In this document: positions 1 to 47,164 of the stretch, piece after piece | Layout: each line of letters starts with the position of its first letter | How positions within the stretch are numbered: the first letter of the stretch is position 1 | Source of the DNA: an uncultured Clostridia bacterium | GTDB lineage: Bacteria > Bacillota > Clostridia > Christensenellales > Borkfalkiaceae | Assembly (NCBI GenBank): GCA_947625385.1 | Contig: CANQOB010000011.1 | Coordinates: 1-47,164 of the forward strand | Length of the DNA stretch: 47,164 nt | Direction: 5' to 3' | Position numbers and translations under genes: made by a program | The notes under the pieces: generated by a model | Seen by the model: the letters and a program-made list of their open reading frames with translations, nothing else | Databases searched by the model: none | Told to the model about the DNA's origin: nothing

Positions 1-116
1 CTCTACTTTTTTTATACTGTTCAACATTTTTCATGATTTTTCCTTCGGCGGACACCGTTTTTTGCAGACAAGTGCTATTCTTATGGATACATACCTGTGA
101 TAAAAGGAGTAAGATC

Positions 117-737
117 ATGAACACGATGTACGCTTACGCCCGCGTCTCCGCGCAGGACCAGAACGTCGCGCGCCAGCTCGACGCCTTTCATGCCATCGGC
201 ATCGCCGATGCGTTCATCTTTGTCGATAAGAAGAGCGGCAAGAATTTCGAACGCGAGAACTATCAAAAACTGCTGAAAAAACTAAAAGAGGGGGACACCC
301 TCTTCATAAAGTCCATCGACCGTTTGGGAAGGAACTACACGGCGATCATCGAAGAATGGAACCGTATCACGAATACAATCCATGCCGCCATCGTCGTTTT
401 AGACATGCCGCTTTTGGACACGAGGACGAAATCGGACACGCTCGTGGGGAAATTCATCGCGGACATCGTGCTGCAAATTTTGTCCTTTGTCGCCGAGAAC
501 GAGCGCGTCAACATCAAGGAGCGCCAGCGCGAAGGCATTGCGGCGGCAAAGCGGCGGGGCGTACAGTTCGGACGCCCTCCAACGGTCTATTCCTCCGAAT
601 TTATTTCCGTGGTGCAGTCCTATTTTGACGGAGAGATCTCCATCCAAAAGGCTATGGAAAGGCTCGGTCTCAAACGGAGCACGTTCTACTATCATGCAAA
701 CCGCCTCCAAGAGATGGGCTATCTGCAAAGAAAATAA
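117..737 (+). CDS. Serine recombinase (resolvase/invertase family)
   Basis: This 206-residue protein is a small serine recombinase that cuts and rejoins DNA through a Ser-phosphotyrosine-like covalent intermediate. The N-terminal catalytic domain opens with YARVS, giving the nucleophile Ser11 and Arg9, and carries the DRLGRNY motif near residue 65 with the conserved active-site arginines. A long helix (about residues 105-135) leads to a C-terminal helix-turn-helix (about 170-200, SIQKAMERLGLKRSTFYYH). The length matches resolvases and invertases, not large serine integrases. The start is set by AAAGGAG 7 nt upstream; an in-frame ATG at 33 has no such site. No inverted repeats or transposase are visible nearby, so it is a lone recombinase or the edge of an element lying outside the window. 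Confidence 0.9.
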   Translation: MNTMYAYARVSAQDQNVARQLDAFHAIGIADAFIFVDKKSGKNFERENYQKLLKKLKEGDTLFIKSIDRLGRNYTAIIEEWNRITNTIHAAIVVLDMPLLDTRTKSDTLVGKFIADIVLQILSFVAENERVNIKERQREGIAAAKRRGVQFGRPPTVYSSEFISVVQSYFDGEISIQKAMERLGLKRSTFYYHANRLQEMGYLQRK

Positions 738-997
738 AGTTTTCCCGTCGCGGGACAAGGTTCGATGAGTTGAATTGGTACATCTCGCCAACGGTAAGGA
801 AAATTCGTTGGTCCGGACCGCTTGCGTCTTATATTTTGCAAGTCCGCAATCGTTTCTTTCGGTGACGGAAGGAGTCGAGGCGGAAAGTGATACGCGCGAA
901 GAAGCGGACCTATTAGCCCCATACCATGTCCGAGGGGAATGGGTCGGAAAGCTCGGACGGTTCGACGATTTCCTGCCGTTCTGCTTGCTCTGATTTC
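738..997. other. Intergenic region without recognisable gene
   Basis: This 260-bp stretch lies between the converging recombinase and acyltransferase genes. I see no ORF with a plausible start and no strong terminator; only a short hairpin (TCCCG-TCG-CGGGA, about 745-757) follows the recombinase stop and it lacks a T-tract. Confidence 0.5.
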
Positions 998-1804
998 TTA
1001 ATTTTGCTCGATTGGCTCTATTTGCGCGAGTCCTGCCTCCTCTTGGATAAAGCGGTTGGGAGAATAGGTGGAAAGCTCGCTCCGCGCCTTCATGGCGGCA
1101 AAAACTTGGTCTCTCAAATCCTTTTTTTGCTCTTTCTTCGTGGCTTCCTCTTCCGCAAAGAAGGGTCCGTCGATGTATACGGTCGCCTTCACGCCTCCGA
1201 ACAGTTTGCGCTTCGCATACGTCGTCGTGAACGTAAACACAGGCTTTCCCGCGGAAGCGGGGTAGGCGAAGGAGCTGTCGGGGAAGGGGCGTATGCCCGT
1301 ATACAGCGGCCAGATGTGTGCTTCGGGATAGATGACGATGACGTCTCCCTTTTCCGCCCGCTTTTCGATTGCGCCGAAGAAGCTCTTCTGTGTTTCCCAG
1401 CTGTCCGGCACGGGCATGGCCCCCAAATCTTCGACGATTCGCCGCAAAAACGGTATGGAGACGGCGTCCGCGTTGACGACGATATACGGCTTCTTGGGAA
1501 AGGCAGCTATGGAGGGCGTGAAGGCGTCGCCCGCCGCCCGCGTGTGGTTACCGTAGAGAAAGTACCCCTCCTTGCGATAAGGGCGCAGTTTGTTCCTTCC
1601 CACGATCTTCTGCCCGCACGAAATCTTCAAAAAGCAGTAAACTACGGGTGTTGCGACGATGTGGTGAAGGAACCATGCGACAGCTCGCCGCACCCTGCTC
1701 TCGGGGAGATAGCAATACCCTTCCCGCAGGCGTTTGCGCGTGATATTCGTTCCCGCAAAGTCATCGTTGATGGGGTCGGTATAATAAAATATCTTGCTTT
1801 TCAT
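998..1804 (-). CDS. PlsC-like lysophospholipid acyltransferase, variant motif
   Basis: A 268-residue acyltransferase-fold protein expected to transfer an acyl chain to a glycerolipid at the membrane. Motif I is GNHTRAAGDAF near residue 85; His and Asp are separated by five residues rather than the usual four (HX4D), a variant I associate with a clostridial subfamily. Motif III, normally EGT, is replaced by VIVIYPEAHIWP near residue 158. A hydrophobic segment at about 45-60 may sit in the membrane. Its ATG overlaps the stop of the upstream glycosyltransferase (ATGA), so the two are translationally coupled and probably act in the same glycolipid or phospholipid pathway. The substrate is not readable from sequence. 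Confidence 0.8.
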   Translation of the reverse strand: MKSKIFYYTDPINDDFAGTNITRKRLREGYCYLPESRVRRAVAWFLHHIVATPVVYCFLKISCGQKIVGRNKLRPYRKEGYFLYGNHTRAAGDAFTPSIAAFPKKPYIVVNADAVSIPFLRRIVEDLGAMPVPDSWETQKSFFGAIEKRAEKGDVIVIYPEAHIWPLYTGIRPFPDSSFAYPASAGKPVFTFTTTYAKRKLFGGVKATVYIDGPFFAEEEATKKEQKKDLRDQVFAAMKARSELSTYSPNRFIQEEAGLAQIEPIEQN

Positions 1805-2940
1805 TCGTGTTTTTTCGCCAAAACGGCCGTCTCCTCAAGCATTTTCTCCATCTGTAACATACAATCCTCCTGGCGGAACTGCTGTTTGAACGTGCTATAC
1901 TTCTCGCGATACTCTTGAATACGGGCGGGCTCGCGGTAGAAATAGGCAATTTTATCGGCGAGATCGCGCCAATCACCCGCCTTGAAGAGACAGTGCCCGT
2001 CGAGGGCAAAGATCTTGGTGGCGCTGCGGGGGGAATCGCAGATGATGGGCACGAGTCCGCTCGCGATGGCTTCGAGGCAGGAGATCGCCTCGATTTCAAC
2101 GACCGCGGTATGCACATAGAGGTCTGCCCCGCGCAGGGCGGCAGGGAGTTCCCCGCGCGAGTAAAATTTGAAGTCGGCGTCCACTCCCATCCGCTTGGCG
2201 AGCCGCCTGAGCTTCTTCTCTCTGGGACCGCATCCCGCAAAGCACAGCTTGATCTTGTCTTTGAAGCCGCTCTTGGCGACTGCCCTGATGAGCGTCTGCT
2301 GTGATTTCTCCTTGCTGAACCTCCCCATGCAGAAGATCGTGAACTTCTCACTCAGGCGCTCTGCCTGCCCGGGGAGGAAGAAGGCGTCATTCACTCCATT
2401 GGAGATGATGCGGCTGGGGAGCGTCTTTTTGATGTGACTTTCGAAGAGTTCCTTGATGAACTGCGTGGGATAGTGTACGGTATCCGCCCGCCGATAGAGA
2501 AGGCGGTAAAAACAGAGATAGACGATGTGGTTGGCGAGGCGGTTGTTCATGCAGGCGATGTGTGCGGTGACGTTTTCCGCCTGTGCGTGAAAGCTCGCCG
2601 TCACGGGGATGCCCGCCTTATTTGCGAGCTTGGCGGCCGCTGTCCCGAGAAGGAAGGGCATGAGGATGTGTACCACGTCCGCTCCCTCGATCGCAGGCCA
2701 AACGATCTTTTTATCACCCTTGGCGAGGGTAACGTTGTTCGCCTTCAAGAGCGCATTCACCGGTCCGAGATTTTTCACAGGCACGACGACATATCCCTCT
2801 TTGCCTTCTTTATCGGGGTCGGCGCACACGACGGTCACGTCATGCCCCCGTTCCTTCAAAAACCCGATGAGGTTATATGCCGCCAACGTGGTGCCGTTGT
2901 TCGGCTTCCCCAATACATCACAGATGATCGCGATCTTCAT
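1801..2940 (-). CDS. GT4-family glycosyltransferase (glycolipid type)
   Basis: A 379-residue GT-B fold glycosyltransferase resembling 1,2-diacylglycerol 3-glucosyltransferases. The N-terminal Rossmann domain starts MKIAIICDVLGKPNNGT with the nucleotide-sugar-binding Gly-rich turn; the C-terminal domain has FCMGRFSKEKSQ and an E-x7-E type motif (EIEAISCLEAIASGLVPII, about residues 290-310) that binds the donor. The start chosen has GGGAGGAAC directly upstream; an ATG 18 nt earlier would overlap that site. The gene is first in a two-gene operon with the PlsC-like protein and is driven by a consensus promoter at 3000-3028. Synthesis of a membrane glycolipid is inferred from family and neighbour. 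Confidence 0.85.
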   Translation of the reverse strand: MKIAIICDVLGKPNNGTTLAAYNLIGFLKERGHDVTVVCADPDKEGKEGYVVVPVKNLGPVNALLKANNVTLAKGDKKIVWPAIEGADVVHILMPFLLGTAAAKLANKAGIPVTASFHAQAENVTAHIACMNNRLANHIVYLCFYRLLYRRADTVHYPTQFIKELFESHIKKTLPSRIISNGVNDAFFLPGQAERLSEKFTIFCMGRFSKEKSQQTLIRAVAKSGFKDKIKLCFAGCGPREKKLRRLAKRMGVDADFKFYSRGELPAALRGADLYVHTAVVEIEAISCLEAIASGLVPIICDSPRSATKIFALDGHCLFKAGDWRDLADKIAYFYREPARIQEYREKYSTFKQQFRQEDCMLQMEKMLEETAVLAKKHE

Positions 2941-2987
2941 TTGTTCCTCCCGCGTCATATATTTTTATGATATAGTCATATAAATCC

Positions 2988-3028
2988 ATGACAAATATCA
3001 TTGTAGCATGTCATATCAAAGTTGTCAA
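2988..3028 (-). promoter_or_regulatory. Promoter of the GT4-plsC operon with inverted repeat
   Basis: On the minus strand -35 TTGACA (3028-3023) is followed after 17 nt by -10 TACAAT (3005-3000). An inverted repeat ATGACA-N15-TGTCAT (2988-3014) brackets the -10 box and a second GTCAT-N8-ATGAC lies just downstream, an operator-like layout in an AT-rich 100-bp patch. The leader is about 55 nt. Confidence 0.75.
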
Positions 3029-3074
3029 CCAAAAAATCAAAAGTTGAGTATGATATTTCTTGAAGAAAATGATA

Positions 3075-3115
3075 AATCCGAACCCGTCGCCAACAGGCAC
3101 TACAAGGTTCGGATT
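3075..3115. repeat. Inverted repeat, 10-bp perfect arms
   Basis: AATCCGAACC (3075-3084) and GGTTCGGATT (3106-3115) are perfect complements around a 21-nt loop. It lies between the GT4 promoter and the tRNA cluster. On the minus strand it is followed by a short T-rich run, so it may be a back-up terminator for the tRNA transcript. The role is uncertain. Confidence 0.5.
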
Positions 3116-3118
3116 ATT

Positions 3119-3130
3119 TGGTACTCCCGA
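3119..3130 (-). repeat. Remnant of a tRNA-Arg 3' end
   Basis: TGGTACTCCCGA repeats exactly the 3' acceptor end plus CCA of the intact tRNA-Arg at 3269. It is followed by unrelated sequence, so it looks like the leftover of another tRNA copy or a recombination scar. Twelve bases alone could be chance, but the location beside two further copies argues against that. Confidence 0.45.
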
Positions 3131-3183
3131 TAGCCGCACTTCAATTGTGTAACCTTATGCGGCTCACGAGCCGAAGGCGAAGT

Positions 3184-3221
3184 ACGGGAATACTTCGTGC
3201 CGATGGCGCTCGTGCCGCCCT
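3184..3221. repeat. 38-bp direct repeat, copy A
   Basis: This block, beginning ACGGGAATACTTCG and ending GTGCCGCCCT, recurs at 3379-3416 with one mismatch. Each copy precedes a tRNA-Arg copy, so it marks the start of a duplicated unit. Confidence 0.8.
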
Positions 3222-3230
3222 CGCCGGCAT

Positions 3231-3263
3231 AACGAAAGCCTCGTGCCGAAAACGGCGCGAGGC
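3231..3263 (-). terminator. Terminator of tRNA-Arg
   Basis: An 11-bp stem with one G-U pair and a four-base loop (arms 3238-3248 and 3253-3263) begins 5 nt beyond the CCA end on the minus strand and is followed by TTTCGTT. This is the expected intrinsic terminator of the tRNA transcript. Confidence 0.8.
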
Positions 3264-3268
3264 TTCCG

Positions 3269-3343
3269 TGGTACTCCCGACGGGAATCGAACCCATAACT
3301 AGCCCTTAGGAGGGGCTTGTTATATCCATTTAACTACGGAAGC
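3269..3343 (-). tRNA. tRNA-Arg (anticodon CCU)
   Basis: The minus strand gives a complete cloverleaf. The acceptor arm is GCUUCCG pairing with CGGGAGU, with A73 and an encoded CCA. The anticodon stem AGCCC/GGGCU holds the loop CUCCUAA, so the anticodon is CCU and reads AGG. The T arm AUGGG-UUCGAUU-CCCGU is intact. A terminator follows directly and a promoter lies upstream at 3569-3597. A broken second copy lies at 3446-3503. Confidence 0.93.
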
Positions 3344-3378
3344 ATTATAAAATTTCGTTTGTTCGCTTCCCGTCTCCG

Positions 3379-3416
3379 ACGGGAATACTTCGCGCCGATG
3401 GCGCTCGTGCCGCCCT
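3379..3416. repeat. 38-bp direct repeat, copy B
   Basis: Second copy of the 3184-3221 block, one mismatch. The distance to the following tRNA copy is about 35 bp shorter than in unit A, which locates a deletion that removed the 3' end of the second tRNA. Confidence 0.8.
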
Positions 3417-3445
3417 TTGATTACAAATAGAAGCTGCGGGCGGGG

Positions 3446-3503
3446 CGAACCCATAATTAGCCCTTAGGAGGGGCTTGTTATATCCATTTAACTACGGAAG
3501 CAT
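3446..3503 (-). pseudogene. Truncated tRNA-Arg(CCU) copy
   Basis: The 5' acceptor strand, D arm and anticodon arm match the intact tRNA at 3269-3343 with one mismatch over 58 bases, but beyond GGGTTCG the T stem and the 3' acceptor strand are replaced by unrelated GC-rich sequence. It cannot form an acceptor stem, so it should not yield a charged tRNA. It arose most simply by tandem duplication followed by deletion. Confidence 0.85.
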
Positions 3504-3568
3504 ATTTGATTCACTGTTCGCTGCTTCCCCGGGAGCCCTTGGCGGCGGGGCGGGGAGAACTTACTTCT

Positions 3569-3620
3569 ATCTTACAACATTGTTGCGAAAAAGGCAAGCG
3601 ATTTTCTTTGCCTTTTTCGC
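3569..3620 (-). promoter_or_regulatory. Probable promoter of the tRNA-Arg region, within a long inverted repeat
   Basis: On the minus strand TTGCCT (3597-3592), 17 nt, TAAGAT (3574-3569) forms a fair sigma-A promoter pointing at the tRNA copies. The -35 box sits in one arm of a perfect 13-bp inverted repeat (3585-3597 and 3608-3620, arm GCGAAAAAGGCAA), which could also act as a terminator or operator. Confidence 0.5.
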
Positions 3621-3692
3621 GCCGTACGATAAGTTCGGCTTATACTTCCCATAAATTTTTTTGAGACTCGGGAATTTCCGAAATGCGCTCTG

Positions 3693-3727
3693 CGGGATTT
3701 GCAAATCCCGTTCTTTTTTGCTATAAT
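3693..3727 (+). promoter_or_regulatory. gdhA promoter with 18-bp palindromic operator
   Basis: TTGCAA (3699-3704), 17 nt, TATAAT (3722-3727) is the promoter. The -35 box is the exact centre of a perfect 18-bp palindrome CGGGATTTGCAAATCCCG (3693-3710). A related imperfect site CGGGAATTTCCG lies about 20 bp upstream. A repressor bound here would block RNA polymerase directly. The regulator is not identifiable from the window. Confidence 0.8.
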
Positions 3728-3736
3728 GATACATGA

Positions 3737-5104
<1,368 letters not shown>

Positions 5105-5134
5105 CGTCCGCGCTTGATTTGCCGTCGGAAAAAC

Positions 5135-5169
5135 AAAAGTTCTCGGATGAACCTCCGGGAACTTTTTTC
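5135..5169. terminator. Bidirectional terminator between gdhA and the hydrolase
   Basis: A 12-bp stem (AAAAGTTCTCGG against CCGGGAACTTTT, one U-G pair) with T-runs on both strands separates the converging genes. Confidence 0.85.
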
Positions 5170-5213
5170 TCATAAAAAATCGGCAGGGGCGAAAAGAAGC
5201 TTCGCTCCGACGG

Positions 5214-6209
5214 TCAGACGGTCGCCTTGAAGGACTTCCGGAAGAAGGCTTCGATCTTGTCGAACGGGATGACATCGAGCCTGTCGTACAGGTCGGTATG
5301 CACGGCGCCCGGGATGAGCAGCAGCTCCTTATTTTCGGCATAGTTGCCCTTGACCATGGCGGCATAGGCGTCCTTGGAGAAATAGCAAGAATGCGCCTTT
5401 TCGCCGTGAATGACGAGCACCGCGCTCCGAATCTCGCTCGCATACGCGAGGATGGGCATGTTGATGAACGAGAGCGCCGAGGTCTTGTTCCAACCGCCGT
5501 TGGAGTTGAGAGAGCGGACATGGTACCCCCGTTTTGTCTTGTAATAGTCGTAGTAGTCCTTGACAAAGAAGGGCGCATCGTCGGGGAGCGGGTCGACGAC
5601 GCCGCCTCCGAGCTCGTATCCGCCGCTCGCATAGTCGCGCGTGCGCTGCTCGTTGAGCGCTTTTTTCGTCGCATAGCGCGCCTCTTCGCTGTCGGCCGCA
5701 TCGAAATAGCCCTTGGCGTTCACCCGCGTCATGTCATACATTGTCGAGGCAACCGTCGCTTTGATTCTCGTATCCATCGCCGCAGCATTCAGCGCCATGC
5801 CGCCCCAGCCGCAGATGCCGAGGATGCCGATCTTCTCCGCGTCCGCGTCCTCGCGGCAGGAGAGATAGTCGACCGCCGCCGAGAAGTCCTCCGTGTTGAT
5901 GTCGGGAGAGGCGACGTATCTCGGCTGCCCGCCGCTCTCGCCCGTGAAGGAGGGGTCGAAGGCGACCGTCAGAAACCCGCGCTCGGCGAGAGTCTGCGCA
6001 TACAGCCCGGACGATTGCTCTTTCACCGCGCCGAAGGGACCGCACACCGCGATCGCGGGGAGTTTTCCCGCCGCGTTTTTCGGGCGGTACACGTCGCAGG
6101 CGAGCGTTATCCCGTAACGGTTATGAAAGGTTGCCTTTTCATGGTGTACTTTTTCGCTTTTCGGGAACACCTTGTCCCATTTCTCCGTCAAAATCAATGG
6201 TTCGTTCAT
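5214..6209 (-). CDS. Alpha/beta hydrolase, cysteine-nucleophile type
   Basis: A 331-residue alpha/beta-hydrolase similar to dienelactone-hydrolase-like and YcjY-like proteins. The nucleophile elbow reads GICGWGGMAL near residue 150, so the likely nucleophile is Cys rather than Ser. The oxyanion-side strand is AVCGPFGAVKEQSSG, the likely acid lies in VLVIHGEKAHS, and the His in LLIPGAVHTDLYD near residue 305. AAGGAG precedes the ATG. It lies 27 bp downstream of the CMD-cupin gene on the same strand and is probably cotranscribed; both families act on small oxidised or lactone-like compounds in known members, but the substrate here is unknown. Confidence 0.8.
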   Translation of the reverse strand: MNEPLILTEKWDKVFPKSEKVHHEKATFHNRYGITLACDVYRPKNAAGKLPAIAVCGPFGAVKEQSSGLYAQTLAERGFLTVAFDPSFTGESGGQPRYVASPDINTEDFSAAVDYLSCREDADAEKIGILGICGWGGMALNAAAMDTRIKATVASTMYDMTRVNAKGYFDAADSEEARYATKKALNEQRTRDYASGGYELGGGVVDPLPDDAPFFVKDYYDYYKTKRGYHVRSLNSNGGWNKTSALSFINMPILAYASEIRSAVLVIHGEKAHSCYFSKDAYAAMVKGNYAENKELLLIPGAVHTDLYDRLDVIPFDKIEAFFRKSFKATV

Positions 6210-6236
6210 GATTTCTCCTTATTCCGTCGGATAAAA

Positions 6237-6980
6237 TTATTCTTGATGCGCTTCGTCGCTCGGCTCCAACCATTCGGTGGAGGCGTTTTCGCCCGGCACC
6301 TCGACCGCGAGGTGGGAGAACCAACTGTCCTTCGCCGCGCCGTGCCAATGTTTGACGCCCGCGGGAATGTTGACACAATCGCCCGGATTCATCGGGGTCG
6401 GCTCCTTGCCCCATTCCTGATAATAGCCCCTGCCCGCGACGCAGATGAGAATCTGTCCGCCGCCCTTGGTCGCACGGTGGATGTGCCAATGATTGCGGCA
6501 GCCCGGCTCGAACGTGACATTGAAAATGCCGACCTGAGTCTTGGAAACGGGCGCGAGGTAGCTTCTTCCGCTGAAATACTGTTTGAAGCCGTCGTTGGGC
6601 GCGCCGATGGGGAAGATCATCGAATTTGCGTGCGCCGCCATGGCGTCCTCGGCGCTCTCCTCCGCCCAGACGTCCTTTGCCATGCGAAAGACCGCCCACG
6701 CCTTGGGCCAGCCCGCATAGAAGGCGACGTGCGTGACGACGGCGGCGATCTCCTTCTTTGTGACGCCCGCCTTTTTGGCGTTCTCCAAATGATATTTGAG
6801 AGAACTGTCCGTAACGCCCGACGCCATGAGCGCGACGACCGTGATGATACACCGCGTCTTGCGGTCGATGTCTGGATTGTTCCAATTTTCGCCGAAGAGA
6901 ACGTCGTCATTGAAGTGCGCAAAGTCGGGGGCAAATTCGCCGAGCGCTTTTCTTCCGGCATCCTGCGTGATCTTTTCCAT
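6237..6980 (-). CDS. Carboxymuconolactone decarboxylase-like/cupin fusion protein
   Basis: A 247-residue fusion. Residues 1-105 are an AhpD/CMD-like helical domain (TRCIITVVALMASG, LKYHLENAKKAGVTKKEI, THVAFYAGWPKAW); the CxxC redox pair of AhpD is absent. Residues 125-235 are a cupin with metal ligands in HWHIHRATKGGGQILICVAGRG and in PAGVKHWHGAAK. Proteins of this architecture are common in anaerobes but poorly characterised. The start is set by AGGAGGAAATAT; a longer in-frame ORF upstream runs into the neighbouring gene and lacks a site. It sits 41 bp after the C92-like gene and before the alpha/beta hydrolase. Confidence 0.85.
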   Translation of the reverse strand: MEKITQDAGRKALGEFAPDFAHFNDDVLFGENWNNPDIDRKTRCIITVVALMASGVTDSSLKYHLENAKKAGVTKKEIAAVVTHVAFYAGWPKAWAVFRMAKDVWAEESAEDAMAAHANSMIFPIGAPNDGFKQYFSGRSYLAPVSKTQVGIFNVTFEPGCRNHWHIHRATKGGGQILICVAGRGYYQEWGKEPTPMNPGDCVNIPAGVKHWHGAAKDSWFSHLAVEVPGENASTEWLEPSDEAHQE

Positions 6981-7021
6981 ATATTTCCTCCTTTCGGTGA
7001 TTTCGGAGCTCTCTTTGCGAT

Positions 7022-7966
7022 TTACCACAGTGTCTCCGGGTCGAATCCGTAGACCTGCAAAACGTCGAAGAGCCCGCAGCGAGCGATGTCCTGCGGGGAG
7101 ACGACGAGTCCGCCGTCGCTGTCGATATCCAGCCCGAAGTATTTGAACGCCTGCCACACGAGATGGGCGCATTGCGTGCCCGTGGGCTGTTCGCCCTGGT
7201 CTTTGGGAGAAAAGACGCCGACGGTCAGCGAATAGTCGACGCCGGCGAGGTGCCTTTCCGCATAGTCCGCGATGTGCGCGCGCACTTCGTCCGCGGACGC
7301 CTCCGCGGGGATGCCGAACTTGCCCGCAAGGCTCTTTGCGACGTCGTCTTTGAGACGCAGAATCATGAAATTCGACGACTCGTTGAAATAGGCGAGTCCC
7401 GCGACTTTGGTGTCCTGCGAAAGAATTTGGCTCGGGCTGCCGAGCGTTGCCGATTGCATCATGCGGTTGTTTTTCAGGACAAGCGCGGCGTGCCCGTGCG
7501 CCCAGCCGATGGTGTGCGTGGAGGAGGTGAGGAGCACGTCTCCCGCCTTGCGCGTGACGACGGGCGCGGCAAATTCCTCGCCCGAACGGGTATACATTTT
7601 GTCGTGATAACAGATATATTCCGCGATGACGGAGTGGCGGATCTCGCCGTCGAAAAAGAGCGCCGCCTGAAATTCCGAAAGCTTTTTGGAAAGCTCATCC
7701 GCAGACATGGTACCCCGCATTTCGTCCAAAGCGACGCGTCCTACGCCCGTTTGGCGGTACAGGAACGCATAGTCCTCTTCGGAAAAATTCTCCTTTTTGA
7801 GGACGTTTGAAAGCGGCTCCATCGCATAGGAGGGGAGCGTGCGGGCGCCGTTGTCCACAACGCCGTTTGCGATGAGCAGAAAGATGTCGCAGCACAGAAT
7901 CAAAGAAAAGAATGCCGCAAGAACGGATAGGATTATGCGTGCGCGTTTGTTCGTCCGATGTTTCAC
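7022..7966 (-). CDS. Membrane-anchored permuted papain-fold protein (YiiX/YycO-like, C92)
   Basis: A 314-residue protein with an N-terminal membrane anchor (about residues 8-32) and a permuted NlpC/P60-type domain. The catalytic order His then Cys, typical of the circularly permuted group, is visible in GDVLLTSSTHTIGWAHGHAALVL (first His) and TGTQCAHLVWQAFKYFG (Cys) near residue 270. Known relatives act as peptidases or amidases on cell-wall or lipid substrates; the activity here is unproven. The start is a GTG only 6 nt after a perfect TATAAT, with no ribosome binding site, so the mRNA should be leaderless. No in-frame alternative start precedes the membrane segment downstream of the promoter. 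Confidence 0.75.
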   Translation of the reverse strand: MKHRTNKRARIILSVLAAFFSLILCCDIFLLIANGVVDNGARTLPSYAMEPLSNVLKKENFSEEDYAFLYRQTGVGRVALDEMRGTMSADELSKKLSEFQAALFFDGEIRHSVIAEYICYHDKMYTRSGEEFAAPVVTRKAGDVLLTSSTHTIGWAHGHAALVLKNNRMMQSATLGSPSQILSQDTKVAGLAYFNESSNFMILRLKDDVAKSLAGKFGIPAEASADEVRAHIADYAERHLAGVDYSLTVGVFSPKDQGEQPTGTQCAHLVWQAFKYFGLDIDSDGGLVVSPQDIARCGLFDVLQVYGFDPETLW

Positions 7967-7972
7967 GGGCTC

Positions 7973-8001
7973 ATTATAGCACGCTTTTTTGTTTCTGTCA
8001 A
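7973..8001 (-). promoter_or_regulatory. Consensus promoter for a leaderless GTG-start gene
   Basis: On the minus strand TTGACA (8001-7996), 17 nt, TATAAT (7978-7973) is a perfect sigma-A promoter. The -10 box ends 6 nt before the GTG at 7966, which places the expected transcription start on or next to the start codon. Confidence 0.85.
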
Positions 8002-8012
8002 CGGTTTCGCGG

Positions 8013-8666
8013 TCAGGACTGTCTGCGCGCGAGCACGTCGCCCGTTTCGCTGTCAAGAAGGAGGGAGAGCGTGCTCCCGTCTTTGCCGATGATGCCGACG
8101 TAGTAATAGGTCGCGTCCCGTTTGAGAAGGCGCACCCTGAATTCTCCGCAGAAAACACCGTTTTCCGTCATTTTTTCGACCGTCTCCCGCTCGGCGGCGA
8201 CGGCGTATCCGAGCGCGGCTTCGGGGGAGAGCGTGTTTTGTGTCCTCACGGACGTTGCGGCGACTTCGCGCGTCTCTTCTCCCCAGCTTATGCGCAGGGT
8301 CACGGTCTCGGGCAGCGCAAAATCGAAACTTTCGGAATAGGCGTAGTCTCCGCGCACGTTGCGGAAGGACATCTCGCCGCCCCAAGCCGTGTCCCCGGCG
8401 AGACAGATCTCGAAATCCGCTCTCAGATCGCTCTGCGGCACGAGAGAGACCTCTCCGACCGTGGTCGCGGGACAGGCGATGCCGTCGTCGGCGTAGGGAT
8501 ATTCGCGGGAGACCACGTTGAGCGTGACGGAAAACTCTTCGGTCTCGGCGCGGTACACATCCCTTCGGCATTCGGAGATGTGGCGGGTGTAGTCATACGA
8601 CTTCGCACAGGCGGCGCAAAGGGGGAGAAGGAGCAAGACAAGGGGGACAAGAATTGATTTTTTCAT
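8013..8666 (-). CDS. Putative lipoprotein with PepSY-like C-terminus
   Basis: A 217-residue exported protein. The signal peptide MKKSILVPLVLLLLPLCAAC ends in a lipobox-like LCAAC, so Cys20 is probably lipidated. The body is beta-rich. The C-terminal stretch YYVGIIGKDGS followed by LLLDSETGDVLARR resembles a PepSY repeat. No enzymatic motif is seen. AGTAGGAT precedes the ATG and a TATAAT lies about 30 bp upstream. The gene stands just upstream of the membrane-anchored papain-fold gene on the same strand, and that gene's promoter lies around its stop codon, so the two may work at the same surface. Confidence 0.7.
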   Translation of the reverse strand: MKKSILVPLVLLLLPLCAACAKSYDYTRHISECRRDVYRAETEEFSVTLNVVSREYPYADDGIACPATTVGEVSLVPQSDLRADFEICLAGDTAWGGEMSFRNVRGDYAYSESFDFALPETVTLRISWGEETREVAATSVRTQNTLSPEAALGYAVAAERETVEKMTENGVFCGEFRVRLLKRDATYYYVGIIGKDGSTLSLLLDSETGDVLARRQS

Positions 8667-8719
8667 ATCCTACTTGTATGAAATTTATAAATTATACATG
8701 ACAAAATATCGTAATTCTG

Positions 8720-8748
8720 TTGCATTTTTTTCGACGATGTGGTAGAAT
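8720..8748 (+). promoter_or_regulatory. Promoter upstream of the 8780 gene and guaB
   Basis: TTGCAT (8720-8725), 17 nt, TAGAAT (8743-8748). It starts a transcript that enters the small membrane protein gene and, by overlap, guaB. Confidence 0.7.
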
Positions 8749-8779
8749 GATTGAAATAGAGGTCTCCGCAAGGACGCGC

Positions 8780-10856
<2,077 letters not shown>

Positions 10857-10887
10857 GAAAAACGCCCGTTCTTTGCGGGCGTTTTTG
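10857..10887 (+). terminator. Terminator after guaB
   Basis: Stem AACGCCCG/CGGGCGTT with a 7-nt loop followed by a T-run, immediately after the guaB stop. guaA must therefore rely on readthrough or a promoter I could not identify in the 46 bp that remain. Confidence 0.9.
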
Positions 10888-10933
10888 AACAATACAGATC
10901 TTAGCAGAAGAAAACTACGTTTGGCGGAGAGTT

Positions 10934-12469
10934 ATGCAACATCAAAAAGTTCTGGTGCTCGACTTCGGCGGGCAATACAATCAGCTGATCGCGCGCAGAG
11001 TGCGCGACCTCAAAGTCTACTGCGACCTGAAACCCTGCGACATGACGGCGGAGGAGATCAGAGCGTACGACCCTATCGGCATCATCTTCACGGGCGGTCC
11101 CAACAGCGTCTACGATGAAAACGCGCCCCATATCGATAAATCGGTGCTCGCTCTCGGCATTCCCGTGCTGGGAATCTGCTACGGCGCGCAGCTCATCGCC
11201 TATACGCTCGGCGGAAAGGTGGAGCACGCCACGGCGAGCGAATACGGGAAGCGCGAGCTTCGCATCGAAAAGGACACACCCATGTCCGAGGGTGTGCCCT
11301 CCAAAAGCATTTGCTGGATGAGCCATACCGACCGCATCGTCGACCTTCCCGAGGGCTTCGACAGGCTTGCTTCCACCGCGAGCTGCCCCGTAGCGCTGTA
11401 CGGGAGCGAGGAAAAGAAAATTTACGGGATTCAGTTCCACCCCGAAGTCGTTCATTCCGAATACGGCAACAAACTGTTGGAGAACTTCCTCTATCGCGTC
11501 TGCGGAGCGAGAGGGGACTGGACGATGTCCGGCTTTGTCAGCGAGCAGATCGCCCACCTCAAAAAGAAACTCGCGGGAGGCAAGGTGCTTCTCGCCATGT
11601 CGGGCGGCGTGGACAGCGCCGTCGCCGCCGTCCTCGTCCACCGTGCGGTGGGCAGGAACCTCACCTGCGTGTTTGTCGACCACGGGCTCCTCAGAAAGTA
11701 TGAGGCGGAGGAGGTCATGCGCGTGTTCCGCGGCGAGCTCGGCATGAATCTCGTCAAGGCGGATGCGGGAGAGCGGTTTCTCAAAAAGCTCGAAGGCGTC
11801 GCCGACCCCGAAGCCAAGCGCAAGATCATCGGCGCGGAGTTCATCAAGGTGTTCGAGGAGGAGGCGAATAAAATAGGAGCCGTCGATTTCCTCGTACAGG
11901 GTACCATTTATCCCGACGTCATCGAGAGCGGAAAGGGCAAGAGCGCGGTCATCAAGTCGCATCACAACGTGGGAGGGCTCCCCGACGTCGTTGACTTCAA
12001 GGAGATCGTCGAGCCTCTCCGCGATCTCTTCAAGGACGAGGTGAGAAGGGTCGGGCTCGAACTCGGATTGCCCGAAGAGGTCGTCTGGCGGCAGCCCTTC
12101 CCCGGTCCGGGGCTCGCCGTGCGCATCATGGGCGAGATCACCCGCGAACGCCTCGAAACGGTGCGCGATGCGGACTATATCTTCCGTGAAGAGATCGCAA
12201 AAGCGGGGCTTTCCCGCAAGATATGGCAGTATTTTGCCGCCGTCACGAGCTGCAAGACGGTGGGCGTGCAGGGAGATTTCCGAACCTACGAGGAGGTCAT
12301 CGCCCTGCGTGCCGTCACGAGCGTGGACGCCATGACTGCCGACTGGGCGCGCATTCCCTTCGAGGTCTTGGAGCGCGTCTCCAACCGCATTACGAACGAA
12401 GTCAAGCATGCCAACCGCGTGGTGTACGACATCACCTCCAAACCCCCCGCAACCATCGAATGGGAATGA
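10934..12469 (+). CDS. guaA: GMP synthase (glutamine-hydrolysing)
   Basis: A 511-residue GMP synthase converting XMP to GMP with ATP and glutamine. The N-terminal class I glutamine amidotransferase domain has GICYGAQ with the nucleophile Cys82 and the His-Glu pair in [11 protein letters not shown]; the ATP-pyrophosphatase domain has the P-loop [11 protein letters not shown] near residue 222; the C-terminal dimerisation domain ends KPPATIEWE, the expected terminus. GGAGAGTT lies before the ATG. It follows guaB, so both steps from IMP to GMP are adjacent. Its stop overlaps the ATG of the HAD phosphatase gene. Confidence 0.97.
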
Positions 12470-13122
12470 CCCCCATGTACCAAGCTTTGATTTTCGATTT
12501 CGACTATACGCTCGGGGACACGACCCGATCGATCGCGGCGAGCATCAACTATGCGCTTGTGCGGCTCGGGTACGAGCCCCACGCCGTCTCCGAGATTCGG
12601 GAGACGATCGGGCTCTCCTTAAATCTTGCCTTCCGCATGCTGACGGGCGAGAGGGACGAAGCCAAAGAAAAGCTGTTTTTCGACTATTTCCAGATCAAAG
12701 CGGATGAAGTCATGACCTCGGACGCGCAGCTGTTCCCGCATGCGGAGGAGCTCCTCCGCGCGTGGGCGCGGGAGTTCCGTCTCGGCATCGTCTCCACGAA
12801 GCATCGGTTCCGCATCGAGGACATTCTGAAAAAATTTTCCCTCACCGACGTCATCGGCTGCGTCGTCGGCAACGAGGACGTCACGTTTGAAAAACCCCAC
12901 CCCGAGGGCGTATTGCTTGCCGCCCGCGCGCTGGGTGCGAGTCCCGCGCAGGCGCTCTATATCGGGGACAGCCTTGTGGACGCCGAGGCGGCGATGCGCG
13001 CCGGGATCGACTTTGCCGCCGTCACGACGGGGACGACTTCCCGCGAGCGCTTCGAGGCGTTCCCGCATGTCACCGTGCAGGAGAGCCTGACGGGGCTGGA
13101 TCGTTTTTTGAGGAACATCTGA
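12466..13122 (+). CDS. HAD-family phosphatase (PGP/PpaX-like)
   Basis: A 218-residue haloacid-dehalogenase hydrolase of the beta-phosphoglucomutase/phosphoglycolate phosphatase subgroup. Motif I is [10 protein letters not shown] (Asp11, Asp13), motif II GIVSTKH, motif III Lys in FEKPHPEG, motif [14 protein letters not shown]. The helical cap lies between motifs I and II. Substrate could be phosphoglycolate, pyrophosphate or a nucleotide; the sequence does not decide. The ATG overlaps the guaA stop (ATGA), so translation is coupled; a second ATG at 12475 is an alternative start. Confidence 0.88.
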
Positions 13123-13149
13123 CGCAGCGCGTCGCCAAAGGAGAATAAA

Positions 13150-13743
13150 ATGCACAAATGCGCGTGGTGCCTCGACGGCGGGCTGAATGAAGCGTATCAC
13201 GACGCGGAATGGGGCGTCCCGCTCCGCGACGAGAGAAGGCAGTTTGAATTTCTCATGCTCGAAGTCATGCAGTGCGGGCTCTCGTGGACGCTCATGCTCA
13301 AAAAGCGGGAGATCTTCCGTGCCTGTTTCGACGGGTTCGATTTCGAAAAGATCGCACGCTACACGGAGGAGGACGTCGAACGTATTCTCTCTACGGAGGG
13401 GATGATCCGCTCTCCCCGCAAGGTGCGCGCCGTCATCCGCAATGCGCAAAAATTTATGGAGATCAGGCGGGAATACGGCACGTTTTCCGCCTTTCTTTGG
13501 AGCTTTACGGGCGGAAAGACCTACCTCTACCCGCGGCACGCGACGGAATGGGTCGCGCGCAACGCGCTCTCGGATGAGATCGCCGCCGCGCTCAAAAAGA
13601 GGGGGTTTTGCTTTCTCGGCTCCGTGACGGTCTATTCCCACTTGCAGGCGGCGGGGCTGATCTGCGACCATGAGCCCTCTTGCTTCCGCTATGCCTTTCT
13701 CACGGAGAATTTCCCCGTGGAGATCAGGGAGAATGAGTTATGA
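13150..13743 (+). CDS. tag: DNA-3-methyladenine glycosylase I
   Basis: A 197-residue Tag-family base-excision enzyme removing 3-methyladenine from DNA. The N-terminus KCAWCLDG with the first zinc Cys, YHDAEWGVPLRDE with the His ligand, FEFLMLEVMQCGLSW (helix-hairpin-helix region) and the C-terminal HLQAAGLICDHEPSC zinc pair are all conserved. AAAGGAG precedes the ATG. The stop codon overlaps the stop of the converging glycosyltransferase gene by a few bases. Confidence 0.95.
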   Translation: MHKCAWCLDGGLNEAYHDAEWGVPLRDERRQFEFLMLEVMQCGLSWTLMLKKREIFRACFDGFDFEKIARYTEEDVERILSTEGMIRSPRKVRAVIRNAQKFMEIRREYGTFSAFLWSFTGGKTYLYPRHATEWVARNALSDEIAAALKKRGFCFLGSVTVYSHLQAAGLICDHEPSCFRYAFLTENFPVEIRENEL

Positions 13744-14775
13744 GCCGAAATATGCTCTGTTAAAGACGACCGAGGGATGATCGGGGGCGAGCGCCTCCGA
13801 TTTTTTATGATATTCGAACGCCTTTTCCCTGTCTCCGAGCAGATGATAGAGGACGACGAGTTCGAGCGCGGGCAAAATCCCGCGGCAGGCGGGCAGCTCG
13901 AAGTCTCCCTCCGCGGTATGGTCGCGGCAGGCGAGCGCGGCTTCGAACCAGTAGACTGCGACAGGGTAGTTTTTTTGCTCCTTGAAGAGGCACCCGATCT
14001 CATAGAGCACGGAGGCGCGCGGTTCGCCGTACAAAAAACTGCGGAACAGCGATTCGAGCGCCGCATTGTTGTCTCCCGTCTCCCGACGGCAGGCGGCGAG
14101 CACCTTGCAGGCTTCGATCTTGTTGACGTACCAACCATCCCCCGCCAACATCTCTTCGAGCGTTGCGACCGCCTGCGGGTACAGTTTGTGATAGTAGAGT
14201 TCCCGACCGAAATAGAACAGATCGCGGCTTTCGAGCCGCTCTTTTTCCGCCCATTTCAGATAGATATCGAGATTGCGCCGCCCGCGGTCGCGCTCCGTCG
14301 GCAGATGGGTGACGGTGAGATCGCAGTGCGCTGCTTTTCCGAATCTGACGATACATTCGTGGACATGCCCCCGCCATTTTGCCTCGGGAACGTTTTTGAG
14401 AAAGCGTTCCCGCGCATAGACGAGCCCGCCCGTGCGGTAGTTGCACATCACGACGTCGGGACGGTCGCTTTCCAACATCGCGCGCAGCGCGGACGCCTTT
14501 TTCTGTTCCTGCGGTTCGATGACGTCGTCGGCGTCCAGCCAAAAAAGATAGTCTCCCGTAGCCTTCGAAAAGGAGAAATTGCGCGCCTCGGAAAAGTCGT
14601 CCGTCCACGCAAAGTCATAGATGTTGTCCGTAAACCGTCGGGCGACCTCCTTTGTCCCGTCCGAGGAGCCCGTATCGACGAGGACGATCTCGTCCGCAAA
14701 GGCGGCAGCCGCCGAGAGACAGCGCGCGAGAACGGACTCTTCATCCTTTACGATCATACAGAGAGAAATTTTCAT
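13738..14775 (-). CDS. GT2 glycosyltransferase with C-terminal TPR region
   Basis: A 345-residue SunS-like GT-A glycosyltransferase. The N-terminal catalytic domain starts [13 protein letters not shown], with VDTGSSDGT at 34-42 and the metal-binding DAD at 81-83 in [11 protein letters not shown]; His-rich acceptor-loop residues lie in WRGHVHECI. From about residue 185 the protein is helical with TPR-like hairpins ([33 protein letters not shown] cut here, [12 protein letters not shown]). Such enzymes often O- or S-glycosylate proteins. It is divergent from a Thr-rich collagen-like protein 79 bp away, an attractive acceptor. RBS GAGGTGAC precedes the ATG. No signal peptide. Confidence 0.88.
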
Positions 14776-14816
14776 GGTGTCACCTCTTTTTCTTTTACAG
14801 GATATGATGAATCGGG

Positions 14817-14850
14817 ACGATTTGCAACATCGTCTCCTTCAAGGAGGAAA
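14817..14850 (+). promoter_or_regulatory. Leader hairpin and RBS of the collagen-like gene
   Basis: GACGAT-N7-ATCGTC (14817-14835 approximately) is a perfect inverted repeat just before the strong RBS AAGGAGG (14841-14847), and CTCC upstream can pair with GGAG of the RBS. A folded leader could modulate translation. No clear sigma-A promoter is visible in the 79-bp gap. Confidence 0.4.
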
Positions 14851-14854
14851 CACT

Positions 14855-15424
14855 ATGATGATTTACAGACGCTGTGCGGTGTGCGGGGGCTGCCCGTGCT
14901 CGTGCGGCAATTCGTGCGGCAATTCATGCGGTTGCAACGGAACGGTCTATCTGCGCGGCGCGACGGGCGCCACCGGCGCCACCGGCGCGGTTGGTGCAAC
15001 GGGTGCGACCGGGGCAACGGGTGCGACGGGTCCCGCGACCATCACGGTGGGACAGACGATCACGGGTGCGCCCGGGACGGCTGCTTCCGTGACTTCCACG
15101 GGCGGCGAGAACGCCGTGCTCACGTTTACTATTCCGCAGGGCGCCACGGGCGCCACGGGCGCGACCGGGGCGACCGGTCCGCAGGGCGTACAGGGCTTGC
15201 AGGGTGTAGCCGGTCCGCAGGGCCCCGCAGGGGCGCAGGGTCCCGTAGGTCCGCAGGGACCGCAGGGGGAACCCGGTGCGGATGCGACGCTCCCCGTTGC
15301 GGCAAATGTACCGCTCATCGACGATCCCGGCGAAGCGGGGGCTCCCGCGATCGCAAGTACGGTGAACGCCATCATCACGAGCCTGATCAACGCGGGCATC
15401 ATGGCGACGGGCGCAGCCGAATGA
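14855..15424 (+). CDS. Collagen-like repeat protein (exosporium BclA-like)
   Basis: A 189-residue protein. Residues 1-34 are Cys-rich (eight Cys between 7 and 27). Collagen block 1 spans 35-61 with nine G-X-Y triplets, mostly GAT. A 34-residue spacer of the [20 protein letters not shown] type seen in clostridial collagen-like proteins follows. Block 2 spans 96-143 with 16 triplets, first GAT then GPQ-type. The C-terminus (144-189) is a small Ala/Ile-rich domain. GAT triplets offer Thr for O-glycosylation, as in Bacillus BclA, and a glycosyltransferase is encoded divergently. No signal peptide, consistent with deposition on a spore from the mother cell; this role is inferred. Start set by AAGGAGG; the ATG is doubled. 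Confidence 0.88.
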
Positions 15425-15448
15425 CACGAACCGCCGAGAAGGGCGGCG

Positions 15449-15478
15449 CTGCCTGCGGAGTTTCCGCAGGCAGTTTTC
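15449..15478 (+). terminator. Terminator of the collagen-like gene
   Basis: Perfect 10-bp stem CTGCCTGCGG/CCGCAGGCAG with a 5-nt loop followed by TTTT. Confidence 0.9.
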
Positions 15479-15501
15479 ATGTTCTCCCCGTGGGAAATTG
15501 C

Positions 15502-15530
15502 TTGCACGGAGATGTTAATTGTGTTATAAT
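15502..15530 (+). promoter_or_regulatory. Promoter of the P-type ATPase gene
   Basis: TTGCAC (15502-15507), 17 nt, TATAAT (15525-15530), about 48 bp before the ATG. Confidence 0.75.
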
Positions 15531-15577
15531 CGTGGTATAATAAAAATAGATTGCATTTTCTTTTTTCGGAGTGATTT

Positions 15578-18211
15578 ATGGACGGAAAATGGCACACAGG
15601 GGGCGTTGACGACGTTTTGAAGGAGCTGGGGGCTTCGCGGGAGGGACTTTCCGCCGAAGAGGCGCAGCGCCGAACCGCCGAATACGGCAAAAACGTCTTG
15701 AAAGAGCGCAAGAAAAAAAGCGTCTGGCGCATGATCTTCGAGCAGATCAAGGACGTCATGGTCATCATCTTGCTCGTCGCGGCGGTCGTCTCCATCGTCT
15801 TTCAAGATTACGCGGAAGCGGCGGTCATCTTCGCGATCATCATCATCAACGCCGCGATCGGCGTCGTTCAGGAGAAGAAAGCCGCGGATGCGCTCGCCTC
15901 GCTTGCAACGCTCACCGCCCCGACGGCGCGCGTGATACGCGGCGGCAAGGAATGCGTGCTCCCCGCGGAGGAGCTCGTGCCCGGGGACATCGTTGTCCTT
16001 GCGGACGGCTGCGTCGTTCCCGCGGATATGCGCCTCATCGAGGAAGCCAATCTCGCCGTGCAGGAGTCCGCGCTCACGGGGGAGAGCATCCCCGTCGAAA
16101 AGGACGCCGTCACCCCGCTCGAAGAGGGCGCAGCCCTCGGCGACCGCACGAATATGGTATTTTCCTCCACGGTCTGTACGGCGGGCACGGGTTTGGGCGT
16201 CGTCGTAGCCACCGGGATGCGCACCGAGGTCGGTTCGATCGCGGGGATGCTCGAAGAGACGGACGAACTCGAAACGCCCATCAAGAAGAAGCTCAACGGC
16301 GTGGGGAAGGCGCTGTCCTTTCTCGGAATCGCGATCGCCCTCGTCATTCTCGCCCTGCAACTCATCTATCACCGTGACGATCTGGCGAATACATGGGTGT
16401 CGAGCGTGCTCATCGCGATCTCGCTCGCGATCTCCGTCATTCCCGAGGGGCTCCCCGCGACGGCGACCGTCGTCATGGCGCTCGGGGTGCAGCGCATGGC
16501 GAAACAGCAGGCGCTGGTGAGGAGTCTTCCCGCCGTCGAGACGCTCGGCTCCGCAACCGTCATCTGCTGCGATAAGACGGGCACGCTCACTTTGAACCGT
16601 ATGACGGTCACCCACTATGCCGAGGCGGAGGAGATCGGACGCAGAGAATTTTCCGAGGCGGACAAGGGGGACGCGACCCGCCTTGCTTATGCCGCCGTCC
16701 TCTGCAATGATGCGGCAAAGACGGAGACGGGGGATTTTCTCGGCGACCCCACGGAGACGGCGCTTCTTCTCTTCGGGGAGAGATTCGGGCTCGACGCCGA
16801 GCGCGTCAAAGCCGATTCCCCGCGCCGGTTCGAGCAGCCGTTTGATTCGGACAGAAAGCGCATGAGCGTGGTCGTAGAGCAAAAAGGGGCATACCATGTC
16901 TACACCAAGGGCGCCGTGGATGAGCTCTTGCCCCATTGCCGTTTCATTGCGACGGAGGAAGGGCGCCGCCCCATCACCGAGGAGGAGATCGCCACCGTGC
17001 TCGCCCTTGCGGAAGAGGGTTCGTCGCGGGCTTTGCGCGTGCTCGGCTATGCCGAACGCGCGATCGACCGCATCCCCGTCGAGGGGGACGATGTGGAGGA
17101 AGATCTCACCTTTTTGGGGCTCACCTGCATGATAGACCCTCCGAGAGAGGAGGTCAAAGCCGCCGTGGAATCCTGCCACAGCGCGGGCATCCGCGTCGTC
17201 ATGATCACGGGCGACCACAAGACGACCGCCGTCGCCATCGCGCGGTCGCTCTCCATCTTCCGCGAGGGGGATACCGCCGTCACGGGCGCGGAGCTTGCCG
17301 CCATGACGGACGAAGAGCTCGACAAGGTCGTCGGAACGACATCCGTCTACGCGCGCGTTTCTCCGTCGGATAAGCTGCGCATCGTCCAATCCCTCGAACG
17401 CACGGGGGAGATCGCCGCGATGACGGGGGACGGCGTCAACGATTCTCCCGCGCTCAAAGCGGCGAACATCGGCGTTGCCATGGGGGCGGGCACCGACGTC
17501 GCCAAGGACGCTTCGGACATCATTCTCCTCGACAACAACTTTACGACCATCGAGAGCGCGGTGCGCGAGGGAAGAAGGGTGTATGCGAACATCCGCAAGG
17601 TCATCCAGTTCCTCGTCGCCGGAAATATCGCCGAGGTGCTGCTCATCTTTATCGCCACCGCCTTCGATCTCGATCCTCCCGTGCTCGCCGTCCATGTTCT
17701 TATCATCAATCTCGTGACGGATACGCTTCCCGCTCTCGGGCTCGGCGTCGACCCCGCGGGGAAGGACATCATGCAGAGACCGCCCGTGCGATCGGGCACG
17801 CTCTTCGAGAGAGGAATGGTTTTGAGAATCGTATTCCACGGGCTCATGCTCTCGGCGATCTCGCTTGCCGCCTATTTTATCGGGCTTTACGGCTACTCGA
17901 ATCCCGAAGTCGCCATGACGATGACGTTTGCCGTGCTCGCGGGCACACAGCTCGTGCACAGCGCGAACCAGCGCTCGGACACCGCATCGGCGTTCGCGCG
18001 CGGGAACGGACACAATCCCGTTTTGGCGCTCGCGGTCGGAGGCTCTCTTGCCATCACGGCGTTCGTGCTCCTCGTCCCCGGGGTCAATACGTTCTTCTCC
18101 TTCGTCTATCTCACATGGGAGCAATATCTCATCGTCCTCGGGCTTTCCCTGCTGCCCCTTGTGCTCGTGGAGATCTCCAAGATCTTTTTGAGGCTCGCCA
18201 AGCGAAAATAA
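15578..18211 (+). CDS. Ca2+-type P-type ATPase (PacL/YloB-like)
   Basis: An 877-residue P2-type ATPase exporting Ca2+ from the cytoplasm. The N-terminal cation-ATPase domain, the actuator TGES loop ([11 protein letters not shown]), [14 protein letters not shown] in M4, the phosphorylation motif [11 protein letters not shown] with Asp332, and the hinge [15 protein letters not shown] are present. M6 reads [16 protein letters not shown], where Asn and Asp match the Ca2+ ligands of SERCA-like pumps; PEGL supplies the M4 glutamate. About ten membrane segments are visible. RBS CGGAG precedes the ATG. The gene is monocistronic between its own promoter and a bidirectional terminator. Confidence 0.93.
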
Positions 18212-18226
18212 AGGAATCTTCGAATC

Positions 18227-18256
18227 AAAAAAAGCAGACCTTGCGTCTGCTTTTTT
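18227..18256. terminator. Bidirectional terminator
   Basis: AAAAAAGCAGAC/GTCTGCTTTTTT stem with a 5-nt loop serves the ATPase gene and the converging WYL regulator gene. Confidence 0.9.
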
Positions 18257-18258
18257 GC

Positions 18259-19185
18259 TTACTTTGTCCGATATCTGACGGCGATCTCCTCCGCCGCCTG
18301 CCGCACCCGTTCCCGCAGGGAGGGCGGGGAGAGGACTTCGAGCCCGCTGCCCGCCGAGAGAATCTTCCCGACGAGCAGATCGTCATCCGGCAAGGTCACC
18401 CTCGCGACGAACCCGCCGTTTTCCTTTGTGATGTTCTCGATGCCGAGCCATTCCTCGGCGAACGGCAAGGTATCCTCGGAGACGGCGAACACCGCATCCG
18501 AATACTGCTCCGATTTCCAGAACCGAAGAGGCACGTCTGCGCGCGAAAAGGGGAGGCGTCGGAACGTTTCTCCCGTCTCCACGATGGAGCGCATGCGCCC
18601 GATCTTGAAGAGCCGGAATTGCTGCCGCGTCCTGCAAAACGCATACAGGTACCAAATATTTTGTTTATAGACGAGCAAATGGGGCAGCACGACCCGCCGC
18701 GACCGCTCGCCCGTACGGGAGACGTAATCGATCTCGAGGGCGATACATTCGCCCGTCGCGCGCTCGATGAGGGAGAGCTTTTCGGAGAACTTCCGCTCGT
18801 CGCCCCATGTGCCGCTGTCCACGAGGATATTCCCCGAGACGCTGTCGTCGATGCGCTCCGATTTCACCTGTGCGGAGACTTTTTTGAGCGCGCTTTCGAG
18901 GACGGGGTCGCAGGTCTCGGAGAGCATCGCCTGCATCGCGTCGAGCGTGCGTCCGTATTCCTCCCGCGTCATAAAGCCCTTGGGGAGTTTGTAGGCGTCC
19001 GAGATGAAGATGCCCCCGTTTGCGCCCCGTGCGATATCGATGGGAATGTTCGCTACGATCATTTCCTCGACATAGCGGTAGACGGAGCGCACCGAGCAGT
19101 CGTATTTGGCGGCGAGTTCGCCCGCGCTCACCTTTCTGCGCGCGAGAAGCGTGAGCAGGATGCCGATCATGATCTGGTATTTCAT
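18259..19185 (-). CDS. WYL-domain transcriptional regulator (YafY-like)
   Basis: A 308-residue regulator with an N-terminal winged HTH (about 1-60, KVSAGELAAKYDCSVRSVYRYVEE) and a WYL domain from about 130 to 210 that senses a ligand, often nucleic-acid-derived. VYKQNIWYLYAFCRTRQQFRLFKIGRM carries the WYL-type core and Arg residues; a C-terminal WCX-like extension follows. The start is set by GGAGGA 9 nt upstream; the longer ORF runs through the promoter. Its promoter contains a 15-bp palindrome over the -35 box, which suggests autoregulation. The target beyond itself is unknown. Confidence 0.9.
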   Translation of the reverse strand: MKYQIMIGILLTLLARRKVSAGELAAKYDCSVRSVYRYVEEMIVANIPIDIARGANGGIFISDAYKLPKGFMTREEYGRTLDAMQAMLSETCDPVLESALKKVSAQVKSERIDDSVSGNILVDSGTWGDERKFSEKLSLIERATGECIALEIDYVSRTGERSRRVVLPHLLVYKQNIWYLYAFCRTRQQFRLFKIGRMRSIVETGETFRRLPFSRADVPLRFWKSEQYSDAVFAVSEDTLPFAEEWLGIENITKENGGFVARVTLPDDDLLVGKILSAGSGLEVLSPPSLRERVRQAAEEIAVRYRTK

Positions 19186-19213
19186 GCGCTTTTTTCCTCC
19201 GTAAACTATTTCT

Positions 19214-19242
19214 ATTGTAAGATTTATGACAACCGTTGTCAA
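19214..19242 (-). promoter_or_regulatory. WYL gene promoter with 15-bp palindrome
   Basis: Minus strand: TTGACA (19242-19237), 17 nt, TACAAT (19219-19214). The perfect palindrome TGACAAC-C-GTTGTCA (19227-19241) covers the -35 box and adjacent spacer, a typical repressor position. Confidence 0.85.
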
Positions 19243-19336
19243 GTAAAAAGCGGACCGAACGCTTCTTTGATGGGGGAGAAGGGATTTTTTTATGCAAATA
19301 TTTTTACAAAGCGCAGGGAAAAGTGCGCCAATAAAG

Positions 19337-19365
19337 TTGCGCGCAAAATGCGATTGTGCTATAAT
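19337..19365 (+). promoter_or_regulatory. Promoter of the proS operon
   Basis: TTGCGC (19337-19342), 17 nt, TATAAT (19360-19365). The leader is only about 25 nt and contains the minimal ORF ATG ATT TGA right after the expected start; there is no room for a T-box. Confidence 0.75.
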
Positions 19366-19395
19366 AGGCGATGATTTGAAATTTCGGAGACTGAT

Positions 19396-20823
19396 ATGGC
19401 AAAGGACAATTTCGTTTCACAGATCGCGGATATCGAGACGGATTTTCCGCAGTGGTACACCGACGTCGTGATCAAGACCAAACTCGTCGATTACGGACCC
19501 GTCAAGGGGACCATGGTCATCCGCCCCTACGGCTATGCCATCTGGGAGCATATCCGCAGCGAGCTCGATCGCCGTTTTCGGGAAATGGGGGTAGAAAACG
19601 CCTACTTCCCCATGCTCATCCCCATGTCCTTCCTCACCAAGGAAGCAGAACATGTCGAGGGCTTTGCTCCCGAGGTCGCCGTCGTCACGCATGCGGGCGG
19701 CGCAAAGCTTGAGGAGCCCTTGGTCGTGCGCCCCACATCCGAGACCATCATCGGTCACATGTTCGGCAAATGGGTGGAGAGCTGGCGCGATCTTCCCCTC
19801 CGCCAGAACCAGTGGTGCAACGTTATGCGCTGGGAAAAGACCACCCGTCCCTTCCTTCGGACGAGCGAATTTTTGTGGCAGGAAGGGCATTCCGTATTCG
19901 CCACGGGCGAGGAAGCCGAAGCGGCAACGCAGCAAATGCTCGCCTGTTATGCGGAATTTTGCAAGGAAGTGCTGTGCATGCCCGTTTTGACGGGTCGCAA
20001 GACGGAGAAAGAGAAGTTCGCCGGCGCGGTCGCAACGTACGGCATGGAGGCGATGATGCACGACGGCAAGAGCCTCCAAGCGGGCACGACCCACTACATG
20101 GGGCAGAATTTCGCCAAGGCGTTCGAGATACAGTTTACGGGCAGAGAGGGGACGCTGCAATACGGCTATACGATGAGTTACGGCGTCTCGACCCGTCTCA
20201 TCGGCGCTCTGATCATGACGCACGGCGACGCGCGCGGACTCGTTCTGCCGCCTCCCGTTGCGCCCTACGAGGTCGTCATCGTCCCCATCGCCATGAAGAA
20301 GGAGGGCGTGCTCGACGCCTGCCGCGCGCTCGCGGACAGGCTGAAACAAGCGGGCGTCCGCGTGCTTGTGGACGATAGCGACAACTCCCCCGGATGGAAG
20401 TTCAACGAATGGGAGATGAAGGGGGTGCCGCTCCGCATCGAGCTCGGTCCGCGTGACATCGAACAGGCAAAGATGACGGTCATGCGCCGCGATACGCTCG
20501 AAAAGACGGAACTCCCCCTCGGCAGCGCGGAAGAGGGCGTCTCCGCCCTCATCAAGGACATCTGCGCCTCGCTCTATCGCCGTGCGGAGGCGCGCATGCA
20601 GACGCGCATCGTGAACGCCGGCTCGCTCGACGAACTTTTAAGGGCGGTCGACGGCGGAAATTTCGTCCGCGCCGGTTGGTGCGGGGAGCGCGCTTGCGAG
20701 GACAAAGTCAAAGAGTTCGCACAGGCGACCGCGCGCGTCATCGACGAACGGGAGGACATGCCGACCTGCGTCTGCTGCGGCAAAAAGGCGAAGCATACGG
20801 TATTCTTCGCCCGCGCATATTGA
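19396..20823 (+). CDS. proS: Prolyl-tRNA synthetase (short, eukaryote/archaea-like type)
   Basis: A 475-residue class II ProRS charging tRNA-Pro. It lacks the editing insertion of the long bacterial type. Motif 1 region FPMLIPMSFL, motif 2 LRQNQWCNVMRWE, and motif 3-type GVSTRLIGALIMTHGD are visible, followed by the anticodon-binding domain (from about 290, VVIVPIAMKKEG) and the C-terminal zinc-like region with CVCCGKKAKHTVFFARAY, the typical terminus of this type. RBS TTCGGAGA precedes the ATG. It heads an operon with asnS, a yitT homologue and a nucleoside hydrolase. Confidence 0.95.
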   Translation: MAKDNFVSQIADIETDFPQWYTDVVIKTKLVDYGPVKGTMVIRPYGYAIWEHIRSELDRRFREMGVENAYFPMLIPMSFLTKEAEHVEGFAPEVAVVTHAGGAKLEEPLVVRPTSETIIGHMFGKWVESWRDLPLRQNQWCNVMRWEKTTRPFLRTSEFLWQEGHSVFATGEEAEAATQQMLACYAEFCKEVLCMPVLTGRKTEKEKFAGAVATYGMEAMMHDGKSLQAGTTHYMGQNFAKAFEIQFTGREGTLQYGYTMSYGVSTRLIGALIMTHGDARGLVLPPPVAPYEVVIVPIAMKKEGVLDACRALADRLKQAGVRVLVDDSDNSPGWKFNEWEMKGVPLRIELGPRDIEQAKMTVMRRDTLEKTELPLGSAEEGVSALIKDICASLYRRAEARMQTRIVNAGSLDELLRAVDGGNFVRAGWCGERACEDKVKEFAQATARVIDEREDMPTCVCCGKKAKHTVFFARAY

Positions 20824-20832
20824 GGTGATGCC

Positions 20833-22206
<1,374 letters not shown>

Positions 22207-22226
22207 GGACGGTCGCCGGGTAAGGT

Positions 22227-23168
22227 ATGGAGAAACAAAAGTTGCGGGAAAAAACCGCTTGGGTCTTTACGATGGGCGTTCTGCCCGTCCTCATCACGGG
22301 CGTCGTGCGCGCCCTCGCCATCTATGTCTTTGTCACGCCCAACAACTTCGCGCCGGGCGGCATCAACGGTCTGTCCGTCCTGCTCGAATATCTCTGCGGA
22401 CAGGCGGGGCTGCACGTCAGCTGGGGTTGGTTCTTGCTCGCGTTCAGCGTGCCGCTCTTTTTCCTCGCCTTCTTCCTCGTGGGGAAGCGGGAAGCGATCG
22501 TCTCGACGGGCTCCATGCTCCTCTCCTCCGGACTCGGCATCCTGTTCGACGAGATCGAGGGATTTCCGCAGTTCTTTGCGCCGCCCGGGAGCGAGCCCAT
22601 CGCCTACGGCATCATGGCGGCGGTCGCCAGCGGGATTCTTCTCGGCATTCCGCTCGCCGTGCTGCTCCGCTGCTGTAATACCGCGGGCGGGACGTCCATC
22701 ATCGCCTCCGTCATCCACAGGAAATGGAAGCAGATGAGCATCAACTGGATGACGTTCATCTTCGACGCGATCGTCGTTGTCTCCTCCTTTTTCGTGTACT
22801 TCAAGTGGGGGGAGCCGTTTGCGGACAATTTTGCCGTCAACCTCATGCCCGTTCTGCTCGCCCTCGTCTCGCTGTATGTGACGAGCAAGGTGACCGACGT
22901 CATCCTGCACGGCTTGCAGACGGCTTACAAATTCCAGATCATCACCGATCATCCCGACGAGCTCGCCAAGGAGATCATGGAAAAGACGCATCACGGCGTG
23001 ACGCTCATGCACGCGACGGGCATGTACTCCCACACCGAGAAGAGCATGCTCGTCTGCCTTGTCCGCAAGCGCAACATCGCGCAGGTACAGCGCATCATCA
23101 AGCAATATCCCGACACTTTCGCCTATTTCGATTCCGCTTCCGAAGTGTACGGCAAATTCGTGAGGTGA
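22227..23168 (+). CDS. YitT-family membrane protein (DUF161/DUF2179)
   Basis: A 313-residue integral membrane protein. About five to six membrane helices occupy residues 15-220, including the family signatures VTPNNFAPGGINGLSVL and GIPLAVLLRCCNTAGGTSIIA. A soluble DUF2179 domain (about 235-313, HHGVTLMHATGMYSHTEKSML) closes the protein. The function of YitT proteins is not settled; they are proposed to be transporters. It is third in the proS operon. The RBS (TAAGGT) is close to the ATG and weak. Confidence 0.9.
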   Translation: MEKQKLREKTAWVFTMGVLPVLITGVVRALAIYVFVTPNNFAPGGINGLSVLLEYLCGQAGLHVSWGWFLLAFSVPLFFLAFFLVGKREAIVSTGSMLLSSGLGILFDEIEGFPQFFAPPGSEPIAYGIMAAVASGILLGIPLAVLLRCCNTAGGTSIIASVIHRKWKQMSINWMTFIFDAIVVVSSFFVYFKWGEPFADNFAVNLMPVLLALVSLYVTSKVTDVILHGLQTAYKFQIITDHPDELAKEIMEKTHHGVTLMHATGMYSHTEKSMLVCLVRKRNIAQVQRIIKQYPDTFAYFDSASEVYGKFVR

Positions 23169-23171
23169 ACC

Positions 23172-23960
23172 GTGAAACTCATCGTATGCTGTGACTACGG
23201 GCTGGATGACGCGCTCGCCACCGCCGACCTTTTGGCGCATGCGGCGGAGGACGGCTATTCGGTCGACATCGTTGCCGTCGGCGGCAACGTGCCTCCCGCC
23301 GTCGCTTTGGAAAACGCAAAAAAGCTCGTCGAAAATTGTGCTTCGAAACCCGCCTGTATCGTGGATACCACGGACATGGTACAGCCGTTTTGCTTCCTGA
23401 AAGACATCCACGGCTCGGACGGCATGGGAAATCTCTTCAAATTCGTGCGGTGCAGCGTTCCCGTTGTGCCCTTCCGTACCTGGCTCGGCGGGCTCAAAGA
23501 GGAGTATGTGCTGTTGAGCCTCGGCCCCATGACGGTCGTGCCAGACATCCTCAAAAAAGGGAACTGCACGCGGTTCGTCTTTATGGGCGGGAACATCGCG
23601 GAGACGCCGAACTACCGCGGCTACGAGTTCAACCACGCCCTCAACCGCAGCGCATTCTCCGCCGCCGTACGGCGCGCGCATGTCGCCGTCACGATGGACA
23701 CCTGCCGCCATCCGCTCTTCAATATTCAGGAGGAGGAGATCGCGGGGGACGGGCTGCTCCGCAAGATCGCCCGCCGCATCCGCGAGCAGACCTTTGTCTC
23801 GGGCGAAAAGGGGTGCTACGTCTGGGACGACATCGCCGTCAAATATCTCCGCCACCCCGACTGGTTCGAAACCTATGAAGCGGCGGACAAGGACGGCAAC
23901 GCGCTCACCGTCGCCCGCTATACATACGGCAAAAAATTTACGGACATTTTGGAAGCATAA
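23172..23960 (+). CDS. Nucleoside hydrolase-like protein
   Basis: A 262-residue member of the inosine-uridine nucleoside hydrolase fold, expected to cleave N-glycosidic bonds of ribonucleosides. The N-terminal metal site CDYGLDDALA keeps three of the usual Asp residues but has Cys where the first Asp of the canonical DxDxGxDD stands. Further motifs are LSLGPMTVVPDIL, FVFMGGNIAETP and EFNHALN; the usual HDP near the C-terminus appears as WDDIAVKY. The altered positions leave activity open. The start is GTG behind GAGGTGAACC, 3 bp after the yitT stop. Last gene of the operon. Confidence 0.8.
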   Translation: MKLIVCCDYGLDDALATADLLAHAAEDGYSVDIVAVGGNVPPAVALENAKKLVENCASKPACIVDTTDMVQPFCFLKDIHGSDGMGNLFKFVRCSVPVVPFRTWLGGLKEEYVLLSLGPMTVVPDILKKGNCTRFVFMGGNIAETPNYRGYEFNHALNRSAFSAAVRRAHVAVTMDTCRHPLFNIQEEEIAGDGLLRKIARRIREQTFVSGEKGCYVWDDIAVKYLRHPDWFETYEAADKDGNALTVARYTYGKKFTDILEA

Positions 23961-23980
23961 CGCCGCGGCGTCCGGAAAGC

Positions 23981-24022
23981 AAAACAGTGCGTGGGTCTGC
24001 GATCGCCCACGCACTGTTTTTT
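23981..24022 (+). terminator. Terminator of the proS operon
   Basis: A perfect 15-bp stem (AAAACAGTGCGTGGG and its complement) with a 10-nt loop and a T-run; it also has A/T-runs to serve the converging XRE gene. Confidence 0.92.
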
Positions 24023-24029
24023 GGTGTTT

Positions 24030-24251
24030 TCAGGGAGACTCCCGGTCGCTCTCGTATTCGACGAGCTCGTCGAGCGTAATGCCGAAGATCTCGGCGAGAC
24101 GGCAGAGCGTATAGATATCGGGTGTGCTGTACCCGGTCTCGTAGTTGCAAACAAGGCTCTTCCGCCCGTTCAACAGGTTGGCAAGCTCTTCCTGCGTCAT
24201 GCCCATTTGCTGCCTATAAAATTTAATATTTTCGGGAATTCGTGTTTTCAT
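24030..24251 (-). CDS. Small XRE-family transcriptional regulator
   Basis: A 73-residue Cro/CI-type HTH protein: IKFYRQQMGMTQEELANLLNGRKSLVCNYETG gives the five-helix DNA-binding domain (written here in family form, positions 9-40), followed by TLCRLAEIFGITLDELV. No ligand domain. The ATG lies just after AAGGAT. It is divergent from the lipoprotein gene at 24341, and two TACAA-N5-TTGTA operators lie between them, so it most likely represses that promoter and perhaps itself. Confidence 0.9.
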   Translation of the reverse strand: MKTRIPENIKFYRQQMGMTQEELANLLNGRKSLVCNYETGYSTPDIYTLCRLAEIFGITLDELVEYESDRESP

Positions 24252-24255
24252 ATCC

Positions 24256-24313
24256 TTGACAAAAGTACAAGTTCTTTGTATAATATAGGTAAAAGTACAA
24301 AGAAATTGTACTT
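24256..24313 (+). promoter_or_regulatory. Lipoprotein promoter with two matched operators
   Basis: TTGACA (24256-24261), 17 nt, TATAAT (24279-24284) is a perfect promoter. Operator O1 TACAA-GTTCT-TTGTA (24266-24280) fills the spacer. Operator O2 TACAA-AGAAA-TTGTA (24296-24310), with arms extendable to eight bases (24293-24313), lies at the transcription start. Their centres are 30 bp apart, about three helical turns, on the same DNA face. Confidence 0.88.
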
Positions 24314-24340
24314 AATTTTTGTAAAAAGGAGAAATTCAAA

Positions 24341-25153
24341 ATGAAACGGCAAACAATTTTCTTTTCGGTCGCGCTGTCCGTCGTGCTCTGCGCCGCGATG
24401 GCGGGGTGTGCTCCCGGCTCGGCGGAGAACCGCGCGATCGAAGAGGCGAAGAACGCGAAGGGGATCGAGGTCACCGAGGAAGAATGGAACGAGGCGATGA
24501 CGTATTTTCAGCGCGCCGACGCCGAGTACACGGTCGAAGGGGAATGGACGGTGGAGACAGATGATTATCATATTCAATGGGGTTATCCGTATGCTTTTTT
24601 GAAGATGAGCATTCGCTCTTTCGTAAAAGACAAAAGAGTTTATTTACGAGAAAATTACATTACAGATTTTGAAGATCAGGAACAGGAAGATCAATTCGTG
24701 AGCACTGCCACGTGGATAGGTCACTATCCCGAGCTATATGCGGCAGTGACGGAGGATGGTAGCTTTATTTATGCACAGGATAAAGAGGGTGGGTGGTATC
24801 AAACGAAAGCTCCTGAAGAGGATGGATGGGGATGGTATAAAACGAAATCTCCTACGGCAGCATTGACCGATGTGGCATTCGGTGACATGATAGTAATCGT
24901 TGGAGTGCTCACGGAATCCTTGCCATTGGACTATAAATCATATCAATATGATGCAGAAAATGGAACGTATGCGTATGTTAACATTGATGGGCTTCTCACA
25001 TACACATTTGACAAGATCGATGGAAAAATTCGTTTAACTTCTATCTATGTGCAACTTAACGAGGGACCGGGTCCCGGTGTCAAGAGCGAGTCGGCTTGTG
25101 TATTCTCCTATTCCGCACCCGATATTATTCTTCCCGAGGTCGGGGAAGAATGA
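24341..25153 (+). CDS. Putative lipoprotein, mosaic base composition
   Basis: A 270-residue exported protein of unknown function. The signal peptide (1-22) ends in AMAGC, so Cys23 is the likely lipidation site. A short helical acidic region (28-60) precedes a beta-rich, Tyr/Trp/Asp-rich domain with tandem-like WYQTKAPEEDGWGWYKTKSP near residues 160-180. The first 200 bp are GC-rich like the neighbours, while about 24550-25070 is strikingly AT-rich with different codon use, as if the C-terminal domain came from elsewhere. RBS AAAAGGAG. Expression is probably repressed by the divergent XRE protein. Confidence 0.8.
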   Translation: MKRQTIFFSVALSVVLCAAMAGCAPGSAENRAIEEAKNAKGIEVTEEEWNEAMTYFQRADAEYTVEGEWTVETDDYHIQWGYPYAFLKMSIRSFVKDKRVYLRENYITDFEDQEQEDQFVSTATWIGHYPELYAAVTEDGSFIYAQDKEGGWYQTKAPEEDGWGWYKTKSPTAALTDVAFGDMIVIVGVLTESLPLDYKSYQYDAENGTYAYVNIDGLLTYTFDKIDGKIRLTSIYVQLNEGPGPGVKSESACVFSYSAPDIILPEVGEE

Positions 25154-25181
25154 GAAGTCCGTAGCCCTTGTTGGTTTTTGC

Positions 25182-25213
25182 AAGCTCTCCTGTTCTCGGG
25201 GGAGCTTTTTTCG
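25182..25213 (+). terminator. Terminator after the lipoprotein gene
   Basis: Stem AAGCTCTCC/GGGGAGCTT (one U-G pair), 8-nt loop, then TTTTTT. Confidence 0.85.
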
Positions 25214-25218
25214 TTTAG

Positions 25219-25241
25219 CCGCGGGAAAAACGCGGTATAAT
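25219..25241 (+). promoter_or_regulatory. Probable clpB -10 box and inverted repeat
   Basis: TATAAT (25236-25241) is preceded by CCGCG-N7-CGCGG in the spacer; the -35 box is poor. No CIRCE or CtsR-type site is recognisable, so heat-shock control, if any, uses another element. Confidence 0.45.
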
Positions 25242-25290
25242 AAATAGCGAAAGAAAGAGCCGCAACCTACGCTGCGGAAAGGGGGGACGT

Positions 25291-27870
25291 ATGAATCCCG
25301 AAAAATACACAAAAAAGACGGTTCAGGCGATTCAGGACGCGCAGAGCGCTGCCGTCGCCCGCGGAAACCAGGAGCTGACCGCTCTTCATCTTTTATCTGC
25401 GCTGCTCGAAAAGGACGGCGTATGCGTGCGCATCCTGCGCCGTGCGGGCGTGGATGCGGAGGGGCTTTCCCGCGTTGCGGAGGAGGAGCTCGACAGGCTC
25501 CCCCGCGTCTCCAACGTGAGCCCGTCCAACCTCTATGCCTCCGCTGCGTTCGCGCGCATATTCGGCGAGGCGGAAAAGCTCGCCGAGGGGATGAAGGACG
25601 ACTACGTCTCTGTGGAGCACCTCTTTTTGTGCCTCTTCGACAACGCGGAGGGGAGGCTGCAAGAGGTGTTCAAACGCTTCGGCGTGACCAAAGAGAGGTT
25701 TCTCGAAGGCATGAAGGCGGTGCGCGGCAACCAAAGCGTCACGAGCGACAGCCCCGAGACGACCTACGAGGCGCTCGAAAAGTACGGCACCGATCTCACG
25801 AAACTTGCCGCCGAGCATAAGCTCGAGCCCGTCATCGGGCGGGACGAGGAGATCCGCAACGTCATCCGCATCCTCTCCCGCAAGACCAAAAACAATCCCG
25901 TCCTCATCGGCGAGCCCGGCGTGGGCAAGACGGCGATCGCGGAGGGTCTCGCCCAGCGCATCGCGCGCGAGGATGTCCCCGAGGGCTTGAAGGGAAAGAC
26001 GCTCTTTTCCCTCGATATGGGCGCCCTCATTGCGGGCGCAAAGTACCGCGGCGAGTTCGAGGAGCGCCTCAAAGCCGTGCTTGCGGAAGTCACGCGTTCG
26101 GCGGGCGGCGTGCTTCTCTTCATCGACGAGCTCCACACCGTCGTGGGCGCGGGAAAGAGCGAGGGCGCGATGGACGCGGGCAATCTCTTGAAGCCGCTCC
26201 TTGCGCGGGGCGAACTGCACTGTATCGGTGCGACCACCCTCGACGAATACCGCAAATACGTCGAAAAGGACGCGGCGCTTTCCAGAAGATTCCAACCCGT
26301 CATGGTGGGCGAGCCCTCGGTGGAGGACACCGTCTCCATTCTGCGCGGGCTCAAAGAGCGCTTCGAGATCTTCCACGGCGTGCGCATCCACGACGACGCG
26401 CTCATCGCCGCCGCAACGCTCTCCGACCGCTATATTTCCGACCGTTTTCTGCCCGACAAAGCCATCGACCTCGTTGACGAGGCGGCGGCGTCCATCCGCA
26501 CGGAGATCGACTCCATGCCCGCCGAAATGGATGCGTTGAACCGCCGCATCATCCAGCTCGAAGTGGAGGAAAAGGCTCTCGAAAAGGAAGGGGACGACGG
26601 CTCCCGCTCCCGCCTCGGGGCGCTCAAAAAAGAGCTCGCCGAGAGCAAGGAGCAATTCACGGCGATGAAAGCGAAGTGGGAGGAGGAGAAGGGCGCCATC
26701 CGCGCCGAAAAGGAGCTCAAAGAGCAGATCGACCGTATGCAGGGCGAGATCGACACCGCCATGACGCGGGGCGAACTCGAACGGGCGTCGAGGCTTCGCT
26801 ACGGCGAACTTCCCGCGCTGAAAAAGCAGCTCGAAGAGGCGAAAAAGAGCGTCGCGTCCCGCGAAAACGCCCTTTTGCAGGACGAGGTCACCGAGGAGGA
26901 GATCGAAAAGATCGTCTCGCGCTGGACGGGGATTCCCGTCGCCCGTCTCAAAGAGGGGGAGCGCGAAAAGCTCCTCCGCCTCGAAAGCGATCTCCATAAG
27001 CGCGTCGTGGGGCAGAACGAGGCGGTCTCCAAGGTCGCCGAAGCCATTCTGCGCGCGCGGGCGGGCATCTCCGACCCCAACCGTCCCATCGGCTCCTTCC
27101 TGTTTTTGGGGCCCACGGGCGTCGGAAAGACGGAACTCGCCAAGTCCCTCGCCGAAAATCTCTTCGACGACGAAAAGAACCTCATCCGCATCGACATGAG
27201 CGAATATATGGAGAAATTCTCCGTCTCCCGTCTCGTCGGTGCGCCTCCCGGATACGTCGGCTACGAGGAGGGAGGCGAGCTCACCGAGGCGGTGAGAAGG
27301 CGCCCGTACTCCATCGTGCTCTTCGACGAGATCGAAAAGGCGCATCCCGACGTGTTCAATCTCCTGTTGCAGATTCTCGACGACGGCAGGGTGACCGATT
27401 CGCAGGGCAGGACGGTCGACTTCAAGAACACCGTCATCATCCTCACCTCCAATCTCGGCGCGCAGTTCATCGCGGACGGCATCGAGAACGGGGAGATCTC
27501 CGAGGAGGCGAAGGAGCAGATCTCTTCGCTGCTGCGCCGCACGTTCCGCCCCGAATTTTTGAACAGGCTGGACGAGATCGTCACCTTCCGGCCGCTCACG
27601 CGCGAGGATGTGGACGGAATCGTGGAGATCTTGCTCGGGCGTCTTTCGAAGCGGCTCCTGCCCCTCGTCCTCGAAGTCACAAAGCGCGCCAAGGCGTACA
27701 TCTCCGACGGCGGCTACGACAGCGTGTACGGCGCCCGCCCGCTCAAACGGTTCATCCAATCCCGCGCGGAGACGATGATCGCCCGCTATATCGTCAAAAA
27801 CGACCCCGCCCCCGGGAGCAAGCTCATCCTCGACGCGAACGAGGACGGATTGCTTCTCAAAACCGAATAA
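25291..27870 (+). CDS. clpB: ClpB-type disaggregase (HSP100)
   Basis: An 859-residue AAA+ protein that threads aggregated proteins together with DnaK. The N-domain (1-145) starts [20 protein letters not shown]1 has Walker [10 protein letters not shown] near residue 205 and Walker [10 protein letters not shown]; a coiled-coil middle domain runs about 400-520; NBD2 has GPTGVGKTE near residue 605, the pore loop GYVGYEEGG and the arginine-finger region, then the small C-terminal domain ([21 protein letters not shown]). Length and middle domain distinguish it from ClpA and ClpC. GGAAAGGGGGG precedes the ATG. Confidence 0.95.
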
Positions 27871-27880
27871 AAAACCGCAT

Positions 27881-27919
27881 AAAAAAACCGCCCCGCGCTG
27901 CGTTGCAGCGCGGGGCGGT
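27881..27919 (-). terminator. Terminator of the aminopeptidase operon
   Basis: A perfect 15-bp GC-rich stem (27887-27901 and 27905-27919) with a 3-nt loop is followed by a T-run on the minus strand. The plus strand has no T-run after it, so clpB termination here is less certain. Confidence 0.85.
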
Positions 27920-27930
27920 CCCGTATCCTA

Positions 27931-29133
27931 TCATGCGCGATAGATCGCTTCGAGCGCGCGCCCGAGCAAAGGAAGGTCGGCAAGGGCGACCGTCTCTGCC
28001 GCGGAGTGCATGGCGAGCTGGGCGATGCCGACGTCCACGGCGGGCATCCCCGTGCGCGAGAGGAGAATCGTCCCGAGCGTGGACCCGCTCCGTGCGTCCG
28101 AACGGTTGAAAAAAGTCTGCGTTTTGACGTCGGCGTCTTGCAGCGTCTTTTTGAGGAACGCGCCCGTCGGCGCGTCCGTCGCATAGGCGCCGCCCGCATG
28201 CGATTTGATGACTACCCCGCCGCCGGGCAGAGGGCGGTTGGAGGGGTCGCATGCCTCGGGATGGTTGGGATGCACGGCATGCGCATTGTCCAAAGAGACG
28301 AGCAGAGATCTGCGGAACGAGACGAGCTTCTCCTCCGCATCCTGTCCGTTTGCCGAGGCGAGCCGTTCGAGCACGCTTGCAAAGAGGTCTCCGCCCGCGC
28401 CCGCTTCCGTGCGGCTGCCGATCTCTTCCGCTTCGAAACAGGCGCAAAGAAGCGTTTTGCGGGGATTTTCGGCGGCAAGCAGTGCAGCCGCGGCGTGATA
28501 GACGCCCGTCAGATCGTCGAGACGGGGCGAGACGAGCAGTTCCCCGTTGGCGCCGCAGACCGCGGGCTCCGCGTCGGGCACGGCGAACAGGTCATAGGAG
28601 AGGGGATTCCCCAAGAGGGCAGCAAGGTCGCCCTTGCCGAGGCAAAGAAGGGGAAGTTCCGTCTGCAAATTGGGCGAAAATTTTTCGTTTGCGTCCCTGT
28701 TCTGGTGAATGGCGAGGGAGGGAATCACGACGTCGAAGTCGCTTGCAAACAGCGTCGTTTGCAGAGAGCCGTTTTCTTCCGAGACCCGCCTCCCCGCAAG
28801 TTTGAGGGGACGGTCGAAGAAGGTGTACCACAGCCCGCCGCCGTAGGGCTCCGCATTGAGACGGGTATATTGATCGTCCGAAAGCGCGTTCTCTTTGAGC
28901 TTGAAGCAGGGAGAATCGGTGTGCGAGGCGACGACCGTGTAGGGGCAGCCTTTCGCATAGCGGAAGGCGACGAGGCTCCCGCCGCGGACGACGAAGTAAG
29001 CGCCGCCGTTTTTCAGCTGCCAGCGCTCCTCTTCGAAAAGCTGCGTAAAGCCCGCTTCGCCGAGCATGCGGGAAACGTTCTCTGCGGCGTGGTAACAGGT
29101 ATAGGAAGTTTTCAAAAAGTCGGTAAAACGCAC
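27931..29133 (-). CDS. M18-family aminopeptidase
   Basis: A 400-residue zinc aminopeptidase (ApeB/aspartyl-aminopeptidase family) releasing N-terminal residues from peptides in the cytoplasm. Metal and active-site motifs are VASHTDSPCFKLK (His), SPRLDDLTGVY (Asp), CFEAEEIGSRTEAGAG (catalytic Glu pair), SLDNAHAVHPNHPE (Asp) and GIAQLAMHSAAE (His). It begins 3 bp after the YwaF-like gene in the same operon. Confidence 0.93.
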   Translation of the reverse strand: MRFTDFLKTSYTCYHAAENVSRMLGEAGFTQLFEEERWQLKNGGAYFVVRGGSLVAFRYAKGCPYTVVASHTDSPCFKLKENALSDDQYTRLNAEPYGGGLWYTFFDRPLKLAGRRVSEENGSLQTTLFASDFDVVIPSLAIHQNRDANEKFSPNLQTELPLLCLGKGDLAALLGNPLSYDLFAVPDAEPAVCGANGELLVSPRLDDLTGVYHAAAALLAAENPRKTLLCACFEAEEIGSRTEAGAGGDLFASVLERLASANGQDAEEKLVSFRRSLLVSLDNAHAVHPNHPEACDPSNRPLPGGGVVIKSHAGGAYATDAPTGAFLKKTLQDADVKTQTFFNRSDARSGSTLGTILLSRTGMPAVDVGIAQLAMHSAAETVALADLPLLGRALEAIYRA

Positions 29134-29136
29134 GGT

Positions 29137-30003
29137 TTACTCCTTTTTGCGCCCGCGCAGGTCGCGTATTTTTTGTTTGAGGCTGCGCATATCCGCGGAA
29201 AATCTCTTCGCATCCAGCGCAACGGAGAGCAGGAAGGCGAGGATGGCAATGAGCAAAAACAGGGGGATGGCATACCACAAGAGAGGGGTGTACGGACGCG
29301 TGCCGTCGCCGAGAAAGACGGACGGCGTAAAGATCTTGATGAGATCGAGCACCCATTCGAATCCCGCGGGCAGATTGGGCTGCATCACCATGCAGGGATT
29401 TGCGTAGTTTGCGAGCGTTTCATAGAGATTCTCCACGCCTCCGGGCAGCAATCCCGTGACGACGCAGATCACATTGTTGAACGTGATGAGGATGAGCGAT
29501 AAAAAGAAGAGAAGGGGAATCTTCCAGAAATTTTTGTAGTCGGGCTTGGTGAGTTTCAGAAGTCCCGGCAGGACGGAGGTCGCGATCAGCAGATTGTGGC
29601 AGACATAGAAGCGCGCGACTTCCCACTGGAAGAGATTCTGTCCCTGAAACCAGTAGGGGACGGTGATGGCGAGAAGGGGTCCCGCCGTGCCGACATAGAG
29701 AAGAAAGTCCTTGACCGCGGAGGACTTGCAGTACAGCACAAAGGGGGAGATGAGGATGAGGAAGGCGCACACGTTGTACGCCGTGTTTTCAAAGGCGAAG
29801 GGGGAATCGATCCTGCCCCAATAGTGCGGCCAGACAAAGGTCTTGGCAAGATGCTGGAAGATGTTCACCATCATGAGAAGGAGGAGCACCATCCTCTGCA
29901 TCTTCGGGCTCTGTTTGCGCAAGAGAAAGTACATGAGCACGACAAAGCCCACGGCAAGAAAGAGACAGAGAAAGTAGGCGACGGAGAGAAAATCGAGTTT
30001 CAT
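29137..30003 (-). CDS. YwaF-like (TIGR02206) integral membrane protein
   Basis: A 288-residue protein with six to seven membrane helices. The family pattern of a conserved HLAKTFVWPHYWG segment after the second helix and NTAYNVCAFLILISPF in the third is visible, and a basic cytoplasmic tail (KRFSADMRSLKQKIRDLRGR) ends it. The function of this family is unknown. It is flanked within the operon by a GNAT-type protein (18 bp upstream) and the M18 aminopeptidase. Confidence 0.8.
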   Translation of the reverse strand: MKLDFLSVAYFLCLFLAVGFVVLMYFLLRKQSPKMQRMVLLLLMMVNIFQHLAKTFVWPHYWGRIDSPFAFENTAYNVCAFLILISPFVLYCKSSAVKDFLLYVGTAGPLLAITVPYWFQGQNLFQWEVARFYVCHNLLIATSVLPGLLKLTKPDYKNFWKIPLLFFLSLILITFNNVICVVTGLLPGGVENLYETLANYANPCMVMQPNLPAGFEWVLDLIKIFTPSVFLGDGTRPYTPLLWYAIPLFLLIAILAFLLSVALDAKRFSADMRSLKQKIRDLRGRKKE

Positions 30004-30021
30004 GGCGTACCTGCCGAAAAA

Positions 30022-31140
30022 TTACAGTTTTTTGACAAAACAGCGTCTGCGCTTGTGCTGTTCGGCACGGAACACCTTCCACTGGTTGATGATGTTGTAG
30101 TTCTCTTCGAGATTGAGGTTGGTCTCGCAGTACTTGACGCCCAGCTCGCGCATCATGCCCATCACCTCGGTGATGAGCACGGAGCCGATGCCCTTGTTGT
30201 TGTATTCGTCCACCACGCCGACGAGGGCGAGGTCGAGAATCTCGGGCTTCTTGACCGAACGGAGGATGCGCAGCAGGGTGGGAAGGGTGAGTCTGCCGCC
30301 CGAGGGCTGCACCGCCTTTGCGATGGAGGGGAAGCAGAGCCCGAGACAGACGGGATCTTCGTTCTCGTCGAGCACGACGCGCACGAAGCGCAGATCGATG
30401 ATCTGGCGGAAGCTCTTGATGAGCTCCTTTTTCATCTTGTCCGTAAAGGGCACGGTGCCGTAGATGTCCCGATAGGATTCGTCGAGCACGGCAAAGAACT
30501 TGTCCGCATATTTTTTGAGAAATTCGTTGGTATTTTTCGCCACGCCGAGGTGGAGGCGGTACCGCTCCATGAGCTTTTCGCAGATGCGTTCGAGCTTGAC
30601 GTTCTCCTCCTCGGGGAGATAGAGCTTGTGCTCGATCCAGTCCACTTCCTTTTCATAGCCGAGCCCCTCGATGAGCGCCTGATAGTAGGGATAGTTGTAT
30701 TGCTCCTCGAAGGTGGACAGCTCGCCGAAGCCCTCGATGAGCAGCCCCTCGCGTTCGAGGTCGGAAAAGCCGAGGGGACCCACGACCTCCTCCATTCCCT
30801 TCTCCCGCGCCCAGTTTTCCACTGCGGAGAAGAGGGCGGCGGCGACTTCCTTGTCGTCAACGGCGTCGAAGCGGGTGAAGCGCACGCGCTTTTGTCCCCA
30901 CTTGGCGTTGGCGGCGCGCTGCAAGATGCCCGAGATGCGCCCCACGGTCTTTCCGTCCCGTTCGGCGAGATAGTAGACGGCTTCCGAATCGTCATAGTAG
31001 TGATAATCGGGGGAAAACAGGCGCATTTCATCCCCGTAGAGCGGCGGAACGAAGTTCGGCTCGTTACGGTAGAGGCGGAGGGGGAATTCCACAAATTGCT
31101 TTTGCTGTTTTTTCGTGGTAACTTCTGTAACGGTGATCAT
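30022..31140 (-). CDS. GNAT-fold acetyltransferase-like protein
   Basis: A 372-residue protein with an N-terminal half resembling a degenerate GNAT domain (FVPPLYGDEMRLFSPDYHYY; AERDGKTVGRISGI) and a C-terminal GNAT domain (LALVGVVDEYNNKGIGSVLI with the acetyl-CoA-binding NKGIGS turn, about residue 310). It ends in a very basic tail KVFRAEQHKRRRCFVKKL. Substrate unknown. The ATG follows a perfect TATAAT by exactly 6 nt and lacks an RBS, so the operon mRNA (GNAT, YwaF-like, aminopeptidase) is predicted leaderless at this first gene. Confidence 0.8.
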   Translation of the reverse strand: MITVTEVTTKKQQKQFVEFPLRLYRNEPNFVPPLYGDEMRLFSPDYHYYDDSEAVYYLAERDGKTVGRISGILQRAANAKWGQKRVRFTRFDAVDDKEVAAALFSAVENWAREKGMEEVVGPLGFSDLEREGLLIEGFGELSTFEEQYNYPYYQALIEGLGYEKEVDWIEHKLYLPEEENVKLERICEKLMERYRLHLGVAKNTNEFLKKYADKFFAVLDESYRDIYGTVPFTDKMKKELIKSFRQIIDLRFVRVVLDENEDPVCLGLCFPSIAKAVQPSGGRLTLPTLLRILRSVKKPEILDLALVGVVDEYNNKGIGSVLITEVMGMMRELGVKYCETNLNLEENYNIINQWKVFRAEQHKRRRCFVKKL

Positions 31141-31146
31141 ACCTGT

Positions 31147-31175
31147 ATTATAAAAAATACTGCGCGTTTTGTCAA
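31147..31175 (-). promoter_or_regulatory. Leaderless promoter of the GNAT operon
   Basis: Minus strand: TTGACA (31175-31170), 17 nt, TATAAT (31152-31147), then six bases ACAGGT and the ATG at 31140. Confidence 0.88.
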
Positions 31176-31216
31176 TGATTGCGCCGTAAAATCTTGTTTC
31201 GCACGAAAATTTTTTC

Positions 31217-31245
31217 TTGACATCGCCCGATTCCCTTCTTATAAT
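31217..31245 (+). promoter_or_regulatory. Promoter of the esterase gene
   Basis: TTGACA (31217-31222), 17 nt, TATAAT (31240-31245). An in-frame ATG (31252) follows after 6 nt, and a second ATG (31267) has its own RBS. Confidence 0.85.
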
Positions 31246-31266
31246 AAAGGTATGGGAGGTCATGTG

Positions 31267-32007
31267 ATGTTCGATACGTTTTCTGTCAAAGTTCCCTCTC
31301 CCGGCGGGGAGGAAGAGCGCACCGCGCGCGTCTATATCCCCGAAGGACGGGGGAGATTCCCCGTACTCTATCTCTTCGACGGGCAGACCGCCTTCTTCGA
31401 CGAGACCGCGCCCTACGGCAAGGCGATCGCGATTCACGAGATCTTGCAAAAACTCGGCATGCGCGTCCTGGTCGCCGCCGTCGATTGCAGCAAGGAGCAC
31501 CGTCTGAGCGAATATTCGCCCTATCCCTTCCGCCACGGGGAATTCGTTTCATGCGGCGCGGGGGAGGCGCACATGCGCTGGCTCACGGGCGTGTTCAAGC
31601 CCATGATCGACGCGCGCTATCCCACCCTTGCGGGACGGGAGAACACGGCGGTCATGGGAAGTTCGATGGGAGGTCTTATGGCGCTCTATGCCGCGGCGGA
31701 GTTTTCCGCGTATTTTTCCGCGGCAGTCGCGCTCTCTCCCAGCCTGTGGGTGAAGGAAGGCGCCGAGCGCATGCTCACCCGTCTCCCCAAGGACAGCGAG
31801 ATCTATCTGGATTACGGGAAAAAGGAATATCATGCGCACGAGGGCATCCGTATTTGCCTGCAAAGAGCCGTCGATGTCCTCTTCGAGCAGGGCGTTCCGT
31901 TCACCTTTTCCCTCTCCGAGGGCGGCGAGCACAACGAGGCGAGCTGGCAGGAGCGTCTGCCCTCCGCGCTCACGGCGCTCTCCTTCTTCAAAAGGTTTTC
32001 GGAATAA
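31267..32007 (+). CDS. Esterase (PF00756-like, alpha/beta hydrolase)
   Basis: A 246-residue esterase of the enterochelin-esterase/EstD type. VLYLFDGQTAFFDE is the early strand, AVMGSSMGGLMALYAA holds the nucleophile Ser, LDYGKKEYH lies in the acid region and GGEHNEASWQERLP carries the catalytic His. No signal peptide. Two starts are possible: ATG 31267 with GGGAGGT 7 nt upstream, chosen here, or ATG 31252, which would be leaderless and five residues longer. The substrate cannot be told. Confidence 0.82.
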   Translation: MFDTFSVKVPSPGGEEERTARVYIPEGRGRFPVLYLFDGQTAFFDETAPYGKAIAIHEILQKLGMRVLVAAVDCSKEHRLSEYSPYPFRHGEFVSCGAGEAHMRWLTGVFKPMIDARYPTLAGRENTAVMGSSMGGLMALYAAAEFSAYFSAAVALSPSLWVKEGAERMLTRLPKDSEIYLDYGKKEYHAHEGIRICLQRAVDVLFEQGVPFTFSLSEGGEHNEASWQERLPSALTALSFFKRFSE

Positions 32008-32030
32008 TTTTCCGTCCTCCGTCATACTGT
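32002..32030 (+). promoter_or_regulatory. Sigma-E-like sporulation promoter of spoIVA
   Basis: GAATAAT (32002-32008), 14 nt, CATACTGT (32023-32030) matches six of seven and six of eight positions of the sigma-E consensus KMATATT-N14-CATACAMT known from Bacillus. spoIVA is a sigma-E gene in Bacillus and Clostridium. Confidence 0.65.
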
Positions 32031-32061
32031 ATCGTAGCAAGCATTTTCGGCGGAGGAGTTT

Positions 32062-33528
32062 ATGGAATCATTCGGTGTTTACGAGGACGTGGCAAAACGC
32101 ACGGGAGGGGATATCTTCATCGGCGTCGTCGGACCCGTCCGCACGGGAAAATCGACTTTTGTCAAAAAATTCATGCAGGAACTCGTTCTTCCGTCCATCG
32201 ACGGGGAGAAACGCCGCCGCGCGACGGACGAACTGCCGCAGTCGGCGGCGGGCAGGACGGTGATGACGACAGAGCCCAAGTTCGTGCCCGAGGAGGCGGT
32301 CGAGGTCAAGATCAAGGACGCCGTCGCGCGCATCCGCCTCATCGACTGCGTGGGATTTCCCGTGGCAGGCGCGGCGGGATTTGAGGAGGAGGGCAGTCCC
32401 CGCCTCGTCAAGACCCCGTGGGACGATGCGCCCATGCCCTTCCATGCCGCGGCGGAGGAGGGAACGCGCAGGGTCGTGCGCGACCATGCGACGATCGGCG
32501 TGCTCGTCACGACGGACGGTTCCGTCGCGGGCATCTCCCGCGATGCCTATCTGCCCGCCGAGGAGGAGGCGTACAAGGAGCTTTCCGCGATCGGAAAACC
32601 CTTCGTCGTCCTTCTGAATTGCCGGGAGCCCTCGGGCGCGGAGAGCCTGCGCGCCGCCCTCGAAGAAAAATACAGGGCGCCCGTCATCGCGGCAAACGTC
32701 GAAGAGATGGGGCAGGAGGAGATCTCCGCCGTGCTCGAACGCGTGCTCTATGAGTTCCCCGTCCTCTCCATCGACGTGGACATTCCCGATTGGATGCGCT
32801 GTCTCGATGCGGATACGCCCATCATCTCCGAGCTTTTGGGCGGGATCCGCGAGGTCGCGCCGAAGATCGGCAAGATGTGCGACTGCGCTCTTCTCGACAC
32901 GATGTTTGCGGGAAGCGCGCGCTTGAAGCCCCCCGTCTCTCTCGTGCTCGATGCCGCAACCGGCAAAGCGCATTGCCGCGTGGAGCCGCAGGACGGCGTA
33001 TTCCTGCGCGTGCTCGGCGAGCAGTGCGGCGCGGACATCGGCGACGAATATGCGCTCATGAGCTATGTCGTCGGGCTCACGGAGGCGAAAAAGGTGTATG
33101 CGCGGGTGGGGAAGGCGTTTGCCGACGCGCAGGAGTTCGGCTACGGCATCGTGCCGCCCGAATTCCCCGAGATGAGCCTCTCGGAGCCCAAACTCGTCAA
33201 AAAGAGCGGAAGAGTCGGGGTCAACCTGCATGCGGACGCGCCCAGCTACCACATCATCCGCGTGGATGTGAGCGGGGAAGTGCACCCCGCGCTCGGCAGC
33301 CTCGAACAGAGCGAAGCGTTCGTCAAGCGCATCAGCGAGGACATGGCGGCGGAGCCCGCCCGCGTCTGGGAGACGAACATGTTCGGCAGGACGCTCAAAG
33401 AGATGCTCGGCGAAGAGCTCACCGCCAAGAACCGCTCGATGGGCGAGGTCGTGCAGAAAAAGATGCGCCGCACGGTGACGCGCATCGTCAACGAGGGAAA
33501 GGGCGGCGTGATCTGCATCCTGCTTTGA
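32062..33528 (+). CDS. spoIVA: Stage IV sporulation protein A, spore-coat morphogenetic ATPase
   Basis: A 488-residue SpoIVA, the ATPase that polymerises on the forespore surface to form the coat basement layer. It begins ESFGVYEDVAKRTGGDIFIGVVGPVRTGKST in two parts here, with Walker A GPVRTGKST at residues 24-32, Walker B-type IRLIDCVGF near residue 92, and the C-terminal region ending GGVICIL needed for localisation. Length equals that of characterised homologues (about 490). GGAGGAG precedes the ATG, and a sigma-E-like promoter lies 30 bp upstream. Its presence marks the organism as an endospore former. Confidence 0.97.
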   Translation: MESFGVYEDVAKRTGGDIFIGVVGPVRTGKSTFVKKFMQELVLPSIDGEKRRRATDELPQSAAGRTVMTTEPKFVPEEAVEVKIKDAVARIRLIDCVGFPVAGAAGFEEEGSPRLVKTPWDDAPMPFHAAAEEGTRRVVRDHATIGVLVTTDGSVAGISRDAYLPAEEEAYKELSAIGKPFVVLLNCREPSGAESLRAALEEKYRAPVIAANVEEMGQEEISAVLERVLYEFPVLSIDVDIPDWMRCLDADTPIISELLGGIREVAPKIGKMCDCALLDTMFAGSARLKPPVSLVLDAATGKAHCRVEPQDGVFLRVLGEQCGADIGDEYALMSYVVGLTEAKKVYARVGKAFADAQEFGYGIVPPEFPEMSLSEPKLVKKSGRVGVNLHADAPSYHIIRVDVSGEVHPALGSLEQSEAFVKRISEDMAAEPARVWETNMFGRTLKEMLGEELTAKNRSMGEVVQKKMRRTVTRIVNEGKGGVICILL

Positions 33529-33548
33529 GTTTTCGTATCGCATTTTCA

Positions 33549-33579
33549 GCCGATTTGGAGACAAATCGGCTTTTCTTTT
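33549..33579 (+). terminator. Terminator of spoIVA
   Basis: Stem GCCGATTT/AAATCGGC, loop GGAGAC, followed by TTTTCTTTT. Confidence 0.9.
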
Positions 33580-33588
33580 GCGATTTTC

Positions 33589-33617
33589 TTGACAGAGAGG
33601 GGCGAAACGGCTATAAT
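33589..33617 (+). promoter_or_regulatory. Promoter of the mscS-like gene
   Basis: TTGACA (33589-33594), 17 nt, TATAAT (33612-33617); a normal leader with AAAGGAG follows. Confidence 0.85.
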
Positions 33618-33636
33618 ACTCCGAAAGGAGTCAAAT

Positions 33637-34596
33637 ATGGAAAAACGCGAACTGTCCCCCGAGCAGCGGGACAAACGGAAAAAAGCGCTCAAAATCACAG
33701 GTCTTGTGTTCCTCGTCCTCTTTGCGGCCGCCACCGTGCTCTCTTTCGTCTTTGCGAAGGACATCGACGCATTCGTCGCAAGTCATACGGACGATACCAT
33801 CTTCGGCAAGATCATCGGCAAATCCACCTCGCTCATTTTCAGCGTGCAGACGCTGTTCGTCGTCTTGCTCGTGCTGTACGTTTTGGGTCTCATCTATTCC
33901 CGCGTGTTCCGCGGGAGCCCGAGAAGGGTCACGATCGGCAAGCTCGTCTCCGCCATTACGAAAGTGGTCGTCTGGCTGGTCGGCGTGCTCGTCATCCTCG
34001 CCATGTGGGGCGTGGACGTGGGCGCGCTCATCACGGGCGCGGGATTCTTGACCCTCATCGTCGGGCTCGGCATGCAGAGTCTCATCGCCGACGTCGTTGC
34101 GGGAATCTTCCTCGTGAGCGACGGCACCCTCCAAGTGGGCGACATCGTCGTCATCGACGGCTGGCGCGGCACCGTGCAGGAGATCGGCTTCCGCAATACC
34201 CGTCTCATCAATTACAGCGGGGACGTGCGCGTCGCCAACAACAGCACCATCAAAGTGTACGTCAACCAGAGCCGCGCGAATTCCTACCCGACGGTCAAGG
34301 TGGGCGTCGACTACGGCGAGGACCTCGACCGCGTGCGCGCGGTATTCGAGGCGAACAAGGACGCCATCCGCGAGAAGATTCCCGCGATCGTTTCGGGCCC
34401 GGATTACCTCAATGTGGACACGCTCGACAGTTCGAGCGTCGTTCTCCTGTTCGGCGCGACCTGCAAGGAGGAAAATTTCGTGCAGGTCCAGCGCGACCTC
34501 AACTGCGAGCTCAAACTTCTCTTCGACAGGAACGGAATCAAGATTCCGTTCCCGCAGGTCGTCGTGCACGGCGCGGAGAGCGGAAATCGGGAGTGA
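33637..34596 (+). CDS. MscS-family mechanosensitive channel
   Basis: A 319-residue small-conductance mechanosensitive channel. Three membrane helices are visible (about 20-42, 68-92, 113-135), then the pore-lining helix with the Gly/Ala pattern GAGFLTLIVGLGMQSLIADVVAG split over 140-162, the beta domain with SDGTLQVGDIVVIDG, and the alpha/beta C-terminal vestibule. It releases solutes under hypo-osmotic stress. The start is the ATG behind AAAGGAG; upstream in-frame codons overlap the promoter. Confidence 0.93.
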   Translation: MEKRELSPEQRDKRKKALKITGLVFLVLFAAATVLSFVFAKDIDAFVASHTDDTIFGKIIGKSTSLIFSVQTLFVVLLVLYVLGLIYSRVFRGSPRRVTIGKLVSAITKVVVWLVGVLVILAMWGVDVGALITGAGFLTLIVGLGMQSLIADVVAGIFLVSDGTLQVGDIVVIDGWRGTVQEIGFRNTRLINYSGDVRVANNSTIKVYVNQSRANSYPTVKVGVDYGEDLDRVRAVFEANKDAIREKIPAIVSGPDYLNVDTLDSSSVVLLFGATCKEENFVQVQRDLNCELKLLFDRNGIKIPFPQVVVHGAESGNRE

Positions 34597-34609
34597 GCGG
34601 AAAAATTCG

Positions 34610-34649
34610 CGGACGGGGGATTGACAACCCCGTCCGATTTTTTTATAAT
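34610..34649 (+). promoter_or_regulatory. Interleaved terminator (mscS) and promoter (UDPGP gene)
   Basis: CGGACGGGG (34610-34618) and CCCCGTCCG (34628-34636) form a terminator stem followed by a T-run. The loop contains TTGACA (34621-34626), the -35 box of the next promoter, whose TATAAT is at 34644-34649 after 17 nt. The same 40 bp both end one transcript and start the next. Confidence 0.85.
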
Positions 34650-34685
34650 ATTGATAAAAAGGAAAAATACGGAAAGGGACGATTC

Positions 34686-35882
34686 ATGGATCTCATCGAA
34701 AAGCTCACGAAATACGGTCAGACGCATCTTTTGGACGATACGCTCCCCGCGGCGGAGCGGGAGGCGTATTACCGCCTTCTCGACAGCTTCGACTACGAGC
34801 TTTTGCGCCGCCGCCCTTCCCTGCCGGAGAGGGGCAAGATCGAGCCCGTGGAGCCGGTGACGCAGGCGGAGATCGCGCGCGCGAGGGCGGAGTACCTCGC
34901 GGAGGGAAAGCGCGCGGTGGGCAGCGGGGAGGTCGCCGCCGTCCTTCTGGCGGGCGGTCAAGGCACCCGTCTCGGCGCGGACGGACCCAAGGGCACGGTG
35001 GATATCGGCATCACCCGTCCGCTCTATATCTTCGGGCAGCTCATCGAAAATCTCAAAGGAACGTGTGAGGTCTGCGGCGCTTTCGTCCCGCTCTTCGTCA
35101 TGACGAGCGCCGAGAACGACGAGATCACGCGCGCATTTTTCAAGCGGCACGCCTTTTTCGGCTACCCGGAGAGCTTCGTGCGCTTCTTCGTGCAGGAGAT
35201 GCTTCCCTCCGTGGACTTCGAGGGGAAGATCTTGCTCCAAGGACGGGGCAAACCCGTGCTCTCGCCCAACGGAAACGGCGGTTGGTACCGCTCTCTCACC
35301 AAGGCGGACGTTCTGCGCGACTTTCCTGCCGTCCGCTGGTTGAACGTTTTTGCCGTGGACAATGTTCTGCAACGCATCGCAGACCCGCTCTTTGTGGGCG
35401 CGACCCTGCTCTCCGGCTGTGCGTGCGGGGCAAAGGTCGTGCCGAAAGCGAGCCCCGAGGAGCGCGTGGGCGTTCTATGCCTCGAAGACGGGCTTCCCTC
35501 CGTCATCGAGTACTATGAGCTCTCCCCGCAGATGGCGAACGCGCGGGAGAGGGACGGCAGGCTCACCTACGGGAGCGGCGTCATCCTCAACTATCTCTTC
35601 TCGCGGAGCAAACTCGAAACGATCGCGGACAAAGAGATTCCCGTCCATATCGTGAAGAAGAAGATTCCCTACATGAACGAACGGGGAGAGTTCATCATCC
35701 CCGCCGAAGAGAACGGCTACAAGTTCGAGACGCTCATTCTCGACATGGTGCGCCTTGCGGGGAGCTGTCTGCCCTTCGAGGTGGTGCGCGAGCGGGAATT
35801 CGCTCCCATCAAGAACAGGACGGGCAAGGACAGCATCGAGAGCGCCCGCGCGCTGCTCGAATTCAACGGAGTGAAATTATAA
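34686..35882 (+). CDS. UDPGP-family nucleotide-sugar pyrophosphorylase
   Basis: A 398-residue uridylyltransferase forming UDP-glucose or UDP-N-acetylhexosamine from the sugar 1-phosphate and UTP. The signature LAGGQGTRLGADGPKG (about residues 88-103) binds UTP; LFVMTSAENDEIT, GNGGWYRSL and VFAVDNVLQRIADP (metal-binding Asp) follow, then VIEYYELSP and the Lys-rich sugar-binding region IVKKKIPYMNERGE. It is closer to the eukaryote-like UAP1/UGP2 fold than to GalU or GlmU. It probably shares a transcript with the MBL protein gene 3 bp downstream. Confidence 0.9.
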   Translation: MDLIEKLTKYGQTHLLDDTLPAAEREAYYRLLDSFDYELLRRRPSLPERGKIEPVEPVTQAEIARARAEYLAEGKRAVGSGEVAAVLLAGGQGTRLGADGPKGTVDIGITRPLYIFGQLIENLKGTCEVCGAFVPLFVMTSAENDEITRAFFKRHAFFGYPESFVRFFVQEMLPSVDFEGKILLQGRGKPVLSPNGNGGWYRSLTKADVLRDFPAVRWLNVFAVDNVLQRIADPLFVGATLLSGCACGAKVVPKASPEERVGVLCLEDGLPSVIEYYELSPQMANARERDGRLTYGSGVILNYLFSRSKLETIADKEIPVHIVKKKIPYMNERGEFIIPAEENGYKFETLILDMVRLAGSCLPFEVVREREFAPIKNRTGKDSIESARALLEFNGVKL

Positions 35883-35885
35883 AAT

Positions 35886-36995
35886 ATGGCAAAGAGATCA
35901 CGCGCCCGACGGAGAGGATTCCGGCTCGCGGCGGCGCTGTTTTTCGCATTCTTGCTCGTCGCTGCCGCCGCAGCGATCTATTGGTATCTGGTTTTGCGGG
36001 AGAGCCCCGACGCAGCGGTGCGGACGGGGGAATTCTCCGTCCATTTTCTCGACGTCGGGAACAAATACACCGGGGACAGCATCTACATACAGTACGGCGA
36101 GACGGACATCCTCATCGATGCGGGCTCCCGTCAGAGCAGCGCCAAGACGGTGGGGGACTATGTGGAGGCGCACAGCGAGGACGGCGTTCTCGAATACGTC
36201 ATCGCCACGCATGCCGACCAAGACCATATCGCGGGCTTTGTGGGTACGGCGAAGGAGAAAGGCATTTTCGAGCGATTCGAAGTCGGAACGGTGATCGACT
36301 TTCCCCTGACGAACAAATCCGCCGAGACTTCTTCGGGCAATCTCTCGCTCTACGGGCAATACCTCGCCGCCCGCGACGCCGAAGTGGAGGCGGGCGCCGC
36401 GCACTACACCGCTCTGCAATGCTGGAATGAGGAAGGGGACGCAAAGCGCGTCTATCCCCTCGGCGACGGCGGGGTCACCATGAAGATTCTCTACAACTAC
36501 TATTACGAGAACAAATCCTCGGACGAGAACAACTATTCCGTCTGCCTGCTCTTTACGCAGGGGGCGAATCACTATCTCTTCACGGGCGATCTCGAAGAAA
36601 AGGGGGAGGAATATCTCGTACAATACAACGACCTGCCCCGCGTCAAACTCTTCAAGGCGGGGCATCACGGCAGTGCGACCTCCTCGACGGAAGCGCTTCT
36701 CGAAGTCATCCGCCCCGAGATCGTCTGCATTTGCTGCTGCGCGGGCTCCTCGGAGTACGCGACCTCCTTCCCGACGCAGGCGATGATCGACCGCATCGCG
36801 CCCTACACGAGCCGCATTTACGTCACCGCGCTCGCCGACGACAGTGCGGACGGATATTCGCCCTTCAACGGCACCGTCGTCGTCTCATCGGACGGGGGAG
36901 AGGTCTCGGTGGAGGGGAGCAACGGCACCGTTGTACTCAAAGAGAGCGCATGGTTCGCCGAGAACCGCGTCTGGCCCGCCGACGGGAAAAAGTAG
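35886..36995 (+). CDS. Exported ComEC-like metallo-beta-lactamase-fold protein
   Basis: A 369-residue protein with a basic N-terminus and one membrane anchor (about 12-38), then an MBL-fold domain. FLDVGNKYTGDSIYIQYG and ILIDAGS open the fold; the metal site reads ATHADQDHIAG (HxDxDH, the form used by the ComEC-type group); FTGDLEEKGEEYL and FKAGHHGSATS supply further ligands. Free-standing homologues are usually called competence-type hydrolases; nuclease activity is plausible but not shown. It lacks the ComEC channel. It lies between the UDPGP gene and recX. Confidence 0.85.
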   Translation: MAKRSRARRRGFRLAAALFFAFLLVAAAAAIYWYLVLRESPDAAVRTGEFSVHFLDVGNKYTGDSIYIQYGETDILIDAGSRQSSAKTVGDYVEAHSEDGVLEYVIATHADQDHIAGFVGTAKEKGIFERFEVGTVIDFPLTNKSAETSSGNLSLYGQYLAARDAEVEAGAAHYTALQCWNEEGDAKRVYPLGDGGVTMKILYNYYYENKSSDENNYSVCLLFTQGANHYLFTGDLEEKGEEYLVQYNDLPRVKLFKAGHHGSATSSTEALLEVIRPEIVCICCCAGSSEYATSFPTQAMIDRIAPYTSRIYVTALADDSADGYSPFNGTVVVSSDGGEVSVEGSNGTVVLKESAWFAENRVWPADGKK

Positions 36996-37006
36996 GGAGG
37001 GAAGAA

Positions 37007-37618
37007 ATGCCTGTGATCACCGCGATCGCGCCGCAAAAAAAGGACAAGCAGCGCTGCAATCTCTCGATCGACGGAAGATTTTACTGCGGGATGCAGTTCG
37101 AGACCGTCGTCAAATTCCGCTTGAAAGTGGGGATGAGCGTCTCCGAGGAGGAGCTCGCCGCCATGCAATTCGAGAGCGAAAAACAAACTGCGCTCGACAA
37201 AGCGCTCACGCACATCACCGCGACCATGAAAACGGAACGGGACGTGCGCAGCTTCCTTCACAAGAAGGGCTATTTGGAGGACGTCTCCGACTATGTCGTC
37301 GAAAAAATGAAGGAGTACGGATTTCTCGACGACGCCGTCTATGCCGCCCGCTATGCCGAGAGCGCGCGGGGGCGCAAGGGAGGAAGGCTCATCGCGCTCG
37401 AATTGAAGCGCAAGGGCGTGCCCGACGGGGACATCGAGGCGGCGGTGGGGGCGCTCGGCGACGAGACGGAGAGCGCGCGGGCACAGCTTGCCAAATATCT
37501 GCGCGGAAAAGATCTCTCGGACAGGGCGACTCTCAGACGGGCGTTCTCCTATCTTCTCTCCAAGGGATACGACGCCGATACGGCGCGCGCCGCGCTCGGA
37601 GGAATCGATGAAGATTGA
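37007..37618 (+). CDS. recX: RecX-family regulatory protein
   Basis: A 203-residue RecX, a modulator of RecA filaments. The protein is built of three-helix repeats: KALTHITATMKTERDVRSFL, KKGYLEDVSDYVVEKMKEYGFLDD with the typical GFLDDAVYAARYAES, and a C-terminal repeat LRRAFSYLLSKGYDADTAR. AGGGAGGGAAGAA gives the start. It overlaps birA by 11 bp, and birA overlaps nnrD, so the three form a tight operon with the MBL gene upstream. Confidence 0.9.
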   Translation: MPVITAIAPQKKDKQRCNLSIDGRFYCGMQFETVVKFRLKVGMSVSEEELAAMQFESEKQTALDKALTHITATMKTERDVRSFLHKKGYLEDVSDYVVEKMKEYGFLDDAVYAARYAESARGRKGGRLIALELKRKGVPDGDIEAAVGALGDETESARAQLAKYLRGKDLSDRATLRRAFSYLLSKGYDADTARAALGGIDED

Positions 37619-38288
37619 GCTCTTGGAGGAGGTCTCCTCCACCAACGATCACATCAAGCGCTATCTTTCGGAGCGCAAAGACGTCATCGTATGCGCCCGC
37701 CGCCAGACGGGCGGAAAGGGCACCAAGGGGCGTTCGTTTCTGTCGGAGGAGGGCGGCGTCTATCTCTCCGCACTGCTCTTTCACGACCGTCTCCGCGCCG
37801 CGGACGCCTTCCTCGTCATGGCGCATGCGGCGGTCTCCGTCTGCCGCACGGCGGAGCGGTTCGGCGCAAAACCGCAGATCAAATGGGCGAACGACGTCCT
37901 CGTCGGGAGCAGGAAACTCTGCGGGATTCTCATCGAAAACGGGCTGTCGGGTGCGTTTGTCGACCACAGCATCGTGGGAATCGGACTCAATGTCTCCAAC
38001 GACGTGTCCGCCCTCGGCGGCATCGCCGTGACCCTCTCGGAGGCGGCGGGACGCGCCGTTTCCGCAGACGAAGCGCGCGAAGCGCTCATCGAAAACTTTC
38101 TCGAAGCGAGCGACTTTTCCGAGTATCTGCACTATGTCCGCTTTCTCGGCGAGACGGTGCGGGTGACGGAGGGGGACCGCACATATCCCGCATGCGCGGT
38201 GCGGATTCTGCCCGACGGCAGGCTGGAAATCGAACGGGACGGCGTGCTCTGCGCGCTCTCCTCGGCGGAGGTCTCGGTGAGATCATGA
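37608..38288 (+). CDS. birA: Biotin-protein ligase, non-regulatory type
   Basis: A 226-residue biotin ligase attaching biotin to carboxyl-carrier proteins. The N-terminus goes straight into the catalytic domain (EEVSSTNDHIKRYL), so the DNA-binding domain of bifunctional BirA is missing and it should not repress biotin genes. The biotinyl-AMP loop reads QTGGKGTKGRSF instead of the textbook GRGRRGR, and KWANDVLV replaces KWPND; GILIEN and the C-terminal SH3-like domain are present. It starts within the recX 3' end. Confidence 0.9.
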   Translation: MKIELLEEVSSTNDHIKRYLSERKDVIVCARRQTGGKGTKGRSFLSEEGGVYLSALLFHDRLRAADAFLVMAHAAVSVCRTAERFGAKPQIKWANDVLVGSRKLCGILIENGLSGAFVDHSIVGIGLNVSNDVSALGGIAVTLSEAAGRAVSADEAREALIENFLEASDFSEYLHYVRFLGETVRVTEGDRTYPACAVRILPDGRLEIERDGVLCALSSAEVSVRS

Positions 38289-39103
38289 AACTTTGCGACA
38301 GTGTGATCGGAAAATATTTCCCGCAGCGCAAGAAGGAGCTGCACAAGGGGCAATGCGGGACGGCGGCGATCGTCGCGGGAACGGCGTTTCCCGGCGCGGG
38401 CGTGCTCTCCGCGCTCGCCTGTCTCAAATCGGGCGCGGGGTACACCAAACTGTTTGTCGCGGGCGACCCTCTTCCCTACGTTTTGCGGATGCCCGCCTGT
38501 ATCGTGCGGGGATGGGACAGGGAGGAGGTGCTAAATGCGGACGCGGTCGCGCTCGGCATGGGCGCAGGGGTCGGCGCGGCGCTCTATGAGCGCATCTGCA
38601 TGCTTCTCTCCGACTATCGGGGCGTTCTCGTACTCGACGCGGATGCCTTGAATGCGCTCGCCCGCTTCGGGAAGGACGTCTTAAAGAACAAGCGTTGCGC
38701 CGTCGTCCTGACGCCGCACATCGGGGAGTTCGCCCGTCTGACGGGAATCTCCGCGGAGGAGGTCTCCCGCTCCCGCATCGCCCTCGCGGAGCAGTTCGCG
38801 CGGGAATACGGCGCGGTCGTCTCCCTCAAAAGCCATGAGACGGTGACGTCGGACGGCGTGCATACCGCTTGCAACCCGACGGGGTCGCCCTGTCTTGCCA
38901 AGGGCGGCAGCGGGGACGCGCTCTCGGGATTGATCGCGGGGAGCGCGGCGCGCGGACTTTCTGCCTTCGACGCGGCGGTCGCCGCAAGCTATATCTTCGG
39001 CAGGGCGGGGGAGCTCGCCGCCCGCGCGATGGGAGAGTACAGCCCCGATGCGACGGACGTCATCGCGCGCATCGGTGAGGCGATCTTGTCCCTCGGCTCC
39101 TGA
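38285..39103 (+). CDS. nnrD: ADP-dependent NAD(P)H-hydrate dehydratase
   Basis: A 272-residue YjeF C-terminal-type kinase-fold protein that repairs hydrated NAD(P)H. GTAAIVAGTAFPGAGVLSALA, LVLDADALNALA, LTPHIGEFARLTG and the nucleotide-binding LAKGGSGDALSGLI are all family signatures. The epimerase half (YjeF N-terminal domain) is not fused here, unlike in many bacteria. The ATG overlaps the birA stop (ATGA). A bidirectional terminator follows. Confidence 0.92.
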   Translation: MKLCDSVIGKYFPQRKKELHKGQCGTAAIVAGTAFPGAGVLSALACLKSGAGYTKLFVAGDPLPYVLRMPACIVRGWDREEVLNADAVALGMGAGVGAALYERICMLLSDYRGVLVLDADALNALARFGKDVLKNKRCAVVLTPHIGEFARLTGISAEEVSRSRIALAEQFAREYGAVVSLKSHETVTSDGVHTACNPTGSPCLAKGGSGDALSGLIAGSAARGLSAFDAAVAASYIFGRAGELAARAMGEYSPDATDVIARIGEAILSLGS

Positions 39104-39132
39104 AAAGACCGCGCCCGCCGTGCGCTTCGCAG

Positions 39133-39162
39133 AAAAAAGGGAGACAGAAGTCTCCCTTTTTT
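39133..39162. terminator. Bidirectional terminator
   Basis: AAAAAAGGGAGAC/GTCTCCCTTTTTT with a 4-nt loop between nnrD and the converging membrane protein gene. Confidence 0.92.
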
Positions 39163-39189
39163 CGAGCAAAATTTTCGGGTTGTGGCGCG

Positions 39190-39939
39190 TCATGCGTAGC
39201 CGAGAATGCGCACGCAGACCGCGGAAGCGAGCAGGATACATCCCGCGACGAGATAATAGAGGGGAAAGATCGTGAACAGGCTCATGAAGAGCAGCAGGAT
39301 TCCCCCCGTAAAAAAGGGTCGTGCATTGCGCTTCGAAAAGGCGCGTTTGAGTTTTGCCCGTCCTTTCGGGCGCGGGATCTCTCCGCAGATGAGTTTTTCG
39401 GGAGTCGCTTTTGTCCGCTCGAAGAGGGCAAACACCTCGTCCGCGGCGAATACCTTCCTGCCGAACGAGCAGAGGAGCTTTTCCGCCTCGGGCGACAGCG
39501 CGTTGCAGGCGAGCGTAAAGGGTTCGTCGCCGAACTTGCGCAGGAGGACGGCGACGGCGTCCGCCGAGAGGGGCTGCAAGCGGAAGAGAGGGACGAACTT
39601 CTCGCCGTCTGCGGTCACGGCGTCGTCGTCCGAAGCCGCCGTTTTACCGTCCAGCGCAAACGCTTTTTCGAACAGTTTGCGGGTCCTCTCCTCCCGCTCG
39701 AGGGCAAGGTGCAGCATGAGTTTTTCGCGCCTCTCCCGTTCGGCTTTGGAAAGATACCTTTTTTTGCCGCGCGAGACAAGCAGGAGCGCGCAGACGCCGC
39801 CGACGGCGAGTGCGAGGAGCGTGGCGGCAAGAACGGACAGCCATAAGGGCACGCGGAAGTACCGCAGAATGCCCGCGGAGAGAAACCAAGCCGATACCGA
39901 ATAGAACAGAATATCGAGAAGAATGGGAAGTTTGCGCAT
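39190..39939 (-). CDS. Hypothetical membrane protein with N- and C-terminal hairpins
   Basis: A 249-residue protein of unknown function. Two membrane helices lie at about 5-55 (ILFYSVSAWFLSAGIL; LSVLAATLLALAVGGVCALLL) and two at about 205-248 (FFTGGILLLFMSLFTIFPLYY in part; VAGCILLASAVCVRIL). Between them is a charged helical, restriction-endonuclease-like or simply coiled cytoplasmic domain (YLSKAERERREKLMLHLALE) with no motif I can name. The start is the ATG at 39939; a longer ORF overlaps the nadD start. No good RBS is seen. It is divergent from nadD. Confidence 0.6.
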   Translation of the reverse strand: MRKLPILLDILFYSVSAWFLSAGILRYFRVPLWLSVLAATLLALAVGGVCALLLVSRGKKRYLSKAERERREKLMLHLALEREERTRKLFEKAFALDGKTAASDDDAVTADGEKFVPLFRLQPLSADAVAVLLRKFGDEPFTLACNALSPEAEKLLCSFGRKVFAADEVFALFERTKATPEKLICGEIPRPKGRAKLKRAFSKRNARPFFTGGILLLFMSLFTIFPLYYLVAGCILLASAVCVRILGYA

Positions 39940-39974
39940 AACGAGATTTTTGACAAAAATTTTTTCTTCAAAAC

Positions 39975-40003
39975 TTGCAAAGCGCAAAAAAGTATAGTAT
40001 AAT
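39975..40003 (+). promoter_or_regulatory. Leaderless promoter of nadD
   Basis: TTGCAA (39975-39980), 17 nt, TATAAT (39998-40003), six bases GGACAC, then the nadD ATG at 40010. There is no RBS. Confidence 0.85.
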
Positions 40004-40009
40004 GGACAC

Positions 40010-41143
40010 ATGAAAATCGCTGTATTCGGCGGGTCGTTCGACCCTGTTCATAGCGAGCACGTCGCTCTGGTGCGTGCCGCCGTTGACGTGCTCGGGCTCG
40101 ATAAAATTTTTATCGTGCCCTCTTTTGTCGCACCGCACAAAAAAGACGGGGCAAAAGCTTCCGGTGCGCAGCGGCTCGACATGCTGAAACTCGCCTTCCG
40201 CAGAGTCAAAAAAGCGGAGGTGTGCGACTTCGAGATCGAGAGCGAGGGGATGAGCTACACCTATCTCACCTGCCGCCGCTTCCGCGAACTCTATCCCGAC
40301 GCGAAGATCTTTCTTCTGATGGGCGCGGATATGTTCGCGGACTTCCCCACGTGGAAGGAACCGGACGATATCCTCTCCAACGCCGAACTTGCCGTCGTCT
40401 CGCGCAACGAGCCCCTCTCCGGGGGCGCGGTGAAAGCGTTCCGCGAGCGGTTTTCCGCCGACTTCACGGAGCTTCCCTTCCGGGGGGACGGGACTTCCTC
40501 GACGGCGATTCGCACGCTGCTCGCGTTCGGCAAGCGTCCGCGCGCCCTCGACGGAAAGGTCTATGCCTATATCCGCCGCAGCGGTCTCTATTCTTATCCC
40601 GCCGTTCCCTCCGCGATCAAGCTCGAGAGCGCAGAGCGGAGAAAGCATAGCCTGCGCGTGGCGCTCATGGCGTGCGGCAGGGCGAAGAGTCTGCACATTC
40701 CCGAGGAGAAGGCGCTGCTCGCGGCGGCGCTGCACGACTGCGGCAAGTCCGTCCCGCTCTCCTCTTACCTGCTTGCGGGGTTCGACATCCCGCAAGGCGT
40801 CCCGGCGCCCGTCATGCACCAATTTACGGGAGCCTACCTTGCGGAACACGTGTTCGGCGTCACGGACGGGGAGGTGCTCGACGCCATCCGCTATCATACG
40901 AGCGGCAGGGCGGGGATGGGCACGCTCGAAAAGCTGATCTATCTCTCCGACCTCTTGGAATCCGACCGTGATTTCGCCGGAATCGCCAAGCTCCGCGAGA
41001 TGTTCTATTCCGACCTCGACGCCTGTTTTTTGGGCAGTCTCGCTTTGCAGATCGACCATCTCCGCTCCAAAGGAGGGGAGATCTGCCGGCTGACCGAGGA
41101 GGCGTATGAATGGGAAAAACGCAAGCAAATTGTGGAAACTTGA
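40010..41143 (+). CDS. nadD: NadD-YqeK fusion: nicotinate-nucleotide adenylyltransferase plus HD hydrolase
   Basis: A 377-residue two-domain protein. Residues 1-190 are NadD: KIAVFGGSFDPVHSEH with the nucleotidyltransferase HxxH-type site, PSFVAPHKKDG, LLMGADMFADFPTWKEPDDI and the C-terminal STAIRTLL. Residues about 205-377 are an HD domain of the YqeK type (KHSLRVALMACG, LLAAALHDCGKSVP with HD, AIRYHTSGRAGMGTLEKLIYLSDLLE), whose free-standing relatives hydrolyse Ap4A. In many Firmicutes nadD, yqeK and rsfS are three adjacent genes; here the first two are joined and rsfS follows. The mRNA appears leaderless. Confidence 0.93.
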   Translation: MKIAVFGGSFDPVHSEHVALVRAAVDVLGLDKIFIVPSFVAPHKKDGAKASGAQRLDMLKLAFRRVKKAEVCDFEIESEGMSYTYLTCRRFRELYPDAKIFLLMGADMFADFPTWKEPDDILSNAELAVVSRNEPLSGGAVKAFRERFSADFTELPFRGDGTSSTAIRTLLAFGKRPRALDGKVYAYIRRSGLYSYPAVPSAIKLESAERRKHSLRVALMACGRAKSLHIPEEKALLAAALHDCGKSVPLSSYLLAGFDIPQGVPAPVMHQFTGAYLAEHVFGVTDGEVLDAIRYHTSGRAGMGTLEKLIYLSDLLESDRDFAGIAKLREMFYSDLDACFLGSLALQIDHLRSKGGEICRLTEEAYEWEKRKQIVET

Positions 41144-41204
41144 AATTTGCATAGTACTATGTCAGACATAAACATACTAAAATATTGAGAAAAGAGGAGA
41201 ATTT

Positions 41205-41552
41205 ATGGAAAGTTACGCACTTGCGCGGGCAGCGGCAGCCGCGCTCTCCGAAAAGAAAGCGGAGGACATCGTCATCATCAAGGTGGAAGAGCAGACCGTC
41301 GTTTGCAGCTATTTCGTGATCGCGAGCGGCAAATCGACGACGCAGGTGAAAGCGCTCGGCGACAATGTGGAAGAGAAACTCAAAAAGGAGGGGCTGTCTC
41401 CCGTCCGCACGGAGGGCACGCGCGAGGGAAGGTGGAGCGTGCTCGACTACGGCGACGTGGTCATCCATATCTTCAACGAGGAGTGGAGACAGTTCTATTA
41501 TCTCGAACGGCTGTGGGACAGCGGAAAGAACGTCGAGCACTACGAGGACTGA
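41205..41552 (+). CDS. rsfS: Ribosome silencing factor RsfS
   Basis: A 115-residue RsfS/Iojap protein that binds ribosomal protein L14 and blocks subunit joining in starvation. KAEDIVIIKVEEQTVVCSYFVIASG, STTQVKALGDNVEEKL, REGRWSVLDYGDVVIHIF and REWRQFYYLERLW-type end motifs are present. AGAGGAG precedes the ATG. It follows the nadD-yqeK fusion by 61 bp, the usual context. Confidence 0.94.
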   Translation: MESYALARAAAAALSEKKAEDIVIIKVEEQTVVCSYFVIASGKSTTQVKALGDNVEEKLKKEGLSPVRTEGTREGRWSVLDYGDVVIHIFNEEWRQFYYLERLWDSGKNVEHYED

Positions 41553-41574
41553 AAAACCGCCCTTCCGGGCGGTT
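41552..41574 (-). terminator. Terminator of the small membrane protein gene
   Basis: AACCGCCC-TTCC-GGGCGGTT followed by a T-run on the minus strand; it overlaps the rsfS stop and may also slow the plus transcript. Confidence 0.7.
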
Positions 41575-41819
41575 CAATCTTTGAAGGAAATGCGCTTGGG
41601 GTCGGAATAGGACGACTTCGTGCGCTTTTTCTTTTTCTCGACGATATAGTAGACGGGCTCGGGCGCGGCGGGCGGGTCCTTTTTCGGCTCCTCGGCGGGG
41701 AGATGTTTGCGCATGCGCAGCCCGAGGCGGATGAGCTTAAAAAGATGCACGGCGATCACGACGGTGATGAGGACGATGAGCGTATAGAGGGCTCCCGCGC
41801 CCTGAACGGAGATAGTCAT
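41574..41819 (-). CDS. Small single-pass membrane protein
   Basis: An 81-residue protein of unknown function: one N-terminal membrane helix (about 8-28, ALYTLIVLITVVIAVHLFKLI) and a basic, Pro- and Lys-rich cytoplasmic tail (EEKKKKRTKSS type). The ATG lies 6 nt after a TATACT box and has no RBS, so it may be leaderless; the -35 region is weak. A longer ORF upstream in frame has no start support. Confidence 0.65.
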   Translation of the reverse strand: MTISVQGAGALYTLIVLITVVIAVHLFKLIRLGLRMRKHLPAEEPKKDPPAAPEPVYYIVEKKKKRTKSSYSDPKRISFKD

Positions 41820-41858
41820 GCTGCCAGTATAGCGCCAAAGGACTGTCATAAATTGCGT

Positions 41859-41890
41859 TTTTCGGGAATATTTTCCGTGATTTTCGGGAA
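41859..41890. repeat. Two TTTTCGGGAA direct repeats, 22 bp apart
   Basis: TTTTCGGGAA occurs at 41859-41868 and 41881-41890, two helical turns apart, just upstream of the DeoC-like gene, with an inverted TTTTCCG between. It may be a regulator site; no promoter is clear here. Confidence 0.5.
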
Positions 41891-41901
41891 AGATAGGGCG
41901 T

Positions 41902-42663
41902 ATGGATGAGATGATACTGTCCGCGGCGGAGGCTGCGGAATACGGAGAATTCAAACGGACGAGAAGGGAGGCGGAGATCTCCGTCTCGCTGCATAAACTC
42001 ATTGTGGACGCCTCGCGCCGCGAAACGGACAAATTTACACTGAAATCGGCATGCAACTGCGTGCGGAAGCTGTTTTCGTACGGCGTGCTGGTATCTCCCG
42101 TCGGGATCGCCGCCGCCAAACGCCATCTTGCCGAGAGCGAGAGCTATGTCATCGCGCTCGTGGGCGGAACGGGCGAGACGCTGCTCTCCGTCAAGCGGTA
42201 CGAGGCGAAAAAGGCGATCGCCGCGGGCGCAAAGGAGATACGGCTCGTCCTCTGTTATTCCGCCCTCAAAGCGGGCAACCTCGGCTATTTGAAGCGGGAG
42301 GTCAAAAAGCTCAAAAAGACGGCGAGAAAACTTGCGCTGGTCGTCTCCGTCGAAGATCATACGCTCTCTTCGGATGAAGTCGCGCTTGCCGTCAGATGCG
42401 CCTGCGACGGCGGTGCGGACGCCGTCTGCGTGCGGGGGGAGACCGAGCTCGTCCTGCGCGCGCTCCGCGTGAGCGCGGGAAAGATCAGGGTGGACGCCTC
42501 GGGCGTGGAGAACGCCGAACAGCTGCGCGCCCTGCAAAAGGCGGGGGCGGCGTGCATCACGACGGCTTGCGCCGAAAAGATCGCCGAAGAGATGTATAAG
42601 ATGGCAAAAGAAGAGGGTCGGCAGATCAATACGGTGTCTCTCCCCGGGACGGAGCAGACGTAA
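41902..42663 (+). CDS. DeoC-like aldolase homologue lacking the catalytic residues
   Basis: A 253-residue TIM-barrel protein aligning with deoxyribose-phosphate aldolase over its core (YVIALVGGTGETLLSVKRYEA; AGAKEIRLVLCYSALKAGNL; GGADAVCVRGETELVLRAL; KIRVDASGVENAEQLRAL). By eye the positions of E. coli DeoC Asp102, Lys167 (Schiff base) and Lys201 are Arg114, Cys176 and Asp198 here, so aldolase chemistry is not expected. The fold and phosphate-side glycine motifs persist. It could be a regulatory or repurposed protein. Start at 41902 behind AGGG; ATG 41911 is an alternative. Confidence 0.75.
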   Translation: MDEMILSAAEAAEYGEFKRTRREAEISVSLHKLIVDASRRETDKFTLKSACNCVRKLFSYGVLVSPVGIAAAKRHLAESESYVIALVGGTGETLLSVKRYEAKKAIAAGAKEIRLVLCYSALKAGNLGYLKREVKKLKKTARKLALVVSVEDHTLSSDEVALAVRCACDGGADAVCVRGETELVLRALRVSAGKIRVDASGVENAEQLRALQKAGAACITTACAEKIAEEMYKMAKEEGRQINTVSLPGTEQT

Positions 42664-42696
42664 AAAGCGTCCCGCGGCGAATGCTGCGGGACGCTT
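42662..42696 (-). terminator. Terminator of the tethered XRE gene
   Basis: Perfect 11-bp stem AAGCGTCCCGC/GCGGGACGCTT with a 10-nt loop; on the minus strand it is followed by a T-run. It also closes the DeoC-like gene, without a T-run on that strand. Confidence 0.8.
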
Positions 42697-42712
42697 GGTG
42701 CAAATCGGCGTT

Positions 42713-43069
42713 TTATACCAAGAGATAGGGCAGGAGCATGAAGAAAAATACAATCGCAAGGACGACGAGACAGCAGATGATTCCCTTTACGCAGAATTTT
42801 ATTTCGTCACGCTGCTTTGGAGACAGGTCCGTTCCGGGGCGCTGCGGCGAATTCTGCGGCAGCCCGTACTCCGCCGCCTGCGTGTACAGTTCCTCGGCGG
42901 ACAGACCGAGCGCTTCCGCGATCTTCGGCACGCAGGATGCGGGCGCAAAGGTCTGTTCCCAACGCAGAAGGGAGGATTTCGAGGCATAGATCATCTCCGC
43001 AAATTCACGCAGGGAATAACCCGCCTCCTCCCGTTTTTTTCTGATGAAAGCTCCGTTGATCTTTTCCAT
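42713..43069 (-). CDS. XRE regulator with C-terminal membrane anchor
   Basis: A 118-residue protein. Residues 5-60 form a Cro/CI HTH (FIRKKREEAGYSLREFAEMI; ASKSSLLRWEQTFAPAS), a 25-residue linker follows (ELYTQAAEYGLPQNSPQRPG), and one membrane helix ends the protein (about 92-118, CVKGIICCLVVLAIVFFFML). It is therefore a membrane-tethered DNA-binding protein. The ATG at 43069 is 7 nt after TATAAT and has no RBS, so it is predicted leaderless. It is divergent from two small proteins across an intergenic region packed with repeats. Confidence 0.85.
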   Translation of the reverse strand: MEKINGAFIRKKREEAGYSLREFAEMIYASKSSLLRWEQTFAPASCVPKIAEALGLSAEELYTQAAEYGLPQNSPQRPGTDLSPKQRDEIKFCVKGIICCLVVLAIVFFFMLLPYLLV

Positions 43070-43076
43070 TACGATC

Positions 43077-43123
43077 ATTATAGCATGATTTTGCAAAAAC
43101 GGCAACGGATTCCCGCCGTTTTT
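43077..43123 (-). promoter_or_regulatory. Promoter of the tethered XRE gene with overlapping inverted repeat
   Basis: Minus strand: TTGCCG (43105-43100), 17 nt, TATAAT (43082-43077). The -35 lies in a perfect 9-bp inverted repeat AAAAACGGC/GCCGTTTTT (43095-43103 and 43115-43123), which could be an operator or a terminator-like element isolating the divergent promoters. Confidence 0.65.
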
Positions 43124-43130
43124 TCATTTT

Positions 43131-43223
43131 GGGACAAGAACGGGACAAAAACGGGACGCTTTTACGCCGTCCCGCCGTTGACGGAGGCTCGTTTCTATGC
43201 TATACTCTAATCGGTTGCAACCG
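43131..43223 (+). promoter_or_regulatory. Control region of the small-protein pair: GGGACA repeats, promoter, palindrome
   Basis: GGGACA starts at 43131, 43142 and with GGGACG at 43153, exactly 11 bp apart. The last forms an inverted repeat with CGTCCCG (43152-43158 and 43168-43174). The promoter TTGACG (43178-43183), 17 nt, TATACT (43201-43206) follows. A perfect 12-bp palindrome CGGTTGCAACCG (43212-43223) covers the expected transcription start. Confidence 0.75.
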
Positions 43224-43247
43224 AAAATAAAAATTTGGAGGAATCTT

Positions 43248-43358
43248 ATGACGGCAAAAACAAACCTTTTGCGCCTTGTCGGCGTGGGATGGAGCGTGGT
43301 CTCGTCCGGCGAAAAAAGCTGGCGAGTCGAATTAGATGTTTTCGGATTGAAATTCTAA
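43248..43358 (+). CDS. Small protein, 36 residues
   Basis: ATG at 43248 follows TTTGGAGGAATCTT, an excellent RBS, and opens a 36-residue frame ending at TAA 43356-43358. The sequence begins MTAKTNLLRLVGVGWSVV and ends VELDVFGLKF: a short apolar N-terminal stretch, then a charged turn and amphipathic end. I recognise no family. It is first behind the promoter at 43178-43206 and 14 bp before the next small gene. Confidence 0.6.
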   Translation: MTAKTNLLRLVGVGWSVVSSGEKSWRVELDVFGLKF

Positions 43359-43372
43359 TCGGAGGTCGATAT

Positions 43373-43615
43373 ATGAAATTCAAAAAAACATGGAAGTGGT
43401 CTTTGTTCGCCATAGAGGCTGCCATATTCGTCTTATTCCTTGGTTGCTGGCTCTTTCATTGGGCGATTTTCGGGGAATGGGAATTTATCCCGTGGATCTT
43501 ACGCTTCTTGTTTGCGTCGATACTCGTCGTCATCGCGTTCTTTTTGTTCATCATTGCACGTGTGCTGTTGAGCGGGAATAACGCCGAGGGCGGAAAGAAG
43601 CCCGAAAGGAAATGA
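43373..43615 (+). CDS. Small two-helix membrane protein
   Basis: An 80-residue protein with two membrane helices (about 10-34 and 43-66; WSLFAIEAAIFVLFLGCWLF and ILRFLFASILVVIAFFLFII) and a hydrophilic tail ending GGKKPERK. No family recognised. RBS GGAGGTCGATAT. It is cotranscribed with the 36-residue ORF and lies opposite the membrane-tethered XRE gene, so sensing or inhibition at the membrane is conceivable; this is inference. Confidence 0.75.
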   Translation: MKFKKTWKWSLFAIEAAIFVLFLGCWLFHWAIFGEWEFIPWILRFLFASILVVIAFFLFIIARVLLSGNNAEGGKKPERK

Positions 43616-43629
43616 TCACCGTTCTGCGT

Positions 43630-43659
43630 CGCCCTCCTTCGGGAGGGCGTTTGCTTTCT
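43630..43659 (+). terminator. Terminator of the small-protein operon
   Basis: CGCCCTCC-TTCG-GGAGGGCG followed by TTTGCTTT, a stable UUCG-capped stem. Confidence 0.88.
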
Positions 43660-43723
43660 GCCCGATTCGTCAAAACTTTTCCACGCGCGCGGGACAAAAT
43701 ATGAATTTCCCCCTCAAAACGCT

Positions 43724-43751
43724 TTGAAAAATTCGGAAATTATTGTAAAAT
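43724..43751 (+). promoter_or_regulatory. Promoter of secA
   Basis: TTGAAA (43724-43729), 16 nt, TAAAAT (43746-43751). An ATG follows after exactly 6 nt and opens the small upstream frame described next. Confidence 0.65.
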
Positions 43752-43757
43752 AGTAGA

Positions 43758-43793
43758 ATGAAAAACTACGCTGCATGCGCAGATATGGAGTAA
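43758..43793 (+). CDS. Possible 11-residue leader ORF before secA
   Basis: ATG at 43758 lies 6 nt after the -10 box and would be translated as a leaderless start: MKNYAACADME then TAA at 43791-43793, five bases before the secA ATG. The secA RBS (GGAG) is inside the frame. Such a frame could couple ribosomes to secA initiation. It is too short to be a SecM-like arrest peptide with a signal sequence. Confidence 0.4.
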   Translation: MKNYAACADME

Positions 43794-43798
43794 ATGAA

Positions 43799-46690
43799 AT
43801 GGGTCTGATATCTTTCCTTAAAAATAGCGACGGCAGAAAGAGCTTAAAACAGCTCCAAGCCATGGCAAAAAAGGTCGAAGAACTCGAAGATCGGTACGCG
43901 CAATTATCCGACGATGCCCTGCGGGCAAAGACGGCGGAATTCAGAGGCAGGCTCGCCGAGGGGGCGACGCTCGAAGAACTCCTCCCCGACGCGTTTGCGG
44001 CCCTTCGGGAGGCGAGTTGGCGCGTCCTCGGCATGAAGCATTTCCCCGTGCAGATCGTCGGCGGCATCTGTCTCTTCCAGGGACGTATCGCCGAGATGAA
44101 AACGGGCGAAGGCAAGACGCTCGTCGCCACTCTGCCCGCCTATCTCGAAGCGCTCGCGGGGAAGGGCGTGCACGTCGTCACCGTCAACGACTATCTTGCC
44201 CGCCGCGACGCGGAATGGATGGGCAAGGTGTACAAATTCATGGGGCTCTCCGTGGGCGTCGTCGTGCCCGGCATGGACGACGAAATGAAGCGCGCGGCGT
44301 ATGCCGCGGACATCACCTACGGCACCAATAACGAGTTCGGATTCGATTATCTCCGCGACAACCTCAAAACCAACCTCAAACTCATGGTGCAGCGCGAGCT
44401 CAACTTCGCCATCGTGGACGAGGTGGACTCCATCCTCATCGATGAAGCGAGGACGCCCCTCATCATCTCGGGACGGGGCGAGCAGTCCTCCGACCTCTAC
44501 CAGCGCGTGGACGAGTTCGTCCGCACGCTCGAAGGCGGCTTCGACGACGACCTCGAGGACGAGGAAAAGGAGCATAAAAAGAAGAATTCCGGGGAGCGCA
44601 AGCTCGCGCTCGCAGAGGAAAAGAAGTGGGACTACGTCATCGAGCGCAAGGACAAGCAAGTGCATTTGACCGAGTTCGGCGCGGAGAAGGCGGAGAGATA
44701 TTTCCACATCGAAAACGTTGCGGATATCGCGAACGTCACTTTGAACCATCACATCCAGCAGGCGCTCAAAGCGCACAAGCTCTTCCACCTCAACGAGGAA
44801 TATATCATCAAGGACGGCGAGATCATCATCGTCGATGAATTTACGGGCCGTCTCATGATCGGCAGAAGGTATTCCGACGGTCTGCACCAGGCGATCGAGG
44901 CGAAAGAACACGTCCGCGTGCGCGAAGAGAACAAGACGTATGCGACCATCACGTTCCAGAACTACTTCCGTCTCTACCGCAAGCTCTCCGGCATGACGGG
45001 TACCGCCAAGACGGAAGAGGGGGAATTCAGGACGATTTATTCCCTCGACGTCGTCGAGATTCCCACGCACCGTCCCGTGCGGCGCGACGACATGCACGAC
45101 CGCATCTATTCCACCGAGCAGGGGAAAAAGAAGGCGATCGTCCGCGAGATCGTCGAGCGTCATGAAAAGGGACAGCCCATTCTGATCGGTACCGTCTCCG
45201 TCGAGAAGTCAGAGGAGATCGCGCATCTGCTCACGAAAAACGGCATCGCCTACAATCTGCTCAACGCCAAGAATCATGAGCGCGAGGCGGAGATCGTCGC
45301 GCAGGCGGGCAGATACGGTGCGGTCACCATCGCCACCAACATGGCAGGGCGCGGAACGGATATCCTTCTCGGCGGCAATCCGGAATATCTCGCCAAGAAA
45401 AAACTGCGCGGGGAGGGCGTCGAGCACGAAGTCATCGAACTCGCGACGAGCTATGCGGACGTGGACGAAGAGACGATGAAGGTCCGCGAGAGATACCGTC
45501 AGCTCTATGCCGAATACAAGGCAAAGACGGACGAGGAGAAGCAAAAAGTCATCGAAGCGGGAGGGCTTCTCATCATCGGTACGGAGCGTCACGAGAGCCG
45601 CCGAATCGACAACCAGCTCCGCGGTCGTTCGGGACGGCAGGGCGACGTCGGCGCGTCCGTGTTCTTCATCTCCCTCGAGGACGACCTCATGAAGCGCTTC
45701 GGCGGAGAGCGGATGAAGAGCATCTACGAAAGCAGCAAGATGGAGGAGGACGAATGCCTCGAAAGCAAGCTGCTCACCCGCCTCATCGAATACGCCCAGA
45801 AGCAGATCGAGGGCAAAAACTTTGCGATTCGTAAGAACGTCCTGCAATACGACGACGTCATGAACACGCAGCGCACCATCATGTACGCCGAGCGCATGAA
45901 GGTCTTGAAGGGGGAGGACGTCCACCAGCAAGTCCTCAAATATATCCCGGACTATGTTGCGCTCAGGGTGCGCCAAGCCGTCGATACCGACGAGGCGCCC
46001 GAGAAATGGAACGAGGACGACCTGAACAAGGCGCTCGAACGGTGGCTCATCCCCGCCGGCACGGGCTATGTCACGCGCGAAAAGCTGGAAAAGTGGGATT
46101 ATGACACGGCGATCGCCCGCATCTCCAAGAAAACGGAGGAATGTTACGAGGCAAAGATCGTGCGCATCCGCGAAGAGATCGGGCTGGACTTCAAGGACGC
46201 GGAGCGGATGTGGCTGCTGCGCTTTGTCGACTCCGAATGGATCGACCACATCGACGCGATGGATCAGCTCCGCAAGGGAATCGGGTTGCGCTCCTATGCG
46301 CAGTCCGACCCCGTCATCGCCTATAAGCAGGAGGGGCTCGCCATGTTCGACGAAATGGTGGAGCGCATCCAGGAGCGCACCATCGAATTCTTGCTCAAAG
46401 CGGAGCCCCGCGTGGAGCAGAAGCCGATCGCCTCGGTGCCGCGAATCCTTCCCAACGCGCCTTCCGCGCAGGAGCCCGCCCGTCCGCAGGCTTCGGCGCC
46501 CGCGCCCGCAGCCGCGGCTCTGCCCATGGGCGGCGTGCCCAAGGCGGTCAATGTGGACGCGCTGAAAACCAACGGAAGCGAGAAGTTCAATCCCGCCACG
46601 ATGAAGAAGGCGAAAAAGCCCGGTCCCAACGACCCCTGTCCCTGCGGCAGCGGATTGAAATATAAGAAGTGCTGCGGGAAACCGTTCTGA
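43799..46690 (+). CDS. secA: Preprotein translocase ATPase SecA
   Basis: A 963-residue motor that drives proteins through SecYEG. Walker A is MKTGEGKTLVATLPAY near residue 102; DEVDSILIDEARTPLIISG includes the DEAD-box-like Walker B; the preprotein cross-linking domain follows with a charged insertion (EDEEKEHKKKNSGERK, about 245-275); FQNYFRLYRKLSGMTGTAKTE and the NBD2 segment NMAGRGTDI are present; the C-terminal zinc tail reads DPCPCGSGLKYKKCCG. The start is set by GGAG 8 nt upstream of ATG 43799, giving MGLISFLKNSDG. It is followed by prfB, the widespread secA-prfB order. Confidence 0.97.
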   Translation: MGLISFLKNSDGRKSLKQLQAMAKKVEELEDRYAQLSDDALRAKTAEFRGRLAEGATLEELLPDAFAALREASWRVLGMKHFPVQIVGGICLFQGRIAEMKTGEGKTLVATLPAYLEALAGKGVHVVTVNDYLARRDAEWMGKVYKFMGLSVGVVVPGMDDEMKRAAYAADITYGTNNEFGFDYLRDNLKTNLKLMVQRELNFAIVDEVDSILIDEARTPLIISGRGEQSSDLYQRVDEFVRTLEGGFDDDLEDEEKEHKKKNSGERKLALAEEKKWDYVIERKDKQVHLTEFGAEKAERYFHIENVADIANVTLNHHIQQALKAHKLFHLNEEYIIKDGEIIIVDEFTGRLMIGRRYSDGLHQAIEAKEHVRVREENKTYATITFQNYFRLYRKLSGMTGTAKTEEGEFRTIYSLDVVEIPTHRPVRRDDMHDRIYSTEQGKKKAIVREIVERHEKGQPILIGTVSVEKSEEIAHLLTKNGIAYNLLNAKNHEREAEIVAQAGRYGAVTIATNMAGRGTDILLGGNPEYLAKKKLRGEGVEHEVIELATSYADVDEETMKVRERYRQLYAEYKAKTDEEKQKVIEAGGLLIIGTERHESRRIDNQLRGRSGRQGDVGASVFFISLEDDLMKRFGGERMKSIYESSKMEEDECLESKLLTRLIEYAQKQIEGKNFAIRKNVLQYDDVMNTQRTIMYAERMKVLKGEDVHQQVLKYIPDYVALRVRQAVDTDEAPEKWNEDDLNKALERWLIPAGTGYVTREKLEKWDYDTAIARISKKTEECYEAKIVRIREEIGLDFKDAERMWLLRFVDSEWIDHIDAMDQLRKGIGLRSYAQSDPVIAYKQEGLAMFDEMVERIQERTIEFLLKAEPRVEQKPIASVPRILPNAPSAQEPARPQASAPAPAAAALPMGGVPKAVNVDALKTNGSEKFNPATMKKAKKPGPNDPCPCGSGLKYKKCCGKPF

Positions 46691-46711
46691 TCAATTTGCG
46701 GGAAAGGATTT

Positions 46712-47164
46712 ATGTTCAAAGCAGACGATTACAGGCTGAAACTCAAAGATTTAGAAGAGACGCTCGGGGAGGCGAAGTACGCGCTCGACATCGACCATCG
46801 CTACGAGCGCGTGAAAGAGCTGCGCGCCGAACAGGAGGCGCCCGAGGTCTGGCAGGATCTCGAACGCTCCGCCAAGATCGGGCGGGAGATCTCTTCCAAC
46901 GAATCCAAGATCGCGTCCTATGAAAAAGGGCGCAAGGCGCTCGACGACGCTTATGAGATCATCGACCTCATCGAGGAGACGGAAGAGGAGGAACTCGTTC
47001 CCGAACTCGAAAAGATGATCGCCGCCGCCGAGGAGGACATCGAGGAGATGCGCGTCCGCGCGCTTCTCCGCGGAAAATACGACAGCGCCAACGCCCTGCT
47101 CTCCATCCATGCGGGCGCGGGCGGCACCGAGGCGTGCGATTGGGTCTCCATGCTCTACCGCATG
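46712..47164 (+). CDS. prfB: Peptide chain release factor 2, 5' part
   Basis: An open frame of 151 codons running off the window end. The helical N-terminal domain (YRLKLKDLEETLGEAK; APEVWQDLERS) leads into the start of the PCRF core with LSIHAGAGGTEACDWVSMLYRM near its end, the release-factor 2 signature region before the GGQ domain, which lies outside. It terminates translation at UAA and UGA. The frame is continuous from the ATG (RBS GGAAAGGA), with no in-frame TGA near codon 25, so the autoregulatory +1 frameshift found in many prfB genes is absent. Confidence 0.93.
   Translation, partial: MFKADDYRLKLKDLEETLGEAKYALDIDHRYERVKELRAEQEAPEVWQDLERSAKIGREISSNESKIASYEKGRKALDDAYEIIDLIEETEEEELVPELEKMIAAAEEDIEEMRVRALLRGKYDSANALLSIHAGAGGTEACDWVSMLYRM

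Follow-up and report, generated by a model that had tools for sequence, protein, structure and literature searches.

A fixed spacing between -10 box and start codon suggests a minority of leaderless genes in a family of Clostridia

INTRODUCTION

In the Actinobacteria and in Deinococcus-Thermus, genes have been described in which the -10 box lies directly before the start codon and a Shine-Dalgarno (SD) sequence is missing, and leaderless genes were predicted there to make up about 20% and about 40% of genes, respectively (PMC3160421). According to the same genome survey (Zheng et al. 2011, PMC3160421), leaderless genes of the Firmicutes are found mainly in the Lactobacillales and Mycoplasma. 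In three streptococci, 8.6 to 9% of the mRNAs were reported to be leaderless, and many of these are conserved between species (PMC6431027). For the Clostridia, a map of transcription start sites (TSS) of Clostridioides difficile gives 15 leaderless candidates, a TSS map of three solventogenic clostridia gives leaders under 6 nt for about 2 to 3%, and an RNA-seq study of Clostridium acetobutylicum reports 212 leaderless transcripts, some of them stress-dependent. The parts of these accounts available to us describe no fixed 6-nt promoter geometry that is conserved across a family.

Here, we describe such a geometry in a genome of the Clostridia and in its relatives. The arrangement is like that of streptococci and lactococci (Lactobacillales), which are also Bacillota and in which the survey found the -10 box just before the start codon (PMC3160421), but these organisms belong to a different class, and in our case leaderless messages are inferred from DNA alone. 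Moreover, the survey reports a very strong TG for Lactococcus, where the -35 box is probably missing (PMC3160421), whereas most of the sites described here keep a TTGnnn -35 box at 17 nt. The share that we estimate, about 8 to 11% of the first genes of transcription units, is close to the figure reported for streptococci, is to be set against the much larger predictions for genes of Actinobacteria and Deinococcus-Thermus, and lies above the published figures for C. difficile and the solventogenic clostridia, which belong to the same class if the class label of the relatives holds. A literature search at the level of the order (Christensenellales) yielded no report of leaderless genes in this family. 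The kind of initiation is already known, but for this lineage we found no earlier report of it.

MATERIALS AND METHODS

The stretch of DNA analysed (the window, 47,164 nt) corresponds to contig C11; the assembly has 1.66 Mb in 63 contigs. Together with further stretches that total 400 kb from the same genome, it gave a sample of 447 kb (27%), in which a home-made caller that does not use upstream signals predicted genes and their starts solely by codon usage and the type of start codon. A caller trained on the longest open reading frames was dropped since it picked many antisense frames. A -10 box was TATAAT with at most one mismatch and with A2 and T6 kept, and an SD sequence was a run of 4 or more contiguous nt of AAAGGAGGTGA, two or more of them G, that lies within the 20 nt upstream of the start codon and stops no closer to it than 4 nt. 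The strict pattern was TTGACA-N16-18-TATAAT followed by ATG after N5-7; ATG after N10-12 served as the control. For pooled statistics, the genome under study was combined with its relatives G055, G008 and G040 (630 genes), and G028, which has no gene with the box at 6 nt, was left out and counted with the outgroups. The nadD loci compared were the best 30 of 199; they include 28 of the 29 genomes of the same genus, with the genome under study counted and G606 missing.

RESULTS AND DISCUSSION

Promoters in the window

Direct reading of the window confirmed all five sites of the original prediction, and each has the order of elements that had been described: four consist of TTGnnn-N17-TATAAT, and in four the start codon follows after 6 nt (Table 1). 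It had also been stated that a ribosome binding site is missing at all five, and indeed none of them scores as SD. The list of sites was incomplete, in that a sixth one, in front of the divergent gene for an esterase (PF00756, 72.3 bits), had been missed; an SD sequence is absent there as well. SD sequences are present in 25 of the 41 scored genes of the window. The name "C92" found no support, since the 314-aa protein has no match in Pfam or NCBIfam.

Table 1. Promoters and genes with the start-proximal -10 box in the window (nt = nucleotides, aa = amino acids)
Feature	Position	Strand	Description
nadD leaderless promoter (candidate)	39975..40012	+	TTGCAA-N17-TATAAT-GGACAC-ATG, read directly
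nadD promoter, parts	-35 TTGCAA 39975-39980; -10 TATAAT 39998-40003; ATG 40010-40012	+
nadD fused to YqeK-type HD domain, 377 aa	40010..41143	+	Pfam, NCBIfam
GNAT gene leaderless promoter (candidate)	31138..31175	-	TTGACA-N17-TATAAT-ACAGGT-ATG, start 31140
GNAT-family protein, 372 aa	30022..31140	-	PF00583, 28.5 bits, residues 301-338
Esterase gene site	31217..31254	+	TTGACA-N17-TATAAT-AAAGGT-ATG, start 31252, match to the strict pattern
C92-like gene, 314 aa	7964..8001	-	TTGACA-N17-TATAAT-GAGCCC-GTG, start 7966
Small membrane protein promoter	41817..41852	-	TTTATGACA box, 12 nt, TATACT, GGCAGC, ATG 41819
Small membrane protein, 81 aa	41574..41819	-	no Pfam match
XRE gene promoter	43067..43105	-	TTGCCG-N17-TATAAT-GATCGTA-ATG, start 43069, spacing 7

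The start of nadD is unambiguous, because an in-frame TAG just upstream, inside the promoter, leaves only one possible start codon; the conserved GGSFDPVH motif of NadD begins at residue 7. Pfam recognized both halves of the fusion (CTP_transf_like and HD), and TIGR00482 and TIGR00488 likewise scored above cut-off. The XRE protein matched HTH_19 and HTH_3 of Pfam, and upstream of the small membrane gene a TTGACA-like -35 box was not found at 17 nt. Our caller, which sees codons only, chose other starts for the C92-like (TTG 7903), GNAT and XRE genes. For GNAT, the start at 31140 is backed by homologues, whose own starts lie at or a few codons from the aligned Met; the starts of the C92-like and XRE genes are candidates.

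The GNAT and esterase genes are divergent, and their consensus promoters lie back to back, both with a spacing of 6 nt (31138-31254). The ATG of the esterase gene is immediately followed by GGAGGT, with a second in-frame ATG 15 nt downstream (31252-31269, plus strand). From this arrangement, a single transcript could start in both the leaderless and the SD way.

A one-position peak in the genome

The original prediction called for a genome-wide count of such -10 boxes together with an RBS score. In the 447-kb sample, this count gave a one-position peak made up of SD-less genes. The -10 box was located at distance 6 in 14 of the 370 genes that had enough sequence upstream (8 of the 14 boxes are exact), where about 1 was expected. 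The neighbouring distances gave 3 genes at 5 nt, 4 at 7, 1 at 8 and 3 at 9, and the background (distances 0-4 and 10-18) had a mean of 1.0 per position, which corresponds to a Poisson P of about 5e-12; with a background of 3 it would be 3e-6. SD sequences of at least 4 nt were present in 240 of the 370 genes and in none of the 14 with the box at 6 nt. Internal ATG codons (n=2148) had the box at distance 6 in only 6 cases (0.3%, versus 3.8% of the gene starts). Their mean was 0.0007 per position, and the count at distance 6 was above that mean; some of these internal ATGs may be true starts of genes for which the caller had gone too far upstream. The strict pattern, searched in the whole genome, occurred 14 times with N5-7 versus 3 times with N10-12, and two of these three matches use the same promoter as an N5-7 match. 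In 20 of the 187 genes that come first in a transcription unit, a promoter preceded a candidate start by 5 to 7 nt. Subtracting a background of 1 to 2 per position leaves about 15, and this is the basis of our estimate that roughly 8 to 11% of such genes may be leaderless.

In the pooled set, 32 of 630 genes had the box at 6 nt, and 30 of the 32 lacked an SD sequence, compared to an SD rate of 418/630 (66%) (P 1.5e-12). The two exceptions, both from G008, have their SD-like letters in front of the -10 box. The start codon was ATG in 32/32 of the genes with the box and in 289/305 SD genes, and C or T stood at -1 in 32/32 versus 229/305 (P 2e-4). For 13 of the 14 genes of the genome under study, an upstream neighbour was contained in the sample, and in all 13 cases the gap was at least 70 nt, as expected of first genes of transcription units by the criterion of distance; the 14th had no neighbour there. 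Downstream of the start codon no signature was found: neither were codons 2-8 richer in A or AT nor were the first 36 nt less structured, whether 14 genes of the genome under study were compared with 179 SD genes or 32 pooled genes with 305.

Occurrence within and outside the family

Of the four family members sampled, three show the peak again. In samples of 100 kb, the box was found at distance 6 in 4/87 genes of G055, which belongs to the same genus, and in 8/90 and 6/83 genes of G008 and G040, which belong to other genera; G028, also from another genus of the family, had no such gene (0/73). Samples of the same size from outside the family gave 0/78 for G424 (same order), 1/83 for G441, 1/65 for G396 and 0/74 for G382. 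We also looked for an independent leaderless lineage in the four genomes of the class with the largest N5-7 excess, two of which share one family, and found no peak in any of the samples of 54 to 98 kb (G428, 0/36; G367, 0/46; G386, 1/90; G440, 0/78). Hence, none of the eight samples from genomes of the same class outside the family contained more than one gene at 6 nt, and three contained one. The statement that leaderless genes are rare in Clostridia agrees with these samples and with the two TSS maps, but the 212 leaderless transcripts reported from RNA-seq of C. acetobutylicum speak somewhat against it.

The strict pattern was counted in whole genomes as well. N5-7 versus N10-12 matches were 55 versus 19 in the genus (5 genomes) and 341 versus 179 in the family (61 genomes), each with the genome under study included, and 550 versus 466 in the class (117 genomes) without it, a weak excess (P 0.02). 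In a draw of 299 genomes from the phylum, the genome under study had the highest N5-7 count (14; the next was 9). In the draw from the class, it was exceeded by G428 (22) and G367 (19), both of which are about twice its size and showed no peak in the sampled stretches, and equalled by G364 (14).

Conservation of the spacing in orthologues

nadD is present in 199 of 201 genomes of the family. Among the best 30 loci, TTGnnn-N17-TAnAAT precedes the ATG by 6 to 10 nt in all 28 loci of the same genus, with spacings of 6 (21 loci), 7 (2), 8 (3), 9 (1) and 10 nt (1), so that leaders would be 1 to 4 nt long in 7 of the 28. The other two loci belong to G060 (genus g3), with the promoter at 6 nt, and G029 (g11), with none. 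The 22 loci at 6 nt contain 20 different discriminators. In two of the 28 loci (L084 and L090), SD-like letters lie just upstream of the start and overlap the promoter region. Six relatives from a separate set, at least four of which coincide with loci of the best-30 set, had the promoter at 6 nt (L021, L024, L025, L026), at 9 nt (L022) or not at all (L023). In 20 loci from eleven other genera, the promoter was found at 6 to 10 nt in 10, each time with a 17-nt spacer, whereas 4 had an SD sequence instead and 6 had neither. A -10-like box (AATAAT) is also present 6 nt before the ATG of the gene that diverges from nadD in G008 (L035:11442-12233, minus strand, and L035:12290, plus strand).

For the small membrane gene, a homologue was detected in 32 of the 36 nadD loci searched (its own included), 29 of them with the start in range. 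Among these 29, the distance of TAnnnT is exactly 6 nt in 28 and 7 nt in one; three loci duplicate others, and 25 of 26 distinct upstream sequences have 6 nt. The letters of the -10 box vary while the spacing stays. This gene also has a box that ends in TGACA (41844-41852, minus strand), 12 nt before the -10 box here and 13 nt in at least one locus, whose TGACA is kept in 22 of the 29 loci. In the samples of the genome under study and of G055, the TGACA-type box was found only at the small membrane gene, with about 1 chance match expected in the former. For a sigma-A -35 box the distance is too short; perhaps a regulator binds here.

Other genes differ between genera. uvrC has the box at 6 to 9 nt in 19 of 30 loci of the family, 12 of them at 6, and no box in 11: the own genus (5/5) and g5 (4/4) have it at 6 nt, g6 (4/4) at 6 to 7 and g11 (3/3) at 8, while it occurs in 2/4 loci of g8, 1/5 of g3 and none of g10 and g2. 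Of 29 control loci of the class outside the family, 25 have an SD sequence at some candidate start of uvrC; these 29 and the own locus include four that look leaderless, namely the own one, that of G424, which belongs to the same order, and two with a poor -35 box. polA has the geometry in 5/5 loci of the genus and in 0/25 elsewhere, where 18/25 have an SD sequence. Several SD-led polA loci of sister genera (e.g., L231, L232 and L239 of the set L226-L255) have a -10-like box further upstream, which looks like the trace of an inserted leader or of a shifted start. For GNAT, 6 nt were found in only 2 of 30 homologues (G000 and G042), and one more has a weak box at 3 nt. With tblastn, the fetched loci contained no homologue of the XRE and C92-like genes and none of the esterase outside its own genome. 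Homologues place the starts of nadD, uvrC, polA and GNAT at or within two codons of the ATGs considered here; therefore, mis-called starts are not the explanation.

A model for initiation and its alternatives

The geometry is real and beyond chance. What was observed, namely the geometry itself, its genome-wide peak, the exclusion of SD sequences and a spacing that is kept in orthologues over a changing discriminator, supports the proposal of leaderless mRNAs made in the original prediction. We consider it very probable that the messages are leaderless with AUG at +1 and that this is a standing minority mode beside SD-led initiation in the family. Counted from the end of the -10 box, the A of the ATG is base seven, a usual start position for this type of promoter. 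The promoters would be of the housekeeping (sigma-A) type, and their transcription start would be the first base of the start codon: RNA polymerase would initiate 7 nt past the -10 box, with a pyrimidine at -1 and the A of AUG at +1, and the resulting mRNA would begin with 5'-AUG. The ribosome, probably a 70S monosome by analogy to published work on other bacteria, would start there without SD pairing, and individual genes would cross between the leaderless and the SD-led mode over genus-level time.

Alternatively, the housekeeping and DNA-repair genes nadD, uvrC, polA, nth, murG and tmk could form a stable leaderless class with a separate initiation route that is regulated apart from the SD-led genes, possibly when 30S initiation is limited. 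This we regard as doubtful: the turnover of gene membership between genera (GNAT, polA), together with the missing downstream signature, speaks for a drift of single genes between two modes that are both tolerated. It is also unlikely that the -10 boxes are genuine and yet secondary, with most transcripts starting further upstream and a non-SD signal in the leader being used. Such leaders would be compatible with the RTGACA box that is conserved farther upstream at the small membrane gene and with the nadD loci of other genera that have neither promoter nor SD sequence (6/20). However, the peak covers a single nucleotide and SD sequences are excluded from it, the spacing is fixed over changing letters, which a transcribed leader would not need, and for several genes the upstream gap is only 70 to 120 nt.

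Even less probable are very short leaders of 1 to 4 nt with a start that floats around the ATG, the sole need being that there is no room for an SD sequence. The 7 of 28 nadD loci with 7 to 10 nt, uvrC at 8 nt in three g11 loci and the XRE gene at 7 nt would fit, but the peak is exactly at 6 (14 genes versus 3 at 5 and 4 at 7), where 28/29 loci of the small membrane gene are found as well. Since the counts peak exactly at 6, AUG at +1 is favoured as the optimum. Finally, -10-like hexamers that lie near start codons by chance might explain the one gene at 6 nt in 3/8 genomes outside the family (samples of 36 to 90 genes), but for the genome under study this is refuted by the Poisson statistics and by the rarity of the box at internal ATGs.

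If the messages are indeed leaderless, a family of Clostridia would join the regular users of this mode, in a class in which TSS maps found few. Since related genera hold polA, uvrC, nadD and GNAT in a state that appears either leaderless or SD-led, these genes would be a natural series for studying switches between initiation modes. Furthermore, gene finders that weigh SD sequences or codon usage alone can mis-call leaderless starts.

Genes with the start-proximal box

The genes with this geometry are a mixed housekeeping set. Those of the genome under study with the box at 5 to 7 nt include polA, uvrC, nth, tmk and genes for HTH regulators, an M24-family peptidase, a CDF transporter, a recombinase of the phage integrase family and a fusion of chorismate mutase and cytidylate kinase, as well as a murG-like glycosyltransferase gene that is below the NCBIfam cut-off; 5 of the 20 proteins scanned, the C92-like one included, had no Pfam match. 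In the relatives, the murG-like gene (G008) and the gene for the M24 peptidase (G055) appear again, joined by lepA, a gene for alanine racemase, one that resembles MTA/SAH nucleosidase genes and one for an HTH regulator (G040). Chorismate mutase and cytidylate kinase are encoded in one open reading frame (L002:12135-13166), which begins with GTG 5 nt after TATAAT.
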